Assembly: GCA_022827905.1 (NCBI GenBank)
Contig: JAJEIQ010000025.1
Coordinates: 1 to 50,972 of the forward strand
Direction of reading: 5' to 3'
Length of the DNA stretch: 50,972 nt
Source of the DNA: Pseudomonadales bacterium
Lineage (GTDB): Bacteria; Pseudomonadota; Gammaproteobacteria; Pseudomonadales; Azotimanducaceae
Shown: positions 1 through 50,972 of the stretch, piece by piece
How positions within the stretch are numbered: position 1 is the first letter of the stretch
Layout of the letters: every line of letters starts with the position of its first letter
The notes under the pieces: generated by a model
Told to the model about the DNA's origin: nothing
The model's input: the letters and a program-made list of their open reading frames with translations, nothing else
The model's database searches: none
Program-made: the position numbers and the translations under genes

Positions 1-48
1 CGCTCCCTCCGGAGGGCGGCGGAAAGGCCCGGAACCCGGATCGGGGAA

Positions 49-91
49 CCGGACAGTTTATTTGTTCTAAAACCGGACATATCTATTTGTT
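49..91 (+). repeat. Two tandem IS-end-like degenerate repeats
   Basis: Two imperfect copies of an 18-19 bp unit lie 24 bp apart: CCGGACAGTTTATTTGTT (49-66) and CCGGACATATCTATTTGTT (73-91). Spaced repeated motifs of this kind are found at the ends of IS21-type elements, which bind transposase at several sites. No transposase is visible, so this may be one end of an element lying off the window or a relic. A 12-bp perfect palindrome, CCCTCCGGAGGG, also lies at 5-16. Confidence 0.45.
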
Positions 92-175
92 GACGACAGT
101 GGGGAAGGGCATAGGCTTGTCACAGCAGGAGGCATCGCGTAGTTTGGTCATGTCGCCAAGATCCCGGACCCGCCC

Positions 176-1366
176 TTGCTAGGCAACTTTGACAGTGCTG
201 CCGCCGGACGATTCATCGAGCAGGATGATCGGGACGAAGCGTGGTTTTTCGCGGGCCGGGAGGTGGAGAGCGGGGCGTTTGCCGCCGCCGCCCGGCAGGC
301 ATACGGTTTGTCGAGCGACGGTGGGCGTCCCCGGGCGGTGTTCCGCATATTCCAAGGGGCGCCGGGCTGCGGCAAGACGTCGTTCGTTCGCCGCATGGAG
401 GCTGCACGGCCCGATCTGCTGTTTGTGCTCGTCGATGAACAGCATTTGACCGACGCCAACGCCTTGATGCAGCGGATCGCACAGGAGGCCCTTGACCAGC
501 GCAGGGGTGCCAACATCCTATCTGGCCTGGCCGTGGCGGCGCTTGAGGCATCGCGCATGAAGACAGCCTCCGAGGCGCTTTTGCGAGGCGCAGGGGAACG
601 GGCGGCGAAGCAGGCGGGGCTGGTCATCTGGTTGGACGAAGCCCAGACCGTCGACGAATCCTGCAGGGCGCTTGCTTCCGCCCACAAGGGCGCACTGGGC
701 GTCCCGGCCCTGGTGGTGCTTTCAGGGCTGCCAACCACAGCCCGCTGCGTCCGATCCATCCCCGGCCTTTCCCGGCTTGCGGATGCTGCAGTCATTGACA
801 TGGGTGCCATGACCGACGACGAGTGCGCCGCTTCGACCCGAATGATGCTGGAAGCCTTCAAGACCGACGCGAACGATGCCGCAGTGGGCGAAGCTGCATC
901 ACGCGTTGCGGCCATGGCAGTCGGCTGGCCGCAGCACCTCACTGGCGCCCAGAAAGCGTTGGCCAAGGCGCTGATGGCCGCGGACGGCAACCTTGAAGAA
1001 GTAGATATGGCCGCGGTGGAGCGTGATTCCAACGCCCGTCGGGCGGCCTACTACGGGCAGCGCCTCGATAGTGGCGTGTTGGTCGATGACCCGGCCCTGG
1101 CCGTTGCGGTCATTGCCGAAATCGGCAGTGGTCACATGGACCGCGACCTGCGCTCGATGGTTGACTCGGTGTGCGTCCACGCACAGGCACTCGACAGCTA
1201 CCATCAGTCCGCAGAGGCGGCGAAGGCCTTTCTGGACGACATGGTCCGGCATGGAATCCTCGTCCGACGGCGGTCACCTGCCGACGTCTTGCTCGACCGC
1301 TGGTCGGTCGCTGTCCCGAGCATGGCCGCATGGGCGGAGGCCGCAGGGCACGGAGCTGAGCGCTAG
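176..1366 (+). CDS. AAA/P-loop ATPase, ORC/Cdc6- or TniB-like
   Basis: A 396-residue ATP-binding protein. Visible motifs are FFAGR near residue 24, Walker A GAPGCGKTSF at 61-70, Walker B LVIWLDEAQ at 149-157 and a sensor-1-like LVVLSG near 180. The C-terminal third is helical and could form a lid and winged helix. The frame is closed by TAG at 140-142 and has no ATG before Walker A, so TTG at 176 is the only likely start; no good Shine-Dalgarno is seen. A nuclease-like gene follows after 29 bp on the same strand, and IS-end-like repeats precede it. Together they suggest a two-gene ATPase-plus-nuclease module, possibly for defence or mobile-element function. The role is inferred and the exact family is not identified. 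Confidence 0.7.
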   Translation: MLGNFDSAAAGRFIEQDDRDEAWFFAGREVESGAFAAAARQAYGLSSDGGRPRAVFRIFQGAPGCGKTSFVRRMEAARPDLLFVLVDEQHLTDANALMQRIAQEALDQRRGANILSGLAVAALEASRMKTASEALLRGAGERAAKQAGLVIWLDEAQTVDESCRALASAHKGALGVPALVVLSGLPTTARCVRSIPGLSRLADAAVIDMGAMTDDECAASTRMMLEAFKTDANDAAVGEAASRVAAMAVGWPQHLTGAQKALAKALMAADGNLEEVDMAAVERDSNARRAAYYGQRLDSGVLVDDPALAVAVIAEIGSGHMDRDLRSMVDSVCVHAQALDSYHQSAEAAKAFLDDMVRHGILVRRRSPADVLLDRWSVAVPSMAAWAEAAGHGAER

Positions 1367-1395
1367 GGGCTTACCCGCTAGAAGGAAGGGGATGG

Positions 1396-2361
1396 ATGGC
1401 GCTTGAGGACACGATTGCCGACGTTGTCGGAAAGCTGCGCGAAGGCGCGTTTCCCAATGAGCAGTCAGTATCCCAAGGCATCGTGCTGCGCGTTTTGAGC
1501 GACCTGCACTGGGACGTGTTCGAAAACAGCGTCGTTTGGCCGGAGTACGCCACGGCAGGCGGCGGACGGGCCGACTTCGCCCTCTGCGAGCCACGCTCGA
1601 AGCCCAAGGTGCTCATTGAAGTGAAGCAGCCAGGCAAGGCGCGGGGTGGCGTCAGGCAATCGCTCGAATACGCTTTCCACACCGGCGTGCCCTTTGTCGT
1701 GCTCACCGACGGGCGGACTTGGAGCTTCTATCTGCCGGCCGAACCGGGCGACTACGAAGACCGGCGTGTCTTCAAGCTCGACCTCTACGAACATCCGGCC
1801 GAGCGATCGGCGGCCGTGCTTGAGGGCTACCTCCACTGGACAGCCGTCGCATCCGGCAAGGCATTGGAGGACGCTCGCAACGAGCATCGAAGCAAGGCGC
1901 GTCGAGCGCAGGCTCGGCAAGCTCTTCCAGACGCTTGGAGGCAGCTTGTCGAACAAGGCGATGAATTGCTCATCGAGCTCATTGGCGATGCGGTGGAGTC
2001 GAAGGAGGGCGTTCGACCAAATGACAGCGACATCACTCGATTTTTGAATTCCCTATCGTTATCTTCCGCGCCCTCTTATCAATCATCGCCAGTGGTTCCG
2101 GCCACAGAAAAGTCCACTCAGAAGGAAGCGATAGAGAGTGCGCGAAACCAATCCGGACGCAGTTTGAAGGCCCAAGGAGTGAAGACCATTCGGCGGGAAA
2201 CGATCGGTGGCGAAATCTGTTTCTGGATTCGCGAAGGGCTCAAATCCGAGGAGATTTTGTCCAAAGTGAAGCAAGAGTACCCGCAAGCAAATACAACCAA
2301 AAACAGCGTCGCCTACTATCGTTCAGGACTTAAGACAGGAAGGCTTGTTCTGGGGGAATGA
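1396..2361 (+). CDS. PD-(D/E)XK nuclease-domain protein, HsdR-N-like
   Basis: A 321-residue protein whose first ~130 residues resemble the N-terminal nuclease domain of type I restriction subunit R. Catalytic-type residues are D60 (GGRADFAL) and E75/K77 (VLIEVKQ), followed by a conserved-looking Gln near 89. There is no helicase region. The centre (about 150-230) is polar and low in order. The C-terminus (about 250-321, KTIRRETIGGEICFW through SVAYYRSGLK) looks like a small helical, perhaps DNA-binding, domain. The ATG at 1396 has AAGGAAGGGG just upstream. It lies 29 bp behind the AAA ATPase gene and is probably co-transcribed with it. The pairing suggests an ATPase-controlled nuclease; a defence role is inference. 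Confidence 0.72.
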   Translation: MALEDTIADVVGKLREGAFPNEQSVSQGIVLRVLSDLHWDVFENSVVWPEYATAGGGRADFALCEPRSKPKVLIEVKQPGKARGGVRQSLEYAFHTGVPFVVLTDGRTWSFYLPAEPGDYEDRRVFKLDLYEHPAERSAAVLEGYLHWTAVASGKALEDARNEHRSKARRAQARQALPDAWRQLVEQGDELLIELIGDAVESKEGVRPNDSDITRFLNSLSLSSAPSYQSSPVVPATEKSTQKEAIESARNQSGRSLKAQGVKTIRRETIGGEICFWIREGLKSEEILSKVKQEYPQANTTKNSVAYYRSGLKTGRLVLGE

Positions 2362-2411
2362 ACTTGAGAGCATTGCAAGCTGTGCGAGCGGCTGTTGGTC
2401 GAGACCTGCGT

Positions 2412-3560
2412 TCATTCAATGACCTCGCCACTCCAAAGACTCTGTAGAAAGTCCAATACAGGCAACACCTGCACGTCGTCCCAAAGTGCGGCGCGTTCTC
2501 CGGAGTAGATGCCGTAGCAGGTGGTTTTGCTTCGCCCCAACTCATCGGCCACGCGCCTTAGACCCCGATTGAAGCGCTTTTCCCACCGTGCGGCCGCCTT
2601 CACTTCAATGGCGACAAAGCCCCGGGCGGTTTCGATCAGGATGTCCACTTCGGCACCATCGTATGAGCGCCAGTAGTGGGGAACGTAGCCGAGCTTGGAG
2701 TAGGCGAGGTAGGCGCGCAGCTCATTGACGACCAAGGTCTCCAACTGCGGGCCGAGCTCTTCGCTGGTCGGGGGATAGGGCAGCCGCCCGGTTAGCGCTC
2801 GGGCGACGCCGCAATCAAAGAAGTAGAACTTGCTGCGCTGCAACTGCCGGTTGGACGACTTCAATCGCCAAGCCGGCAGCCAGTGGCCGAGCAAGGTGTC
2901 CACCAGAATTTGGAAGTGGCTTTCCACCGTGCGCCGATGGACGCCGGTGTCGAGGGCAATGCCGGTGGCGTTAGTGGTTTGGGCGTTTTGCCGAGCGGCC
3001 ACTTCGAGAAAGCGGGCGAAAGCGCCGACGCTGCGCGTCAGGGCTTCGGCTTGAACTTCCTGCACCAGATAGGTTTCGACGTAGCTGTGCAAATAGTCCT
3101 CGGCCGTTTCGGGGTCGATGGCCAACGGCAGGGTGCCGTATTGCAGGGCCTGCGCCAAGTTGAAATCGGAGTGCAGTTCGGCTGAGGTCAAGGGGAACAG
3201 GTTGGAGGTGATGGCCCGCCCAGCGAGCAGGTTTACGCCGCCCCGCCGTAGCTTACGGGCGCTGGAACCGGAGAGAATGAAGCGCAACCCTTTCCCTTCG
3301 ATCAGCCGGTGCACTTCGTTGAGCAGCGCCGGCGCCTTTTGCACCTCGTCGATCACCGCCCAACTGCCGTTTGGACGATTCGCAAGTTCTCGATAGAGGG
3401 CCTGTGGGTCAGCGGCGAGACGCAAGGCTTCGCCCGTGTCGAGCAGATCGTACAGCGGCGCTTCTGGAAACCGCTGTTGAATCCAAGTCGATTTGCCGGT
3501 GCCGCGAGGACCGAACAGAAAAGCCGAGCGGGTGGGGTTTTTTAGTAATCTGGCATACAT
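2412..3560 (-). CDS. ATP-binding protein, AAA_14/DUF4143 family
   Basis: A 382-residue protein with Walker A GPRGTGKS at 17-24, Walker B WAVIDEVQK at 67-75, and sensor LSGSSARKL at 97-105. The C-terminal half fits DUF4143, with a nuclease-like DILIETARGFVAIEVKAA segment near residue 320. This two-domain design is widespread in mobile and accessory DNA; its biochemical role is not settled. I take the ATG at 3560; a TTG nine bases further out is also open. No clear ribosome binding site is seen. It points towards the ATPase/nuclease pair (convergent), so it is probably an independent accessory gene. Confidence 0.88.
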   Translation of the reverse strand: MYARLLKNPTRSAFLFGPRGTGKSTWIQQRFPEAPLYDLLDTGEALRLAADPQALYRELANRPNGSWAVIDEVQKAPALLNEVHRLIEGKGLRFILSGSSARKLRRGGVNLLAGRAITSNLFPLTSAELHSDFNLAQALQYGTLPLAIDPETAEDYLHSYVETYLVQEVQAEALTRSVGAFARFLEVAARQNAQTTNATGIALDTGVHRRTVESHFQILVDTLLGHWLPAWRLKSSNRQLQRSKFYFFDCGVARALTGRLPYPPTSEELGPQLETLVVNELRAYLAYSKLGYVPHYWRSYDGAEVDILIETARGFVAIEVKAAARWEKRFNRGLRRVADELGRSKTTCYGIYSGERAALWDDVQVLPVLDFLQSLWSGEVIE

Positions 3561-3643
3561 GGGTGCCAATTTTACGCGAATTTTGGCTAATAGTGTCCAG
3601 GCATCGATCGATCAAAACCTAGTCAAATTCTGCGTCTAGGCGC

Positions 3644-4804
3644 TTATCCGGGGCGGATTATTTGATGTAAGTCATTGAAATTTTGGTGGAAAAAGAGATC
3701 CCGATCGCTGTCCGACAGGGTTGCCGTGGCACGCTCGAAGCGGCCGATGGGGTCGCGTCCGCCCTCCGCGTGGGGGTAGTCGGAGGAGAACAGGTACAGT
3801 TCCGGGAACGATTCGCTCACCATTTGCGCCACGTCCTCGAAGGGGTAGGGCGTGAACCGCAGTTGGGCGCGGATTTGCTCGCTTGGGGTGCGGGCCATTT
3901 CCTGAAGATGGGGTTCGGACTTCGCCCAGATCGCCGCGGCGTGGTCGAGGCGGCGGATCATGTCCGGCACCCAGCCGGCGCCGAGTTCGATGACGCCGCC
4001 GCGCAGCATCGGGTGGCGCTCCAGCACGCCGTCGAGAACCAACACGGAGATGAATCGGTGGGCGGAGTGGTGGATGACGGTCAGGTCCTTGGAGCCGATC
4101 ACTTCCGCGCCGCCCCGGGCACTGCGGTGGTCTGGGTGGCCGTCGTTCATCCAAGGATCGGGGATGGAGAGGTCGGCGCTGCCGACGTGCAGGATGAAGG
4201 GCACGCGGCGCTCCGCCAAGGTGGCCCAGATGGATTCGTGGAGCGGGTGGCCGGGAGATCGTCCGCCCGGGGCGTCCGCCGATATCCAAACCGCGCCGAG
4301 CCCTAAGTCGAGTGCGCGGTCGATTTCCTCGAGCGCTTGGCCCGGATCGTCGAGCGGCACCATGGCGACGCCGATGAGGCGGGCGTCGGCGTCGCAGAAC
4401 TCGGCCATGGCGCGGTTGTGGGCCCGCGCCGCGCCGTAGCGCAGGTGGGCGGTCGGCGCGGTGAAGATGGGGCGGGCGCAAAAGGAGGAGAAGATGACCT
4501 GCCGCTGGAAGCCGAGCAGGTTCAGCGCCTGGCTGCGCTCCTCGCCGCTGAATGCGCCCAAGGCATCGTGCCATTTGGGGCCGCGGGTGAGGTTCTCGCC
4601 AAGCGCGGCCAGCTCCGCCCGTCGGCTTGGGCTGTGGCCACGTTGCCCGGCATGGGCCGTCGCATCGAAGATCCCCGTCAAGGAGTCGAGCATCGGGGCC
4701 AGTTCGTCGCGAATGTCCGGCTCGGCGTGCGCGGTCAGGAAGTCCGGCAACTCCATGAGGTGGCTGTCAGCATCGTTGATCTGCCGGGTTCCGGCGTAGG
4801 ACAT
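3644..4804 (-). CDS. Amidohydrolase-2 family metal-dependent hydrolase
   Basis: A 386-residue TIM-barrel hydrolase of the amidohydrolase-2 (ACMSD/OHCU decarboxylase-like) group. The N-terminal metal motif is read in NDADSHLMELPDF (about residues 10-22). The barrel continues with RLIGVAMVPLDD, a central histidine segment VIHHSAHRF, and the usual C-terminal SSDYPHAEGGRDPIGR. These features indicate a cytoplasmic metal-dependent hydrolase or decarboxylase; the substrate cannot be read. ATG at 4804 is the natural start. It follows an alpha/beta hydrolase gene on the same strand, with hairpins between the two. Confidence 0.88.
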   Translation of the reverse strand: MSYAGTRQINDADSHLMELPDFLTAHAEPDIRDELAPMLDSLTGIFDATAHAGQRGHSPSRRAELAALGENLTRGPKWHDALGAFSGEERSQALNLLGFQRQVIFSSFCARPIFTAPTAHLRYGAARAHNRAMAEFCDADARLIGVAMVPLDDPGQALEEIDRALDLGLGAVWISADAPGGRSPGHPLHESIWATLAERRVPFILHVGSADLSIPDPWMNDGHPDHRSARGGAEVIGSKDLTVIHHSAHRFISVLVLDGVLERHPMLRGGVIELGAGWVPDMIRRLDHAAAIWAKSEPHLQEMARTPSEQIRAQLRFTPYPFEDVAQMVSESFPELYLFSSDYPHAEGGRDPIGRFERATATLSDSDRDLFFHQNFNDLHQIIRPG

Positions 4805-4906
4805 GGAACTAATCCCCTATTCGACTGGCTTGGCACCGAATTCGGAGATTACCAAATGAATGATGTTCCGTAATGGCCTGCACGGTTTCAATGGGATTGG
4901 GACCGC

Positions 4907-4954
4907 GGAGTTTCGCATAGCGAAACTCCAAACGAGTCGGCGTCAGCCGACTCG
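4907..4954. terminator. Pair of strong hairpins between two minus-strand genes
   Basis: Two perfect inverted repeats stand side by side. GGAGTTTCGC-ATA-GCGAAACTCC covers 4907-4929 with a 10-bp stem. CGAGTCGGC-GTCA-GCCGACTCG covers 4933-4954 with a 9-bp stem. The second overlaps the 3' end of the alpha/beta hydrolase gene and its TGA stop codon (4945-4943) lies in the loop. On the minus strand the first hairpin reached is followed only by TTT, so a classical intrinsic terminator is not certain. mRNA 3'-end protection is an alternative. Confidence 0.5.
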
Positions 4955-5830
4955 CAGCCAACTAAGCAGAGTGGCGGTAATGGCTGCCGTCACGGCCAAT
5001 GGCTCATCGAACATCAGGTGGTGATAGGCGCCGGGGATTCTGAACACGGGCACCTCCCGCCCCTTCAGCCCGGCCGTGTACTCGCCGTAAAGCGCGGCCT
5101 CGTCGGTGCTGTTTTCGCCGAGTATCACCGCGGCCGGGCAGGGTAGGCCGATAAACTTGTCGCGCTGGTCGACGCCCATTTCCAAGTAGTCGAACAGCGT
5201 CGGGTCGAACTTCCAGATCCAGCCGCCTTCCACTTGCCGGATGCCCCGGCTCACCATGTGCCGAAGCACGCCGGGATAGACATTGGGCTGCTCGGGAATG
5301 AGTCGGAAGCGGCCCGCTATGGTCTCCCGGTCGGGATAAACCCTTGGCTTGCGACCGGCCTTGACGCCATCGCGCTTCGCCCGCATGCCCCACTCCAAGT
5401 ACGTTTCCGGTGGGGCGACCGTAAAGTCCAGGAAGATGATGCCACCGAGCGCATCGCCGTGCCGGTGACCGGTTTCCAAGGCCACGAAGCCGCCAAAACT
5501 GTGGCCGACGACGAACGGGTCCGGCCCCAAGGCGGCGGCTTGGCACACCGCCCACACTTCGTCGGCCAACAGCCGTGCGCTGTAGCGCGGCCGCCAAGCG
5601 CTGTCGCCGTTGCCGGACGAATCGAGCGCGGCCACCCGGAAGTTGTCGGCCAAGTAGGGCGCGACGAAGCGCCACCACTCAAGATGGGCGTTGCTGCCAT
5701 GCACCAGCACCACCCCCGGCTTGCCGACCTCTCCCCAGGTTTCAAAGTGGATGTTGGCGCCTTCAACGACAACGTCGCCGGGCTCCGAGGGCGCATCAAG
5801 GGCGCGCTGAAACCAGTGGGGTGCGTCCAT
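4943..5830 (-). CDS. Alpha/beta-fold hydrolase
   Basis: A 295-residue alpha/beta hydrolase. Visible are the oxyanion-type VLVHGSNAHLEWW (42-53), the strand ALDSSGNGDSAW (68-79), the nucleophile elbow VGHSFGG with Ser111, and a late GAYHHLMFDEP carrying the catalytic His. No signal peptide is seen, so it should be cytoplasmic. The ATG at 5830 has GGAAA about 7 bases upstream; a TTG at 5851 would add seven residues. It is likely an esterase or epoxide-hydrolase-like enzyme; the substrate is unknown. The adjacent amidohydrolase gene is on the same strand, but hairpins separate them. Confidence 0.88.
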   Translation of the reverse strand: MDAPHWFQRALDAPSEPGDVVVEGANIHFETWGEVGKPGVVLVHGSNAHLEWWRFVAPYLADNFRVAALDSSGNGDSAWRPRYSARLLADEVWAVCQAAALGPDPFVVGHSFGGFVALETGHRHGDALGGIIFLDFTVAPPETYLEWGMRAKRDGVKAGRKPRVYPDRETIAGRFRLIPEQPNVYPGVLRHMVSRGIRQVEGGWIWKFDPTLFDYLEMGVDQRDKFIGLPCPAAVILGENSTDEAALYGEYTAGLKGREVPVFRIPGAYHHLMFDEPLAVTAAITATLLSWLRVG

Positions 5831-5960
5831 ATTGGGTTTCCGGTCGGGCAAAAGCGGTGGAACTTACCAGAAATCACCGCTTGGGATTCCAGCGTTGCGC
5901 CGCAGCGCCTCAATCACTTAGGCTTGATGCCCGCTGGCATCGAGAGGGGAGGACTCCACC

Positions 5961-6074
5961 ATGGCCCATGATCTAGTGATCAAGAACGGCACCGTGATTG
6001 ACGGCACTGGCGAGGTGTTCATGGAGGGTGGGGAGCCAACGGGAGCCTACGCCGGCAAGACCTTGCGTGCCTGA
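5961..6074 (+). pseudogene. Internally deleted amidohydrolase (D-aminoacylase-like) relic
   Basis: A 37-codon frame after a strong Shine-Dalgarno (GAGGGGAGGA). It starts MAHDLVIKNGTVIDGTG, the classic N-terminus of N-acyl-D-amino-acid deacylase/dihydroorotase-type amidohydrolases. It then jumps directly to GGEPTGAYAGKTLRA, which matches how such proteins end (GEPTGxxPGRxLR). The ~500 residues between are missing, so this is a clean internal-deletion relic. Its last codons overlap the start of the monooxygenase-like gene at 6067, so the retained leader may still drive translation of that gene. Confidence 0.72.
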
Positions 6075-7191
6075 AACGGCCACAGCAGTTGCCGAACGGC
6101 TCCGCGCCAGCGTAGCCGAGGCGGCGGACGCCAACGACGCCAACCGGGCTTTGGCCGATGGCTTGGTGCGGCAGCTCAAGGCCGCGGGCGCCTTTCGGCT
6201 GTTGATCCCAGGGCGCTACGGCGGCTTGGAAGCGCCGTTCCCGGACTTTCTCGATGCCCTGCAGGTGTATGCCGAGGCGGATGCCAGCACGGCTTGGTGC
6301 ATCAGCCAGGGCGCAGTCATCGGCACCACCAGCGTCTGGTTGGACGAAGCGCAAATCCGGGCCATCTGGTCGGACCCCGACGCCTGCATCGCCAATGGGC
6401 CGCCGGGCGATTGTGAAGCGGCTCGGCAAGGCGACGCTTGGATTCTGAACGGCCGCTGGGGATTCTCCAGCGGCTGCCGGCACGCCACTTGGATGACCGG
6501 CGCCTTGAAGGTGCGCGGCAGCAACGGTTGGCTGTGCGCGTTCGTCCCCCAATCGGCGGTTCGCTTCCACGACACTTGGGATGTGCAAGGGTTGCGCGGC
6601 ACCGGCAGCTTGGAGTTTTCCGTCGAAAACCTCGAAGTGGAGGATGCCTGGATGGCCGACTTGGGCGGCCGTCCCAACCACGACGGCCTCTTCTACCGGC
6701 TGCCCACCGGCTTGGCCTTTGCCGCCAGCTTTGCCGCGGTCGCCTTGGGCGTGTCCCGTGCGGCCCTGGATGCCGTCTTCGACCTAGCCAGCGAAAAGGT
6801 GCCGAAGATGGGCGCGGGGTTGGTCAAGGACGATCCGGAAGCGCAACAGACGCTTGGAGAGGCCGAAATCCGTTGGCGGGCAGGCCGGGCGTTCCTGCAC
6901 GACGCGGTGTCCGGCGTGCTGGCTGAACTTGAGCACCAAGAGGCCATCACGGATGACCAGCGCATTGCACTGCGCATGGCGGGCACCCACGTCATTCGAG
7001 AGGCCGCCGCGGCGCTCAACCTCGCCTACACGGCGGCGGGCAGCACGGGGATTTACCGCCAGCACCCGCTGCACCGGCGCTTCCAGGACATGAACGTGAT
7101 CACCCAGCACATTCAGGCGCGGATGGCCTACTACGGCTTCGTCGGCCGCCACCTGCTCGGCCACCCCTTCATTCCGGGACCGATGAACTAA
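6067..7191 (+). CDS. ACAD-fold flavin-dependent monooxygenase (HpaB/HsaA-like)
   Basis: A 374-residue protein of the acyl-CoA-dehydrogenase fold. It has an N-terminal helical domain (GAFRLLIPGRYGGLEAPF), a middle beta domain (NGRWGFSSGCRHATWMTGA) and a C-terminal helical bundle ending near MAYYGFVGRHLLGHPF. The SGCRHATW-type segment and lack of the usual acyl-CoA motifs favour the FMNH2/FADH2-using oxygenase subgroup (HsaA, DszC, group D) over a true dehydrogenase. I place the start at GTG 6067, inside the end of the deleted amidohydrolase; an upstream ATG at 5998 is also in frame but lies in relic sequence. The partner flavin reductase is not seen. A cupin gene follows after 7 bp. Confidence 0.78.
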   Translation: MPETATAVAERLRASVAEAADANDANRALADGLVRQLKAAGAFRLLIPGRYGGLEAPFPDFLDALQVYAEADASTAWCISQGAVIGTTSVWLDEAQIRAIWSDPDACIANGPPGDCEAARQGDAWILNGRWGFSSGCRHATWMTGALKVRGSNGWLCAFVPQSAVRFHDTWDVQGLRGTGSLEFSVENLEVEDAWMADLGGRPNHDGLFYRLPTGLAFAASFAAVALGVSRAALDAVFDLASEKVPKMGAGLVKDDPEAQQTLGEAEIRWRAGRAFLHDAVSGVLAELEHQEAITDDQRIALRMAGTHVIREAAAALNLAYTAAGSTGIYRQHPLHRRFQDMNVITQHIQARMAYYGFVGRHLLGHPFIPGPMN

Positions 7192-7198
7192 AACCCCG

Positions 7199-7858
7199 AT
7201 GCGCATTCGCTCCGACTTCGACCAGATCGTGCATGTCACGCCGGACCAGCACGATTGGACCCCCTCGCCGCTGCCCGGCGTGGAGCGGGTGATGCTCGAC
7301 CGCATCGGTGGCGAGCAGGCGGTGGCCACCTCGCTGGTCCGCTACGTGGCTGGCGCAGGCTACAGCCCCCACGAACACGGCGCGGGCGAGGAGTTCATCG
7401 TCCTCGACGGCGAGTTCGCCGACGAGCAGGGCCGCTACCGGCCGCTGACCTACGTGCGCAATCCCCCCGGCTCAGCCCACAGCCCCTACAGCGGCCCCGG
7501 CTGCACCCTCTTCGTCAAGCTGCGCCAGTTCCACCCGGACGACCAACGCCGTTGCGTGCTCCCCCTCAGCGAGCACTGCCCGGAAGAAGGCTGGCGAGCC
7601 GAACGGCTGCACGAGCACCGGGGCGAGGAAGCAGTGATTGTTCGAGCTGCGGCCGGCGCCAACGTGCGCCTGCGGGCCAGCCACCACTGCCGCGAACTGC
7701 TGGTCCTGCGCGGCCTCATCACTTGGCAGACAGAGCAGACCCGCACCTTGGCACCGCAAAGCTGGTTCCGCTTGGCACCGGGGCATCCGCTGCGGGTGGT
7801 CTGCGTGGCGCCGAGCCTCCTGTTCGTGAAGACCCGTCCGCACTTCAACGGGACTTAG
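7199..7858 (+). CDS. Cupin-domain protein, ChrR-cupin-like
   Basis: A 219-residue bicupin. The first barrel carries GYSPHEHGAGEEFIVLDGEF, a metal-binding His/His/Glu pattern, and NPPGSAHSPYSGPGCTLFVK. A second, degenerate barrel spans about 130-215 (VRLRASHHCRELLVLRGL). This matches the cupin part of ChrR-type anti-sigma factors, but the N-terminal zinc-binding anti-sigma domain is absent and no sigma factor gene is nearby. A metabolic role tied to the preceding oxygenase is therefore at least as likely. The start ATG follows the upstream stop by 7 bp, indicating an operon. Confidence 0.8.
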   Translation: MRIRSDFDQIVHVTPDQHDWTPSPLPGVERVMLDRIGGEQAVATSLVRYVAGAGYSPHEHGAGEEFIVLDGEFADEQGRYRPLTYVRNPPGSAHSPYSGPGCTLFVKLRQFHPDDQRRCVLPLSEHCPEEGWRAERLHEHRGEEAVIVRAAAGANVRLRASHHCRELLVLRGLITWQTEQTRTLAPQSWFRLAPGHPLRVVCVAPSLLFVKTRPHFNGT

Positions 7859-7894
7859 GGAAATCCCCATTTAGCGTTAAACTGCGCACTGCAC

Positions 7895-7986
7895 GGAGAG
7901 GTGCCGGAGCTTGGCCGAACGGGCTTGACTCGAAATCAAGAGATCCCGCAAGGGATCCGTGGGTTCGAATCCCACCCTCTCCGCCA
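7895..7986 (+). tRNA. tRNA-Ser(CGA)
   Basis: Acceptor stem GGAGAGG (7895-7901) pairs with CCTCTCC (7976-7982), followed by discriminator G and an encoded CCA (7984-7986). Anticodon stem CTTGA/TCAAG encloses loop CTCGAAA, with anticodon CGA at 7931-7933. A long class-II variable arm (GATCCC-GCAA-GGGATC) is diagnostic of tRNA-Ser. The T arm GTGGGTTCGAATCCCAC is canonical. An accessory-type region follows, so this could be an integration hotspot; no repeated 3' end was noticed in the window. Confidence 0.97.
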
Positions 7987-8063
7987 TCTAAATCGTAACT
8001 AATTGAAATTAAATAAAATTCTACCGTCCTCCGGAGCCATGAGGAGTTGCGCGGCACGATTCC

Positions 8064-9044
8064 ATGAAGCTATCGAGGAGGCGATTCATGAACGACTCCG
8101 TCAAGGGAATGGGGGCAGTATCACTCGGGGCTGCCGGAGTCGGCGGTGGTGTTCAAGCGGGCATCGACGCTGATCGTTTTGCCCGCGCGCGCGAGTTCGT
8201 GCTGTGCAACGCTCGGCTGGTCGACCGGCATCTGTTCGCCTGCCTGTTCGAGGGGGCGTCCAACGAGCCGGTACGCGATGCGTTGCGCGCTTACCGCAAT
8301 CCGGACGGCGGATTCGGCAACGCTCTGGAGCCGGACAAGCGATGCCCGGAGAGCCAACCGGTCGATGCCGAGGTGGCGCTCAAGATTCTCGACCTCGTGG
8401 ACGCATTCGACGATCCGATGGTGGCCCAAGTTTGTGACTGGCTTGCGCAGACGGCGGACCCATCGGGCGGTGTGCCGTTCGTGTTGCCGAGCGCAAACAA
8501 CTATCCGCATGCGCCTTGGTGGAAAGCGCTGCCTGAACCGCCCCCGTCGATCAATCCGACCGCGTCGATCATCGCAATCCTGAGCAAACGAAACGTTGCC
8601 CACCCATGGGTAGAGCGGGGCACCGCATTCTGCTGGCACGTTTTGGAGACTGAACAGACCAAGGGTTTCGATGATCTGCGCTGCGCCATCGCGTTCCTGG
8701 AGCAGGCGGCGGACCGCGATCGTGCGGCAGCCGGGCTGGCTCGCCTGCGTGACTATCTCTTCTCCTCCAATGAGATCGAGTATGACCTGAGCGCTCCTGG
8801 GTATGTGCATCCGCCACTCGACTGGGCGCCGGTTCCGGCGGGCTTCGGACATGGACTTTTCTCCCGGGATCAGCTCGTCGAGGGCCTCACGGCGCTGGCT
8901 GACGCCCAGCGCGACGACGGTGGCTGGCCCATCAAGTGGCCGGCGATCAGCCCGGGCGTGGAACTGGAGTGGCGGGGTAGGGTAACGATCGATGCGTTGC
9001 TGACGCTGCGGGCGTATGCGATTGCGGGCTATAGTGCAAGCTGA
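8064..9044 (+). CDS. Alpha/alpha-toroid (prenyltransferase/terpenoid-cyclase-like) protein
   Basis: A 326-residue protein with repeated YRNPDGGFG- and RDDGGWP-type segments, and paired helices, like the alpha/alpha-barrel of squalene-hopene cyclase and prenyltransferase beta subunits. It is shorter than a cyclase and no DXDD motif is seen, so catalysis is doubtful. Two starts compete. ATG 8064 gives KLSRRRFM plus a hydrophobic stretch ending VQA, a convincing Tat signal. ATG 8088 has a perfect AGGAGG ribosome binding site 7 bases upstream, and that site is itself what encodes the Arg pair. Homology starts around IDADRFARAREFV, so both are compatible. Location and function remain open. Confidence 0.65.
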   Translation: MKLSRRRFMNDSVKGMGAVSLGAAGVGGGVQAGIDADRFARAREFVLCNARLVDRHLFACLFEGASNEPVRDALRAYRNPDGGFGNALEPDKRCPESQPVDAEVALKILDLVDAFDDPMVAQVCDWLAQTADPSGGVPFVLPSANNYPHAPWWKALPEPPPSINPTASIIAILSKRNVAHPWVERGTAFCWHVLETEQTKGFDDLRCAIAFLEQAADRDRAAAGLARLRDYLFSSNEIEYDLSAPGYVHPPLDWAPVPAGFGHGLFSRDQLVEGLTALADAQRDDGGWPIKWPAISPGVELEWRGRVTIDALLTLRAYAIAGYSAS

Positions 9045-9121
9045 AGACTTGGCGGCGAACACCTTCGGCGGGGCGCTGTGGCGCGAGTACCGGCGGGGCA
9101 AGCGGCAGCAGGAATGAGACT

Positions 9122-9439
9122 ATGCCATTGACACGGGATTTCAGGGTGACGATCCGGGAGCGGCTGGAGCGCGATCCGGGCTTTCGGGAGGCGTTGCTCG
9201 AAGAAGGCGTGCAGTGCCTTCTTGCTGGCGAGGTCGATGTCGGCAAGGCGGTTCTGCGCGACTATGTCAACGCGACCATCGGGTTTCAGGAACTCGGCGG
9301 GCTGACTGCGAAGTCACCGAAGAGCCTGATGCGCATGCTCAGTCCGAACGGCAATCCGCAGGCGCGCAATCTCTTCGAGATCATCAGCTGCCTTCAGGAA
9401 CGCGAGGGACTACACCTCAAAGTACAGGCGGTTCGATGA
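9122..9439 (+). CDS. HigA-type addiction-module antidote, HTH (orphan)
   Basis: A 105-residue protein matching small DNA-binding addiction-module antidotes: an N-terminal RDFRVTIRERLERDPGFREALLEE-like helix pair, then an HTH region GGLTAKSPKSLMRMLSPNGN where the recognition helix precedes the conserved MLSPNGNP. Such proteins normally follow a RelE/HigB-like toxin gene. Upstream (9045-9121) there is no room for a toxin, so this looks like an orphan antitoxin. A 26-codon frame (9436-9516, ATGA overlap) follows with no recognised function. Confidence 0.8.
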   Translation: MPLTRDFRVTIRERLERDPGFREALLEEGVQCLLAGEVDVGKAVLRDYVNATIGFQELGGLTAKSPKSLMRMLSPNGNPQARNLFEIISCLQEREGLHLKVQAVR

Positions 9440-9490
9440 CTGAGACCGTCCCATTGAGGCTGCGAGCACACCATGATTGGACTTCCGTAA

Positions 9491-9700
9491 CACGCGAAGG
9501 TCCCGCGCGGCTCTGAGTGGGTTATCGGTGTCGAGAGTTGGGGCGAGTGGTTGGACCTCGCCCCAGCGTTCCTAGCGGAAAAGATAGCAGGGGAAGGCGA
9601 GATGCACGTTTACATGCGCCATGTGAGTGTGTTTGCAGGTGTGCTTTCCCCCAACGAGCGCAATTGGATCATCCGATCCGGACGTCGGGAGCGTGCGTGA
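9491..9700 (+). pseudogene. Unrecognised degraded ORF upstream of DUF6036 relic
   Basis: An open stretch without a convincing start, entered after TAA at 9488-9490 and ending in TGA at 9698-9700. The translation includes WVIGVESWGEWLDLAPAF and VFAGVLSPNERNWIIR. I do not recognise it. The stop overlaps the GTG of the next relic by GTGA, the spacing typical of a translationally coupled pair, so this is probably the remains of the first gene of a two-gene operon. Confidence 0.35.
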
Positions 9701-9870
9701 ACCGGCGACAGTTGCACCATGTGATCCGGGCGGCGGGCGCGGTGCTTATCCACGAGATGCACGGCTACTACGATCAGGGCATAACGGAACGGACCGCGAA
9801 GCTGCCGGACGGTTTCCGCGGATGTAACCCGCGTCTCGTAGGCGGAGTTAGGCAGCGCCCGCCCGCATGA
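9697..9870 (+). pseudogene. Deleted DUF6036-type nucleotidyltransferase-like relic
   Basis: The frame begins VNRRQLHHVIRAAGAVL, like the start of DUF6036/nucleotidyltransferase-like proteins (MNRxQLEHIIRAAxxI). It then goes straight to HGYYDQGITERTAKLPDGF, which corresponds to the later FGYYAQGVGxETAxLPAGW segment of that family. About 40-50 residues, including the GSQA nucleotide-binding region, are missing, and the tail after residue 45 is unlike the family. It is a broken gene, probably once part of a toxin-antitoxin-like or defence pair. Confidence 0.55.
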
Positions 9871-9893
9871 TCGGGCCATATGTAGCCTTTTCG

Positions 9894-10991
9894 TCAACGA
9901 TAAAAGATCAGCCGTTTCCTCTTAAGTCGCCCGGACGATAGTTGCCCTGCCGGATGCCGACGTTGCTTTTCCTTCTTTATCGCGGTTGCCCGAGCCTTCC
10001 GGCGCTGATATTCCTCCGGCGACAATCGCTTCCGAAGCTTGCCCCAGTACTGCCGCTCCGTTGAAAGGTACTTATCACGATTGCAGGAAGGGCACGCAAG
10101 CACGATGTTGTTAAATCCGTCCGAGCCACCTCGGCTCAATGGGTCTAGATGCTCAACGTTGCGCTTCTCATCGATCGAGGCGTCGCAGAAGTAGCAGACG
10201 GCCTCCTGTACATCCCGCAGCAACTCGATATCACCAAGCGTATGCGAAGGCTCCTTAGAGGAACGGGTCCGCTCCTGTCGCCGTCGCCAAGCACCGCTTT
10301 TGCGGCTGTACAGTCGACGCCGATCTTTCTTTCGGAGGGCTTCCAATCTGCTTTCCCAAGTATTGCGGTCGACCCAATAGTCAAACCAATCGCGTAATTC
10401 TCTGGGCGCATTGCTCGGCTTGTCTTTGACGCATGGACACGCACTGAAATCCGCTTGCGGCGGTGCTCCGCAACTCCTGCAGTTGGCGTACTCGATAAGT
10501 GCTTCCGCGAAAGCGGGCAGTATTCCGACTTCGGGATCGTAGTTAATGGAAAAGTGCATGGTGCCGTCATCCATCACATCGGATACCGCCTCGGTCCAAG
10601 GAAGGCTCTCTGGATGGCCGTCCGGGGCAGCGTCCGTTCCTAGGCGATCAAGCGTTCCCTTAACGCCATCATGAACGTCGAAATTGGCTTGCGCTTGTTT
10701 AGCTGTTAACCACTCCCTGTACGGCCGGTAGGTCCGAAGCAGCGCAGAGCCTATTTTCTCCGGTCTACGCGACTGCAGATCGAACCCTTCGGCCGTCAAC
10801 CGATAGATGCCCCTGCGGACCCGTTCAACTAGACGGGCATGCCTCAAGTGGGTCAGACATCTGCCGACTCGATTTGCGAACTCCATTCGCCTTCCAGCGG
10901 GAAGCTTCTCGCGCGCTTCTGCGGTGGTCAGCCCCGCCACATATGCGGTGCGCGCCCAAACTTCAGAGAAAGCAACGTTTCGCCGGTAATC
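9894..10991 (-). pseudogene. Mrr-N/HNH restriction endonuclease, 3' part cut by IS630
   Basis: This fragment continues through 10991 with no start codon beyond GTG 10940. It encodes most of an Mrr N-terminal winged helix (AREKLPAGRRMEFANRVGR, then RGIYRLTAEG). A Cys pair segment CRSCGAPPQADFSACPC follows. The C-terminal HNH domain has CYFCDAS, EHLDPLSRGGSDGFNN and ACPSCNRDK. The missing first 20 codons are on the far side of the adjacent IS element (12201-12261). Removing the element and one TA copy restores a single 386-residue frame. The whole would be a methyl- or modification-dependent type IV-like restriction enzyme; the target is not readable. The fragment could still be expressed from GTG 10940 without the first winged-helix strands, but is probably inactive. 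Confidence 0.85.
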
Positions 10992-12118
10992 TAGTGTGCT
11001 GTCGCTAAATTGTCATTACATTCCTCAAGCGCCTCCCTGGCGCGCCGGATGCTGGCGAGGATCCTCTCGCCGGACTTGCGCCAGACGTAGCGCTTGGGGT
11101 TGAGGTTGTGCTCCGCCAGGTAGCCGTTGATGGCGCCGACGAGCTCGCCCACGCTGGCGAAGCTGCCGTCGCGCACGACGTCCACGGTGAGGTCGCGGAA
11201 GAAGCGCTCGACCAAGTTCATCCAGGAGCTGGAGGTGGGCGTGAAGTGCAGGGCGATGCGGTCGACGCCGTGCGCCTTGCGGTGGCGGCGGTTGTGCCAG
11301 TCCACCCAGGACCTGACCTTGGCGTGCTTGTGGGTGGCGTAGTTGTCGACGATCAGGTGCAGGCACACCCCGCCGGGGGTCTCCCGGTTGAGGTGGCGGA
11401 GGAAGTCGAGCCACTCCCGGTGGGTGTGCCGGGCGTGGGTGCGGCTGAACAGCTTGCCGTCCAGGTAGGACAGCGCGGCGAACAGCGTCACCGTGCCGTG
11501 GCGCTTGTAGTCGTGCGTCCGGGTGGCGCTGTGGCCGCGCAGGACGGGGAAGCCGGGCTGGGTGCGCTCCAGGGCCTGGCACTGGCTCTTCTCGTCGCAG
11601 CACAGCACCAGCCCCCGCTCCGGCGGGTCCAGGTACAGCCCGACCACGTCCCAGAACCGCTCCTCGAAGCGCGGGTCGTTCGACAGCTTGAACGTGCGCG
11701 TCACGTGCGGCTTGATGTCGTTGGCCCGCCACAGCCGCCGCACCGTGTCCTTGGACACCCCGGCCGCCTTGGCCATGCTGCGCACCGACCACCGCGTCCG
11801 GTTCGGCGGCGGCCGGGTGGCCCCCAGGATGATCCGCTCGCGCACCTCCGGCGCGATGGACGGCTTGCGGCCGCGGCCCCCGGCGTCCGCAAGCCCCGCA
11901 AGCCCCGCCTCGCGGAAGCGGCGCTCCCACCGGATCACCGCCGCGCGGCTGACGCCCACCGCCCGCGCCGTCGCCGCCTGGCTGAGGCCCTCCGCCCGAC
12001 GCAGGACGATCGACGCCCGCCAGTGGTCCCGCTGCGCCGCGGTGGGCCTTTGAACCACCGCCTCAAGCGCCTCGCGCTGATGCGCGGTGAGGGTCAGCAA
12101 AGGGGTCGGTCTTGGCAT
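10991..12118 (-). CDS. IS630-family transposase
   Basis: A 375-residue transposase with N-terminal helix-turn-helix domains (SQAATARAVGVSRAAVIRW and SMAKAAGVSKDTVRRLW) and a DDE catalytic core: D175 in CCDEKSQ, D258 in LIVDNYATHK, E304 in MNLVERFF. Length and motifs are those of IS630/Tc1-mariner type elements using a TA target. The frame is uninterrupted and probably functional. It starts at ATG 12118. The TAG stop is completed by the TA target duplication plus one flanking base, so the stop codon depends partly on the insertion site. Confidence 0.95.
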   Translation of the reverse strand: MPRPTPLLTLTAHQREALEAVVQRPTAAQRDHWRASIVLRRAEGLSQAATARAVGVSRAAVIRWERRFREAGLAGLADAGGRGRKPSIAPEVRERIILGATRPPPNRTRWSVRSMAKAAGVSKDTVRRLWRANDIKPHVTRTFKLSNDPRFEERFWDVVGLYLDPPERGLVLCCDEKSQCQALERTQPGFPVLRGHSATRTHDYKRHGTVTLFAALSYLDGKLFSRTHARHTHREWLDFLRHLNRETPGGVCLHLIVDNYATHKHAKVRSWVDWHNRRHRKAHGVDRIALHFTPTSSSWMNLVERFFRDLTVDVVRDGSFASVGELVGAINGYLAEHNLNPKRYVWRKSGERILASIRRAREALEECNDNLATAH

Positions 12119-12200
12119 TCCACGGCTCCCGCATTGGCGTGCCCGGAAGCATGCCGCATCCCCCTCCCATATGCAATCTTATTTAAGCGACGGAACACTA
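10992..12200 (-). mobile_element. IS630-type insertion sequence with TIRs and TA duplication
   Basis: The left end reads TAGTGTGCTGTCGCTAAAT (10992 onward). The right end, on the opposite strand, reads TAGTGTTCCGTCGCTTAAAT (from 12200). These form terminal inverted repeats with few mismatches. TA is present at both borders (10992-10993 and 12199-12200), as expected for the target duplication. Length is about 1.2 kb with one transposase gene on the minus strand. The element sits inside the first codons of a restriction endonuclease gene. Confidence 0.9.
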
Positions 12201-12261
12201 GTGCGCCAAGCGTCGGCAGCATAAGCGCCTGGAAGCTAGGAATCCGGAAATCCGAGTCCAC
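12201..12261 (-). pseudogene. 5' part of the IS-interrupted Mrr-N/HNH gene
   Basis: Reading leftwards from GTG at 12261 (AGGGG about 8 bases upstream) the frame gives VDSDFRIPSFQALMLPTLGA. This is the typical opening of an Mrr N-terminal domain (IPxYxxLMLPxL). It runs to the IS border at 12201 and, after one TA, joins in frame to the fragment ending at 9894. The combined length is 387 codons including stop. Confidence 0.82.
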
Positions 12262-12453
12262 ATCTATACCCCTGTCCAGTCAACGGAGCATCAGCGGCTT
12301 CGTGATCTTCCGTCAAGCCCCACTCCCGGCATTGCCGATCATGTCCGGGAGTAGGTCCATCGCATTGGCAACCAAGGTCTCTGGACGCTTCCGATAGGTG
12401 CTTCACCGGAGATTCCGCCTCAATCGAGCGTGCCTCAGGCCGTCCGCCGCTCT

Positions 12454-13353
12454 TCAGCCGCTGGGAGTGGCCTTCTCCTGGGAGGCCGTGAGTGCCCGCA
12501 TGTCGATGAACGGTACGGCGCCGCCGCCGCTGACCGTCGGCAGGCGCCCGTCCCACGCCTCGATGGCCCGGAGTTCGATCAGCTTGGGGTTCTGGGCAAG
12601 CGCCTCGCCTTCGATGCGAATGGCCTCCGCACGGGCAGCCGCGGTCTGCTGCGTACGGAATGCTTCGGCCTCGGCGGCCTCCCGCACCTCCGCAGCCTTG
12701 GCCTCGGCCTGCGTGATGCGCCGGACCTTCTCGTTCTCGGCCCGCAGCGCGTCCTGCTCGGCCTTCACCTTGGCCTCAATTGAAGCGTTGAATTCATCGG
12801 AGAAGGCGAAGTCCGTGATGGCCACGTTCGCCACCCGGAGCGCTCCGTCCAGATCCCGGTCGTTCAGGGTGTCGTTGATGAACCGCTCGATCGCCTCTTG
12901 AATGCCTAGCTTGACCTGCGCCCGTTGCGTGACGAGCTGCTCGGCCGTGTACTGCGCGGTTACGGCCTTGACGCTTTCCTGGATGGCCGGCGCGATCAGC
13001 TTGGACGACACGATTTCCGGCGAGGCCCCGACATGCTGGTAGGTCTGCGGCGTCATCGGGCCGATCAGCGAATACTGCACGGCCACCTCCGTCGAGACCT
13101 CCTGCAGGTCCTTGGAGGCCGCTTCGGCGAGTACGGTCTCTCGCCGCAGCCGGACGTCCACATCCTTGACTGAGTCCAGCAGAGGCAGCTTCAGATGGAA
13201 GCCCTCGGCCAACGAGTTCGGCTGCACTGCCCCTACTCGCACGAGCACGCCATAGTGGCCGCTGGGCACGATGGTCCAGCACCCCATGGCGATTAGAAAC
13301 GCTGCGACTCCCCCAATCGCCGTTCCGACGCCAATGCCCAAAAGGTCTTTCAT
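12454..13353 (-). CDS. SPFH/prohibitin-family membrane protein
   Basis: A 299-residue SPFH (band 7) protein. An N-terminal membrane segment (GVGTAIGGVAAFLIAMG, about 5-25) is followed by the band-7 domain (VPSGHYGVLVRVG through AITDFAFSDEF), then a long Glu/Ala-rich coiled coil (FNASIEAKVKAEQDAL onward). Such proteins form large ring assemblies at membranes and act as protease or membrane-organisation scaffolds. I use ATG 13353, with AGGAG 7 bases upstream, rather than the longer ATG 13392. No NfeD or FtsH partner lies alongside, so its specific role is unknown. Confidence 0.92.
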   Translation of the reverse strand: MKDLLGIGVGTAIGGVAAFLIAMGCWTIVPSGHYGVLVRVGAVQPNSLAEGFHLKLPLLDSVKDVDVRLRRETVLAEAASKDLQEVSTEVAVQYSLIGPMTPQTYQHVGASPEIVSSKLIAPAIQESVKAVTAQYTAEQLVTQRAQVKLGIQEAIERFINDTLNDRDLDGALRVANVAITDFAFSDEFNASIEAKVKAEQDALRAENEKVRRITQAEAKAAEVREAAEAEAFRTQQTAAARAEAIRIEGEALAQNPKLIELRAIEAWDGRLPTVSGGGAVPFIDMRALTASQEKATPSG

Positions 13354-13469
13354 GCTCTGCTCCTGCTTCCTTTTATGTTGGTGGATTGCCACGCCATTAT
13401 GCGCTGTCGCGCATCAATTTGGGGGCCGCTTCGATTGCTCTATGCGGTCTGACGAGCTATTTTCGACAG

Positions 13470-13744
13470 ATGGCAGTGATCTACACCGTCTGCGAAGGAA
13501 AGCGAAGTTCTCCGAGGTGATTCGGCAGGTGCGGGAAGTCGAAAGCGTGACCGTTTCCTATCGCGGTGAGCCTGTGGCAAAAATCAGCCCGTTCAGGCGT
13601 CATCGGAGTCCGACGCTCGAACAGCGGTTGCGTGACCTTGAACAGCGGGGCGTCTTGGTTCGTTCGCGTGAACGTCCCGCACTTGGCCCGGTCGAACGGC
13701 GACCCGGTGCCTTGGCGCATTTTCTTGCCGAACGCCACGGATGA
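13470..13744 (+). pseudogene. Frameshifted Phd/YefM-type antitoxin
   Basis: The N-terminus MAVIYTVCEGK is read from ATG 13470, and AKFSEVIRQVREVESVTVSY continues in the next frame. A single missing A in the run GGAAAGCG (about 13498-13503) explains the break; restoring it gives an unbroken Phd-type antitoxin of about 91 residues that binds DNA and its PIN toxin. The TGA stop overlaps an ATG by ATGA, and that ATG opens MSVAKVQCG before a stop. Since PIN toxins commonly start MSVAYVDTS, the toxin appears to have been cut off after four codons. Confidence 0.68.
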
Positions 13745-13774
13745 GCGTCGCCAAAGTTCAGTGCGGCTGAACAC

Positions 13775-14017
13775 TCAGACTGGTGTGCTTTCAAGCCGTT
13801 CAATCTCCTCCTGCGTCAGCATCGGCATGTGACGGCTCGGCTGCCAGTAGTTGGCGATCTTCGACAGGTCGCGTGGGGTGCTGTACCCCGTGGCGAATTG
13901 GTTGATCCAATCGGCTAGGAACCCCGTGTCGATGCGGGCGTTGCGCAGCGCCCGTGCCAACTCGAAGACGGTTGCCCCCATGTTGTAGCGCAGGAGTTTT
14001 CGCTCAACCGGGTGCAT
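13775..14017 (-). CDS. Small hypothetical protein (possible fragment)
   Basis: An 80-residue frame starting at ATG 14017 (TTG 14029 also possible). It includes VERKLLRYNMGATVFELARA, a central GFLADWINQFATGYSTPRD and a C-terminal PMLTQEEIERLE. No family is recognised. The frame is open a little further upstream to a TAG at about 14040, and no ribosome binding site is obvious, so it may be the C-terminal piece of a larger lost gene. It lies between a toxin-antitoxin relic and an intact toxin-antitoxin pair. Confidence 0.4.
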   Translation of the reverse strand: MHPVERKLLRYNMGATVFELARALRNARIDTGFLADWINQFATGYSTPRDLSKIANYWQPSRHMPMLTQEEIERLESTPV

Positions 14018-14247
14018 CTGCAGGAACAATTCGCGGACCTAGCCCCGCTCAAGTGCGCTTTGCTGCGGTTTCACGACGAACTCGGTGAATTCCGTGAATG
14101 AAGGGCGGAACGCGCTTCCGGCCATGTTGCGGGACGCGACGCCGTCATGGATGTGCCTTCCGAGGGCGGTGCGCGGCGGACGGACATGGTTGCCCGGGCA
14201 GTCAAAGGCCTCGTCTCTGTTGCCTGCGGAAACCGAGACCGCTAAAC

Positions 14248-14277
14248 TCCGTCTTCACATATATATGTGAAGACGGA
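14248..14277. promoter_or_regulatory. 30-bp perfect palindrome, likely antitoxin operator
   Basis: Each 15-base arm reads TCCGTCTTCACATAT, so 14248-14277 is a perfect inverted repeat centred on an ATATAT tract. It lies 9 bases before the RHH antitoxin start (14287). Ribbon-helix-helix antitoxins bind palindromes over their own promoters, and the central TATATAT can double as a -10 box. It is read as an autoregulatory operator. Confidence 0.72.
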
Positions 14278-14286
14278 CGTCCCAAC

Positions 14287-14619
14287 ATGGCGAACAAGAA
14301 CACAACAATGAATCTTCCCGAATCCCTCATTGCCAAGGCCAAAGCCTATGCGGCCACCCAAGGCACCACCATGACGGCCATCGTGCGCAGCCATCTGGAG
14401 GCGGTCACGGCCGAGTTGGAACAGCCTGCGGAAGAACCTCTGCAAGCCTATTCAACGGGCATGATCGGACGTGATGAGGCCATTCGCCGCATTGGGGTCC
14501 GCGACTACGCCGGGTTGCTTGTGGCGCTGGGCGATGCGGGGCTCTCACCGCCTCGGCCGCCAGAGCACCAAATCGAAAACGAGGCGGCCACCTTCGCGCG
14601 CATCTGGGCCGCCACATGA
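14287..14619 (+). CDS. RHH-type (CopG/DUF6364-like) antitoxin
   Basis: A 110-residue protein. The N-terminal ribbon-helix-helix pattern is NTTMNLPESLIAKAKAYA-A-TQGTTMTAIVRSHLE (about 4-40). A C-terminal segment IGRDEAIRRIGVRDYAGLLV (about 58-78) probably wraps the toxin. It starts at ATG 14287 directly after the 30-bp palindrome and overlaps the PIN toxin gene by ATGA. It should repress its own operon and neutralise the toxin. Confidence 0.85.
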   Translation: MANKNTTMNLPESLIAKAKAYAATQGTTMTAIVRSHLEAVTAELEQPAEEPLQAYSTGMIGRDEAIRRIGVRDYAGLLVALGDAGLSPPRPPEHQIENEAATFARIWAAT

Positions 14620-15209
14620 AGCGTTGCGTTCTGGTCATTCCCGACGCTGGGCCGCTGAACAGCCTTTGGGTCGCCGATCGGCTGGACCTTCTGCTGCGCT
14701 TGAGCATGCCCATCGTGGTTGTGGACGCGGTTTACGATGAGGTCACGAGCGATCTCAGGTATCCAAAGGACGCGGCGGTCAAGGCGTTCATCGATGGGCA
14801 CAGCCCCCCATTCGTCATCGAGCAAACCGACGTCGGCGCCTATGAACGGGAGCGGCGCCGGGCCGGCGAGCCGCCCAAACGCAACATCGGTGAACTGGCG
14901 ATGATGGACTTCATCAGCGATGCTGGGGGCGTTCGGCGATATTTGGAGTCAAGCGACCCCCTTCTGGTCTTGTTCGAGGATCGCGGGCTGCGGGTTTTTC
15001 GCAAGCCTCCGAACATGCATCTGCTGTCCACGGTCGGGCTTTTGCGGGGGATGGAAAAGGCCGGCGTGATTCGCTCCGCGGACGCCGTCATTCAGGAGAT
15101 GACGAACCCGACCAAATCAGATCGGCGACCACAGGATCGCCGGGCGTTCGCTGATCTTCCCGCCGGGATCGATGAGCCGGCAGACATTGGCAGTCATTGG
15201 TCACCATAG
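14616..15209 (+). CDS. PIN-domain ribonuclease toxin
   Basis: A 197-residue PIN-domain protein. The motifs are IPDAGPLNSLW (first acidic residue D10), a Glu in YDEVTSD near 42, a central GELAMMDF, and SSDPLLVLFEDRGL for the last acidic residues. It is longer than VapC toxins (about 130), belonging to the larger PIN toxins. The 4-base overlap with the antitoxin marks translational coupling. The last 16 bases overlap the 3' end of the opposing CMD-like gene (15194), a tail-to-tail overlap. Likely an RNase that cuts tRNA, rRNA or mRNA. Confidence 0.85.
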   Translation: MKRCVLVIPDAGPLNSLWVADRLDLLLRLSMPIVVVDAVYDEVTSDLRYPKDAAVKAFIDGHSPPFVIEQTDVGAYERERRRAGEPPKRNIGELAMMDFISDAGGVRRYLESSDPLLVLFEDRGLRVFRKPPNMHLLSTVGLLRGMEKAGVIRSADAVIQEMTNPTKSDRRPQDRRAFADLPAGIDEPADIGSHWSP

Positions 15210-16291
15210 CCGTTAATGCCCAGCTCGCTGCGCAGGTCGGCGGTCAGGGCTTCCATCGGGGGGTCCAGCGGGATGCCGGTGCCGTCGGCGATGCGCACCA
15301 TGCGCTGAAAGTTGGCGATGACGCCGGCGGCGTCGATCATGGCCGGCTCGTCCAACTCGCTGAGCACCTGTTGCCGGGCTGCGGCGATGGCTTCGGCATC
15401 GTCGTCCAGGCTGACGTCGGCGAAGGCCAGCAGGGCTTGGCCGCTGGGCACGCTGGTTGGAACCGCTTCGTCGGCAACGATGGCGGTCAAGTCCACATCC
15501 TCTCCACTGGTCTCGGCGCTCACACGGAGCATCATGGCGTGGGCGCTGGTTCAGTAGAAACACTCGCTCAAGGAAGACACGCGTCCGGCCAGCAGCTCAA
15601 TCTGGCAACGGGAAAGGGCGCTGTTCGCGTTGTCGTTGGGAGTGCGGATGCTGCGCAGGGGCAGGTATTGGGCGTCGCTCAAACGGAGCAGCATGCGCAC
15701 CGAGTCAGGCACCAGGCTCATGGCTGAAATCACGTTGGCCGAGCGCCCGCCCGGGTAGAGGTCGGCTTCCGACTCGCCCGCGTGCTCCGGCTGCACGGTG
15801 TGCACCCAGGCGCCGGAGTCGGCCGCGCCGGGCGGACGGTAGCCGCTTGGCGAACCGGCTACGGCGGATGGCAGGGGCTCCAGCGGGAGGCCCAGCGCGC
15901 GATGAAAGCCATCGATGCTGATGGCCGCCACCACCACGCCCAGGAGTTCGACGTATTGCTCATCGCTCACCCCGGCGGCGTTGACGCCATCGAGCCAGCT
16001 TCGGGATAGACGCGCCGGGTCGGTGGTCACCCGGTGTACGGTATCGATGACGACGTCCGGCAGGTGGGTGGTGCTGAGGTGGGGGCCGAAATCCCCGTTC
16101 GGGGACAGGGCTTCCCGCCGTCTTCGGCAAGCCTCGCAGAAACGGGCGTTGCGCGTTTCGGCGACTAACGCGATCCGGTCCTCGCTCGACCACCAACAGC
16201 CGGGCTCGGCGATCATCTGCCAGACGGCCCGGTGCGCATCGGGAATGTCCTCCCGGATGGCGTATCCGCTCTTCGAATAGTCAAATGCCAT
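15194..16291 (-). CDS. Carboxymuconolactone-decarboxylase/AhpD-like probable selenoprotein
   Basis: One reading frame of 366 codons interrupted only by UGA at 15553-15551. The first domain has C52-x-x-C55 (RFCEAC). The second reads ECFY-UGA-TSAHA: in AhpD/CMD peroxidase-like proteins this site is C-x-x-C followed by His, so the UGA stands exactly at the second redox Cys (position 247). The 118 downstream codons stay open and family-like (MMLRVSAE onward). In the mRNA a hairpin GCUC-CGUGU-GAGC (15530-15518) begins 20 bases after the UGA, with its loop 24 bases after it, in the range of bacterial SECIS elements. I read it as CxxU selenocysteine. The alternative is a TGC/TGT-to-TGA nonsense mutation giving a 246-residue product. 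Function would be thiol- or selenol-based peroxide reduction or disulfide exchange. Confidence 0.7.
15518..15530 (-). promoter_or_regulatory. Candidate bacterial SECIS hairpin
   Basis: On the coding (minus) strand, a 4-bp stem GCUC/GAGC closes a CGUGU loop. A U-G pair and further weak pairs extend it outwards past an A-C mismatch. The loop starts 24 bases after the UGA codon and has G in its second position, both compatible with SelB-binding hairpins. An alternative CACG/CGUG stem overlaps it. The stem is short, so this is supportive only. Confidence 0.4.
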
Positions 16292-16370
16292 GGCGCTTGC
16301 GCCTCAACCTGCTGCAATTCCGGCAATGGTGGCGAGTTGCGGTCGGATTGGCAATAAGGGCCTAGGATTT

Positions 16371-16456
16371 CGAGGGCAAGATGCCCTCGAGCCGGCGCGT
16401 GGCGCCGATTCTCCACGCATGCCCTCGAGCCGGCGCGTAGCGCCGTTTCTCCACGC
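16371..16456 (+). repeat. Palindromic core plus two 38-bp tandem repeats
   Basis: The core CGAGGGCAAGATGCCCTCG (16371-16389) is the same hairpin found in arrays at 25, 29 and 31 kb. It overlaps two tandem 38-bp units (16381-16418 and 16419-16456) that begin ATGCCCTCGAGCCGGCGCGT and differ at two positions. The array fills the gap between the CMD-like gene and the 5-alpha-reductase-like gene. Confidence 0.85.
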
Positions 16457-16474
16457 ATGGGCTAGAATTCCCTA

Positions 16475-17233
16475 ATGATTGATCTATTGCCGTCACTGAA
16501 CCTCACCACTTGGATTTGGATTGCGTTTGCCCCGCCCGCCTTCATCGTGTTGATGGTGGGATGGGACCCGGTCGGGCGCGTCGGCGGCGGGGGCTTCGGC
16601 TTTCGCGTGGAAAGCCGGCTCGCCTGGATTCTCATGGAGTTGCCGGCGCTCGCCACCTTTCCGCTGATCTACCTCTCAAGCGGCAATCTGCATGTGGTCG
16701 GCAATGTCGCGGTCGTGCTTTGGTTGGCCCACTACGGACACCGCACCTTCGTCTGGCCTTGGTTCGTCCCCAAAAAGGGCAGCACGGTGCCGATCACGAT
16801 GATCGCGATGGCGGTGTTCTTCAACGGGATCACCGGTGGCCTGATCGGTTGGTTCATGGGCTACCACGCCGACTACGGAGTGGACTGGCTAGCCGACCCC
16901 CGCTTCCTGGCCGGGCTGGCGCTGATGTTCGCAGGGGCGGCGCTCAATGTCTGGGCGGACTATCGGCTGCTCGATCTGCGCAAGGCAAGCGGGGGGCAGC
17001 GCGTGATGCCGCAGGGCGGGGCGTTCGAACACCTGGCCTGCCCCAATCTGGCGGGTGAGATCCTTGAGTGGATTGGGTTTGCGCTGCTGACTTGGTCGTT
17101 TCCCGCCTTGGCCTTCGCCATCTGGACGGTTGCCAACTTGGCGCCTCGGGCATTCTGGCGCCGCAACCAGTACCGGGAGAGCTTTGCCGACTATCCCAAG
17201 GGGCGGGCTGCGCTGATTCCCAAGTTGTTGTGA
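16475..17233 (+). CDS. Steroid 5-alpha-reductase (SRD5A)-family membrane protein
   Basis: A 252-residue integral membrane protein with about six hydrophobic segments. It shows family signatures: WPWFVPKKGSTVPITM near 100, the NG--GG-IG---G loop, and the C-terminal NQYRESFADYPKGRAALIPK that resembles the NADPH/steroid-binding end of 3-oxo-5-alpha-steroid 4-dehydrogenases. It would reduce a delta-4 double bond in a 3-keto steroid or a related enone or isoprenoid. ATG 16475 is preceded by TAGAAT (16463-16468), so the transcript may have little or no leader. The genes beyond it (DUF1214, sulfotransferase, SCP2) are convergent. Confidence 0.85.
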   Translation: MIDLLPSLNLTTWIWIAFAPPAFIVLMVGWDPVGRVGGGGFGFRVESRLAWILMELPALATFPLIYLSSGNLHVVGNVAVVLWLAHYGHRTFVWPWFVPKKGSTVPITMIAMAVFFNGITGGLIGWFMGYHADYGVDWLADPRFLAGLALMFAGAALNVWADYRLLDLRKASGGQRVMPQGGAFEHLACPNLAGEILEWIGFALLTWSFPALAFAIWTVANLAPRAFWRRNQYRESFADYPKGRAALIPKLL

Positions 17234-17248
17234 GCGCCGCGCCCGCCG

Positions 17249-18301
17249 TCACCAAGTGAGCAGTTCAGCCGTTGGCGTCTCCGGCATCTCGTCAGCGAGC
17301 AGCCAACGGATGAAGATGATCGCTTCGTCGTAGCCCGCCGTGCTGATCCAGTTGTGCTCGGCTGGCTGGTGGCTGACGTGGACCACGTAGCTGCCGTCGG
17401 GCTCGGGCGTTGCCGTCTGCTTGTTGAGGCAGACCGGGTAGTCCCTGAAATTGGTGGACTGCATCACGAAATTCCAAGTCTGCAACCCCCAGTAGCAGGC
17501 CTCCGGCGAGCGGAAACGGAGCCTTAAGTACTCATTTTCCTTGAGCCGGTAGCGGCAGAAGCAGTAGATGTTGTCCACGGTGCCCCAGCCGCCTTGGTCC
17601 GCATCGAACTCGAAGGGCGGCAGGAAGACGTTGATGGGGAACTCAACCGGCAGCGGCGCGATCCAGGTGGTGCATTGGAAGAACATCGCCATGGTGCGGA
17701 TGCGCCGGGCCAATTGCTCGTCGGTCAGCGGCAGTGCCGCAGGCTGAGCGGCGACGTTCTCGATGCTCAGCCGGCTTTCCCGTGAGTTTGGCCGGTCGAA
17801 GAAATACTCTCGGGTGAAGAGCGTCACGGCGTCTTCGTCGATGCGGAACTCGTTGGGGCCCTTGGGGTTCGGGGTGAGCTTGATCTCGAAGGAGCCGTCC
17901 TCGGCGAAGACGATGTCGCGCTGGTTGACGTTCAGCGTCACCCGGTCGGCTAGCTCGCCGTGGGGGTCGCCGCCGTAGAGGCAAAAGCTTAAGTAGCAAC
18001 TGTCGAAGCGCTGCCCCTTGATCAGGTACTCCTGGTCGCCCCGCACTTGGGAGAAGTAATAGACCGCATCGACGTTGTCGCCGTACAGCTTGCGGTTGCC
18101 GTCGGAGAGCAGCATGAGCTCCGGCCGCAACGGATCGTTGTGCAGGTAGAAGTCCACGGCGGTCTGCAATAGGTGGAAGATGTGCTGGTAGCCATCGACC
18201 TGGCCTTGGTGGTCCAGCCCCTTTTCGGGGTCCAAAAAGGTCTGGTCCGCGTCCCGGATGATGTCCAGGAACTCGTTCAGGGCTTCCTTGCTTTGCAACA
18301 T
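17249..18301 (-). CDS. DUF1214-domain protein
   Basis: A 350-residue protein. Its C-terminal ~110 residues (LRLRFRSPEACYWGLQTWNF through HNWISTAGYDEAIIFIRWLL) fit DUF1214, a beta-sandwich domain of unknown function. The N-terminal part (about 1-100, DADQTFLDPEKGLDHQGQVD) matches proteins often found beside sulfotransferases in lipid or steroid gene groups. No signal peptide is seen. It begins at ATG 18301, 41 bases after the sulfotransferase stop, and is probably co-transcribed with it and the SCP2 gene. Confidence 0.8.
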   Translation of the reverse strand: MLQSKEALNEFLDIIRDADQTFLDPEKGLDHQGQVDGYQHIFHLLQTAVDFYLHNDPLRPELMLLSDGNRKLYGDNVDAVYYFSQVRGDQEYLIKGQRFDSCYLSFCLYGGDPHGELADRVTLNVNQRDIVFAEDGSFEIKLTPNPKGPNEFRIDEDAVTLFTREYFFDRPNSRESRLSIENVAAQPAALPLTDEQLARRIRTMAMFFQCTTWIAPLPVEFPINVFLPPFEFDADQGGWGTVDNIYCFCRYRLKENEYLRLRFRSPEACYWGLQTWNFVMQSTNFRDYPVCLNKQTATPEPDGSYVVHVSHQPAEHNWISTAGYDEAIIFIRWLLADEMPETPTAELLTW

Positions 18302-18342
18302 GGGGCTTCCTCCCTCCTCGGTGGTTTGATGGGTCTTGCGTG

Positions 18343-19611
18343 TTAGGCGAGCTTGCGTTCGGGGGCCTTGTCCAGACCGCCCAGGAAATCGAGATAGCGG
18401 CGGTAGTGCGTTTCGACTTCGGCGGGCTGGACGCCGATCATGTCCAGGGAGTATTCGTGCTTGCCGTGCTTGTCCTTGGCTTCTTGGCGCAGGAAGGCTT
18501 CCATGCGGCCGGCGCTGCCCGCATCGAGGCGCCAGCCGAACCGGTCGTAGATCTGCCGCACCACCGCCATTTGGTCCACCACGAAATCGTCGAACAGCAC
18601 ATCGACGATCTGATCCTCCCGGTTGAGCCGCTGGCGGTCCTCGAGGAATCGCTCAAAGTAGCGCGCCCAGAGCCGCAGCTGCTCGTGGCCGGACCGCTCG
18701 ACCGCCTCGTGGTTGGAGTACAGGGACCGCGTCGAGGAGATCAGGCTGGCCAGTGACGGCACGACGTAGGCCGGATGGCGGTGGGTCATGATGATCCGGG
18801 CGTCGGGATAGACGTCGAACAACGCTTGCAGGCGCATGAGGTGCACCGGCGACTTCAGCAGCCATCTTGAGGTGCGCACGCCGCCGGATTGCAGGAATTG
18901 CAGGAACCGCCGGTGCCAGCGGAAATTTGCGGCTTGGTCGGCCGTCTCCAGAAACCACTCGCTGTAGTCGGCCAGGTAGGCCTGGGCCATGTACTGAAAG
19001 CTGGTGAAGTTCAGCGCCATCACCCCGACGCACTCCTGGGGCGAGTCCGCCTCCATGTAGTGTTTCTTGCGGAAGTCGGGAACCAGTTTGAAGAGCTGAT
19101 CGAACTCGGTGCGAATCGTGTCGATGCGGTCGTTGTGTCGATAGCTTTCCGGCGTCGGCGCAGGGTGCGGCAGCAGGCATTCCCAACTCAGCGGCGAGCG
19201 GTGCGCGGCGTCTTGGTTCAGAAGCGCCTGCAGTATGGATGTCCCGGAGCGCGGCATGCCGATGATGAACAGGGGTTCGGTGATCGGATCGTCGAGGATC
19301 TCCGGGTGCTCAGCGATGGCCTTCTCCACTTTGAACCGGGCGTCGGCCATTCGCTGGATCAGGGTCTTGAAGGCGAACTTGCCGAAGGCGTTCAGCCGGG
19401 CGTCGGCCTTAGTTGACGCGATCAACCGATCAAGCCCCTCGGTCAAGCCGTCGTCGGCATACGCATGGCCGGCCGTCTCAGCCGCCTTGGCCAGTATCCG
19501 GCGCCGGTCCAACTCGAAGAGCCGGATGCCGCATCCTTCGATCAAGGCACCTGCGGCGTTGATGGCCTTGAGCGTCGTCGAATGCTCAATGGCGATCGGC
19601 GAGTTGTACAT
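18343..19611 (-). CDS. Sulfotransferase family protein
   Basis: A 422-residue PAPS-dependent-type sulfotransferase. The 5'-phosphosulfate loop is FIIGMPRSGTSILQALL (about 114-130). The 3'-phosphate site is ARIIMTHRHPAYVVPSLASL (about 270-290). Sulfotransferases of this long soluble form are common in marine proteobacteria beside lipid-handling genes; the acceptor is unknown. ATG 19611 lies 6 bases after the SCP2 stop, and DUF1214 follows, so SCP2, sulfotransferase and DUF1214 look like one operon. Confidence 0.9.
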   Translation of the reverse strand: MYNSPIAIEHSTTLKAINAAGALIEGCGIRLFELDRRRILAKAAETAGHAYADDGLTEGLDRLIASTKADARLNAFGKFAFKTLIQRMADARFKVEKAIAEHPEILDDPITEPLFIIGMPRSGTSILQALLNQDAAHRSPLSWECLLPHPAPTPESYRHNDRIDTIRTEFDQLFKLVPDFRKKHYMEADSPQECVGVMALNFTSFQYMAQAYLADYSEWFLETADQAANFRWHRRFLQFLQSGGVRTSRWLLKSPVHLMRLQALFDVYPDARIIMTHRHPAYVVPSLASLISSTRSLYSNHEAVERSGHEQLRLWARYFERFLEDRQRLNREDQIVDVLFDDFVVDQMAVVRQIYDRFGWRLDAGSAGRMEAFLRQEAKDKHGKHEYSLDMIGVQPAEVETHYRRYLDFLGGLDKAPERKLA

Positions 19612-19617
19612 CGCCGA

Positions 19618-19920
19618 CTAGGTGAGCTTCTTGAGCTTGGTGGCGATCGACATATCCCCCTTCACCTTGATCTTGCCGGAGGCGACGGCCATGAACGGCT
19701 TGATCTCCCGCCTTTGCAGCTTGCCGTAGGTGTCGAGCGACATCCGCACGGTGCACTCCGCCTCGATGTCCTGGCCGGTGACGACGGCCACCTCGTTGCT
19801 GTCTCCGGACCCGTCGATCAGCATGCGCTCATCGTCGAGGCAGAACATCAGGCTCTTGCCGAGCGGGTCGATCTGGCTGGCCTTCTCGTTCATGTCGGCG
19901 CAGATTTCCTCAATGGTCAT
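19618..19920 (-). CDS. SCP2 sterol-binding domain protein
   Basis: A 100-residue single-domain SCP2 (sterol carrier protein 2-like) protein with the usual alternating beta/alpha pattern. Its end, AVASGKIKVKGDMSIATKL, matches the family signature in which the GKIKVKGD-type segment closes the lipid tunnel. It would bind an acyl-CoA or sterol-like lipid and may present it to the sulfotransferase encoded next. Start ATG 19920 is followed by no other candidate. It is the promoter-proximal gene of the three-gene set. Confidence 0.92.
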   Translation of the reverse strand: MTIEEICADMNEKASQIDPLGKSLMFCLDDERMLIDGSGDSNEVAVVTGQDIEAECTVRMSLDTYGKLQRREIKPFMAVASGKIKVKGDMSIATKLKKLT

Positions 19921-19932
19921 TGCAAACCCTCC

Positions 19933-21303
19933 CTAGGTGCTGTGGTTCAAAGCGCGCCATTGTTCGGGCAGCGGCGCTTGCCGCTCGACCCGGGCGTGGA
20001 GCGCACCGTCGTGAAAGTTGACTTGGATGCTGTCGCCGGCTTCCACCGCCGCGGCGTTGGTGATGGCGCCCGCTGTGTCGGTGCCTGTGCCCGTGACGAT
20101 GGCGAATCCCCGCGCCAGCGCCTGCAACGGACTGACCGCCTCAAGGGTGCGGGCCAGGGCACTGAGCCTATCCGCGTTCTGCGTGAGTTGGGCTGCCATG
20201 CGCCGTTCGGCGCGGCCCTGCAAAGCGGCCACCGCAGCGGTTAGAGCGGCGATGCGCGGCTCCGGGCGTTGCCGCTCAAGCCCCTGCTGCAGGCTCGCGA
20301 AACGGGTCCGCGTACGCTCCAGACTGTTCCCCAAGCCCAGACGCAGGCGCGTCTCGAGATCGTCGGCCCGCTGCATCAATTGCAGCAGGCGGTCGCGGGG
20401 ATTGACCAGCCGCGACCGCAGGGCCGCATGCTGGTGGCGAAGCAATTCGAGCCGGTTGTTCGAGGCGGACATGAGCCGCTGCCGCCAGCGGCCGAGATCC
20501 TGATTCAGGGCGGCGGCGTCCGGCGTGATCAACTCCGCCGCCGCCGACGGCGTGGGCGCCCGAAGGTCGGCGGCGAAGTCGGCGATGGTGAAGTCGGTTT
20601 CATGGCCGACCGCCGACACCGTCGGCACCGGGCAGCGGGCGATGGCCCGGGCCACCGCCTCTGAGTTGAAGGTGAACAGGTCCTCGAGGCTGCCGCCGCC
20701 GCGGGTCAGCAGCACCAGGTCGGGCGCCAACCCCGGCACCCGGTTCAGGGCATCGAGAATCTGCGGCTCGGCTTCCGCGCCTTGGACGGCAACCGGCAGC
20801 AGGGTGACCTCAAGCAGCGGAAAGCGGCGCCGAATGACGCTCAGCACATCCCGAAGCGCGGCACCGGAAGGCGAGGAGACCACGGCCAAATGGCGCGGAT
20901 AGGCCGGCAGGGCGCGCTTGCGCTCCTCGGCAAAGAGGCCCTCGGCGGTGAGGCGGGCCTTGAGCGCCTCGTAGGCGGCGCGCAAGGCGCCTTCCCCGGC
21001 CGCCTCCATGTGCTCCACGATGACTTGGAATTCGCCCCGGTTCTCGTACAGGCTCACCCGCCCGCGCAGCAGCACTTCGCCGCCGTCGCTGGGCTGCATT
21101 CGGCACAGGCGGTTGCGGTTGACGAACATCGCGCAGCGCACCTGCGCGGCGTCGTCCTTCAGGGTGAAGTACCAGTGGCCGGAGCGGGGCCGGGCGAAGT
21201 TGGAAATCTCGCCGCGAATCCAGACGAGGTTGAAGCGCTCCTCAAGCAGCCGCCGGGCGCTTTGGTTGAGGTCGCTGACGGAGAGTACGGTGGGTTCGGT
21301 CAT
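19933..21303 (-). CDS. xseA: Exodeoxyribonuclease VII large subunit
   Basis: A 456-residue XseA. The N-terminal OB-fold (VLSVSDLNQSARRLLEERF, then VWIRGEISNF and GHWYFTLKD) is followed by the catalytic core (VVSSPSGAALRDVLSVIRRR; LTRGGGSLEDLFTFNSE; VGHETDFTIADFAADLRAPT) and a coiled-coil tail. With XseB it degrades single-stranded DNA; xseB is not in the window. ATG 21303 is chosen because upstream codons run into bamA. It follows bamA directly (7-base gap), an unusual partner for this gene. Confidence 0.97.
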   Translation of the reverse strand: MTEPTVLSVSDLNQSARRLLEERFNLVWIRGEISNFARPRSGHWYFTLKDDAAQVRCAMFVNRNRLCRMQPSDGGEVLLRGRVSLYENRGEFQVIVEHMEAAGEGALRAAYEALKARLTAEGLFAEERKRALPAYPRHLAVVSSPSGAALRDVLSVIRRRFPLLEVTLLPVAVQGAEAEPQILDALNRVPGLAPDLVLLTRGGGSLEDLFTFNSEAVARAIARCPVPTVSAVGHETDFTIADFAADLRAPTPSAAAELITPDAAALNQDLGRWRQRLMSASNNRLELLRHQHAALRSRLVNPRDRLLQLMQRADDLETRLRLGLGNSLERTRTRFASLQQGLERQRPEPRIAALTAAVAALQGRAERRMAAQLTQNADRLSALARTLEAVSPLQALARGFAIVTGTGTDTAGAITNAAAVEAGDSIQVNFHDGALHARVERQAPLPEQWRALNHST

Positions 21304-21310
21304 GGACCCT

Positions 21311-23701
21311 CTAGAAGGTGCGGCCCAGCTCGAACTGAAAGCGCTCCTCCTCGTCGATGGACTTAGTGTTGAAGGGCTTGGCAATGCCGAAGGTCATCGG
21401 CCCCATGCCGGTCAACCAAGTGATGCCGAAGCCGACCGAGTAGCGGAACTCATCCAAGCTGAAGCCAAAGCAGTTGATGCTGGTTTCCGGGCAGTTGGTG
21501 TTGAAGACGTTGCCCGCATCGACAAACATGACCGAGCGGAACTGCCGGTTGTCCTCCACGAACGGCAGGTTGAAGATGATTTCCGCTGAGGCCTCCACGA
21601 GCAGATTGCCGCCAAAGGGGTCGCCGCGGTCGCGGAAGAAGCCCGACGGCAACGGGTTGCCGTCCCGGTCGGTGGAGGGGTTGGTGGTTCTCGGACCCAA
21701 GGTCGATTGCTCGAAGCCGCGGATGGAGCCGAAGCCGCCGGCGAAGAAGTGCTCATAGAACGGCAGACCCTTGGTGCCGCCGTAGCCGCCGCCGTATCCC
21801 ACCTCGGTGCGGAAGCGCAGCGCCATGTTGCCGATGAAGGGGAAGTACTGCTCGCCCCGGTAGGTGAGCTTCCAGAACTGCAGGTCGCTGCCGGGGACCG
21901 AGGCTTGCAGGCCGAGGGTCTGGGAGCGGCCCCGGGTGGGAAACAGGCCCCGGTTGAGGGTGGTGCCCTGCCAGGCGAGATTGAGCTTCAGGTTCAGAAA
22001 GTCGTCGCCGTTCTTCTCTAGGAATTCGGTGATCTCCAATGCCGGGAAGCGGCCTTCGGTCAGTTTGGTCTGCTCTATGGTGCCGCCGAAATTGATTCGC
22101 TGGGTCTCGCCGATGGGGAAGCCGAAGGTGATGCCCAAGCCAATGGCATCGGTGCTGTAGCGGGCGATGTTGCGCTCGTCGAAATCCAGGCGGCGGTAGT
22201 AGGCGTTGTAGCCGCGGCTGATGCCGTCGAGGGTGTAGTAGGGGTTGAAGTAGTTGAAGCTCGCCGACTTCTGGTAGCTGGAGAACGACAGGCCGACGCC
22301 GAGGCTGTTGCCGGTGCCGAGCACGTTGTTCTCCTGGTAGTTGCCGCCGAGCACCAGCCCCCAGCCCTGGCTGTAGCCGAGGGTGGCGGAAATGCTGCCG
22401 GAGGGCTGCTCCTCCACGTCGAAGGCCACGTCCACTTGGTCGTCGGTGCCGGGCACCGGCGGGGTCTCCACGTTCACTTCCCGGAAGTAGCCCAGGCGCT
22501 CCAGACGCACCTTGGAGAGGTCGATCTGCGCCGTGGATGCCCAACCGCCCTCCATCTGGCGCATTTCCCGGCGCATCACTTCATCCTGGGTGACGCGGTT
22601 GCCGGCGAAGCTGATGCGGCGCACGTAGGCGCGCTTGCCCGCATCGATCATGAAGTCCACATCGACGTTGCCGGTCTCCTCGTCCACCAAGGGCACCCCG
22701 GAGGCGGATGCGAAGGTGTAGCCGGCATTGCCAAGCGCCCCTTCCAAGCGGTCTTCGGTGGCGGTCAGCAGTTGTTGGGAAAACACTTGGCCGGGGGCAA
22801 CTAGGAACAGGCGCCGCAGATCCTCCGGCTTCACGTCGTTGAGCTGGCCGAGCAGATTGACCTCATCGACCACGTACTTGCTGCCTTCCTCCACGTTCAT
22901 GGAGATATAGACCTGGCGCTTGTCCGGGGTGATGCTCACCTGGGTGGAATTGATGTCGAACTCGACGAATCCCCGGTCCTTGTAGTGGGACTCCAGCTTT
23001 TCCAAGTCGCCGGAGAGCTTTTCGCGGCTGTACTTGTCGTTGTTGCGGAAGAATGAGAAGAGCGTTGGATGCTGAAGCTCCATTACGTCAAGCAGCTCAT
23101 CCTCGGAAAAGGCGTTGGCGCCGACGATGTTGATGTGGCGGATGCCCGATGTCTTGCCTTCTTCGATGTCGATGCGGATGGCCACCCGGTTGCGGGCCAG
23201 TTCCTCCACCTCGGTGTCGATGGCGGCGCCGTAGCGGCCTTGGGAAACGTATTGGCGCTCGAGCTCCAAACCGACCCGCTCCAGGGTCGCCTGCTTGAAT
23301 ATCTCGCCTTCGCTCAAGCCCTGCTGGGTGAGCCCCTCCAGCAGCGCATCGGTCTTGATGGCCTTGTTGCCCTCGATCTCAATGGACTCGATGGCGGGCC
23401 GCTCGACCACGGTGACCACCAGCACGCCACCGTCCCGGGCCATGCGGATGTCGTCGAAGTAACCGGAGGCGAACAGCAGGCGAATCAACTGGCGGATGGC
23501 CACTTCATCGACCCGGTCGCCGACGTTGACCGGCAGCGCGTTGAACACCGTGCCCGCGGAGACCCGCTGCAGCCCCTGCAGGCGGATGTCGGCGATGGTG
23601 AAGGCGTCGGCGCGGACCGGCGCGGCGGCGCCCAAGGCCACCGCAAACGCCGCTGCGCCGAGCATGGCGCGCAGCAGGCGGGTTCCCCGGGCGAGCAGCA
23701 C
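21311..23701 (-). CDS. bamA: Outer-membrane protein assembly factor BamA
   Basis: A 796-residue BamA with an N-terminal signal peptide (LGAAAFAVALGAAAPVRA), five POTRA domains (starting FTIADIRLQGLQRVS) and a 16-strand barrel. The barrel includes the conserved lid loop region (GGFGSIRGFEQSTLGPR, the VRGF motif as IRGF) and ends in FQFELGRTF with the terminal aromatic residue. It inserts beta-barrel proteins in the outer membrane. The frame starts at GTG 23701, overlapping the rseP stop by one base; an internal ATG 36 bases later is a possible alternative. rseP-bamA order is the normal one, but skp and lpxD do not follow. Confidence 0.98.
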   Translation of the reverse strand: MLLARGTRLLRAMLGAAAFAVALGAAAPVRADAFTIADIRLQGLQRVSAGTVFNALPVNVGDRVDEVAIRQLIRLLFASGYFDDIRMARDGGVLVVTVVERPAIESIEIEGNKAIKTDALLEGLTQQGLSEGEIFKQATLERVGLELERQYVSQGRYGAAIDTEVEELARNRVAIRIDIEEGKTSGIRHINIVGANAFSEDELLDVMELQHPTLFSFFRNNDKYSREKLSGDLEKLESHYKDRGFVEFDINSTQVSITPDKRQVYISMNVEEGSKYVVDEVNLLGQLNDVKPEDLRRLFLVAPGQVFSQQLLTATEDRLEGALGNAGYTFASASGVPLVDEETGNVDVDFMIDAGKRAYVRRISFAGNRVTQDEVMRREMRQMEGGWASTAQIDLSKVRLERLGYFREVNVETPPVPGTDDQVDVAFDVEEQPSGSISATLGYSQGWGLVLGGNYQENNVLGTGNSLGVGLSFSSYQKSASFNYFNPYYTLDGISRGYNAYYRRLDFDERNIARYSTDAIGLGITFGFPIGETQRINFGGTIEQTKLTEGRFPALEITEFLEKNGDDFLNLKLNLAWQGTTLNRGLFPTRGRSQTLGLQASVPGSDLQFWKLTYRGEQYFPFIGNMALRFRTEVGYGGGYGGTKGLPFYEHFFAGGFGSIRGFEQSTLGPRTTNPSTDRDGNPLPSGFFRDRGDPFGGNLLVEASAEIIFNLPFVEDNRQFRSVMFVDAGNVFNTNCPETSINCFGFSLDEFRYSVGFGITWLTGMGPMTFGIAKPFNTKSIDEEERFQFELGRTF

Positions 23702-25026
23702 TAGAAGAACCTCAGAAAGTCATTGACGAAGACCAGCACCATGAGGCCGCCGATCAAAATCACGCCGACCTGTCCGCTGAAGGCTTGGATGCGCTCGGAA
23801 ACCGGCCGCCGGGAGACGATCTCGGCTAGGCAATAGATCACGTGGCCACCGTCAAGCAGGGGAATCGGCAACAGGTTCAATATCCCCAAGGAGACGCTGA
23901 GCAGCGCCAGCATGCCCACGTAAATCTGCCAGCCTGCCGCCGCCGAGTCGCCGGCCACCTTGGCGATGGTGATTGGGCCGCCCAGGTTGCGTGCCGACAT
24001 CTGCCCGAACAGCAGCTTGCCCAAGTGGTCGATCATCAGCGCGGACATGGCCCCGGTTTCCTTAATGCCGTGCAGCACGGCATCCACCGGCCCATGGCGC
24101 ACGGTGATCATAGGGGCCCGCACGCCGACGAAGCCGATCACTTCGCCCTCGCTGCCGTGGCGCGGGTCAGGCGTGACCACGGCCTCGCGCTGCGCGCCAT
24201 CGCGCAGGAAGGTCCAGTGCATGGGCCGGCCCGGCGCGGCCTGCACCGCCTCGACCATTTGCGGCCAGGTGTCGATGGCCTCGCCGTCGATGGCCAGTAC
24301 CCGATCCCAGGGCTGAATCCCGGCGCGTTCGGCGGCATCGCCGTCCTGCACGCCGCCAACGATGGCCAAGCGGGCCGGCTTCAAGCCGAGCGCGTCGAGC
24401 AGGTCGGGGTCGGCTGCATCGTGCAGCCAGTCCACCACCGGCACGTCCACCTGTTGCTCAGCCGTGGCACCAGGGGTGCGCGTGAGGATGCCGATGTGGC
24501 CCGTCTCGCCGATGCGCTCCGCAAGCGCCATCACCACCTGCTGCCAACTGTTGACCTCGCGGCCGTCGATGGCCACGATCTGCTGGTAGTCGTCAAGCCC
24601 CGCCGCGGCTGCGGGACTCGGCTCATCAACCTGCCCCACCATCGGCAGCAGGCTGAGGGTGCCGGCAAATGCCAGCAGGCTGTAGATGACGATGGCGAGC
24701 AGGAAGTTGGCGAACGGGCCGGCCACGGCGATGGCGAGCCGCCACCACACGCTGAGCCGGTTGAAGCTCAGCTCATCAGCCCCGATGGCCTCTTTTTGCT
24801 GGGGGTCGCGCTCATCAAGCATGCGCACGTAGCCGCCCAAGGGCAGGGCGCCGATGGCGAATTCCGTGCCGTGCCGGTCGGTGCGCGACCACAGTGACTT
24901 GCCGAAGCCCACCGAGAACTTGAGAATGCGCACGCCGGACCAACGAGCCACAATGTAGTGGCCGAACTCATGAAAGGTCACCAATACGCCCAAGGTAACG
25001 ATGAATGCGAGGGGATAGATCAGCAC
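23701..25026 (-). CDS. rseP: RIP metalloprotease RseP (site-2 protease)
   Basis: A 441-residue inner-membrane protease. The zinc motif HEFGH (19-23) lies in the first membrane helix, two PDZ regions follow in the periplasm (VDEPSPAAAAGL and GDAAERAGIQPWDRVLAIDG), and the second metal motif PIPLLDGGHVIYC lies near 385. It cleaves anti-sigma factor RseA in the envelope stress response. The start GTG 25026 is chosen because homology begins here; an upstream ATG (25059) would lie in the palindromic repeat. The repeat element abuts the start, so the native upstream gene and promoter appear displaced. Confidence 0.96.
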   Translation of the reverse strand: MLIYPLAFIVTLGVLVTFHEFGHYIVARWSGVRILKFSVGFGKSLWSRTDRHGTEFAIGALPLGGYVRMLDERDPQQKEAIGADELSFNRLSVWWRLAIAVAGPFANFLLAIVIYSLLAFAGTLSLLPMVGQVDEPSPAAAAGLDDYQQIVAIDGREVNSWQQVVMALAERIGETGHIGILTRTPGATAEQQVDVPVVDWLHDAADPDLLDALGLKPARLAIVGGVQDGDAAERAGIQPWDRVLAIDGEAIDTWPQMVEAVQAAPGRPMHWTFLRDGAQREAVVTPDPRHGSEGEVIGFVGVRAPMITVRHGPVDAVLHGIKETGAMSALMIDHLGKLLFGQMSARNLGGPITIAKVAGDSAAAGWQIYVGMLALLSVSLGILNLLPIPLLDGGHVIYCLAEIVSRRPVSERIQAFSGQVGVILIGGLMVLVFVNDFLRFF

Positions 25027-25161
25027 GCAGCGATTCTCTTTTTGACGGAGCGAGGGCATCTTGCCCTCGCATTGAACCGAGGCATCCCATCGAGGGCGGG
25101 ACGCCCTCGCTCCGGGGCGTTTCGCTTGACATCAGCGAAAAAACCAAAATGAGAACTGCTG
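25027..25161. repeat. Palindromic repeat element with short terminal inverted repeats
   Basis: It contains two hairpin cores, CGAGGGCATCTTGCCCTCG (25051-25069) and CGAGGGCGGGACGCCCTCG (25091-25109). It is bounded by GCAGCGATTCTC (25027) and GAGAACTGCTG (25151-25161), which resemble each other in inverted orientation. Matching ends (GCAGTTCTC / GAGAATTGCTG) bound another repeat block at 28921-29124, suggesting a small non-autonomous, MITE- or REP-like element. It directly abuts the rseP start codon. Confidence 0.6.
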
Positions 25162-25246
25162 ATCAGCATGAGGGCTTCGGAACTCGACTGCCGTGCATGG
25201 TAAACGATTCGGCGTCAGGAATCTGCGTAGGGAATCAAGCGGAATC

Positions 25247-25390
25247 CCGGAGCGAGGGCGTCCCGCCCTCGAACAAATGGAGTCCCGGAGCGAGGGCGTC
25301 CCGCCCTCGAACAGGCGGAGCCCCGGAGCGAGGGCGTCCCGCCCTCGAACAGGCGGAGCCCCGGAGCGAGGGCGTCCCGCCCTCGAACAG
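25247..25390 (+). repeat. Four tandem 38-bp units with palindromic core
   Basis: Units begin at 25247, 25285, 25323 and 25361, exactly 38 bp apart. Each contains CGAGGGCGTCCCGCCCTCG followed by GAACA. The first unit differs in its last ten bases and the last diverges after GAACAGGC. The block lies between rseP and bfd. The 393-base gene gap here (25027-25419) holds nothing else recognised. Confidence 0.9.
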
Positions 25391-25419
25391 GCCTCTGCCT
25401 TCAGGGCCTCTCGGAGTTT

Positions 25420-25605
25420 CTAGGCGGCGTAAGCGAGCTGGTTGGCGCGGCAGGCGTCGATGATTTCTTCGGCCATATCCAGGCAGGTGCCGCAGCCGCC
25501 GCCGACGCCCAGCCTTTCAGTGAGATGCTCAACATCCGCCACGCCGGCTTCGGCGGCTTCGCGGATGTCCGCGTCGGTGATTGCTTTGCAGATGCAAACG
25601 TACAT
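25420..25605 (-). CDS. bfd: Bacterioferritin-associated ferredoxin
   Basis: A 61-residue Bfd-like [2Fe-2S] ferredoxin. The four cluster ligands are C4 and C6 (MYVCICKAIT) and C38 and C41 (GGGCGTCLD), the standard C-x-C plus C-x-x-C spacing. It reduces the bacterioferritin core to release iron. The start is ATG 25605, where homology begins; 20 further upstream codons are open but unlike the family. It is divergent from bfr, with a 161-base shared regulatory region. Confidence 0.95.
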   Translation of the reverse strand: MYVCICKAITDADIREAAEAGVADVEHLTERLGVGGGCGTCLDMAEEIIDACRANQLAYAA

Positions 25606-25622
25606 TGGGCGCAAGTCTAATT

Positions 25623-25651
25623 GATAGGTATTTGCAATTGCAACACCTATC
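25623..25651. promoter_or_regulatory. Nested palindromes in the bfd-bfr divergent region
   Basis: Arms GATAGGT (25623-25629) and ACCTATC (25645-25651) flank a perfect 12-bp palindrome TTGCAATTGCAA (25632-25643). TTGCAATT recurs at 25655. The site lies just upstream of bfd, in the spacer shared with bfr. It does not match the E. coli Fur box closely; an iron-responsive operator of another type is possible. Confidence 0.45.
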
Positions 25652-25766
25652 GCGTTGCAATTCATGTTTTCTGATGAAACTAATTTCTATTTATAAAACA
25701 ATGGGTTAGGCTTGATTTTGGGCGCGGAAGGGCGCATTATGGCGAAAATCCCACCGAGACACCGCC

Positions 25767-26240
25767 ATGCAACCCATCGAAAACGACGTCATCGTCCACC
25801 TCAACCGGGTTCTGAAGAACGAGCTGACCGCCATCAACCAGTACTTCCTGCACGCCAAGATGTATGAGGACTGGGGCATCCACCGCCTGGCGGAGAAGGA
25901 GCGCGAGGAATCCATCGACGAGATGAAGCACGCCGATGCCCTCATGGAGCGCATTCTCTTCTTGGAAGGGCTGCCCAATCTCCAGGACCTCGGCAAGCTT
26001 CGGATCGGCCAGGCCACCCAGGAAATGCTGGAGTGCGACCTCGCCTTGGAAATGGATGCCATGCCCATGCTGCGCGATGCCATCGCCTATTGCGAGAGCA
26101 TCGGCGACTACGTCTCACGGCAACTGTTCCGGCAAATTCTCGATTCCGAGGAGGACCACGTGGACTGGCTTGAGACCCAACTGGAACTGATCGGCAAGGT
26201 CGGCATCGAGAACTACATCCAGTCGCAGATGCACGACTGA
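25767..26240 (+). CDS. bfr: Bacterioferritin
   Basis: A 157-residue bacterioferritin subunit. The ferroxidase centre ligands are all present: E19, E52, H55, E95, E128, H131. The haem ligand Met53 lies in DEMKHAD. This is the catalytic, haem-binding type that forms a 24-mer iron store. Bfd, encoded divergently, is its reductase partner. A TATAAA at about 25692 is a possible -10 region. Confidence 0.98.
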
Positions 26241-26280
26241 CGAACTGCCCCGGTGACGCCGAACGGAGCGGCCGGGCCGA

Positions 26281-27294
26281 TCAGCTAGCGGTGTCCGAGC
26301 TAGCGACCCTGGCGTGTTTGGCGCGAGACAGAAACTCCGCCTCTGTGCCGCAGTCGATGATCCAGTCGCCGACCTCCGCCAAGCGCTCGGGATCGGTCAC
26401 CCCGTCGATCTGAGCGGAAAGCCGCTCCGCCGTCTGCCCGCCGAACTTCCGGCCAGCCAGTTGGCACAATAGCGCCCGCTCGTCTGCTCGGGCTTGCGTG
26501 ACACCGAGCTCCCTGCCTTCGGCCAGCCAGTGGTCCACCATGGACTTCAACATAAACGACTTCATTTCCTGAAACTCCCCAAGCTCTGCTATTTTCCTCA
26601 GCTTGCTCTTCAGCTTCGGCACCTTTGGCAGGTCCGGCACCAGTGACTGCCGAATCCACTCCGCAAACGCCACCCGCAGCTCCCGGTGGCCCGGCCCGCC
26701 CAAGCGCTCCGACAGGCGGCCCAGAACTGCGTCCGGGTCACGCGCCAAGGCACCTTGGTGGATCTCGATCTGCAGCGATACGGCGTTGTTCCTCGGCAAA
26801 TCCTCAACCCTGATGCGGCCCATGTCAACCAACTTGAGGCCCGGCCAATCCGCTCCGCCGTCTGCCGAAAGGTCAGCCAGGCTAGTCGGCCCCCGCCAAG
26901 GGTGCAGGCCGTTGTACAGCACGACCGGCCGCACCATCGGTAGCCGCCCGCCCGGGTCGAGTTCACCCTGTCGGGCGAGGTCCTCCAGCAGCAGGTGCAT
27001 GTAGGTGCCTACACGCAGTGGCATCAGGCGATCGGGCCAGCGCTGAAACTCGACCAGCAGGATGAGGCTGCCGCCGTGCCGCCGTACCCGCCACACCCCA
27101 TCGCCGACGCGACGCACCAGCCTCGGGTTGAACCACTCGGCGGGCAGGCGCTCCAAGGTGCCCAAGTCGAGCGTCTCGAACAGCGCTTGGGACAGAACGA
27201 CCTCCATGAGGTCTCCCGCCATAAGCGCGAATGCGTAGAGGTTCTTAAACGCCGCGTCGTGGCGCCGACTGCCCTTTTTGGTCCGCTTGGCCAT
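26281..27294 (-). CDS. Rpn-family recombination-promoting nuclease
   Basis: A 337-residue protein with the Rpn/transposase_31-type PD-(D/E)XK fold. It opens RRHDAAFKNLYAFALM, has D65 and the nuclease strand LILLVEFQRWPDR with E82-x-Q84, and a conserved VLYNGLHPWRG segment. The C-terminal tail (LLCQLAGRKFGGQTAERLSA through EVGDWIIDC) is the usual DUF4351-like module. Rpn proteins are DNA endonucleases linked to RecA-independent recombination. A C-terminal relic of a second copy lies at 28697, on the far side of the DUF3500 gene. Confidence 0.85.
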   Translation of the reverse strand: MAKRTKKGSRRHDAAFKNLYAFALMAGDLMEVVLSQALFETLDLGTLERLPAEWFNPRLVRRVGDGVWRVRRHGGSLILLVEFQRWPDRLMPLRVGTYMHLLLEDLARQGELDPGGRLPMVRPVVLYNGLHPWRGPTSLADLSADGGADWPGLKLVDMGRIRVEDLPRNNAVSLQIEIHQGALARDPDAVLGRLSERLGGPGHRELRVAFAEWIRQSLVPDLPKVPKLKSKLRKIAELGEFQEMKSFMLKSMVDHWLAEGRELGVTQARADERALLCQLAGRKFGGQTAERLSAQIDGVTDPERLAEVGDWIIDCGTEAEFLSRAKHARVASSDTAS

Positions 27295-27499
27295 GCGGGC
27301 ATGGTGGCTGGTGTGCCAGCCGATGTCTGTACGTCATTGCCCTACGCGTTGTGCGAGATTGTCCCGGCGTGGCTTGGATGCAGCGAAAATCCCCTTCATT
27401 GGTCGCCGCGGGCAGTTCGTGAGGTGAGGTTCTAGCCGTGTTCGCTGTACACTGAAAGTTCAGGCAAACCTGCGGCTGGCCAGAATGAGGGGCAGAACC

Positions 27500-28675
27500 A
27501 TGCGCCGACTATTGCGGTGGATTGGAGTCGGGATGGCCGCTTTGGTTCTCCTTATTGGACTGGCGGCTTGGAACCCCGGTGAGACATCGCGCGTCATCTG
27601 GCCGCTGGTGGAGAACGCGCAGCTCAACGAGCCGTTTCTCGGCGTTACCGCCGCCGGCGAAACGGAGCCCGGCCTGTTTCATATCCGGGCCACCGGCGTC
27701 AGCACCGAACCGATCCGCGAAGCCGCGGCCACGTTTCTAGCAAGCCTTACCCCGGAACAACGCAGCCGCACGCTGTTTCCCGTCGATGACCTGGAATGGC
27801 GGCGCTGGTCCAACATCCACCTCGCAGCGCGGCAGGGCGTCGGCCTCCTCGAGATGGATGCGGCGCAAACCAAGGCCGCGTTTGGCCTGATGGCTGCGAC
27901 GCTGAGTGCCCGGGGATTCGAGACCTCCCGCGACATCATGCGTCTCGAAGGGCACTTGGCTGACTTGGTGGACGACCACGTCCAGTACGGCGAACAGCGC
28001 TACTGGTTCACCGTGATGGGCGAACCGTCGCAGAGCGAGCCGTGGGGTTGGCAACTCGACGGTCACCATCTGGTCGTGAACTGCTTCGTGTTGGGCGACC
28101 AGGTCGTGCTCACGCCAACATTCATGGGCTCCGAGCCGACCCGGGCCGACACGGGACGGTTCGCCGGCACGGCGATCCTTGAGGAGGAACTGGTGGCCGG
28201 CCTAGCCTTGGTCAACGCGCTCGACGACGCGCAGCGCACGGTCGCCATCATCGATCCGAACAAGACCGGAGACAACAACCACGGCGAGCAGTTTCAGGAC
28301 AACGCGGTGGTGCCGTACGAGGGCATTCGCCTTGGCGAACTCGATGACGCCCAACGGGAGCTTGCCCTTGGGCTGATCAGGCTGTACACGGGGAACTTGG
28401 CGTTTGGGCATGCCGAAATCCGTCTCTCGGAAGTGGTTCGGCACTGGGACGACACCCACTTCGCCTGGGTGGGTGGCACGGGCCCGGACGCGGTCTTCTA
28501 CTACCGCATCCACTCACCAGTGATCATGATCGAGTACGACCACCAGGGGCCGGTGGCGCTGGATGGCCCCAACATGCCGAGCCGCAACCATGTGCATACG
28601 GTGGTGCGGACACCCAACGGCAACGACTACGGGAAGGACTTGCTCAGGCAGCACTTGCTCGAACAGCCGCATTGA
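27500..28675 (+). CDS. DUF3500-domain protein, membrane-anchored
   Basis: A 391-residue protein with an N-terminal signal or anchor segment (MRRLLRWIGVGMAALVLLIG) and a DUF3500 domain. Family-like parts are SEPWGWQLDGHHLVVNC, VVLTPTFMGSEP and YYRIHSPVIMIEYDHQG. The His-rich conserved segments suggest a metal-binding periplasmic or secreted enzyme, but the function is not known. ATG 27500 has GAGGGG 8 bases before it and is preferred to ATG 27485. It stands alone between two Rpn-type sequences. Confidence 0.87.
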   Translation: MRRLLRWIGVGMAALVLLIGLAAWNPGETSRVIWPLVENAQLNEPFLGVTAAGETEPGLFHIRATGVSTEPIREAAATFLASLTPEQRSRTLFPVDDLEWRRWSNIHLAARQGVGLLEMDAAQTKAAFGLMAATLSARGFETSRDIMRLEGHLADLVDDHVQYGEQRYWFTVMGEPSQSEPWGWQLDGHHLVVNCFVLGDQVVLTPTFMGSEPTRADTGRFAGTAILEEELVAGLALVNALDDAQRTVAIIDPNKTGDNNHGEQFQDNAVVPYEGIRLGELDDAQRELALGLIRLYTGNLAFGHAEIRLSEVVRHWDDTHFAWVGGTGPDAVFYYRIHSPVIMIEYDHQGPVALDGPNMPSRNHVHTVVRTPNGNDYGKDLLRQHLLEQPH

Positions 28676-28696
28676 GGTGCCGGTCTGGGTTGCCGA

Positions 28697-28761
28697 TCAG
28701 CCAGCGGAGTCCGGGCTAGCGACCCTGGCGTGCTTGGCGCGAGAAATAAACTCCGCTGCGG
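28697..28761 (-). pseudogene. C-terminal relic of a second Rpn-type nuclease
   Basis: On the minus strand, AAEFISRAKHARVASPDSAG ends in TGA at 28699-28697. It closely matches the end of the intact Rpn gene (EAEFLSRAKHARVASSDTAS), and about 60 bases are alignable at DNA level. Nothing else of the gene is visible. The DUF3500 gene therefore lies between an intact Rpn gene and this scrap in the same orientation. Confidence 0.75.
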
Positions 28762-28776
28762 CTAGGGCGATGGAAG

Positions 28777-28950
28777 TTACTGGGACGCTTGCGTCTCGAT
28801 CTTGCGGATCGCTTCGACGGTCCTGCGGAAAGATTGGCTCCTAACAAGCTCCTTCGGATCGACGTAGTTCGATCCGTCAAGCCACCGAGTACGGACCTTC
28901 GGCTTTTCCGGCCCAATCGAGCAGTTCTCACGTTGGCTCTTTCTTTGACA
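28777..28950 (-). other. Unrecognised short frame, likely gene remnant
   Basis: A minus-strand frame ending in TAA at 28779-28777. It includes PEKPKVRTRWLDGSNYVDP and SFRRTVEAIRKIETQASQ. Any start codon would lie within the repeat block upstream, so it is probably the tail of a lost gene. No family recognised. Confidence 0.3.
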
Positions 28951-29124
28951 CGGAGCGCCGCCCGGAGGGCGTCCCGCCCTTGATGGAATCCCTCGGTTCA
29001 ATGCGAGGGCAAGATGCCCTCGCTCCAAGAGGAAACGCCCGGAGCGAGGGCATCTTGCCCTCGAACGAAGCCGCTTCGATTCGAGAGCGGGGCGCTCTTG
29101 TCTCCGGCAAAACGAGAATTGCTG
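28921..29124. repeat. Palindromic repeat block with inverted ends
   Basis: It holds hairpin cores at 29004-29022 (CGAGGGCAAGATGCCCTCG) and 29045-29063 (CGAGGGCATCTTGCCCTCG), plus a degenerate one near 28972-28990. It is bounded by GCAGTTCTC (28921) and GAGAATTGCTG (29114-29124), an inverted pair shared with the block at 25027-25161. Together with the relics at 28697-28950 it fills the 462-base gap between the DUF3500 and PQQ dehydrogenase genes. Confidence 0.7.
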
Positions 29125-29137
29125 TCGCTTGTAGGAG

Positions 29138-31051
29138 CTAACTCTCCGGCAGCGCGAAGGCCACCAAGTGGTCAGCGGCCGGATTAAAGCCCGCCCAGTG
29201 GCCGCCGGCGGCGATCACCACGAATTGGCGGCCGTCGGCCAGTTGGTAGGTCATAGGCGTTGCGTTGGCCGCGGTGGGCAGTTCGTGGCGCCAGATTTCA
29301 GCGCCGGTTTTGGCGTCGAAGGCGCGGAAGGCGTGTTCCATGGCGGCGCCGATGAAGATCAGGCCAGACGCGGTGACCGTAGGGCCGCCGACTGCGGGCA
29401 CGCCCTTGATCCACCAAAACGGGAAGGGCGCCATGTGGCGGGTGGTGCCTATGGGCGTGCTCCAGAGTACCTTGCCGGCGACTAGGTCGATGGCGTCCAG
29501 CGTGCTCCAGGGCGGTGCCGTGCAGGGCACCCCCAAGGGCGAGGCGAGATTCCGGGTTCGCACGCAGTAGGGGGTGCCCCGTTGCGCGCCGCCACTGCCG
29601 CCTGCGTCGCATTCCTTTCTGGGCGTTAAGCGCACGATGGACGGCGCCCGGTTGGTCACCGCGAACAGCACATGCCGTTCGGGGTCGATGGCGGGGGAGC
29701 CCCAATTGTTGCCGCCGGCATTGCTCGGATAGAACAGGGTGCCCTGCAGGCTCGGTGGCGTGTAGATGCCTTCGTTGCGCAGCTCGGCGATTCGGTCCCG
29801 GCAAATTCCGCGGTCCCAGAAGGTGAGGCCCCAGGCGTCCTCGGGGCCGATCGGCGTGCTGATGAGTGCCGGCAGGTGGGTGGGGAAGGGCTGGGTCGGC
29901 GACAGGTACTCGCCGGCCACCGGCTGCTGCGGCACCGGCCGTTCCTCCACCGGCCAAACCGGCTGCCCGGTCTCCCGGTTGAGCATGAAGGTCAGGCCCA
30001 TCTTGGTCATCTGGGCGAGGGCGGGAATTGTGCCGTCGCCAAGCCGCAAGTCCACTACGGTGGGCTGGGAAGGCACGTCGTAGTCCCAGATGTCGTGGTG
30101 CACCGTTTGGAAGTGCCACAGGCGCTCGCCGGTGGTGCCGTCCAGTGCCACCACGGAGCTTGAGTACTCATCCAGGCCGTCGCGCAGCCCCCCGAAGTAG
30201 TCCGGCGAGGTATTGCCGGTGGGCGCGAAGACCAGGTTGCGCTGGGTGTCCACCGAAAGGATGGACCACACGTTGGCGGTGCCCCGGCGGTAGCTGCCGT
30301 CCTCGTCGAGGCCGGCCATGCCCGGCGGCACCGGGTTCCAGGCCCAACGCAGCGCGCCGGTGCGCACGTCGTAGGCCCGCACCACGCCGCTGGGTACATC
30401 GAGGCTAACGTTGTCCAGCACCATGGCGCCGGTGATGGCCAGATCGCCTAGGATCGCTGGCGGCGAGGTGATCGAGTACTCCCAGGGGTCGTGTTCGGAC
30501 AGGCCGTGGGACGCATCCACTTCGCCGTCCGTGCCGAAGTCCGGGCACGGCTTGCCGGTGGCGGCGTCCAACGCGATCAGCCGCCCGTCCAGGGTGCCCT
30601 CGATGATGCGGTGCTCGCAGAAGCCGGCCTTGCCGGAGCGCCAACTGCTCACGCCCCGGCAGTTGGGGAGTGCGTCGGCGAACTTGTCCACCTTGGGGTC
30701 GAAGCGCCACAGCTCGGCGCCGGTGCGGGCATCCAGGGCGAAGACGATGTTGAACGGCGAGCAGTAGTAGAGCGTCTCATCGACCAGGATTGGGGTTGCC
30801 TGGAATGAGCTTTGGGAGAAGACGCCGGCCTCGAGATCGCGCTCGCGGATGTCGCCGGAATTGTGCGTCCAGGCGATTTCGAGTTGGCCGACATTGTCGG
30901 GCCCGATCTCGTCTGCGGCCGAGTAATGGCCTCCGCCGGGCTCGCCGCCGTAGGTGGGCCAACCGGTAGGCGCAGCCGCCAGTCCGGGGCTGGCCCAGAC
31001 GGAGAGCGCCGCTCCGGCGGCCAAGGCCAACGGCCGATTCAGCAAATTCAA
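29138..31051 (-). CDS. PQQ-dependent dehydrogenase (quinoprotein, GDH/ADH-like)
   Basis: A 637-residue periplasmic quinoprotein with a signal peptide (ALAAGAALSVWASPGLAAA) and an eight-bladed beta-propeller. Repeated tryptophan-docking-type strands are visible, such as VFALDARTGAELWRFD, VVALDGTTGERLWHFQ and FRAFDAKTGAEIWRHE, with the active-site-like TVHHDIWDYDVPSQP near 330. It oxidises an alcohol, sugar or aldehyde and passes electrons to a cytochrome or quinone; there is no haem-binding CXXCH. The start is TTG 31051 with GGAGAG 4-5 bases upstream, giving a clean signal peptide; an in-frame TTG 31072 is less likely. PQQ synthesis genes are not in the window. Confidence 0.88.
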   Translation of the reverse strand: MNLLNRPLALAAGAALSVWASPGLAAAPTGWPTYGGEPGGGHYSAADEIGPDNVGQLEIAWTHNSGDIRERDLEAGVFSQSSFQATPILVDETLYYCSPFNIVFALDARTGAELWRFDPKVDKFADALPNCRGVSSWRSGKAGFCEHRIIEGTLDGRLIALDAATGKPCPDFGTDGEVDASHGLSEHDPWEYSITSPPAILGDLAITGAMVLDNVSLDVPSGVVRAYDVRTGALRWAWNPVPPGMAGLDEDGSYRRGTANVWSILSVDTQRNLVFAPTGNTSPDYFGGLRDGLDEYSSSVVALDGTTGERLWHFQTVHHDIWDYDVPSQPTVVDLRLGDGTIPALAQMTKMGLTFMLNRETGQPVWPVEERPVPQQPVAGEYLSPTQPFPTHLPALISTPIGPEDAWGLTFWDRGICRDRIAELRNEGIYTPPSLQGTLFYPSNAGGNNWGSPAIDPERHVLFAVTNRAPSIVRLTPRKECDAGGSGGAQRGTPYCVRTRNLASPLGVPCTAPPWSTLDAIDLVAGKVLWSTPIGTTRHMAPFPFWWIKGVPAVGGPTVTASGLIFIGAAMEHAFRAFDAKTGAEIWRHELPTAANATPMTYQLADGRQFVVIAAGGHWAGFNPAADHLVAFALPES

Positions 31052-31151
31052 TGAACTCTCCAGACTGCGCAAACTGCGGATGTTAACCGGTAAAGCGGGC
31101 CAAGGTGTTCAATGCCGAACTGTCCTCTCATTGACCGACCTGGGATCAAGG

Positions 31152-31336
31152 CGAGGGCAAGATGCCCTCGCTCCGAGCCGTTAACCGAGCTGGCGGATTC
31201 CAATCGAGGGCAGGATGCCCTCGCTCCGGGCTTCGTTCGAGGGCAAGATGCCCTCGCTCCGAGCTGGCGGATTCCCATCGAGGGCAGGATGCCCTCGCTC
31301 CGGGATCACACTCGGGGCGAGGGCGTCCCGCCCTCG
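31152..31336 (+). repeat. Five palindromic hairpin cores between divergent genes
   Basis: Cores lie at 31152-31170, 31205-31223, 31238-31256, 31279-31297 and 31318-31336. All are of the form CGAGGGC-N5-GCCCTCG, with middle bases AAGAT, AGGAT or GTCCC, mostly followed by CTCCG. They fill the intergenic space (31073-31399) upstream of both the PQQ dehydrogenase and the sulfatase-like gene. No promoter stands out. Confidence 0.9.
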
Positions 31337-31399
31337 AACTGGATATCCGAATCGACTTGGGATTCAATCGATTGCAATTTCGTTCTAGGGAGGATCGCC

Positions 31400-32791
31400 A
31401 TGCTGCAAGGAATCCCGGTGAGACTTGGTTTTGCCATGGCGGCGCTTTGGGTTGGGGCTGCAGTCGCCGACACCGAGGCCGAACGCCTGCTCAAGGCGCG
31501 GCAGGCGGAGTTCACGCAAGAGGTGATCGAGGTCGCCGACGGGGTTTATACCGCCGTGGGTTTCGGCGTCTCCACCTCGTCGATGATCGTCGGCGACGAT
31601 GGCCTCATCATCATCGACACGCAGATCGACGAGGCGGCGGCCCAAGGCGTGTTGGCCGCCTTCCGCGAGCGGTCCGACCGGCCGGTGCGGGCCATCGTGC
31701 TCACCCACGGGCATGGCGACCACACCGGCGGACTCCGAGTCTTCGTCGGCGACGGTCGCCCGCAAATTTGGGGGCGGGAGGGGTTTGGCAGCGAAGGGCG
31801 CTGGCTGGCTCAGGCCGGGCTAACCGTTCAACGCCTACGCGGCGTCCGGCAGGCCGGCATGCTGTTGAATTCGGAGCAACGCATCAACAACGGCGTCGCC
31901 CAGGCCTATTGGCCGAAGCGGCGTGGCCCTAGCGGCGTGTTCGCCGCCCAAAACCGGCCCACCCACTTCTTCACCGGCGACCGGGGCGCATTGGACGTGG
32001 CCGGCGTCCGCTTGCAACTGGTCGCCGCTGACGGCGAAACGGGGGATCAGCTCTACGCCTGGCTACCGGACCGCCGGGTGCTGTTCGCGGGCGACAACTT
32101 CTACAAGTCCTGGCCCAATCTCTATGCGATCCGCGGCACGGGCTACCGGGACGTGCGCGCCTGGATCGAATCCTTGAGCCGCATGATTGCGGAGCGGCCC
32201 CAAGTTCTGGTCGGCGGCCACACCCGGCCCGTGATCGGAGCCGACCGGGTGACGGAGGTGTTGACCCGCTACCGGGACGGCATCGCGTCGATATTCGAGC
32301 AGACCATCGCCGGGATGAACCAGGGCCTGACCCCGGATGAGTTGGTGGAGACCGTTAAGCTGCCAGCGGAACTGGCTGAACTGGACTACCTCAAGCCCTA
32401 CTACGGCAACGTCGAATGGGCGGTGCGCGCCATTTTCGCGGGCTACCTCGGCTGGTTCGACGGCAACCCCTCGAACCTGTTTCCGCTCTCGCCGGCGGAT
32501 GAGGCGCGCCGGGTTGCAACGCTGGCCGGCGGCGCGGAGGCGTTGCGGACTGCTGCGAGAGCGGCCTTGGCAACGGATCCCCAATGGACGGCGCAGTTGT
32601 GCGATCGCCTGTTGGCCCTCGATCCGGACGATGCCGCTGCCATGCTTCTCAAGGCCGATGCGCTCGATGCCTTGGCCCGGGAACTGCTCACGGCGACTGG
32701 AAGAAACTACTACATGACCACCGCCCTGCAACTGCGGCGGGCGGCGGCCGAAGCCTCTACTTCAGGCGGTAGCGGATCGGCAGGCTCTTGA
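31400..32791 (+). CDS. Alkylsulfatase-like metallo-beta-lactamase-fold hydrolase
   Basis: A 463-residue protein with an N-terminal hydrophobic signal-like segment (LGFAMAALWVGAAVAD), the MBL zinc motif THGHGDHTGG (H103, H105, D107, H108), and the later FAGDNFYKSWPNLYAIRG and VGGHTRPV segments typical of SdsA1/YjcS alkylsulfatases. The following helical dimerisation domain (about 300-440, PYYGNVEWAVRAIFAGYLGW) is present, but the usual C-terminal SCP2-like substrate domain is absent. It may cleave alkyl sulfate esters. ATG 31400 has AGGGAGGA upstream; the much longer frame upstream is translated repeat. Its last 35 bases overlap the P450 gene tail to tail. Confidence 0.88.
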   Translation: MLQGIPVRLGFAMAALWVGAAVADTEAERLLKARQAEFTQEVIEVADGVYTAVGFGVSTSSMIVGDDGLIIIDTQIDEAAAQGVLAAFRERSDRPVRAIVLTHGHGDHTGGLRVFVGDGRPQIWGREGFGSEGRWLAQAGLTVQRLRGVRQAGMLLNSEQRINNGVAQAYWPKRRGPSGVFAAQNRPTHFFTGDRGALDVAGVRLQLVAADGETGDQLYAWLPDRRVLFAGDNFYKSWPNLYAIRGTGYRDVRAWIESLSRMIAERPQVLVGGHTRPVIGADRVTEVLTRYRDGIASIFEQTIAGMNQGLTPDELVETVKLPAELAELDYLKPYYGNVEWAVRAIFAGYLGWFDGNPSNLFPLSPADEARRVATLAGGAEALRTAARAALATDPQWTAQLCDRLLALDPDDAAAMLLKADALDALARELLTATGRNYYMTTALQLRRAAAEASTSGGSGSAGS

Positions 32792-34019
32792 GACCGCCGA
32801 CAAAGGTGGACTGGATGTAGCGCGGTTCGCCGCTCACCTCGACTTGGTCCACGCGCCGCAGCAGCTCTGCCAGAAAGGCGCCCATCTCCAAGCGCGCCAG
32901 ATGCTGGCCGAGACAGACGTGGGCGCCGAAGCCGAAGGCAAGGTGGTTGGGGCCGCCACGGTCGATGCGGAAGGCGAAGGGCGCCTCGAACACCGCCTCG
33001 TCCCGATTGGCCGATGGATACCAGAGCACGCAGGCCTCTCCGGTGGCAATGGCGGTGCCGCCCACGGTGGTGTCGGCGGTGGCGGTGCGCATGAACTGGC
33101 GCACCGGCGAGACCCAGCGGATGATTTCGTTGAGGGCGCCGGCCATGTGCCGGTCGGGGTCGGCACGCAGCTTGGCCAATTCGTCGGGGTGTTCGATGAG
33201 CGCCAACAGGCCGCCGGCAATGGACGAACTGGTGGTGTCGTGGCCGGCGGTGGCGATGATCTGGTAGTAGCCATTGGCTTCTAGGTCCGCGATCGGCTCC
33301 CCGTCGATGCGCGCGTTGGCGATCACGCTGGCCACGTCGTCCGTCGGTTGGGCGCGGCGGCTGCGGCTGAGGTCGCTGAAGTAGGCCTCGAAGTCCCGCA
33401 CCGTATCGACCAGCGCGTTCGGCTCGAAGGAGCGCTGATTGTCGGGATCGGAGGAGCCGAACAACTCCTGGGTGAGCTTCATCATCAGCGGCTCGTCGGA
33501 CTCCGGCACCCCGAGGATCGACATGATCACCCGCAGCGGATACCAGACGGCCACGTCCTTGACGAAGTCGCACTCGCCGCCGAGGCTGGCCAGCCGGTCC
33601 ACGTACTCGGTGGCCAGTTGGTCGATGCGGCCTTGCAGCTTGCGCAGGTTCTCGCCCCGGAACCAGGCTTGGGTCAGCATCCGGTAGCGGCTGTGCTCCG
33701 GATCGTCCATGGTCACCAGGGAGCGGACCAGGTGCCGGCGCCCGAATAGCTGCTCCGTCATGGCGGGCAGGATCTGCGCGCTCAGCAGTGGCCGTGGGTC
33801 GTTGATGAACAGCGTCTTGTCGCTCTCGATGGCCTTGACGTCGTCGTAGCGGGTGACGCACCAAAAGGGGTCGTAGCCGTTCGGCTCCATCCAGCGAACG
33901 GGCGCGTTGTGACGCAGCCAAGTGAACTGCTCGTGCACCCAGGCCTCGTCCGCCCAGCGGGTGGTATCGACCAAGGCTTCATCGAGGGCGGGGAATTCGG
34001 TGACGATCGGCAAAGTCAT
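32757..34019 (-). CDS. Cytochrome P450
   Basis: A 420-residue soluble bacterial P450. The I-helix oxygen-binding motif is AGHDTT (258-263), the ExxR pair is E298/R301 (NEIIRW), and the haem loop is FGFGAHVCLGQ with Cys369. It needs ferredoxin partners, none of which is nearby. The sequence is of the general class I type seen with steroid, terpene or fatty acid substrates; the substrate is not readable. It is the last gene of the minus-strand run and starts 21 bases after the acyl-CoA dehydrogenase stop. Confidence 0.95.
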   Translation of the reverse strand: MTLPIVTEFPALDEALVDTTRWADEAWVHEQFTWLRHNAPVRWMEPNGYDPFWCVTRYDDVKAIESDKTLFINDPRPLLSAQILPAMTEQLFGRRHLVRSLVTMDDPEHSRYRMLTQAWFRGENLRKLQGRIDQLATEYVDRLASLGGECDFVKDVAVWYPLRVIMSILGVPESDEPLMMKLTQELFGSSDPDNQRSFEPNALVDTVRDFEAYFSDLSRSRRAQPTDDVASVIANARIDGEPIADLEANGYYQIIATAGHDTTSSSIAGGLLALIEHPDELAKLRADPDRHMAGALNEIIRWVSPVRQFMRTATADTTVGGTAIATGEACVLWYPSANRDEAVFEAPFAFRIDRGGPNHLAFGFGAHVCLGQHLARLEMGAFLAELLRRVDQVEVSGEPRYIQSTFVGGLKSLPIRYRLK

Positions 34020-34040
34020 GGCGGCATCATACCGCAGGCG

Positions 34041-35210
34041 CTATCGCAACAGCTCCTCCGCGATGATCATCTTGCGCACTTCGGTGGTGCCGGCGCCGAT
34101 TTCCAAGAGCTTGGTGGCGCGGAACAGGCGGTTGACCTCGGACTCCCAGATGTAGCCGCTGCCGCCGTGAATCTGCACGGCGTTGTCCAAAACCTTGTTG
34201 CAATTGTCGGCGCAGTAGAGGACGGAAGCCGCCGTGCGGGCGTGGATGTCGCCGCGCCCGGCTTGGGATTCGTCGGTGCGGTCGAGTTCGGCGAGCACCT
34301 GCCAGCAAAAGGTGCGCATGGTCTGCACCGAGACGTACATGTCGGCCAGGCGCGACTGCACCATCTGGAAGCGGGCGATGGGCTGGCCGAACTGCTCCCG
34401 GCTGGCGGCGTACTCCAGTGACACGTCAAGCGCCCGTTCCGCGACGCCGACGCTTATGGATGCGATCACCGCCCGTTCGACGTCGAGACCGCTCATCACC
34501 ACCTGATGGCCCTGATGTTCGTGGCCAACGATGTTGGTTCGGGGGACGACCAGGTCGTCGAACACCAACTCCCCTGTCTGGCTGCCGCGAAAGCCCATCT
34601 TGACCAGTTTCTGCGCCACGTCGAAGCCGGGGGAGGCCGCTTCCACGGCGAAGGCGGTGACGCCCTTGGAGCCCTTGCCGCGCTCGGTCTTGGCGTACAG
34701 CAGGCACAGGTCCGCCACCGGGCCGTTGGTGATGTAGAGCTTGGTGCCGTTGATGATGTAGTCGTCGCCGTCGCGCTCGGCGCGGCAGCGCATGGAGCCG
34801 AGCGCGTCGGAGCCGGCACCGGGTTCGGTGAGGCCCAAGCAGCCGATCCATTCTCCGGAGCAGAGCTTCGGCAGGTACTTCTCCCGCATGGCGTCGGAAC
34901 CGTTGTTGTGCAGATTGTTGGCGCACAGATTGTCGTGCGCGAGCCAAGACAGCGCTAGGGCGTGGTTCCAACGGGCGAAGGCCTGCGCCACCAGGCCCGC
35001 CTCCAAGAGGCCCAGGCCCACCCCGCCGTAGCGCTCCGGGACGGTGAGGCCCAAGAAGCCGAGTTCGCCCAACTCCGGAAACAGGTCGTCCGGCCACCAT
35101 TCGTCGGCGTCCATGCGCGGGGCGAGCGGTGCGAGACGCTCCCGGCCGTAGCGGTCGGCGTGCTCAAGCAGGGCCTGCTGATCGGAGGTCAGCGCGAACT
35201 GGTGGGTCAT
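34041..35210 (-). CDS. Isovaleryl-CoA dehydrogenase-like acyl-CoA dehydrogenase
   Basis: A 389-residue FAD acyl-CoA dehydrogenase. Segments CLGLTEPGAGSD and KLYITNG belong to the FAD/substrate fold. The catalytic base sits at E245 in SGLDVERAV; isovaleryl-CoA dehydrogenase uniquely carries it at this place, whereas short- and medium-chain types use a later Glu. With the adjacent carboxylase genes this fits leucine-type degradation: isovaleryl-CoA to 3-methylcrotonyl-CoA. The start is ATG 35210, 12 bases after the carboxyltransferase stop. Specificity is inferred from the motif and context. Confidence 0.88.
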   Translation of the reverse strand: MTHQFALTSDQQALLEHADRYGRERLAPLAPRMDADEWWPDDLFPELGELGFLGLTVPERYGGVGLGLLEAGLVAQAFARWNHALALSWLAHDNLCANNLHNNGSDAMREKYLPKLCSGEWIGCLGLTEPGAGSDALGSMRCRAERDGDDYIINGTKLYITNGPVADLCLLYAKTERGKGSKGVTAFAVEAASPGFDVAQKLVKMGFRGSQTGELVFDDLVVPRTNIVGHEHQGHQVVMSGLDVERAVIASISVGVAERALDVSLEYAASREQFGQPIARFQMVQSRLADMYVSVQTMRTFCWQVLAELDRTDESQAGRGDIHARTAASVLYCADNCNKVLDNAVQIHGGSGYIWESEVNRLFRATKLLEIGAGTTEVRKMIIAEELLR

Positions 35211-35222
35211 TGGGTTTGCCGC

Positions 35223-36830
35223 TTAGAGTCTCAAGACCCCGTACCGGGGTTCGCCGAAGGGGGCGTTCAAGGCCGCTTCGATGCCCATTCCCAAGGCGTT
35301 GCGGGTGTCCACCGGGTCCAGAATGCCGTCGTCCCAGAGTTCGGAGGTGGCGTAGTAGGCGCTGGTGGTGTTTTCGTAGTTGGCCAGCACGTCGGCGCGG
35401 ATCTGCTCAAGCTCCGCTTCGTCGGGGGTGAGGCCCTCGCGCTTGAGTTGGGCGACCTTGATGGTCACCAGGGTGTTGGCGGCCTGCTCCTCGCCCATCA
35501 CCGAGATGCGGCTGTGCGGCCAACTGAACAGCAGCCGGGCGTCGAAGGCGCGTCCGCACATGCCGTAGTTGCCGGCGCCGTAGGAGCCGTTGGTCATCAC
35601 CGTGAACTTGGGCACCTCGGAGCAGGCCTGCACCATGATCATCTTGGCGCCGTCCTTGGTGATGCCGCGCCGTTCGTACTCCCGGCCCACCATGTAGCCG
35701 GTGATGTTCTGGAAAAAGACCAGCGGCACCCGGTTCTGGTTGCACAGTTCCATGAAGTGGGCGGCCTTCAAGGAGCTGTCGTTGAACAGCACGCCGTTGT
35801 TGCCGAGCACGCCCACCTTGTAGCCCCACAGGTTGGCGAAGCCGCACACCAGGGTGTCGCCGTAGTCGGGCTGGTACTCGGCCAGGCGGCTGCCATCGAC
35901 GATGCGGGCGATCACCTCGCGCATGTCGAACTGCTTGCGCACGTCGTCGGGAATGATGCCGTAGAGATCCTCCGGGTCGTACCAAGGCGCCTCGGGCGCC
36001 TCCCGCTGCAAGGGGAACTTCTCCCGCTGCTCCCACTGCATCACCACTTCGCGGCCGATGGCGATGGCTTCGGCTTCGTTGGCGGCATAGAAGTCGCAGG
36101 TGCCGGAAACGCTGGTGTGCATGCGGGCGCCGCCCAGCTCATCGACCGTCACCTCCTCGCCGGTGGCGGCCTTCACCAACGGCGGGCCGCCGAGAAACAC
36201 CGCGCCGGTGCCCTCCACGATCACCGAATAGTCGGATAGCGTCGGGATGTAGGCGCCGCCGGCGGTGCAGTGGCCGAACACCAAGGCGAGCTGCTTGCAG
36301 CCGAGCTTGGACAGTTGGCACTGATTGCGGAAGATGCGCCCGGCCATGGCCTTGTCGGCGAACAGATCCGATTGCAGCGGCAGGAAGGCGCCGGCGCTGT
36401 CGCACAGATGCACCACCGGCAGCCGGTTTTCGATGGCGATGTCCAGGGCGCGAATCATCTTTTTGACCGTCAGCGGATACCAAGCCCCGCCCTTCACGGA
36501 GGGGTCGCTGCAGTTGATGACCACTTCCCGGCCGCCGACCACGCCGATGCCGGTGATGCAGCTCGCCGACGGCGAGCCGCCGTCGTAGGCCATGTTGGCG
36601 GCGAGGGAGGAAAACTCCAGGAAGGGCGTGCCGGGATCGAGCAACTGCTCGAGCCGCTCCCGGGGCATTTGCTTGTCCTGGCGGGCGAGGCGCTCCCGGT
36701 CCCGGTCCGGGCGGTCGAGGCGGGCGGCGCGCTGGCGCGCCTGAAATTCCCCCACCACCTTGAGGTTGTGCGCCCGGTAGGCGCGGTAGGAGGCGCTGCT
36801 CGGGCTGATTCGAGTTTCGATTCGACGCAT
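35223..36830 (-). CDS. Acyl-CoA carboxylase carboxyltransferase (methylcrotonyl-CoA-type beta)
   Basis: A 535-residue carboxyltransferase with both crotonase-like halves: the N half has LCDSAGAFLPLQSDLF and GHCTAGGAYIPTLSDY, the C half has LWGYKVGVLGNNGVLF and FFQNITGYMVGREYERRGI. Length and the NITGYMVG/GAYIP motifs favour the 3-methylcrotonyl-CoA carboxylase beta subunit over propionyl-CoA forms. It would transfer carboxyl from biotin to methylcrotonyl-CoA. Its ATG overlaps the stop of the biotin carrier gene (TGATG), so the two are translationally coupled. The neighbouring isovaleryl-CoA dehydrogenase supports the assignment. Confidence 0.9.
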   Translation of the reverse strand: MRRIETRISPSSASYRAYRAHNLKVVGEFQARQRAARLDRPDRDRERLARQDKQMPRERLEQLLDPGTPFLEFSSLAANMAYDGGSPSASCITGIGVVGGREVVINCSDPSVKGGAWYPLTVKKMIRALDIAIENRLPVVHLCDSAGAFLPLQSDLFADKAMAGRIFRNQCQLSKLGCKQLALVFGHCTAGGAYIPTLSDYSVIVEGTGAVFLGGPPLVKAATGEEVTVDELGGARMHTSVSGTCDFYAANEAEAIAIGREVVMQWEQREKFPLQREAPEAPWYDPEDLYGIIPDDVRKQFDMREVIARIVDGSRLAEYQPDYGDTLVCGFANLWGYKVGVLGNNGVLFNDSSLKAAHFMELCNQNRVPLVFFQNITGYMVGREYERRGITKDGAKMIMVQACSEVPKFTVMTNGSYGAGNYGMCGRAFDARLLFSWPHSRISVMGEEQAANTLVTIKVAQLKREGLTPDEAELEQIRADVLANYENTTSAYYATSELWDDGILDPVDTRNALGMGIEAALNAPFGEPRYGVLRL

Positions 36831-37321
36831 CAGGGATTGCCCTCCACTTCGATCAGCACGGCGCCCCGCTCGAAGCTGTCGCCGGGCGCCACCCGCACGG
36901 CGCGGACGGTGCCCGCCACGGGCGCCTTGATCTCGGTTTGCATCTTCATGCTTTCGATTAGCGCCAGCCGCTGGTTGGCTTCGACCTGATCGCCCACACT
37001 GACCTCGATCTCGACCGCCACGCCGGGCATGGGCGCCCGGATGCCGCCATCGGCGCCGCCACCCTCGCTTCGGTCGGCAAAGCCCCGGACGCACTCGATG
37101 CGCCAGGTTCTGCCCTCCAAGTGCACGAAAAGCATTGGGCCGTCCTGGGCGGCGGCGACCGGGTGCTCGCGGCCGTTGACCGTCAGGACGCCTTCATGGT
37201 CGCCAGTCCAGCGCAGGCTCGCTTCGAGTGGGCTGCCGTCGATCTCCAGCCGTTGGCAAGCGCCGCGGCGCCGGGGCAGCACCAAGTGGTCGCGACCTTC
37301 GATGCGATGCGTAGGATTCAT
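36830..37321 (-). CDS. Biotin carboxyl carrier protein of the acyl-CoA carboxylase
   Basis: A 163-residue protein. The C-terminal biotinyl domain starts APMPG (96-100) and carries the biotinylation motif ESMKM with Lys126. The N-terminal ~80 residues form a small beta-rich domain, probably equivalent to the BT linker domain of methylcrotonyl-CoA carboxylase alpha. In most bacteria this part is fused behind the biotin carboxylase; here it is a separate gene, 3 bases after the carboxylase stop. Reading-frame separation is real: the upstream frame ends in TGA and the two frames differ. Confidence 0.9.
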   Translation of the reverse strand: MNPTHRIEGRDHLVLPRRRGACQRLEIDGSPLEASLRWTGDHEGVLTVNGREHPVAAAQDGPMLFVHLEGRTWRIECVRGFADRSEGGGADGGIRAPMPGVAVEIEVSVGDQVEANQRLALIESMKMQTEIKAPVAGTVRAVRVAPGDSFERGAVLIEVEGNP

Positions 37322-37324
37322 CAG

Positions 37325-38803
37325 TCAATTGGTCCAAGCGCCCATGGCTGCGTGCAGGCTGGGCATGGCGGCGTCGATCAGGCGGGTTTGGCGGTCGGCG
37401 AGATGGGCCGCGGCCAATGCCTTGGCGACGGCGTCTGTCGGCGGTGCGGTCAGCAGTTCGGCTTGGTGGCGGTCGAGGAAGCCGGTGTCCGTGGCACCCC
37501 GGGCAAAGGCCGGATGGGCCAGAATTGCCGCCAGATAGGCGGCGTTGGTGCCGACGCCGAGAACCACCGTGTCCCGCAATGCGCCGAGAGTGCGGTCGAT
37601 GGCCGCCTGCCGGGTCGGGCCGTGGGCCACCACCTTGGCCAGCAGCGGGTCGAAAGCGGCGGTGATCTCCTGGCCCGGATGCAGGCCGCTGTCCACGCGA
37701 ATGCCTTCGCCTTCGGCCTCCTTGAGGTGCAGGATGCGGCCCGTCTCCGGCAGGAAGCCGTTGGCCGCATCCTCGGCGCACAGCCGGCACTCGATGGCGT
37801 GGCCGTTGGGCCGCAGTTCGTCCTGGCGCAGGCTTAGGGGCTGGCCGGCGGCGATGCGCACCTGCTCGGCCACCAGATCGACGCCGTAAACCAGTTCCGT
37901 CACCGGATGCTCCACCTGAATGCGGGTGTTCATTTCGAGGAAGAAGAACTCGCCCTCGGGCGTGTGCAGAAACTCCACAGTGCCAGCCCCCTGGTAGGCG
38001 GCGGCGCTGGCGATGCCCACCGCCGCTTCGCCGAGCCGGGTGCGCATGGTGTGGTCAATGGCGGGCGAGGGCGCTTCCTCGACCACTTTCTGAAAGCGCC
38101 GCTGCACCGAGCACTCCCGTTCGCCAAGGTGCACCGCGCGCTCGCCGTCGCCGAGCACCTGCACCTCGATGTGGCGGATGTCGGTGAAGTACCGCTCCAC
38201 GTAAATGCGCCCGTCGCCGAAGTAGCGCTCGGCCTCGGAAGCGGCGACGCGCAAGGCGCCGTCGAGTTCGTCGGCTTGGCGAACGATGTTCATGCCCTTG
38301 CCGCCGCCGCCGGCGGAGGCCTTGACCACGAGCGGAAAGCCGAGGTCGGCGGCGGCCTGGGCGAAGCCGGCATCGGACGCCGCGAGCTCCACTGACGGCG
38401 GCACCGGAAAGCCGTGCTCGGCAACGAACTGGCGGGCGGCGATCTTGTCGCCCATCAGTTCCATGACCTCGGCGCTTGGACCGATGAAGGTGATGCCGGC
38501 GTCGGCGAGCGCCTTGGCGAAGGCGGCGTTCTCCGCCAGGAAGCCATAGCCGGGGTGCACTGCGGCCACGCCCAAGCGGGCGCAGGCACTGACGATCTGC
38601 TCGATGTCCAAGTAGGCGGCGGTGGGGCTCGCGCCGCTGATTTCCACGGCCTCGTCCGTTTCGGCAACGGCCGGGGAGCGGCGGTCGGCGTCGTGGTAAA
38701 CCACGGCCGACGGGATGCCCAGGGCGCGCAGGCAGCGCAGGACGCGCCGGGCGATTTCGCCTCGGTTGGCGACTAGGACCTTGGGAAACAGCGGTTGCGG
38801 CAC
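37325..38803 (-). CDS. Biotin carboxylase subunit of acyl-CoA carboxylase
   Basis: A 492-residue biotin carboxylase. It begins near FPKVLVANRGEIARRVLRCL. It has the glycine-rich ATP loop KASAGGGGKGM, the HPGYGFLAEN segment, the catalytic EMNTRIQVEHPVTE, and a C-terminal region lacking a biotin domain. With the carrier and carboxyltransferase encoded next it makes an ATP-dependent acyl-CoA carboxylase. The start is GTG 38803, 5 bases after the amine dehydrogenase small-subunit stop. Upstream in-frame codons belong to that gene read in another frame. Confidence 0.93.
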   Translation of the reverse strand: MPQPLFPKVLVANRGEIARRVLRCLRALGIPSAVVYHDADRRSPAVAETDEAVEISGASPTAAYLDIEQIVSACARLGVAAVHPGYGFLAENAAFAKALADAGITFIGPSAEVMELMGDKIAARQFVAEHGFPVPPSVELAASDAGFAQAAADLGFPLVVKASAGGGGKGMNIVRQADELDGALRVAASEAERYFGDGRIYVERYFTDIRHIEVQVLGDGERAVHLGERECSVQRRFQKVVEEAPSPAIDHTMRTRLGEAAVGIASAAAYQGAGTVEFLHTPEGEFFFLEMNTRIQVEHPVTELVYGVDLVAEQVRIAAGQPLSLRQDELRPNGHAIECRLCAEDAANGFLPETGRILHLKEAEGEGIRVDSGLHPGQEITAAFDPLLAKVVAHGPTRQAAIDRTLGALRDTVVLGVGTNAAYLAAILAHPAFARGATDTGFLDRHQAELLTAPPTDAVAKALAAAHLADRQTRLIDAAMPSLHAAMGAWTN

Positions 38804-38808
38804 CGCGG

Positions 38809-39372
38809 TCAACTTTCGTCCAACGCCAACCCGAGGAGCACGGCGGTGGAGCAATGGTAGGCGGAGGATTGGGTGCCCATGCACCAGTTGATGTCGTTGT
38901 TGGCCGGGGGCCGATAGACCGGCTTGTCGTCCTCGTTGCGATTGCACAGGCAGCGGCCGCAACTGCTCTTGCCGCAGCAGTCGTTGTAGGAGATGACGTA
39001 GTTGTTGCCGTCCGCCGGGTTCATGCAGGTGCCGATCCAAGTGATGGGCGACATCTCCGTGCCCGGCGGGCAGGCGTTCTGGGTGCCGCCGCAGCAGGCG
39101 CACAGAAAGCCGTCGATGCCGCAGTAGCGCCAATAGCTGCAGTCGGTCGGGTCACCCGGATCCTGCGGGTTGCCAGTGCTTTGCGCGGGCACGTCGGCAA
39201 CGGACGCACCAGCATCGGCGGCTCCCCCGGCACTGCCCCGAGCCACCGGCAGGAGCGGCAGCGAACCGGCACCGGCCAGAACGGCGCCAAGGGTGGCGAT
39301 GAAGCTGCGCCTCGAGCTCCGCTGGGCGATGCTGCGGACGTTGCGCTCGGTGAGTTTGTCCAACCACTTCAT
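38809..39372 (-). CDS. TTQ amine dehydrogenase small (light) subunit
   Basis: A 187-residue subunit of the methylamine/aromatic amine dehydrogenase type. A Tat signal (SSRRSFIATLGAVLAGAG, R21-R22) directs it folded to the periplasm. The mature part has the many conserved Cys (CSYWRYC, CACCGG, DCCGKSSCGRCLC) and both tryptophans that form tryptophan tryptophylquinone: W112 (ITWIGTC) and W163 (INWCMG). The assisting aspartates D87 (GIDG) and D131 (NDCC) are also kept. It oxidises a primary amine to aldehyde and ammonia. Maturation genes mauD, mauE and mauG are not in the window. It lies between the large subunit and biotin carboxylase genes. Confidence 0.95.
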   Translation of the reverse strand: MKWLDKLTERNVRSIAQRSSRRSFIATLGAVLAGAGSLPLLPVARGSAGGAADAGASVADVPAQSTGNPQDPGDPTDCSYWRYCGIDGFLCACCGGTQNACPPGTEMSPITWIGTCMNPADGNNYVISYNDCCGKSSCGRCLCNRNEDDKPVYRPPANNDINWCMGTQSSAYHCSTAVLLGLALDES

Positions 39373-39414
39373 GGGCCTTCTCCGGTACGTTGGGCGATTT
39401 GCGGGCTCATCCCG

Positions 39415-40581
39415 CTATTGTATGGCGTGGACCATGTAAGGCGTCTCGCCCAAGGCGCCGATGGTGCGCAGGTAGGTGCCGGTCCGGCCGTCGTAGATGT
39501 CGAGTTGGCCTTCGATGTTCACCACCAAGAGTTGCGGGTCGTCGTGTGCGGATGCGCCGATGCTCAACGCCGGCACGCGGAGGTCAAAGCGCGCCAAGCG
39601 GGCCTTGGCCTTCACATCGAACAGCCAGATTTCCGGTGCCGGATCCTTGTGGCTGCCGGGATAGCCGTTCGGCGTCATGCCCACCCACAGGAGGCCCGAG
39701 TCATGGCCAGCGGTGCCGTGCCAGCCCGCCGGACGCCAGTTTTGCGCCCGTTCTTCGGCGCTGGCGAGCCACCAACGGGCGCCGATCACCGCCTCGTCGT
39801 CCGACGCATCCACCGGCTGGACTTCCCCGCCGTAGGTGACGAAGTGCCAAATACCGTTGATTTTGCTTGCTTTTTCGGAAAGAGGGTCGGCGTCTATGTC
39901 GTTGAAGGGCGCACTGGACTCGACGCTGGCCGGCTGCCCCGCTTCGTCGAGCTTGATGTTCAACAAGGTGCCGTTGCCGCACAGCATCATGAAGCCCCGG
40001 GCCGCGTCCGGAAAGACCAGCGCGCAACCCGGCGCCGGCACTTCGCCGACGATTTCGCGGCTGTCGAGGTCGATGACGGTCACCGAGGTGCCCGGATTCT
40101 GATTCCAGATCAGCAGGAACCTCTCATCGGCGGTCACCGCGGAGTTGGCCTTGTTGATCACGGTGTTGGCGCGCTTCGGATGCAGGTCGATTTCCGCAAC
40201 CAGGGCGAGGTTGGCGAAATCGTAAATCGCGACCACGTCCTGGCGCTCGCCCCGCGTTCCCCGGCTGTGGATGGTTTCGCCCACGTAGAACTCCTGGCGT
40301 TCCAAGGCGTAGTTGATGGTGGCGAACTGGCCGGCGCTCAGCATGCCGATGAAGCGGCGCGTCTCGGTGTCCACCAGGCTGAACTTGGAGTCGATGAGGC
40401 TGCCGAAGGCGAAGTCGTGGACCATGGCGTAGGTGCTTGGATAGGGCGTGGCGATGGTTTGGACGTTGGGGATGGGCTCCGGCGGCAAGTCGGCCAAGCC
40501 CGGGTTTGCGCCGCCCAAGCCAAGGGCAAGCAGCACGGAGGCGGCGGCTTGCGTCCACCGAGGACAAATGGGGCCTTTCAA
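39415..40581 (-). CDS. TTQ amine dehydrogenase large (heavy) subunit
   Basis: A 388-residue secreted seven-bladed beta-propeller of the amine dehydrogenase heavy-chain family. It has a signal peptide (AAASVLLALGLGGANPGLAD), then repeats such as FSLVDTETRRFIGMLSAG, EFYVGETIHSRGTRGERQD, and a C-terminal blade ending GALGETPYMVHAIQ. It scaffolds the TTQ light chain in an alpha2beta2 enzyme. The start is TTG 40581 with AAGGAG nine bases upstream. It is the first gene of the minus-strand operon. In known mau and aau clusters the heavy and light genes are separated by mauE/mauD-like genes; here only 42 bases separate them. Confidence 0.92.
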   Translation of the reverse strand: MKGPICPRWTQAAASVLLALGLGGANPGLADLPPEPIPNVQTIATPYPSTYAMVHDFAFGSLIDSKFSLVDTETRRFIGMLSAGQFATINYALERQEFYVGETIHSRGTRGERQDVVAIYDFANLALVAEIDLHPKRANTVINKANSAVTADERFLLIWNQNPGTSVTVIDLDSREIVGEVPAPGCALVFPDAARGFMMLCGNGTLLNIKLDEAGQPASVESSAPFNDIDADPLSEKASKINGIWHFVTYGGEVQPVDASDDEAVIGARWWLASAEERAQNWRPAGWHGTAGHDSGLLWVGMTPNGYPGSHKDPAPEIWLFDVKAKARLARFDLRVPALSIGASAHDDPQLLVVNIEGQLDIYDGRTGTYLRTIGALGETPYMVHAIQ

Positions 40582-40632
40582 GAACCGTTCTCCTTAAATT
40601 CGGTTGACATTGAGCCGTTGAAGGCGTCCAAT

Positions 40633-40661
40633 ATAGTACGAGGGTCCTAAATTAGCTTCAA
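40633..40661 (-). promoter_or_regulatory. Sigma-70-like promoter of the amine dehydrogenase operon
   Basis: On the minus strand TTGAAG (40661-40656) is followed after exactly 17 bases by TACTAT (40638-40633). A start point near 40626 would give a leader of about 45 bases before TTG 40581. The -35 box overlaps a short inverted repeat TAGC-N7-GCTA (40653-40667), a possible operator for the divergent TetR-type regulator. Confidence 0.55.
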
Positions 40662-40695
40662 CTGCTATCAGATTCAACCGCTAGATCGTACGCGA

Positions 40696-41358
40696 ATGCA
40701 ATCCCAACGCGCCAGCATGCGTCGAACCGGAACCGCAACCTACGCCACCGGACAGGAAACCGCGCAGCGCATCCTTGACGTGGCTCGGCGGCTGTTCATG
40801 GAGGAAGGTCACAGCAAGCTGACGATGCGCCGCATTGCCAAGGCCGCCGGCATGTCGCCCGGCAACCTCAGCTACTACTATCCGACCCGGGCCGACCTCC
40901 TGGCCGACCTTCTGCAGCACGTCATCGACGGCTACATCAGCCAGTTTCAGACCCTGCGCGGCGCCAGTGACGATGCGGAGGAGCAGTTCCGCGCCGTGCT
41001 CGGCTTTGTCTTCGACGACTTGGCAACCCGGGAGACGACGCTGTTCTTCCCGGAGCTTTGGGTGCTGGCCAATCGCGACGACTGGATCGCCCAGCAGATG
41101 GAGAAGATGTACGCCCAGTACCGAGCGATACTCGTGGACGTGATTGGCTTGATCAATCCCGGTTTGACCGAAACCCGCAGGGCGGATCTGGCACTGATGA
41201 TTTCCGCCTCCATTGAAGGGCACACCATGTTCGTCGGCCATGACCGGCCGCACCGAGCCCGGGCCGGGAAGTTGCGCAATGTATTGATCGAACACTTTCT
41301 GCGGCTCGTCAAGGAAACTGGCGAGCCGCACAGCGCGAAGGTGACGGCAGGCCGATAG
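40696..41358 (+). CDS. TetR-family transcriptional regulator
   Basis: A 220-residue regulator with an N-terminal TetR helix-turn-helix (RILDVARRLFMEEGHSKLTM, then IAKAAGMSPGNLSYYYPTRADLL, about 24-70) and a helical ligand-binding domain. ATG 40696 is taken; an internal ATG at 40717 is also possible. It is divergent from the amine dehydrogenase operon, 114 bases apart, and followed after 22 bases by the TonB receptor gene. It is a good candidate for local control of both sides; the ligand is unknown. Confidence 0.93.
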   Translation: MQSQRASMRRTGTATYATGQETAQRILDVARRLFMEEGHSKLTMRRIAKAAGMSPGNLSYYYPTRADLLADLLQHVIDGYISQFQTLRGASDDAEEQFRAVLGFVFDDLATRETTLFFPELWVLANRDDWIAQQMEKMYAQYRAILVDVIGLINPGLTETRRADLALMISASIEGHTMFVGHDRPHRARAGKLRNVLIEHFLRLVKETGEPHSAKVTAGR

Positions 41359-41380
41359 GCCACTAGGAGAGGAGAACCCC

Positions 41381-43567
41381 ATGTACGCAAGAGCTTTGAT
41401 TTTGGCGCTGATCGGCGCGGTTTTGGCGATGCCCGGCCAAGCGGCCGTCATCGAGGAGATCGTGGTCACGGCGCAGAAGCGCGAGCAGAACGCCCAGGAC
41501 GTCGGCATCGCCATCAGCGCCTTGACCGGCGAACAGATGCGCCAACTCGGATACAGCAGCGCCCAGCAGGTGACCGCCATGGCGCCGGGTGTCCAGACGG
41601 TGCAGCCCAACGGCGAGGCCAACTACGCCATCGCCATGCGCGGCGTCGCCAGCAGCGACTTCACCACCAACGTGGAAAGCCCGGTGGCGGTGTACCTCGA
41701 TGAGGTGTACATCAGCCAGATGTCGGGCACCGGCTTCATGCTCTTCGACATGGAGCGGGTGGAGATGCTGCGCGGTCCCCAAGGCACCCTGTACGGCCGC
41801 AACGCCACGGGCGGATTGGCCCACTTCGTCACCGTCAAGCCGTCCCAGGAGGCCTCGGGCTACGGCCAGTTCACGGTGGGCCGCCACGATCAGATCAAGT
41901 TTGAGGGTGCCGTCGGCGGGCCGCTGTCGGACACCCTGTCCGCCCGGCTGTCGTTATCCACCCACAACAACGACGGCTACGTCAAAAACCGGCTGCTCGA
42001 CAAGCGGCTGAACAACGCCGACGATTCGGCGGTGCGCGGACAGTTGCTGTTCGAGCCCACTGACAGCTTCTCGGTGTTGCTGAACGCCCGCCGCTCCGAG
42101 CAGGACATCGACACGGGCTTCTTTGAGCATGTCAGCGCCAATGTCGAAGGCATGCTGACCCCGAACGAGGTCAACGAAGTGCTCGGCTACATCGACAACG
42201 ACAGCGACGTGTACACAGGGGATTACGACAAGGACGGCCACAACAAGCTGGAGACCGAGGGCTACACCGCCACGATCAAGTGGGATGCCGCGCACTTCAC
42301 GCTGACGTCCATCACCGACTACTCCACGGTGGAGCGCGACTACATCGAGGATTCCGACGCTTCGCCAGTTCCGCTGTTCAACTTTTTCCTCACCACGGAT
42401 GCGGAGCAGTTCTCCCAGGAAGTGCGCCTGAACGGCGGCACCGATGTCTTGGACTGGGTGGCTGGCGTTTACTACCTGGACATTTCAGTTGACGATTCCA
42501 ACGGTGCGGAGACGGACCCCTTCATCGACCCTGCCGGGGATACGCCTGCGGTGTCGGGGCTGGACAATCCTTACGAGACCAATACCGAGTCCTGGTCCAT
42601 ATTTGGCCAGATCGAGCGGCGCCTGAATGACCGCACCACCGGCATTCTCGGCCTGCGCTGGATTCGCGATGAGAAGGACCACGAGTACTTCGTCAACGTC
42701 GTGGACTTCATCCCGGGCACCGTGCAGCGCAACGGCAACCCCAACATCCTCGCCCAGATTGCCGCCTACGCGGGCGAACGGAAGGACGATGAGTTCTCGG
42801 TGCGGGCGGCGGTGAACTACGACCTGAGTGACGATGCGATGCTCTACGCAAGTTGGAACCGGGGCGTGAAGGGCGGCGGCTACAACTCGCCGGTGTTCCC
42901 CCTCAATCCGCCCTTGGACTACAACGATGCCACCATGAGCTACGATCCCGAGCAACTCGACGCCTTTGAGGTGGGCTTCAAGTCCCGCCAGATGGACGGC
43001 CTGATGATTTTCAATGGCGCCTTCTACTACTACGACTACAAGGACTACCAAGCCTTTCAGATCATCGGCATCGACACCATCACCACCAATGCGGACGCCG
43101 ACTCCTTCGGTGGCGAGCTGGAAATGCAGATCACGCCCATGGAAGGCGTGGATGTCATCCTCGGCGCGGCCTACAACGACATTGAGGTTGACTTGGGCGG
43201 CGGGGCGCCGAAAACCACTTCCGTGCAGTCGCCGAAGTGGAACCTGAACGGTTTGGTGCGCTACGAATGGCCCGTGCTCGGTGGCGCGATGGCTGCGCAG
43301 TTCGACTTCCTCTACCGCTCCAAGCACTACTTCTCCCTGACCGGCGCACCTACCGTGGAGGAGAACGGCTACACGCTGATGAACGCTTCGCTCATGTACA
43401 CCAGCGCCGAAGGCCGCTGGTCCCTCAACGCCTTCGTACACAACCTGGGTGATGAGGAGCACTTGGTGCAGACCTTCGACCTGTCCGGCCCGGCGGTCTT
43501 CGGCATGGTGGAGCAGTACTACAACCGGCCCCGCTGGTGGGGGATCAGCGCCGCGGTGTACTTTTAG
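41381..43567 (+). CDS. TonB-dependent outer-membrane receptor
   Basis: A 728-residue receptor with a signal peptide (LILALIGAVLAMPGQA), a TonB box (IEEIVVTAQKR), a plug domain (MRGVASSDFTTNVESPVAVYLDEVYIS-type core) and a 22-strand barrel ending NRPRWWGISAAVYF with terminal Phe. The plug resembles the group annotated for steroid, xenobiotic or siderophore uptake in marine proteobacteria. A strong AGGAGAGGAG precedes ATG 41381. Co-orientation with TetR suggests regulated uptake of a substrate, perhaps one used by the neighbouring catabolic operon. Confidence 0.95.
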   Translation: MYARALILALIGAVLAMPGQAAVIEEIVVTAQKREQNAQDVGIAISALTGEQMRQLGYSSAQQVTAMAPGVQTVQPNGEANYAIAMRGVASSDFTTNVESPVAVYLDEVYISQMSGTGFMLFDMERVEMLRGPQGTLYGRNATGGLAHFVTVKPSQEASGYGQFTVGRHDQIKFEGAVGGPLSDTLSARLSLSTHNNDGYVKNRLLDKRLNNADDSAVRGQLLFEPTDSFSVLLNARRSEQDIDTGFFEHVSANVEGMLTPNEVNEVLGYIDNDSDVYTGDYDKDGHNKLETEGYTATIKWDAAHFTLTSITDYSTVERDYIEDSDASPVPLFNFFLTTDAEQFSQEVRLNGGTDVLDWVAGVYYLDISVDDSNGAETDPFIDPAGDTPAVSGLDNPYETNTESWSIFGQIERRLNDRTTGILGLRWIRDEKDHEYFVNVVDFIPGTVQRNGNPNILAQIAAYAGERKDDEFSVRAAVNYDLSDDAMLYASWNRGVKGGGYNSPVFPLNPPLDYNDATMSYDPEQLDAFEVGFKSRQMDGLMIFNGAFYYYDYKDYQAFQIIGIDTITTNADADSFGGELEMQITPMEGVDVILGAAYNDIEVDLGGGAPKTTSVQSPKWNLNGLVRYEWPVLGGAMAAQFDFLYRSKHYFSLTGAPTVEENGYTLMNASLMYTSAEGRWSLNAFVHNLGDEEHLVQTFDLSGPAVFGMVEQYYNRPRWWGISAAVYF

Positions 43568-43613
43568 GCAGGTTGCCGCCGAAGTGACCGCTACCCCGCT
43601 GTCCTAGGGCGCC

Positions 43614-44927
43614 ATGTCCGAAGACCTGCACGCCGACCGTGAATTCGGCTTCCACACCCGGGCGGTTCACGCCGGGGCGCGTCCGGAGCCGGGCACCGGC
43701 GCCCGGGCCGTCCCCATCTACCAGACCTCAAGCTACGTTTTTGAGGATCCGGAGTCGGCCGCCGCCTACTTCAACCTGCAGGAGTACGGCAACACCTATT
43801 CGCGGATCATGAACCCGACCGTGGCCGCCTTGGAGGAGCGGCTGGCCAACCTGGAGGGTGGCATCGGCGCGGTGGCCTTCGCCAGCGGCCTGGCGGCGCA
43901 ATCGTCGGCGCTGTTCACGATGCTGACGCCCGGCGACCATGTGCTTGCCTCAGCGGCGCTCTATGGCGGCACCGTGACCCAGCTCAAGCACTTGGCCCGC
44001 AAGCTGTCCTTGGGGCTGACCTTCATCGACCCGGATGACCCGGCCGGTTGGCGCGCCGCACTGCGGGATGAGACCCGCGTTCTCTTCGCCGAGACCATCG
44101 GCAACCCGGGCGGCAACGTGCTCGACATCGAGGCGGTGGCCAAGGTGGCCGGTGAAGCGGGGGTTCCGCTCATGGTGGACAACACCTTTGCGACCCCCTA
44201 CCTGTGCCGTCCCATCGAATGGGGCGCCGACATCGTGGTGCACTCGGCGACCAAGTTCATCGGCGGCCACGGCACCAGCATCGGCGGCGCGGTGGTGGAT
44301 TCCGGGGACTTCGACTGGTCGAATGGCAAGTTCGGCATCGTCGCCGATCCGTCCCCGGCCTACCACGGCCTGGCCTTCCACGAGACCTTCGGCACCTACG
44401 GCTACCTCATGAAACTGCGCTCGGAAACCCTGCGCGACCTCGGCGGCGCCATGGCCCCGGTAAACGCCTTTCTGTTCATGCAGGGCCTGGAGACACTGCC
44501 GCTGCGCATGGAGCGGCATGTGGCCAACGCCCGCGCCGTTGCCCAGTGGCTTGCCGAGCGCGACGACGTGGCGGGCGTGCGTCACTCCGGCTTAGCCGGC
44601 AGCCCCTATGCCGGGCTGGCCGCCAAGTACCTGCCCAAGGGGGCCGGGGCGGTGTTCTGCTTCGATCTCGACGGCGGCCGGGAAGCTGGCCAGGAATTCA
44701 TTCGGGGCGTGAGCCTGTTCTCCCATCTCGCCAACGTGGGCGACGCCAAGAGCCTCATCATTCATCCGGCCAGCACCACCCACCGGCAGTTGAGCGATGA
44801 CGAACTGGCCGCCGCGGGCATCGGCCCCGGCACCATTCGCCTGTCCATCGGCATCGAAGACCCGGAAGACCTGATATGGGACCTCGAACAGGGGTTCGCC
44901 CAGGTCGCCAAGTTGCGTCATGGCTGA
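43614..44927 (+). CDS. metY: O-acetylhomoserine sulfhydrylase / aminocarboxypropyltransferase
   Basis: A 437-residue PLP enzyme of the Cys/Met-metabolism family. The N-terminus has the MetY-type opening [20 protein letters not shown]; the PLP loop is [18 protein letters not shown] with Lys214, and the phosphate site has [11 protein letters not shown]. Length (about 430) and the [10 protein letters not shown] motif favour MetY over MetB or MetZ. It makes homocysteine from O-acetylhomoserine and sulfide. The downstream CoA-binding protein gene overlaps its end by 8 bases. Confidence 0.92.
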
Positions 44928-45402
44928 GCCGGCGACCTATCAAGATCCCGCCGTCGTGCAGCGGGTGCTGCGCCGGACCAAGACCGTGGCGATCGTCGGC
45001 CTATCGTCCAACCCGTTGCGGGCTAGCCACTTCGTCGGCTTCTACGCGATGCGCCACGGTTACCGGGTGATCCCGGTCAACCCCCGGGAGGAGGCGGTGC
45101 TTGGCCAGCGTTCCTATCCGACCCTCGCCGACATCCCGGAGCCGGTGGACTTGGTGGATGTGTTCCGCGCCCCGCCGGCGGTGCCCGCCATTGCCAAGGA
45201 TGCGGTGACCATCGGCGCGGGAGCCCTTTGGCTGCAATTCGAGGTGATCAGCCCAGAAGGCGCCGCCTTGGCCGCCGAGGCGGGCCTCGACGTGGTCATG
45301 GACCGCTGCTTCAAGATCGAGCACGCCCGCTACCTAGGGCGCATGCACGTGCTCGGCTTCAACACCGGCGTGGTCTCCGCCCGCCGCGTGGGCTTCAGCT
45401 AA
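44920..45402 (+). CDS. CoA-binding (YccU-type) protein
   Basis: A 160-residue single Rossmann-like CoA-binding domain. It has VAIVGLSSNPLRASHFVGFY near 25-45, then VIPVNPREEAVLGQRSYPTL and a C-terminal VVMDRCFKIEHARYLG. These are the signatures of the small CoA-binding family related to succinyl-CoA synthetase alpha. The biochemical role is unknown. The gene overlaps metY by 8 bases, indicating coupling with sulfur amino acid synthesis. Confidence 0.9.
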   Translation: MAEPATYQDPAVVQRVLRRTKTVAIVGLSSNPLRASHFVGFYAMRHGYRVIPVNPREEAVLGQRSYPTLADIPEPVDLVDVFRAPPAVPAIAKDAVTIGAGALWLQFEVISPEGAALAAEAGLDVVMDRCFKIEHARYLGRMHVLGFNTGVVSARRVGFS

Positions 45403-45513
45403 GGACAATCACCTAGTGACTACAGTAGCCATTTGAGACAACAGCTAGCCCTTTCCGCGAAAACACGCGCAAAGTGGGTAGAATGCCGCGCACTCCAGCG
45501 TTAAGAGTCTTTT

Positions 45514-46380
45514 GTGGAGGTCATCCAGCTTCTCATCAGCGGCGTTTCCCAAGGCTGCGTCTATGGGCTGATCGCGCTCGGCTTCGTGCTGATCTACAAG
45601 GCCACCGAGATGGTCAACTTCGCCCAAGGCGACATCATGATGATCGGCGCCTTCATCGCCTTCACCTTCATCAACCTGCTCGGCTGGCCGTTCCTTTGGG
45701 GCTTTCTGGCGGCATTGGCGGTGATGGCGCTGCTCGGTGCACTGACCGAGCGGCTGCTGCTGCGGCCGATGATTGGCGAGCCGCATTTTGCGGTGCTGAT
45801 GCTGACCATCGGCCTTGGCTTTGTCCTGCGCACCGTTGCCGGGGAACGCTGGGGCAGTGAGCCTAAGACCTTGGACCTGCCCTGGGGCTCGGCGGTTTGG
45901 CGCTTTGGCGAGGTCACGGTGGGCGGTGATGACCTGGCGGTGGTGGGCGGCACGCTGGCGCTGTGCGGGCTGCTCTACCTGTTCTTCCGCTTCACCCGGC
46001 TCGGCATCGCCATGCAGGCCGCTTCGCAGAATCAACTGGCTGCCTTCTACGTGGGCATTCCGGTCAAGCGTGTTTTCGGCTTGGTCTGGGCGCTGGCCGC
46101 GGTGCTCGCCGCCTGCGCGGGGGTGCTGGCCCCGGGCGGGGTGATCGACCCGAACATCGGCTTCATCGGCATCAAGGCTTTTGCCGCAGCCATCGTCGGT
46201 GGCTTGGGCAGCCTGCCGGGGGCCATCCTCGGCGGCCTGCTGGTGGGCCTTTCGGAGCAGTTCGCCGGCCGCTACCTGTGGCCGGGCTTCTCCGACGTCA
46301 GCGCCTACGTGCTGCTGCTGGCCATGCTGATGATTCGCCCCGAAGGGCTGTTTGCAGCGATGCAACAGAAAAAGGTGTAG
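45514..46380 (+). CDS. livH: Branched-chain amino acid-type ABC permease LivH
   Basis: A 288-residue membrane permease with about eight membrane segments. It has the LivH-typical openings QLLISGVSQGCVYGLIALG and MVNFAQGDIMMIGA, and the conserved EAA-like loop KAFAAAIVGGLGSLPGAILGG near 220-240. It starts at GTG 45514, with TAGAAT about 30 bases upstream as a possible -10. First gene of an H-M-G-F-acyl-CoA-synthetase run. The periplasmic binding protein gene is not in the window. Homologues also carry aromatic and other organic acids, so the substrate is open. Confidence 0.93.
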   Translation: MEVIQLLISGVSQGCVYGLIALGFVLIYKATEMVNFAQGDIMMIGAFIAFTFINLLGWPFLWGFLAALAVMALLGALTERLLLRPMIGEPHFAVLMLTIGLGFVLRTVAGERWGSEPKTLDLPWGSAVWRFGEVTVGGDDLAVVGGTLALCGLLYLFFRFTRLGIAMQAASQNQLAAFYVGIPVKRVFGLVWALAAVLAACAGVLAPGGVIDPNIGFIGIKAFAAAIVGGLGSLPGAILGGLLVGLSEQFAGRYLWPGFSDVSAYVLLLAMLMIRPEGLFAAMQQKKV

Positions 46381-46392
46381 GGAAGTCCCGCC

Positions 46393-47466
46393 GTGCGCTT
46401 CATCCGCAAGACCTCCTACGCCCAGGACATCGATCTGTTCAAGCACAACGGCCAGCGCTTCTGGTACGGCGTGCTGGCGCTGGCGGTTCTGCTCGCGCCC
46501 TTAGGTCTCGACCGTTTTCTGCTGGGGGAAATGGCGCTGGTTTACATCTACGCCATCGCCGGCGTCGGGCTCATGCTGCTGGTGGGCTACACCGGCCAAG
46601 TGAGCCTCGGTCACGCTGCCTTTCTGGCCATCGGCGCGTACTGCCACGCTTGGCTGCTGAACCAGGGCTGGCCCTTTCCGCTGGCCTTGGCGGCGGCGAC
46701 TGGGTTCTCCGGCGTGGTGGGCATCGCGGTTGGGATTCCGGCGTTGCGCATGACCGGCATCTACTTGGCTGTGGCCACGCTGGCCTTCTTGGTGATCGTT
46801 GAGCAGGTGCTGTCCCATTGGGTGTCGGTCACCGGCGGCTTTCGGGGCATGCCGGTGCCCAAGGCGGAATTCGGCATCGACCTCTCGGCGCCGGTCGCCT
46901 TCTACTACCTCTGCCTGCTGGTGCTGTTTCTGTCGATGGTGGCGGCGCTCAACTGGTTGCGCAGCCCGACCGGCCGGGCCATGGCGGCGGTTCGGGATTC
47001 GGAGACCTCCGCCGAGAGCATGGGCATTCACATCGCCTACACCAAGACCTTGGCGTTCGGGATTTCCGCCGCCTTCACCGGACTGGCGGGCGGCCTGTTT
47101 GCCCACAAGATTGGCTATCTGGCGCCCGACGCCTTCACCTTGGCGACCTCCATCCAGTTGTTGCTGATGGTGGTGGTGGGCGGCCTCGGCTCCATGCACG
47201 GGGTGATTTACGGCGCTGTTTTCATCGGCCTCCTGCCCCAGGCCATCGCCTTGGTGCGCGATGCGGCGCCGCCCGCCGTGAGTCAGATACCGGGCTTGGA
47301 GGCGGGCGTCTTCGGCTTGATCCTGGTGCTGTTCCTCATCTACGAACCCGACGGCCTGTACGGCCGCTGGCGCAAAATTCGGTTGTTCTTTGAGGAGTTT
47401 CCGCTCTACCGCCGGGCCACCTACAAGCGTCAGAAGACCTACTTGCGCACGGAGCGGCTGCGATGA
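46393..47466 (+). CDS. livM: Branched-chain amino acid-type ABC permease LivM
   Basis: A 357-residue permease with about nine membrane segments. Typical LivM segments are MLLVGYTGQVSLGHAAFLAIGAY, VATLAFLVIVEQVL and TSIQLLLMVVVGGLGSMHGV. The start is GTG 46393, 12 bases after livH. The end overlaps the livG start by ATGA. The C-terminus carries a positively charged tail (RRATYKRQKTYLRTERLR) in the cytoplasm. Confidence 0.92.
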   Translation: MRFIRKTSYAQDIDLFKHNGQRFWYGVLALAVLLAPLGLDRFLLGEMALVYIYAIAGVGLMLLVGYTGQVSLGHAAFLAIGAYCHAWLLNQGWPFPLALAAATGFSGVVGIAVGIPALRMTGIYLAVATLAFLVIVEQVLSHWVSVTGGFRGMPVPKAEFGIDLSAPVAFYYLCLLVLFLSMVAALNWLRSPTGRAMAAVRDSETSAESMGIHIAYTKTLAFGISAAFTGLAGGLFAHKIGYLAPDAFTLATSIQLLLMVVVGGLGSMHGVIYGAVFIGLLPQAIALVRDAAPPAVSQIPGLEAGVFGLILVLFLIYEPDGLYGRWRKIRLFFEEFPLYRRATYKRQKTYLRTERLR

Positions 47467-48221
47467 CGTTGCTGGTCGCCGACAACCTGTCGGTGAGCTT
47501 CGGTGGCGTCAAGGCGGTGCGGGAGCTGTCGTTCGCGGTCGAGCCGGGGGAGGTGTTCAGCATCGTTGGCCCCAACGGGGCAGGCAAGACCACGGTGTTC
47601 AATCTCATCAGCCGCATCTATGACGTGGACGAGGGCGCCATCGCCTTTGACGGCCAGGACATCACCGGGCTGCCGGCCCATGGCATTGCCGAACTCGGCA
47701 TCGCCCGGACCTTTCAGAACACGGAGTTGTTCGAGCGGGAGACGGTGCTGAAGAACCTGCTCATTGGCTGCCACGTCCACCGGCGCAGCAACCTGCTTTC
47801 GGAGTTGTTTTTCCTGCCCTCGGTGCGGCGCGGCGAACTGGCGTTGCGCGAATCGGTGGAGGACGTCATCGACCTGCTGGATTTGCAGAGCTACCGCGAC
47901 AAGCCGATCAGCGAACTGCCGTTCGGCGCCCGCAAGATGGTCGAGATCGCCCGGGCGCTGTGCCTGCGGCCCCGGCTGCTGCTGCTCGACGAGCCCTCTT
48001 CGGGCTTGAATCCCGAGGAGACGGAGGATCTCTCCTTCTGGTTGGAGGACATCAATGAGGAGCTCGGCGTCACCGTCATGATGGTGGAGCACGACATGAA
48101 CCTGGTGAGCCGGGCGTCCAACCGAGTGCTGGCGATGGCGGACGGGGCGCTGATCACCATTGGCACCCCGTCGGAAGTTCAGGGCCACCCGCAGGTGCAG
48201 CGCGCCTACCTGGGAGACTGA
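47463..48221 (+). CDS. livG: ABC transporter ATP-binding protein LivG
   Basis: A 252-residue ATPase. It shows Walker A GPNGAGKT (about 38-45), the LivG-type degenerate signature LPFGARKMVEIARAL, Walker B LLLLDEPSSGLNPEE, and switch His in MMVEHDM. It has the extended LivG helical insert (HRRSNLLSELFFLPSV). The start ATG overlaps livM by 4 bases. With LivF it powers the H/M permease. Confidence 0.95.
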   Translation: MTLLVADNLSVSFGGVKAVRELSFAVEPGEVFSIVGPNGAGKTTVFNLISRIYDVDEGAIAFDGQDITGLPAHGIAELGIARTFQNTELFERETVLKNLLIGCHVHRRSNLLSELFFLPSVRRGELALRESVEDVIDLLDLQSYRDKPISELPFGARKMVEIARALCLRPRLLLLDEPSSGLNPEETEDLSFWLEDINEELGVTVMMVEHDMNLVSRASNRVLAMADGALITIGTPSEVQGHPQVQRAYLGD

Positions 48222-48223
48222 AC

Positions 48224-48991
48224 GTGGCTGATATGCTCGCCCTGCGCAACATCGAGACCTACTACGGCCCGATCATGGCCATTCGCGGCGTCAGCATGGT
48301 GGTGCGGGACGGTCAGATTGTCAGCCTGCTCGGTGCCAATGGCGCGGGCAAGACCACGGTGCTCAAGACCATCAGCGGCGCGATGGAGCCGCAGAAGGGC
48401 ATCGTCGAGTACCGGGGCGAGGCCATCCAGGCGCGGGATCCGGACTGGGTGGCAAGGCGCGGCATCGGCCATGTGCCCGAGGGGCGGGAGGTGTTTCCCT
48501 TCCTGACCGTGGAGGAGAATCTGCGCATGGGCGCCTATTCGCGCCGGGACGGCGAGATCGACGCGGACATCGAGCAGGTTTACGGCTATTTCCCGGTGCT
48601 AAAGGGGTTCGGCCGGCAGCCGGCCCAAGTGCTCTCCGGGGGTCAGCAACAGATGCTGGCCATCGGCCGCGCCCTGATGCTGCGCCCGGACCTCATGCTG
48701 CTCGACGAGCCGTCCTTGGGCCTGTCGCCGCGCCTGGTGCATGAAATCGCGGAGATCATCGTGCGGCTCAACCGGGAGCGCAACGTCACCATGCTACTGG
48801 TGGAGCAGAACGCCAAGATGGCGCTGGACATCGGCGACTACGGCTACGTCATGGAGAATGGCCGCATCGTCATGGAGGACACCTGCGAACGGCTCAGGAA
48901 CGCCCCGGACATCCAGGAGTTCTACTTGGGCATGAAGGATGAAGGCGTGCGCGGCCGCCGCCGTTGGAAGCAGAGGAAGACCTGGCGATGA
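48224..48991 (+). CDS. livF: ABC transporter ATP-binding protein LivF
   Basis: A 255-residue ATPase with Walker A GANGAGKT (about 39-46), signature LSGGQQQMLAIGRAL, Walker B LMLLDEPSLGLSP and LLVEQNAKMAL. It begins at GTG 48224 two bases after livG; ATG 48233 is an alternative. The C-terminus (VRGRRRWKQRKTWR) is more basic than usual and runs into the ATG of the acyl-CoA synthetase with a 4-base overlap. Confidence 0.94.
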   Translation: MADMLALRNIETYYGPIMAIRGVSMVVRDGQIVSLLGANGAGKTTVLKTISGAMEPQKGIVEYRGEAIQARDPDWVARRGIGHVPEGREVFPFLTVEENLRMGAYSRRDGEIDADIEQVYGYFPVLKGFGRQPAQVLSGGQQQMLAIGRALMLRPDLMLLDEPSLGLSPRLVHEIAEIIVRLNRERNVTMLLVEQNAKMALDIGDYGYVMENGRIVMEDTCERLRNAPDIQEFYLGMKDEGVRGRRRWKQRKTWR

Positions 48992-50805
48992 GCGCGCCTT
49001 TGACGATTGACGGCTGCGCCACGGTGCCGCAGCTCTTTTGGAAGCGGGTGACCGACTGGGGCCCCAAGGTGGCGCTCCGGGAGAAGGACTTTGGCATCTG
49101 GAACGAGACAAGTTGGACCGACTACGGCGAGCAGGCCCGCTTGGTGGGATTGGGGCTTAAGTCCCTGGGTCTTGAGCGCGGCGACGTGTGCTCCATCGCC
49201 GGCGAAGTCTGCAAGGAGTGGCTGTTCGCCGACCTCGGCGTGAACTGCATCGGCGGCGTCTCCAACGGCGTCTATCCCACGGATTCCCCGGAGCAGGTGG
49301 CCTACCTGATCAACGACAGCGGCACCCGCTTCTACTTCGCCGAGGACGAGGAGCAGCTCGACAAGGTGCTCGAAGTCCGGGAACGCACGCCGACCCTTGA
49401 GAAGATCATCATTTTCGACATGGAGGGGCTGCGCAACTTCAGCGACCCGCAGTGCATGAGCTATGCGGAGTTGATCGCGCTCGGCACCGCCTATGGCGAG
49501 GACCACGGGCCGGATTGGCAAGCGGCAATCGATGCGGCTGAACCGGAGGAGCTGATGATCCTCACCTACACTTCCGGCACCACCGGCCCGCCCAAGGGCG
49601 CAATGATCAGCCAAGGGAACATGATCTTCATGATGCGCAACCTGCAGCGCATCTACGGCGTTTACGACACCGATGAGCAGATCGGCTTCCTGCCCTTGGC
49701 CCATGTGGCCGGACGCATGTTCTACACCTTCTGCGGCATCGAGTCCGGCTGCGTCGTCAATCTGGTGGAGGAGCCGGAAACCTTCGTCCAGGACCAGCAG
49801 GAGGTGGCCCCGACGGTGGCCTTCGCGGTGCCCCGGGTGTGGGAGAAGCAGCACTCCACCATTACCATTAAGCTCAAGGATGGCACGGCGCTAGGCCGCT
49901 TCGTTTACGGCTTGGCGTTAAAGGCCGGCCTTAGGCGCGCGACTTTCACCAAGGCCGGCCGCTCGGTGCCTTGGCCGCTGCGCCTAGCCTGCGCCGCGGC
50001 TGACATCTTGGTGTTCAAGAACATTCTGGTCTTCTTGGGCTTGGATCGCTGCCGCTGGCTTTCAACCGGCGCCGCGCCCATCGCGCCGGAGCTGATCGAC
50101 TGGTTTTGGGCCATGAACAAACCCATGTTCGAGGTCTATGGGCAGACCGAGTGCTCGGGCCTTGCCACCGCCAACCTGCCCGGCGAGACCCGCATCGGCA
50201 GCGTGGGCAAGGCCAACGCGGAGGTTGACGTCACCCTTTCGGACGAGGGCGAGATCCTCATCCGCAGCGCCGGCGTGATACCGGGCTATTGGAACAAGCC
50301 GGAGAAGACCGCGGAAACCTTCCGCCAAGGCTGGCTGCACACAGGTGACGTGGGGCGCATCGACGACGACGGCTACGTCTACATCGTCGATCGGATGAAG
50401 GACATCATCATCACCGCCGGTGGCAAGAACATCACGCCGAGTGAAATCGAGAACCAACTCAAGTTCTCCCCCTACGTCACCGATGCGGTGGTGGTCGGCG
50501 ACCGTCGCCCCTACCTGACCTGCTTGGTGATGATCGACCATGAGAACGTCACCAAGTTCGCCCAGGACCACGACGTCCCCTTCACCAACTACACGAGCCT
50601 GTGTCACACCCAGGCCGTGCAGGACCTGATCGGCGGGGAAATCGAATCGGTCAACGCCAAGTTCGCCCGGGTGGAGACCATCAAGAAGTTCAAGCTGATC
50701 GATCAGCTCCTGGACCCGGAGGACGATGAGTTGACGCCCACCCAGAAGCTCAAGCGCAAGGTGGTGCACGAGAAGTACGCGGACTTGATTGAGGCCATGT
50801 ACTAG
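48988..50805 (+). CDS. Long-chain-type acyl-CoA synthetase (AMP-forming)
   Basis: A 605-residue ANL-family ligase. The P-loop is YTSGTTGPPKGAM, then the adenine site VYGQTECSG, HTGDVGRIDDDGYVYIVDR, and the hinge and catalytic Lys region KDIIITAGGKNITPSEIEN. It activates a carboxylic acid to its CoA thioester. ATG 48988 overlaps the livF stop by ATGA, so it is co-translated with a Liv-type transporter. Such pairings are common for importers of acids that are CoA-activated on entry; the substrate here may be a fatty or ring acid. Confidence 0.94.
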   Translation: MSAPLTIDGCATVPQLFWKRVTDWGPKVALREKDFGIWNETSWTDYGEQARLVGLGLKSLGLERGDVCSIAGEVCKEWLFADLGVNCIGGVSNGVYPTDSPEQVAYLINDSGTRFYFAEDEEQLDKVLEVRERTPTLEKIIIFDMEGLRNFSDPQCMSYAELIALGTAYGEDHGPDWQAAIDAAEPEELMILTYTSGTTGPPKGAMISQGNMIFMMRNLQRIYGVYDTDEQIGFLPLAHVAGRMFYTFCGIESGCVVNLVEEPETFVQDQQEVAPTVAFAVPRVWEKQHSTITIKLKDGTALGRFVYGLALKAGLRRATFTKAGRSVPWPLRLACAAADILVFKNILVFLGLDRCRWLSTGAAPIAPELIDWFWAMNKPMFEVYGQTECSGLATANLPGETRIGSVGKANAEVDVTLSDEGEILIRSAGVIPGYWNKPEKTAETFRQGWLHTGDVGRIDDDGYVYIVDRMKDIIITAGGKNITPSEIENQLKFSPYVTDAVVVGDRRPYLTCLVMIDHENVTKFAQDHDVPFTNYTSLCHTQAVQDLIGGEIESVNAKFARVETIKKFKLIDQLLDPEDDELTPTQKLKRKVVHEKYADLIEAMY

Positions 50806-50941
50806 GGAGCCATCCCGGCGCTCCGTCCGATGTAGTGTTTTCCAATATGGAAATGAGCCTGAAGGAAGGGGGTTGCGGGGAAGTCCTGCCGGGCCGGTCT
50901 CCGGGGGTTGGTTTGAGCGCTGATGATGGTCCCTCCGGGCG

Positions 50942-50957
50942 CTCCGCGCAAGCGGAG
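50942..50957. other. Small hairpin in the closing noncoding stretch
   Basis: CTCCGC-GCAA-GCGGAG forms a 6-bp stem with a GCAA tetraloop. It lies in the 167-base noncoding tail after the acyl-CoA synthetase, flanked by GGGCG and GGCGGCCC. A related palindromic GC-rich motif lies at bases 5-20. No T-run follows, so it is not called a terminator. Nothing else is recognised in 50806-50972. Confidence 0.4.
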
Positions 50958-50972
50958 GGCGGCCCTTGGAGG

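Follow-up and report, generated by a model that had tools for sequence, protein, structure and literature searches.

The stretch of DNA analysed here (the window, 50,972 nucleotides) contains on its minus strand, from 16291 down to 15194, a reading frame of 366 codons in which the only stops are a TGA at codon 247 (15553-15551) and the terminal TGA at codon 366. The two open reading frames on either side of the internal TGA (15551-16291 and 15194-15535) lie in the same frame with 15 bases between them. The initial annotation had described one frame broken by UGA alone, with the two open stretches 15 bases apart; its coordinates and counts were correct on re-reading, and the spacing was confirmed from the positions of the open reading frames. 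The UGA lies within ECFY-UGA-TSAHA, at the place of the second Cys of the pattern C-x-x-C-x-x-x-H (in its longer form E-x11-C-x2-C-x3-H), which we take to be the AhpD-type catalytic pattern. The following features were assigned, with counts referring to rows of an alignment of related genes described below.

15194..16291, minus strand: almost certainly an AhpD-related CxxU selenoprotein gene (NF041238); 365 residues with Sec at 247, one frame with a single internal TGA
15551..15553, minus strand: in-frame UGA, the presumed Sec codon 247; TGA in 103/103 distinct rows spanning this codon, the window's own among them
15551..15562, minus strand: C244-x-x-U247 redox motif (CFYU), with C244, Y246 and the Sec codon in 103/103
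15596..15598, minus strand: E232, the Glu of the AhpD-type E-x11-C-x2-U-x3-H pattern; 103/103
15539..15541, minus strand: H251, the His of the same pattern; 103/103
15517..15531, minus strand: SECIS-like hairpin UGCUC-CGUGU-GAGCG; core pairs in 99/103, C-G/T-A covariation 90/13, compared with a synonymous shuffle
16127..16138, minus strand: N-terminal C52-x-x-C55; Cys at both places in 96/97 rows with residues there, the exception being L183

Family assignment

The read-through product matched the NCBIfam model NF041238 "AhpD_rel_CFYUT", which is of the equivalog type, with 456.8 bits (cut-off 175), residues 12-362 covering positions 1-355 of the 357 in the model. When the two halves were tested separately, the part before the UGA scored 297.8 bits and the part after it 134.3 bits, so that the stretch downstream, described earlier as family-like, is recognised unaided. 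The ECFY-TGA-T of the gene corresponds to the CFYUT motif of the model, with the Sec codon in place. Like TIGR01926, CMD (PF02627) and AhpD (6k40, 3c1l, 2pfx, 2oyo), the window protein has in its C-terminal part the pattern E-x11-C-x2-C/U-x3-H and the stretch that follows it, but the match is limited to this part and remains below the cut-offs (49.5 bits against a curated 81.8 for TIGR01926; 22.7 bits against 23 for Pfam CMD PF02627, which was matched by the read-through product only). A profile of 22 sequences matched, in its C-terminal part, solved chains of AhpD and peroxidase-related proteins, of which the best was 6k40 (E 3.6e-11); in this alignment the CxxC of 6k40 falls on the CxxU, with a Cys of this distant AhpD opposite the Sec. 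The N-terminal half with C52xxC55 matched no solved chain in the same profile search, and a structure prediction from four sequences reached a mean pLDDT of 34.3.

The family itself has been described before. In the available text of a 2026 review, NF041238 is given as the AhpD-related CxxU selenoprotein that was 'hypothetical protein 1' of the Sargasso Sea metagenome (PMC13188914). According to the available part of the Sargasso Sea study, 'hypothetical protein 1' was represented by four Sec sequences that have a CxxU motif and a hairpin, and all of the new Sargasso selenoproteins had a hairpin past the TGA (PMC1088965). The window gene resembles these in its full-length match, CFYUT, CxxU and hairpin, and no feature that would set it apart was found in comparison with what these two texts give. 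However, Table 2 of the latter counts Cys homologues of 'hypothetical protein 1' (7 from the Sargasso set, 5 from 260 genomes; PMC1088965), whereas the 103 rows collected here include no Cys form. As NF041238 is equated in PMC13188914 with the 'hypothetical protein 1' of PMC1088965, the gene is best regarded as adding a well-supported member to a known selenoprotein family, and it is almost certainly a sound member of this already named bacterial redox family. NF041047, the AhpD-like TIGR01926 and the CMD-like PF02627 selenoproteins share the CxxU and the relationship to AhpD with the window protein, but are listed in the available text of the review as distinct families (PMC13188914); NF041047 gave no match to the window protein up to E 1. 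In the literature searched, no paper was found that uses the NCBIfam short name AhpD_rel_CFYUT or that brings together selenoproteins, selenocysteine, sponges and metagenome-assembled genomes.

The UGA codon and the hairpin in related genes

The row set was drawn from 104 sources (100 regions, the window and L052-L054) and comprised 108 hits, of which two were left out as identical duplicates (L100, L127). From the resulting 106 distinct rows, three fragments not spanning the Sec site (pieces of L184, L186 and L190) were dropped, leaving 103 rows from 102 sources. Five matches stayed outside this set: G685:C35, G778:C58 and G734:C32 have one TGA each, and G717:C151 and G739:C138 are stop-free and end before the Sec site. 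Scanning of named genome contigs yielded three orthologues in the metagenome-assembled genomes SB0675_bin_3, COS4_bin_55 and RHO1_bin_72, which are 85, 70 and 70% identical, respectively, and all have TGA at codon 247; tRNA-SeC was found in all three genomes.

Identity to the window protein ranged from 43 to 85% in the 21 relatives aligned. E232, C244, Y246, the Sec codon, H251 and L255 were invariant over the 103 rows, and a Cys form at codon 247 was found in none of these orthologous rows covering the site. The initial annotation had placed the UGA at the second redox Cys of a CMD/AhpD-like protein and proposed an alignment of homologues at this codon; the alignment upheld the placement, with the E-x11-C-x2-U-x3-H pattern kept in every row. 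Relatives with TGC or TGT here and a decayed tail, which it had named as evidence to the contrary, were not seen among the 103 rows. A few single copies carry other defects: L101 has a second in-frame TGA where 89/106 rows have Gly, the L146 copy (G721) has an extra TAG, and in L184, L186 and L190 the gene is split into two pieces in different frames. Each of these may reflect decay or an assembly error.

Counting the T of the UGA as position 1, positions 24-27 of the hairpin pair with positions 33-36. The window has five pairs (four core pairs and a U-G) that close a 5-base loop, CGUGU, with G as its second base. The hairpin is found at a fixed distance past the UGA, and all four core pairs are kept in 99 of the 103 rows. 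Without exception, pair 27-33 is either C-G (90 rows) or T-A (13 rows). Pair 24-36 is G-C in 87, G-T in 11, A-T in 2 and other in 3, and pairs 25-35 and 26-34 are formed in 102/103 and 103/103, respectively; the second loop base (position 29) is G in 103/103. Codon choice is restricted at the same place. The codon of Leu255 is CTC or CTT in 103/103 and never CTG, which in the rest of these genes is the most frequent Leu codon (37.3% of 2916), and codon 258 is never TCN, although TCN makes up 59% of the 2102 Ser codons elsewhere in these genes.

In a synonymous-codon shuffle of 2000 draws, which treats related rows as independent, the four pairs formed in a mean of 13.1 and a maximum of 28 of 103 rows, as compared with the 99 observed. 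A tree built without the hairpin columns requires a minimum of 5 events to explain the C/T change, and 4/4 independent supported pairs were compensated (sign test p 0.125, a value below 0.05 being unreachable with so few events, about 5). Folding of the 45 bases from the UGA in the window did not give the hairpin as the lowest-energy structure, but it became the lowest once the first 12 bases were omitted. Across the rows, the core pairs were formed by energy alone in 49/102 for positions 1-45, 82/102 for 13-45, 88/103 for 16-42 and 95/103 for 18-42. A search of Rfam gave no SECIS-type match; its two matches were both far below their gathering scores and neither was a SECIS. In the available part of PMC1088965, the bacterial SECIS is characterised as a hairpin right after the UGA with a small apical loop containing G, and the hairpin fits this wording, though it is not the lowest-energy fold in every row. 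The hairpin at SECIS-like distance that had been noted from the window is thus present and conserved, but short and not always the preferred fold. A function of the hairpin at 15531-15517 in Sec insertion is strongly supported by these patterns.

Selenocysteine machinery and distribution of the family

The genome of the window (81 contigs, 96.76% complete) has selA (502.2 bits), selB (409.2 bits) and tRNA-Sec (75.7 bits), each above its cut-off, on the same contig (C47), where selA and selB overlap end to start and tRNA-Sec lies close by; ARAGORN also reported a tRNA-SeC with anticodon tca. A selD match of 262.4-265.7 bits (cut-off 125) on contig C64 is the C-terminal part of a 722-residue pyridine nucleotide-disulfide oxidoreductase fusion with a CGGC motif (L200, 2422-4590, minus strand). 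The fusion matched Nterm_to_SelD with 397.6 bits (cut-off 310) and, below the cut-off of 700, the TIGR04369 model fusion_not_SelD with 452.6 bits. It fits the Ndh-SelD fusions with a CxxC motif that are mentioned in the available part of PMC2398784. A search for the Sec genes had been proposed in the initial annotation, which regarded absence of selB and tRNA-Sec as speaking against its reading; both are present, together with selA and the selD-like fusion. For formate dehydrogenase (TIGR01553), the sole other Sec family searched, nothing above the cut-off was found in this genome. An integrase-like gene (L199, 5889-7070, minus strand; 181.1 bits, cut-off 434) adjoins the tRNA-Sec, which may have been used as an integration site.

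The family has a narrow distribution. Above its cut-off, NF041238 was detected in 1/274 genomes of the class and 1/398 of the phylum, both times in the window's own genome; at E 0.001, 62/274 genomes of the class draw matched, nearly all weakly. Among 195 near-relative genomes it was present in 80, own included, and 73 of these 80 have selA (E 1e-30 or better). From the seven others, G739, G751, G767 and G770 have a tRNA-SeC with anticodon tca, those of G751 and G767 scoring below the Rfam gathering score. In G734, G743 and G755 (77, 87 and 81% complete), neither selA nor tRNA-SeC was found, and their best tRNA-Sec-like hits are tRNAs for Leu or Arg. Over the 195 genomes, 73 have both the family and selA, 7 the family only, 35 selA only and 80 neither (Fisher p 1.5e-18, shared descent ignored); the corresponding numbers for the 120 genomes of the taxonomic family are 71, 7, 31 and 11 (p 0.016, shared descent likewise ignored). 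Several near-relative genomes hold two to four NF041238 matches, of which the full-length ones listed each have the TGA, and the family may therefore have expanded in this lineage.

Reading of the UGA and predicted chemistry

With a probability of roughly 0.95, the locus encodes a 365-residue NF041238 selenoprotein in which SelB and the hairpin direct insertion of Sec at UGA 247 to complete an AhpD-type redox site. The internal UGA is almost certainly read as selenocysteine; TGA in 103/103 rows, the Sec genes of the genome and the covarying hairpin all support the CxxU enzyme initially proposed, and the case for Sec is as strong as sequence evidence by itself can make it.

Other readings of the interrupted frame were weighed and rejected on the shared TGA, the genes ending in TGA and the span of NF041238 across both parts. 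A fresh nonsense mutation, in which UGA replaced a Cys codon and left a pseudogene, would be a simple event, TGA being one base away from TGC, TGT and TGG, and damaged-looking single copies do occur elsewhere (L184, L186, L190, L101 and G721). Such a mutation is nevertheless hard to reconcile with TGA in all 103 rows, at 43-85% identity in the 21 aligned relatives, or with a conserved tail and the presence of Sec genes, and it is left with next to no probability. The universal in-frame UGA would also be expected if UGA stood for a standard amino acid (Trp or Cys) in this genome or clade, with no SECIS involved. However, the selenoprotein gene itself and the selA, selB and selD fusion of the genome terminate in TGA, as do 5/9 of the checked window neighbours that have family support, and the tRNA-SeC with anticodon tca and the conserved hairpin past the UGA also argue against such a code, which appears extremely improbable.

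With an in-frame ATG 15 bases past the UGA (15535), the locus could also be read as two genes, the first encoding 246 residues and the second beginning at this ATG. The UGA, however, lies inside the invariant E-x11-C-x2-U-x3-H, H251 precedes this ATG and is kept in 103/103 rows, and NF041238 spans both parts, making two genes very improbable. More room, though still little, is left for a conserved hairpin with another role, for instance in RNA stability, given its small size and the finding that roughly half of the rows have a better fold for the 45 bases beginning with the UGA; its fixed distance from the UGA, the loop G at position 29 in 103/103, the covariation and the SelB in the genome speak against this and for a part in Sec insertion.

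If the selenoprotein reading holds, SelB with Sec-tRNA(Sec) would bind the hairpin at 15531-15517 during translation and selenocysteine would be placed at codon 247, giving a C244-x-x-U247-x-x-x-H251 site that, together with E232, forms part of a C-terminal AhpD/CMD-like domain. Glu, Cys and His have catalytic roles in AhpD, and AhpD and peroxidase-related enzymes show peroxidase activity with a reductase partner. By analogy with the family, the predicted redox chemistry at C244-U247 would likely be that of an AhpD-type thiol (here selenol) peroxidase or a disulfide or peroxide reductase. The selenolate would attack the oxidised substrate and C244 would then resolve the selenenyl intermediate, with Glu and His assisting proton movement.

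The additional N-terminal CxxC that had been pointed out is real, and as C52 and C55 are both Cys in 96/97 rows, this second CxxC is a trait of the family here and not of this gene alone. R47 (100/100 rows), H71 (95/99) and H86 (97/100) are conserved in the same region. C52-x-x-C55 probably passes electrons to the C244-U247 site, or else holds a metal. An internal duplication of two AhpD-like halves was considered, and hhalign aligned C52xxC55 with C244xxU247 in register (E 0.0098); it is not claimed because the hhalign probability was 4%. A two-site redox enzyme with an N-terminal CxxC and a C-terminal CxxU, whose Sec was never swapped for Cys in this lineage and which is a chief reason why the Sec machinery was kept, is an unlikely though conceivable reading, and was marked down slightly because Cys homologues are counted in the available part of PMC1088965.

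Under the ordinary code, 15194..16291 would be taken for a broken gene or two open reading frames, where almost certainly there is one selenoprotein gene. About 100 sequences of one lineage, with a Sec codon that is never Cys and a covarying hairpin, provide a useful set for deriving SECIS rules in these uncultured bacteria, and this NF041238 set also serves the question why some redox sites retain selenium.

Neighbouring genes were clustered over 102 loci, many of them on short contigs, using open reading frames of at least 110 residues. A conserved operon was not supported, as no neighbour cluster occurred in more than 23 of the 102 loci apart from one found in 57/102, which from its place and strand is taken for an antisense shadow of the selenoprotein gene. 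Genes with Steroid_dh, DUF1214, sulfotransferase and SCP2 domains, followed by xseA, lie at 16475-21384; DUF1214, sulfotransferase, SCP2, Steroid_dh and XseA recur in 2, 2, 1, 3 and 3 loci, respectively, all of the same genus. Since, among the loci examined, these neighbours are shared only within the genus, they give no firm hint of the substrate.

Upstream of the selenoprotein start, between divergent genes, two head-to-tail 38-base units that are 95% alike occupy 16381-16456, and no further match to the unit was found in the window at up to 3 mismatches. On the plus strand, 14098-15209 holds a DUF6364 gene, presumably antitoxin-like, and then a 197-residue open reading frame, which gave no Pfam or NCBIfam match. 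The 3' end of this frame and that of the selenoprotein gene, which runs towards it, share 16 bases. Elsewhere in the window, a DDE_3/helix-turn-helix transposase (10991-12118, minus strand) adjoins an HNH/Mrr_N gene at 9894-10940.
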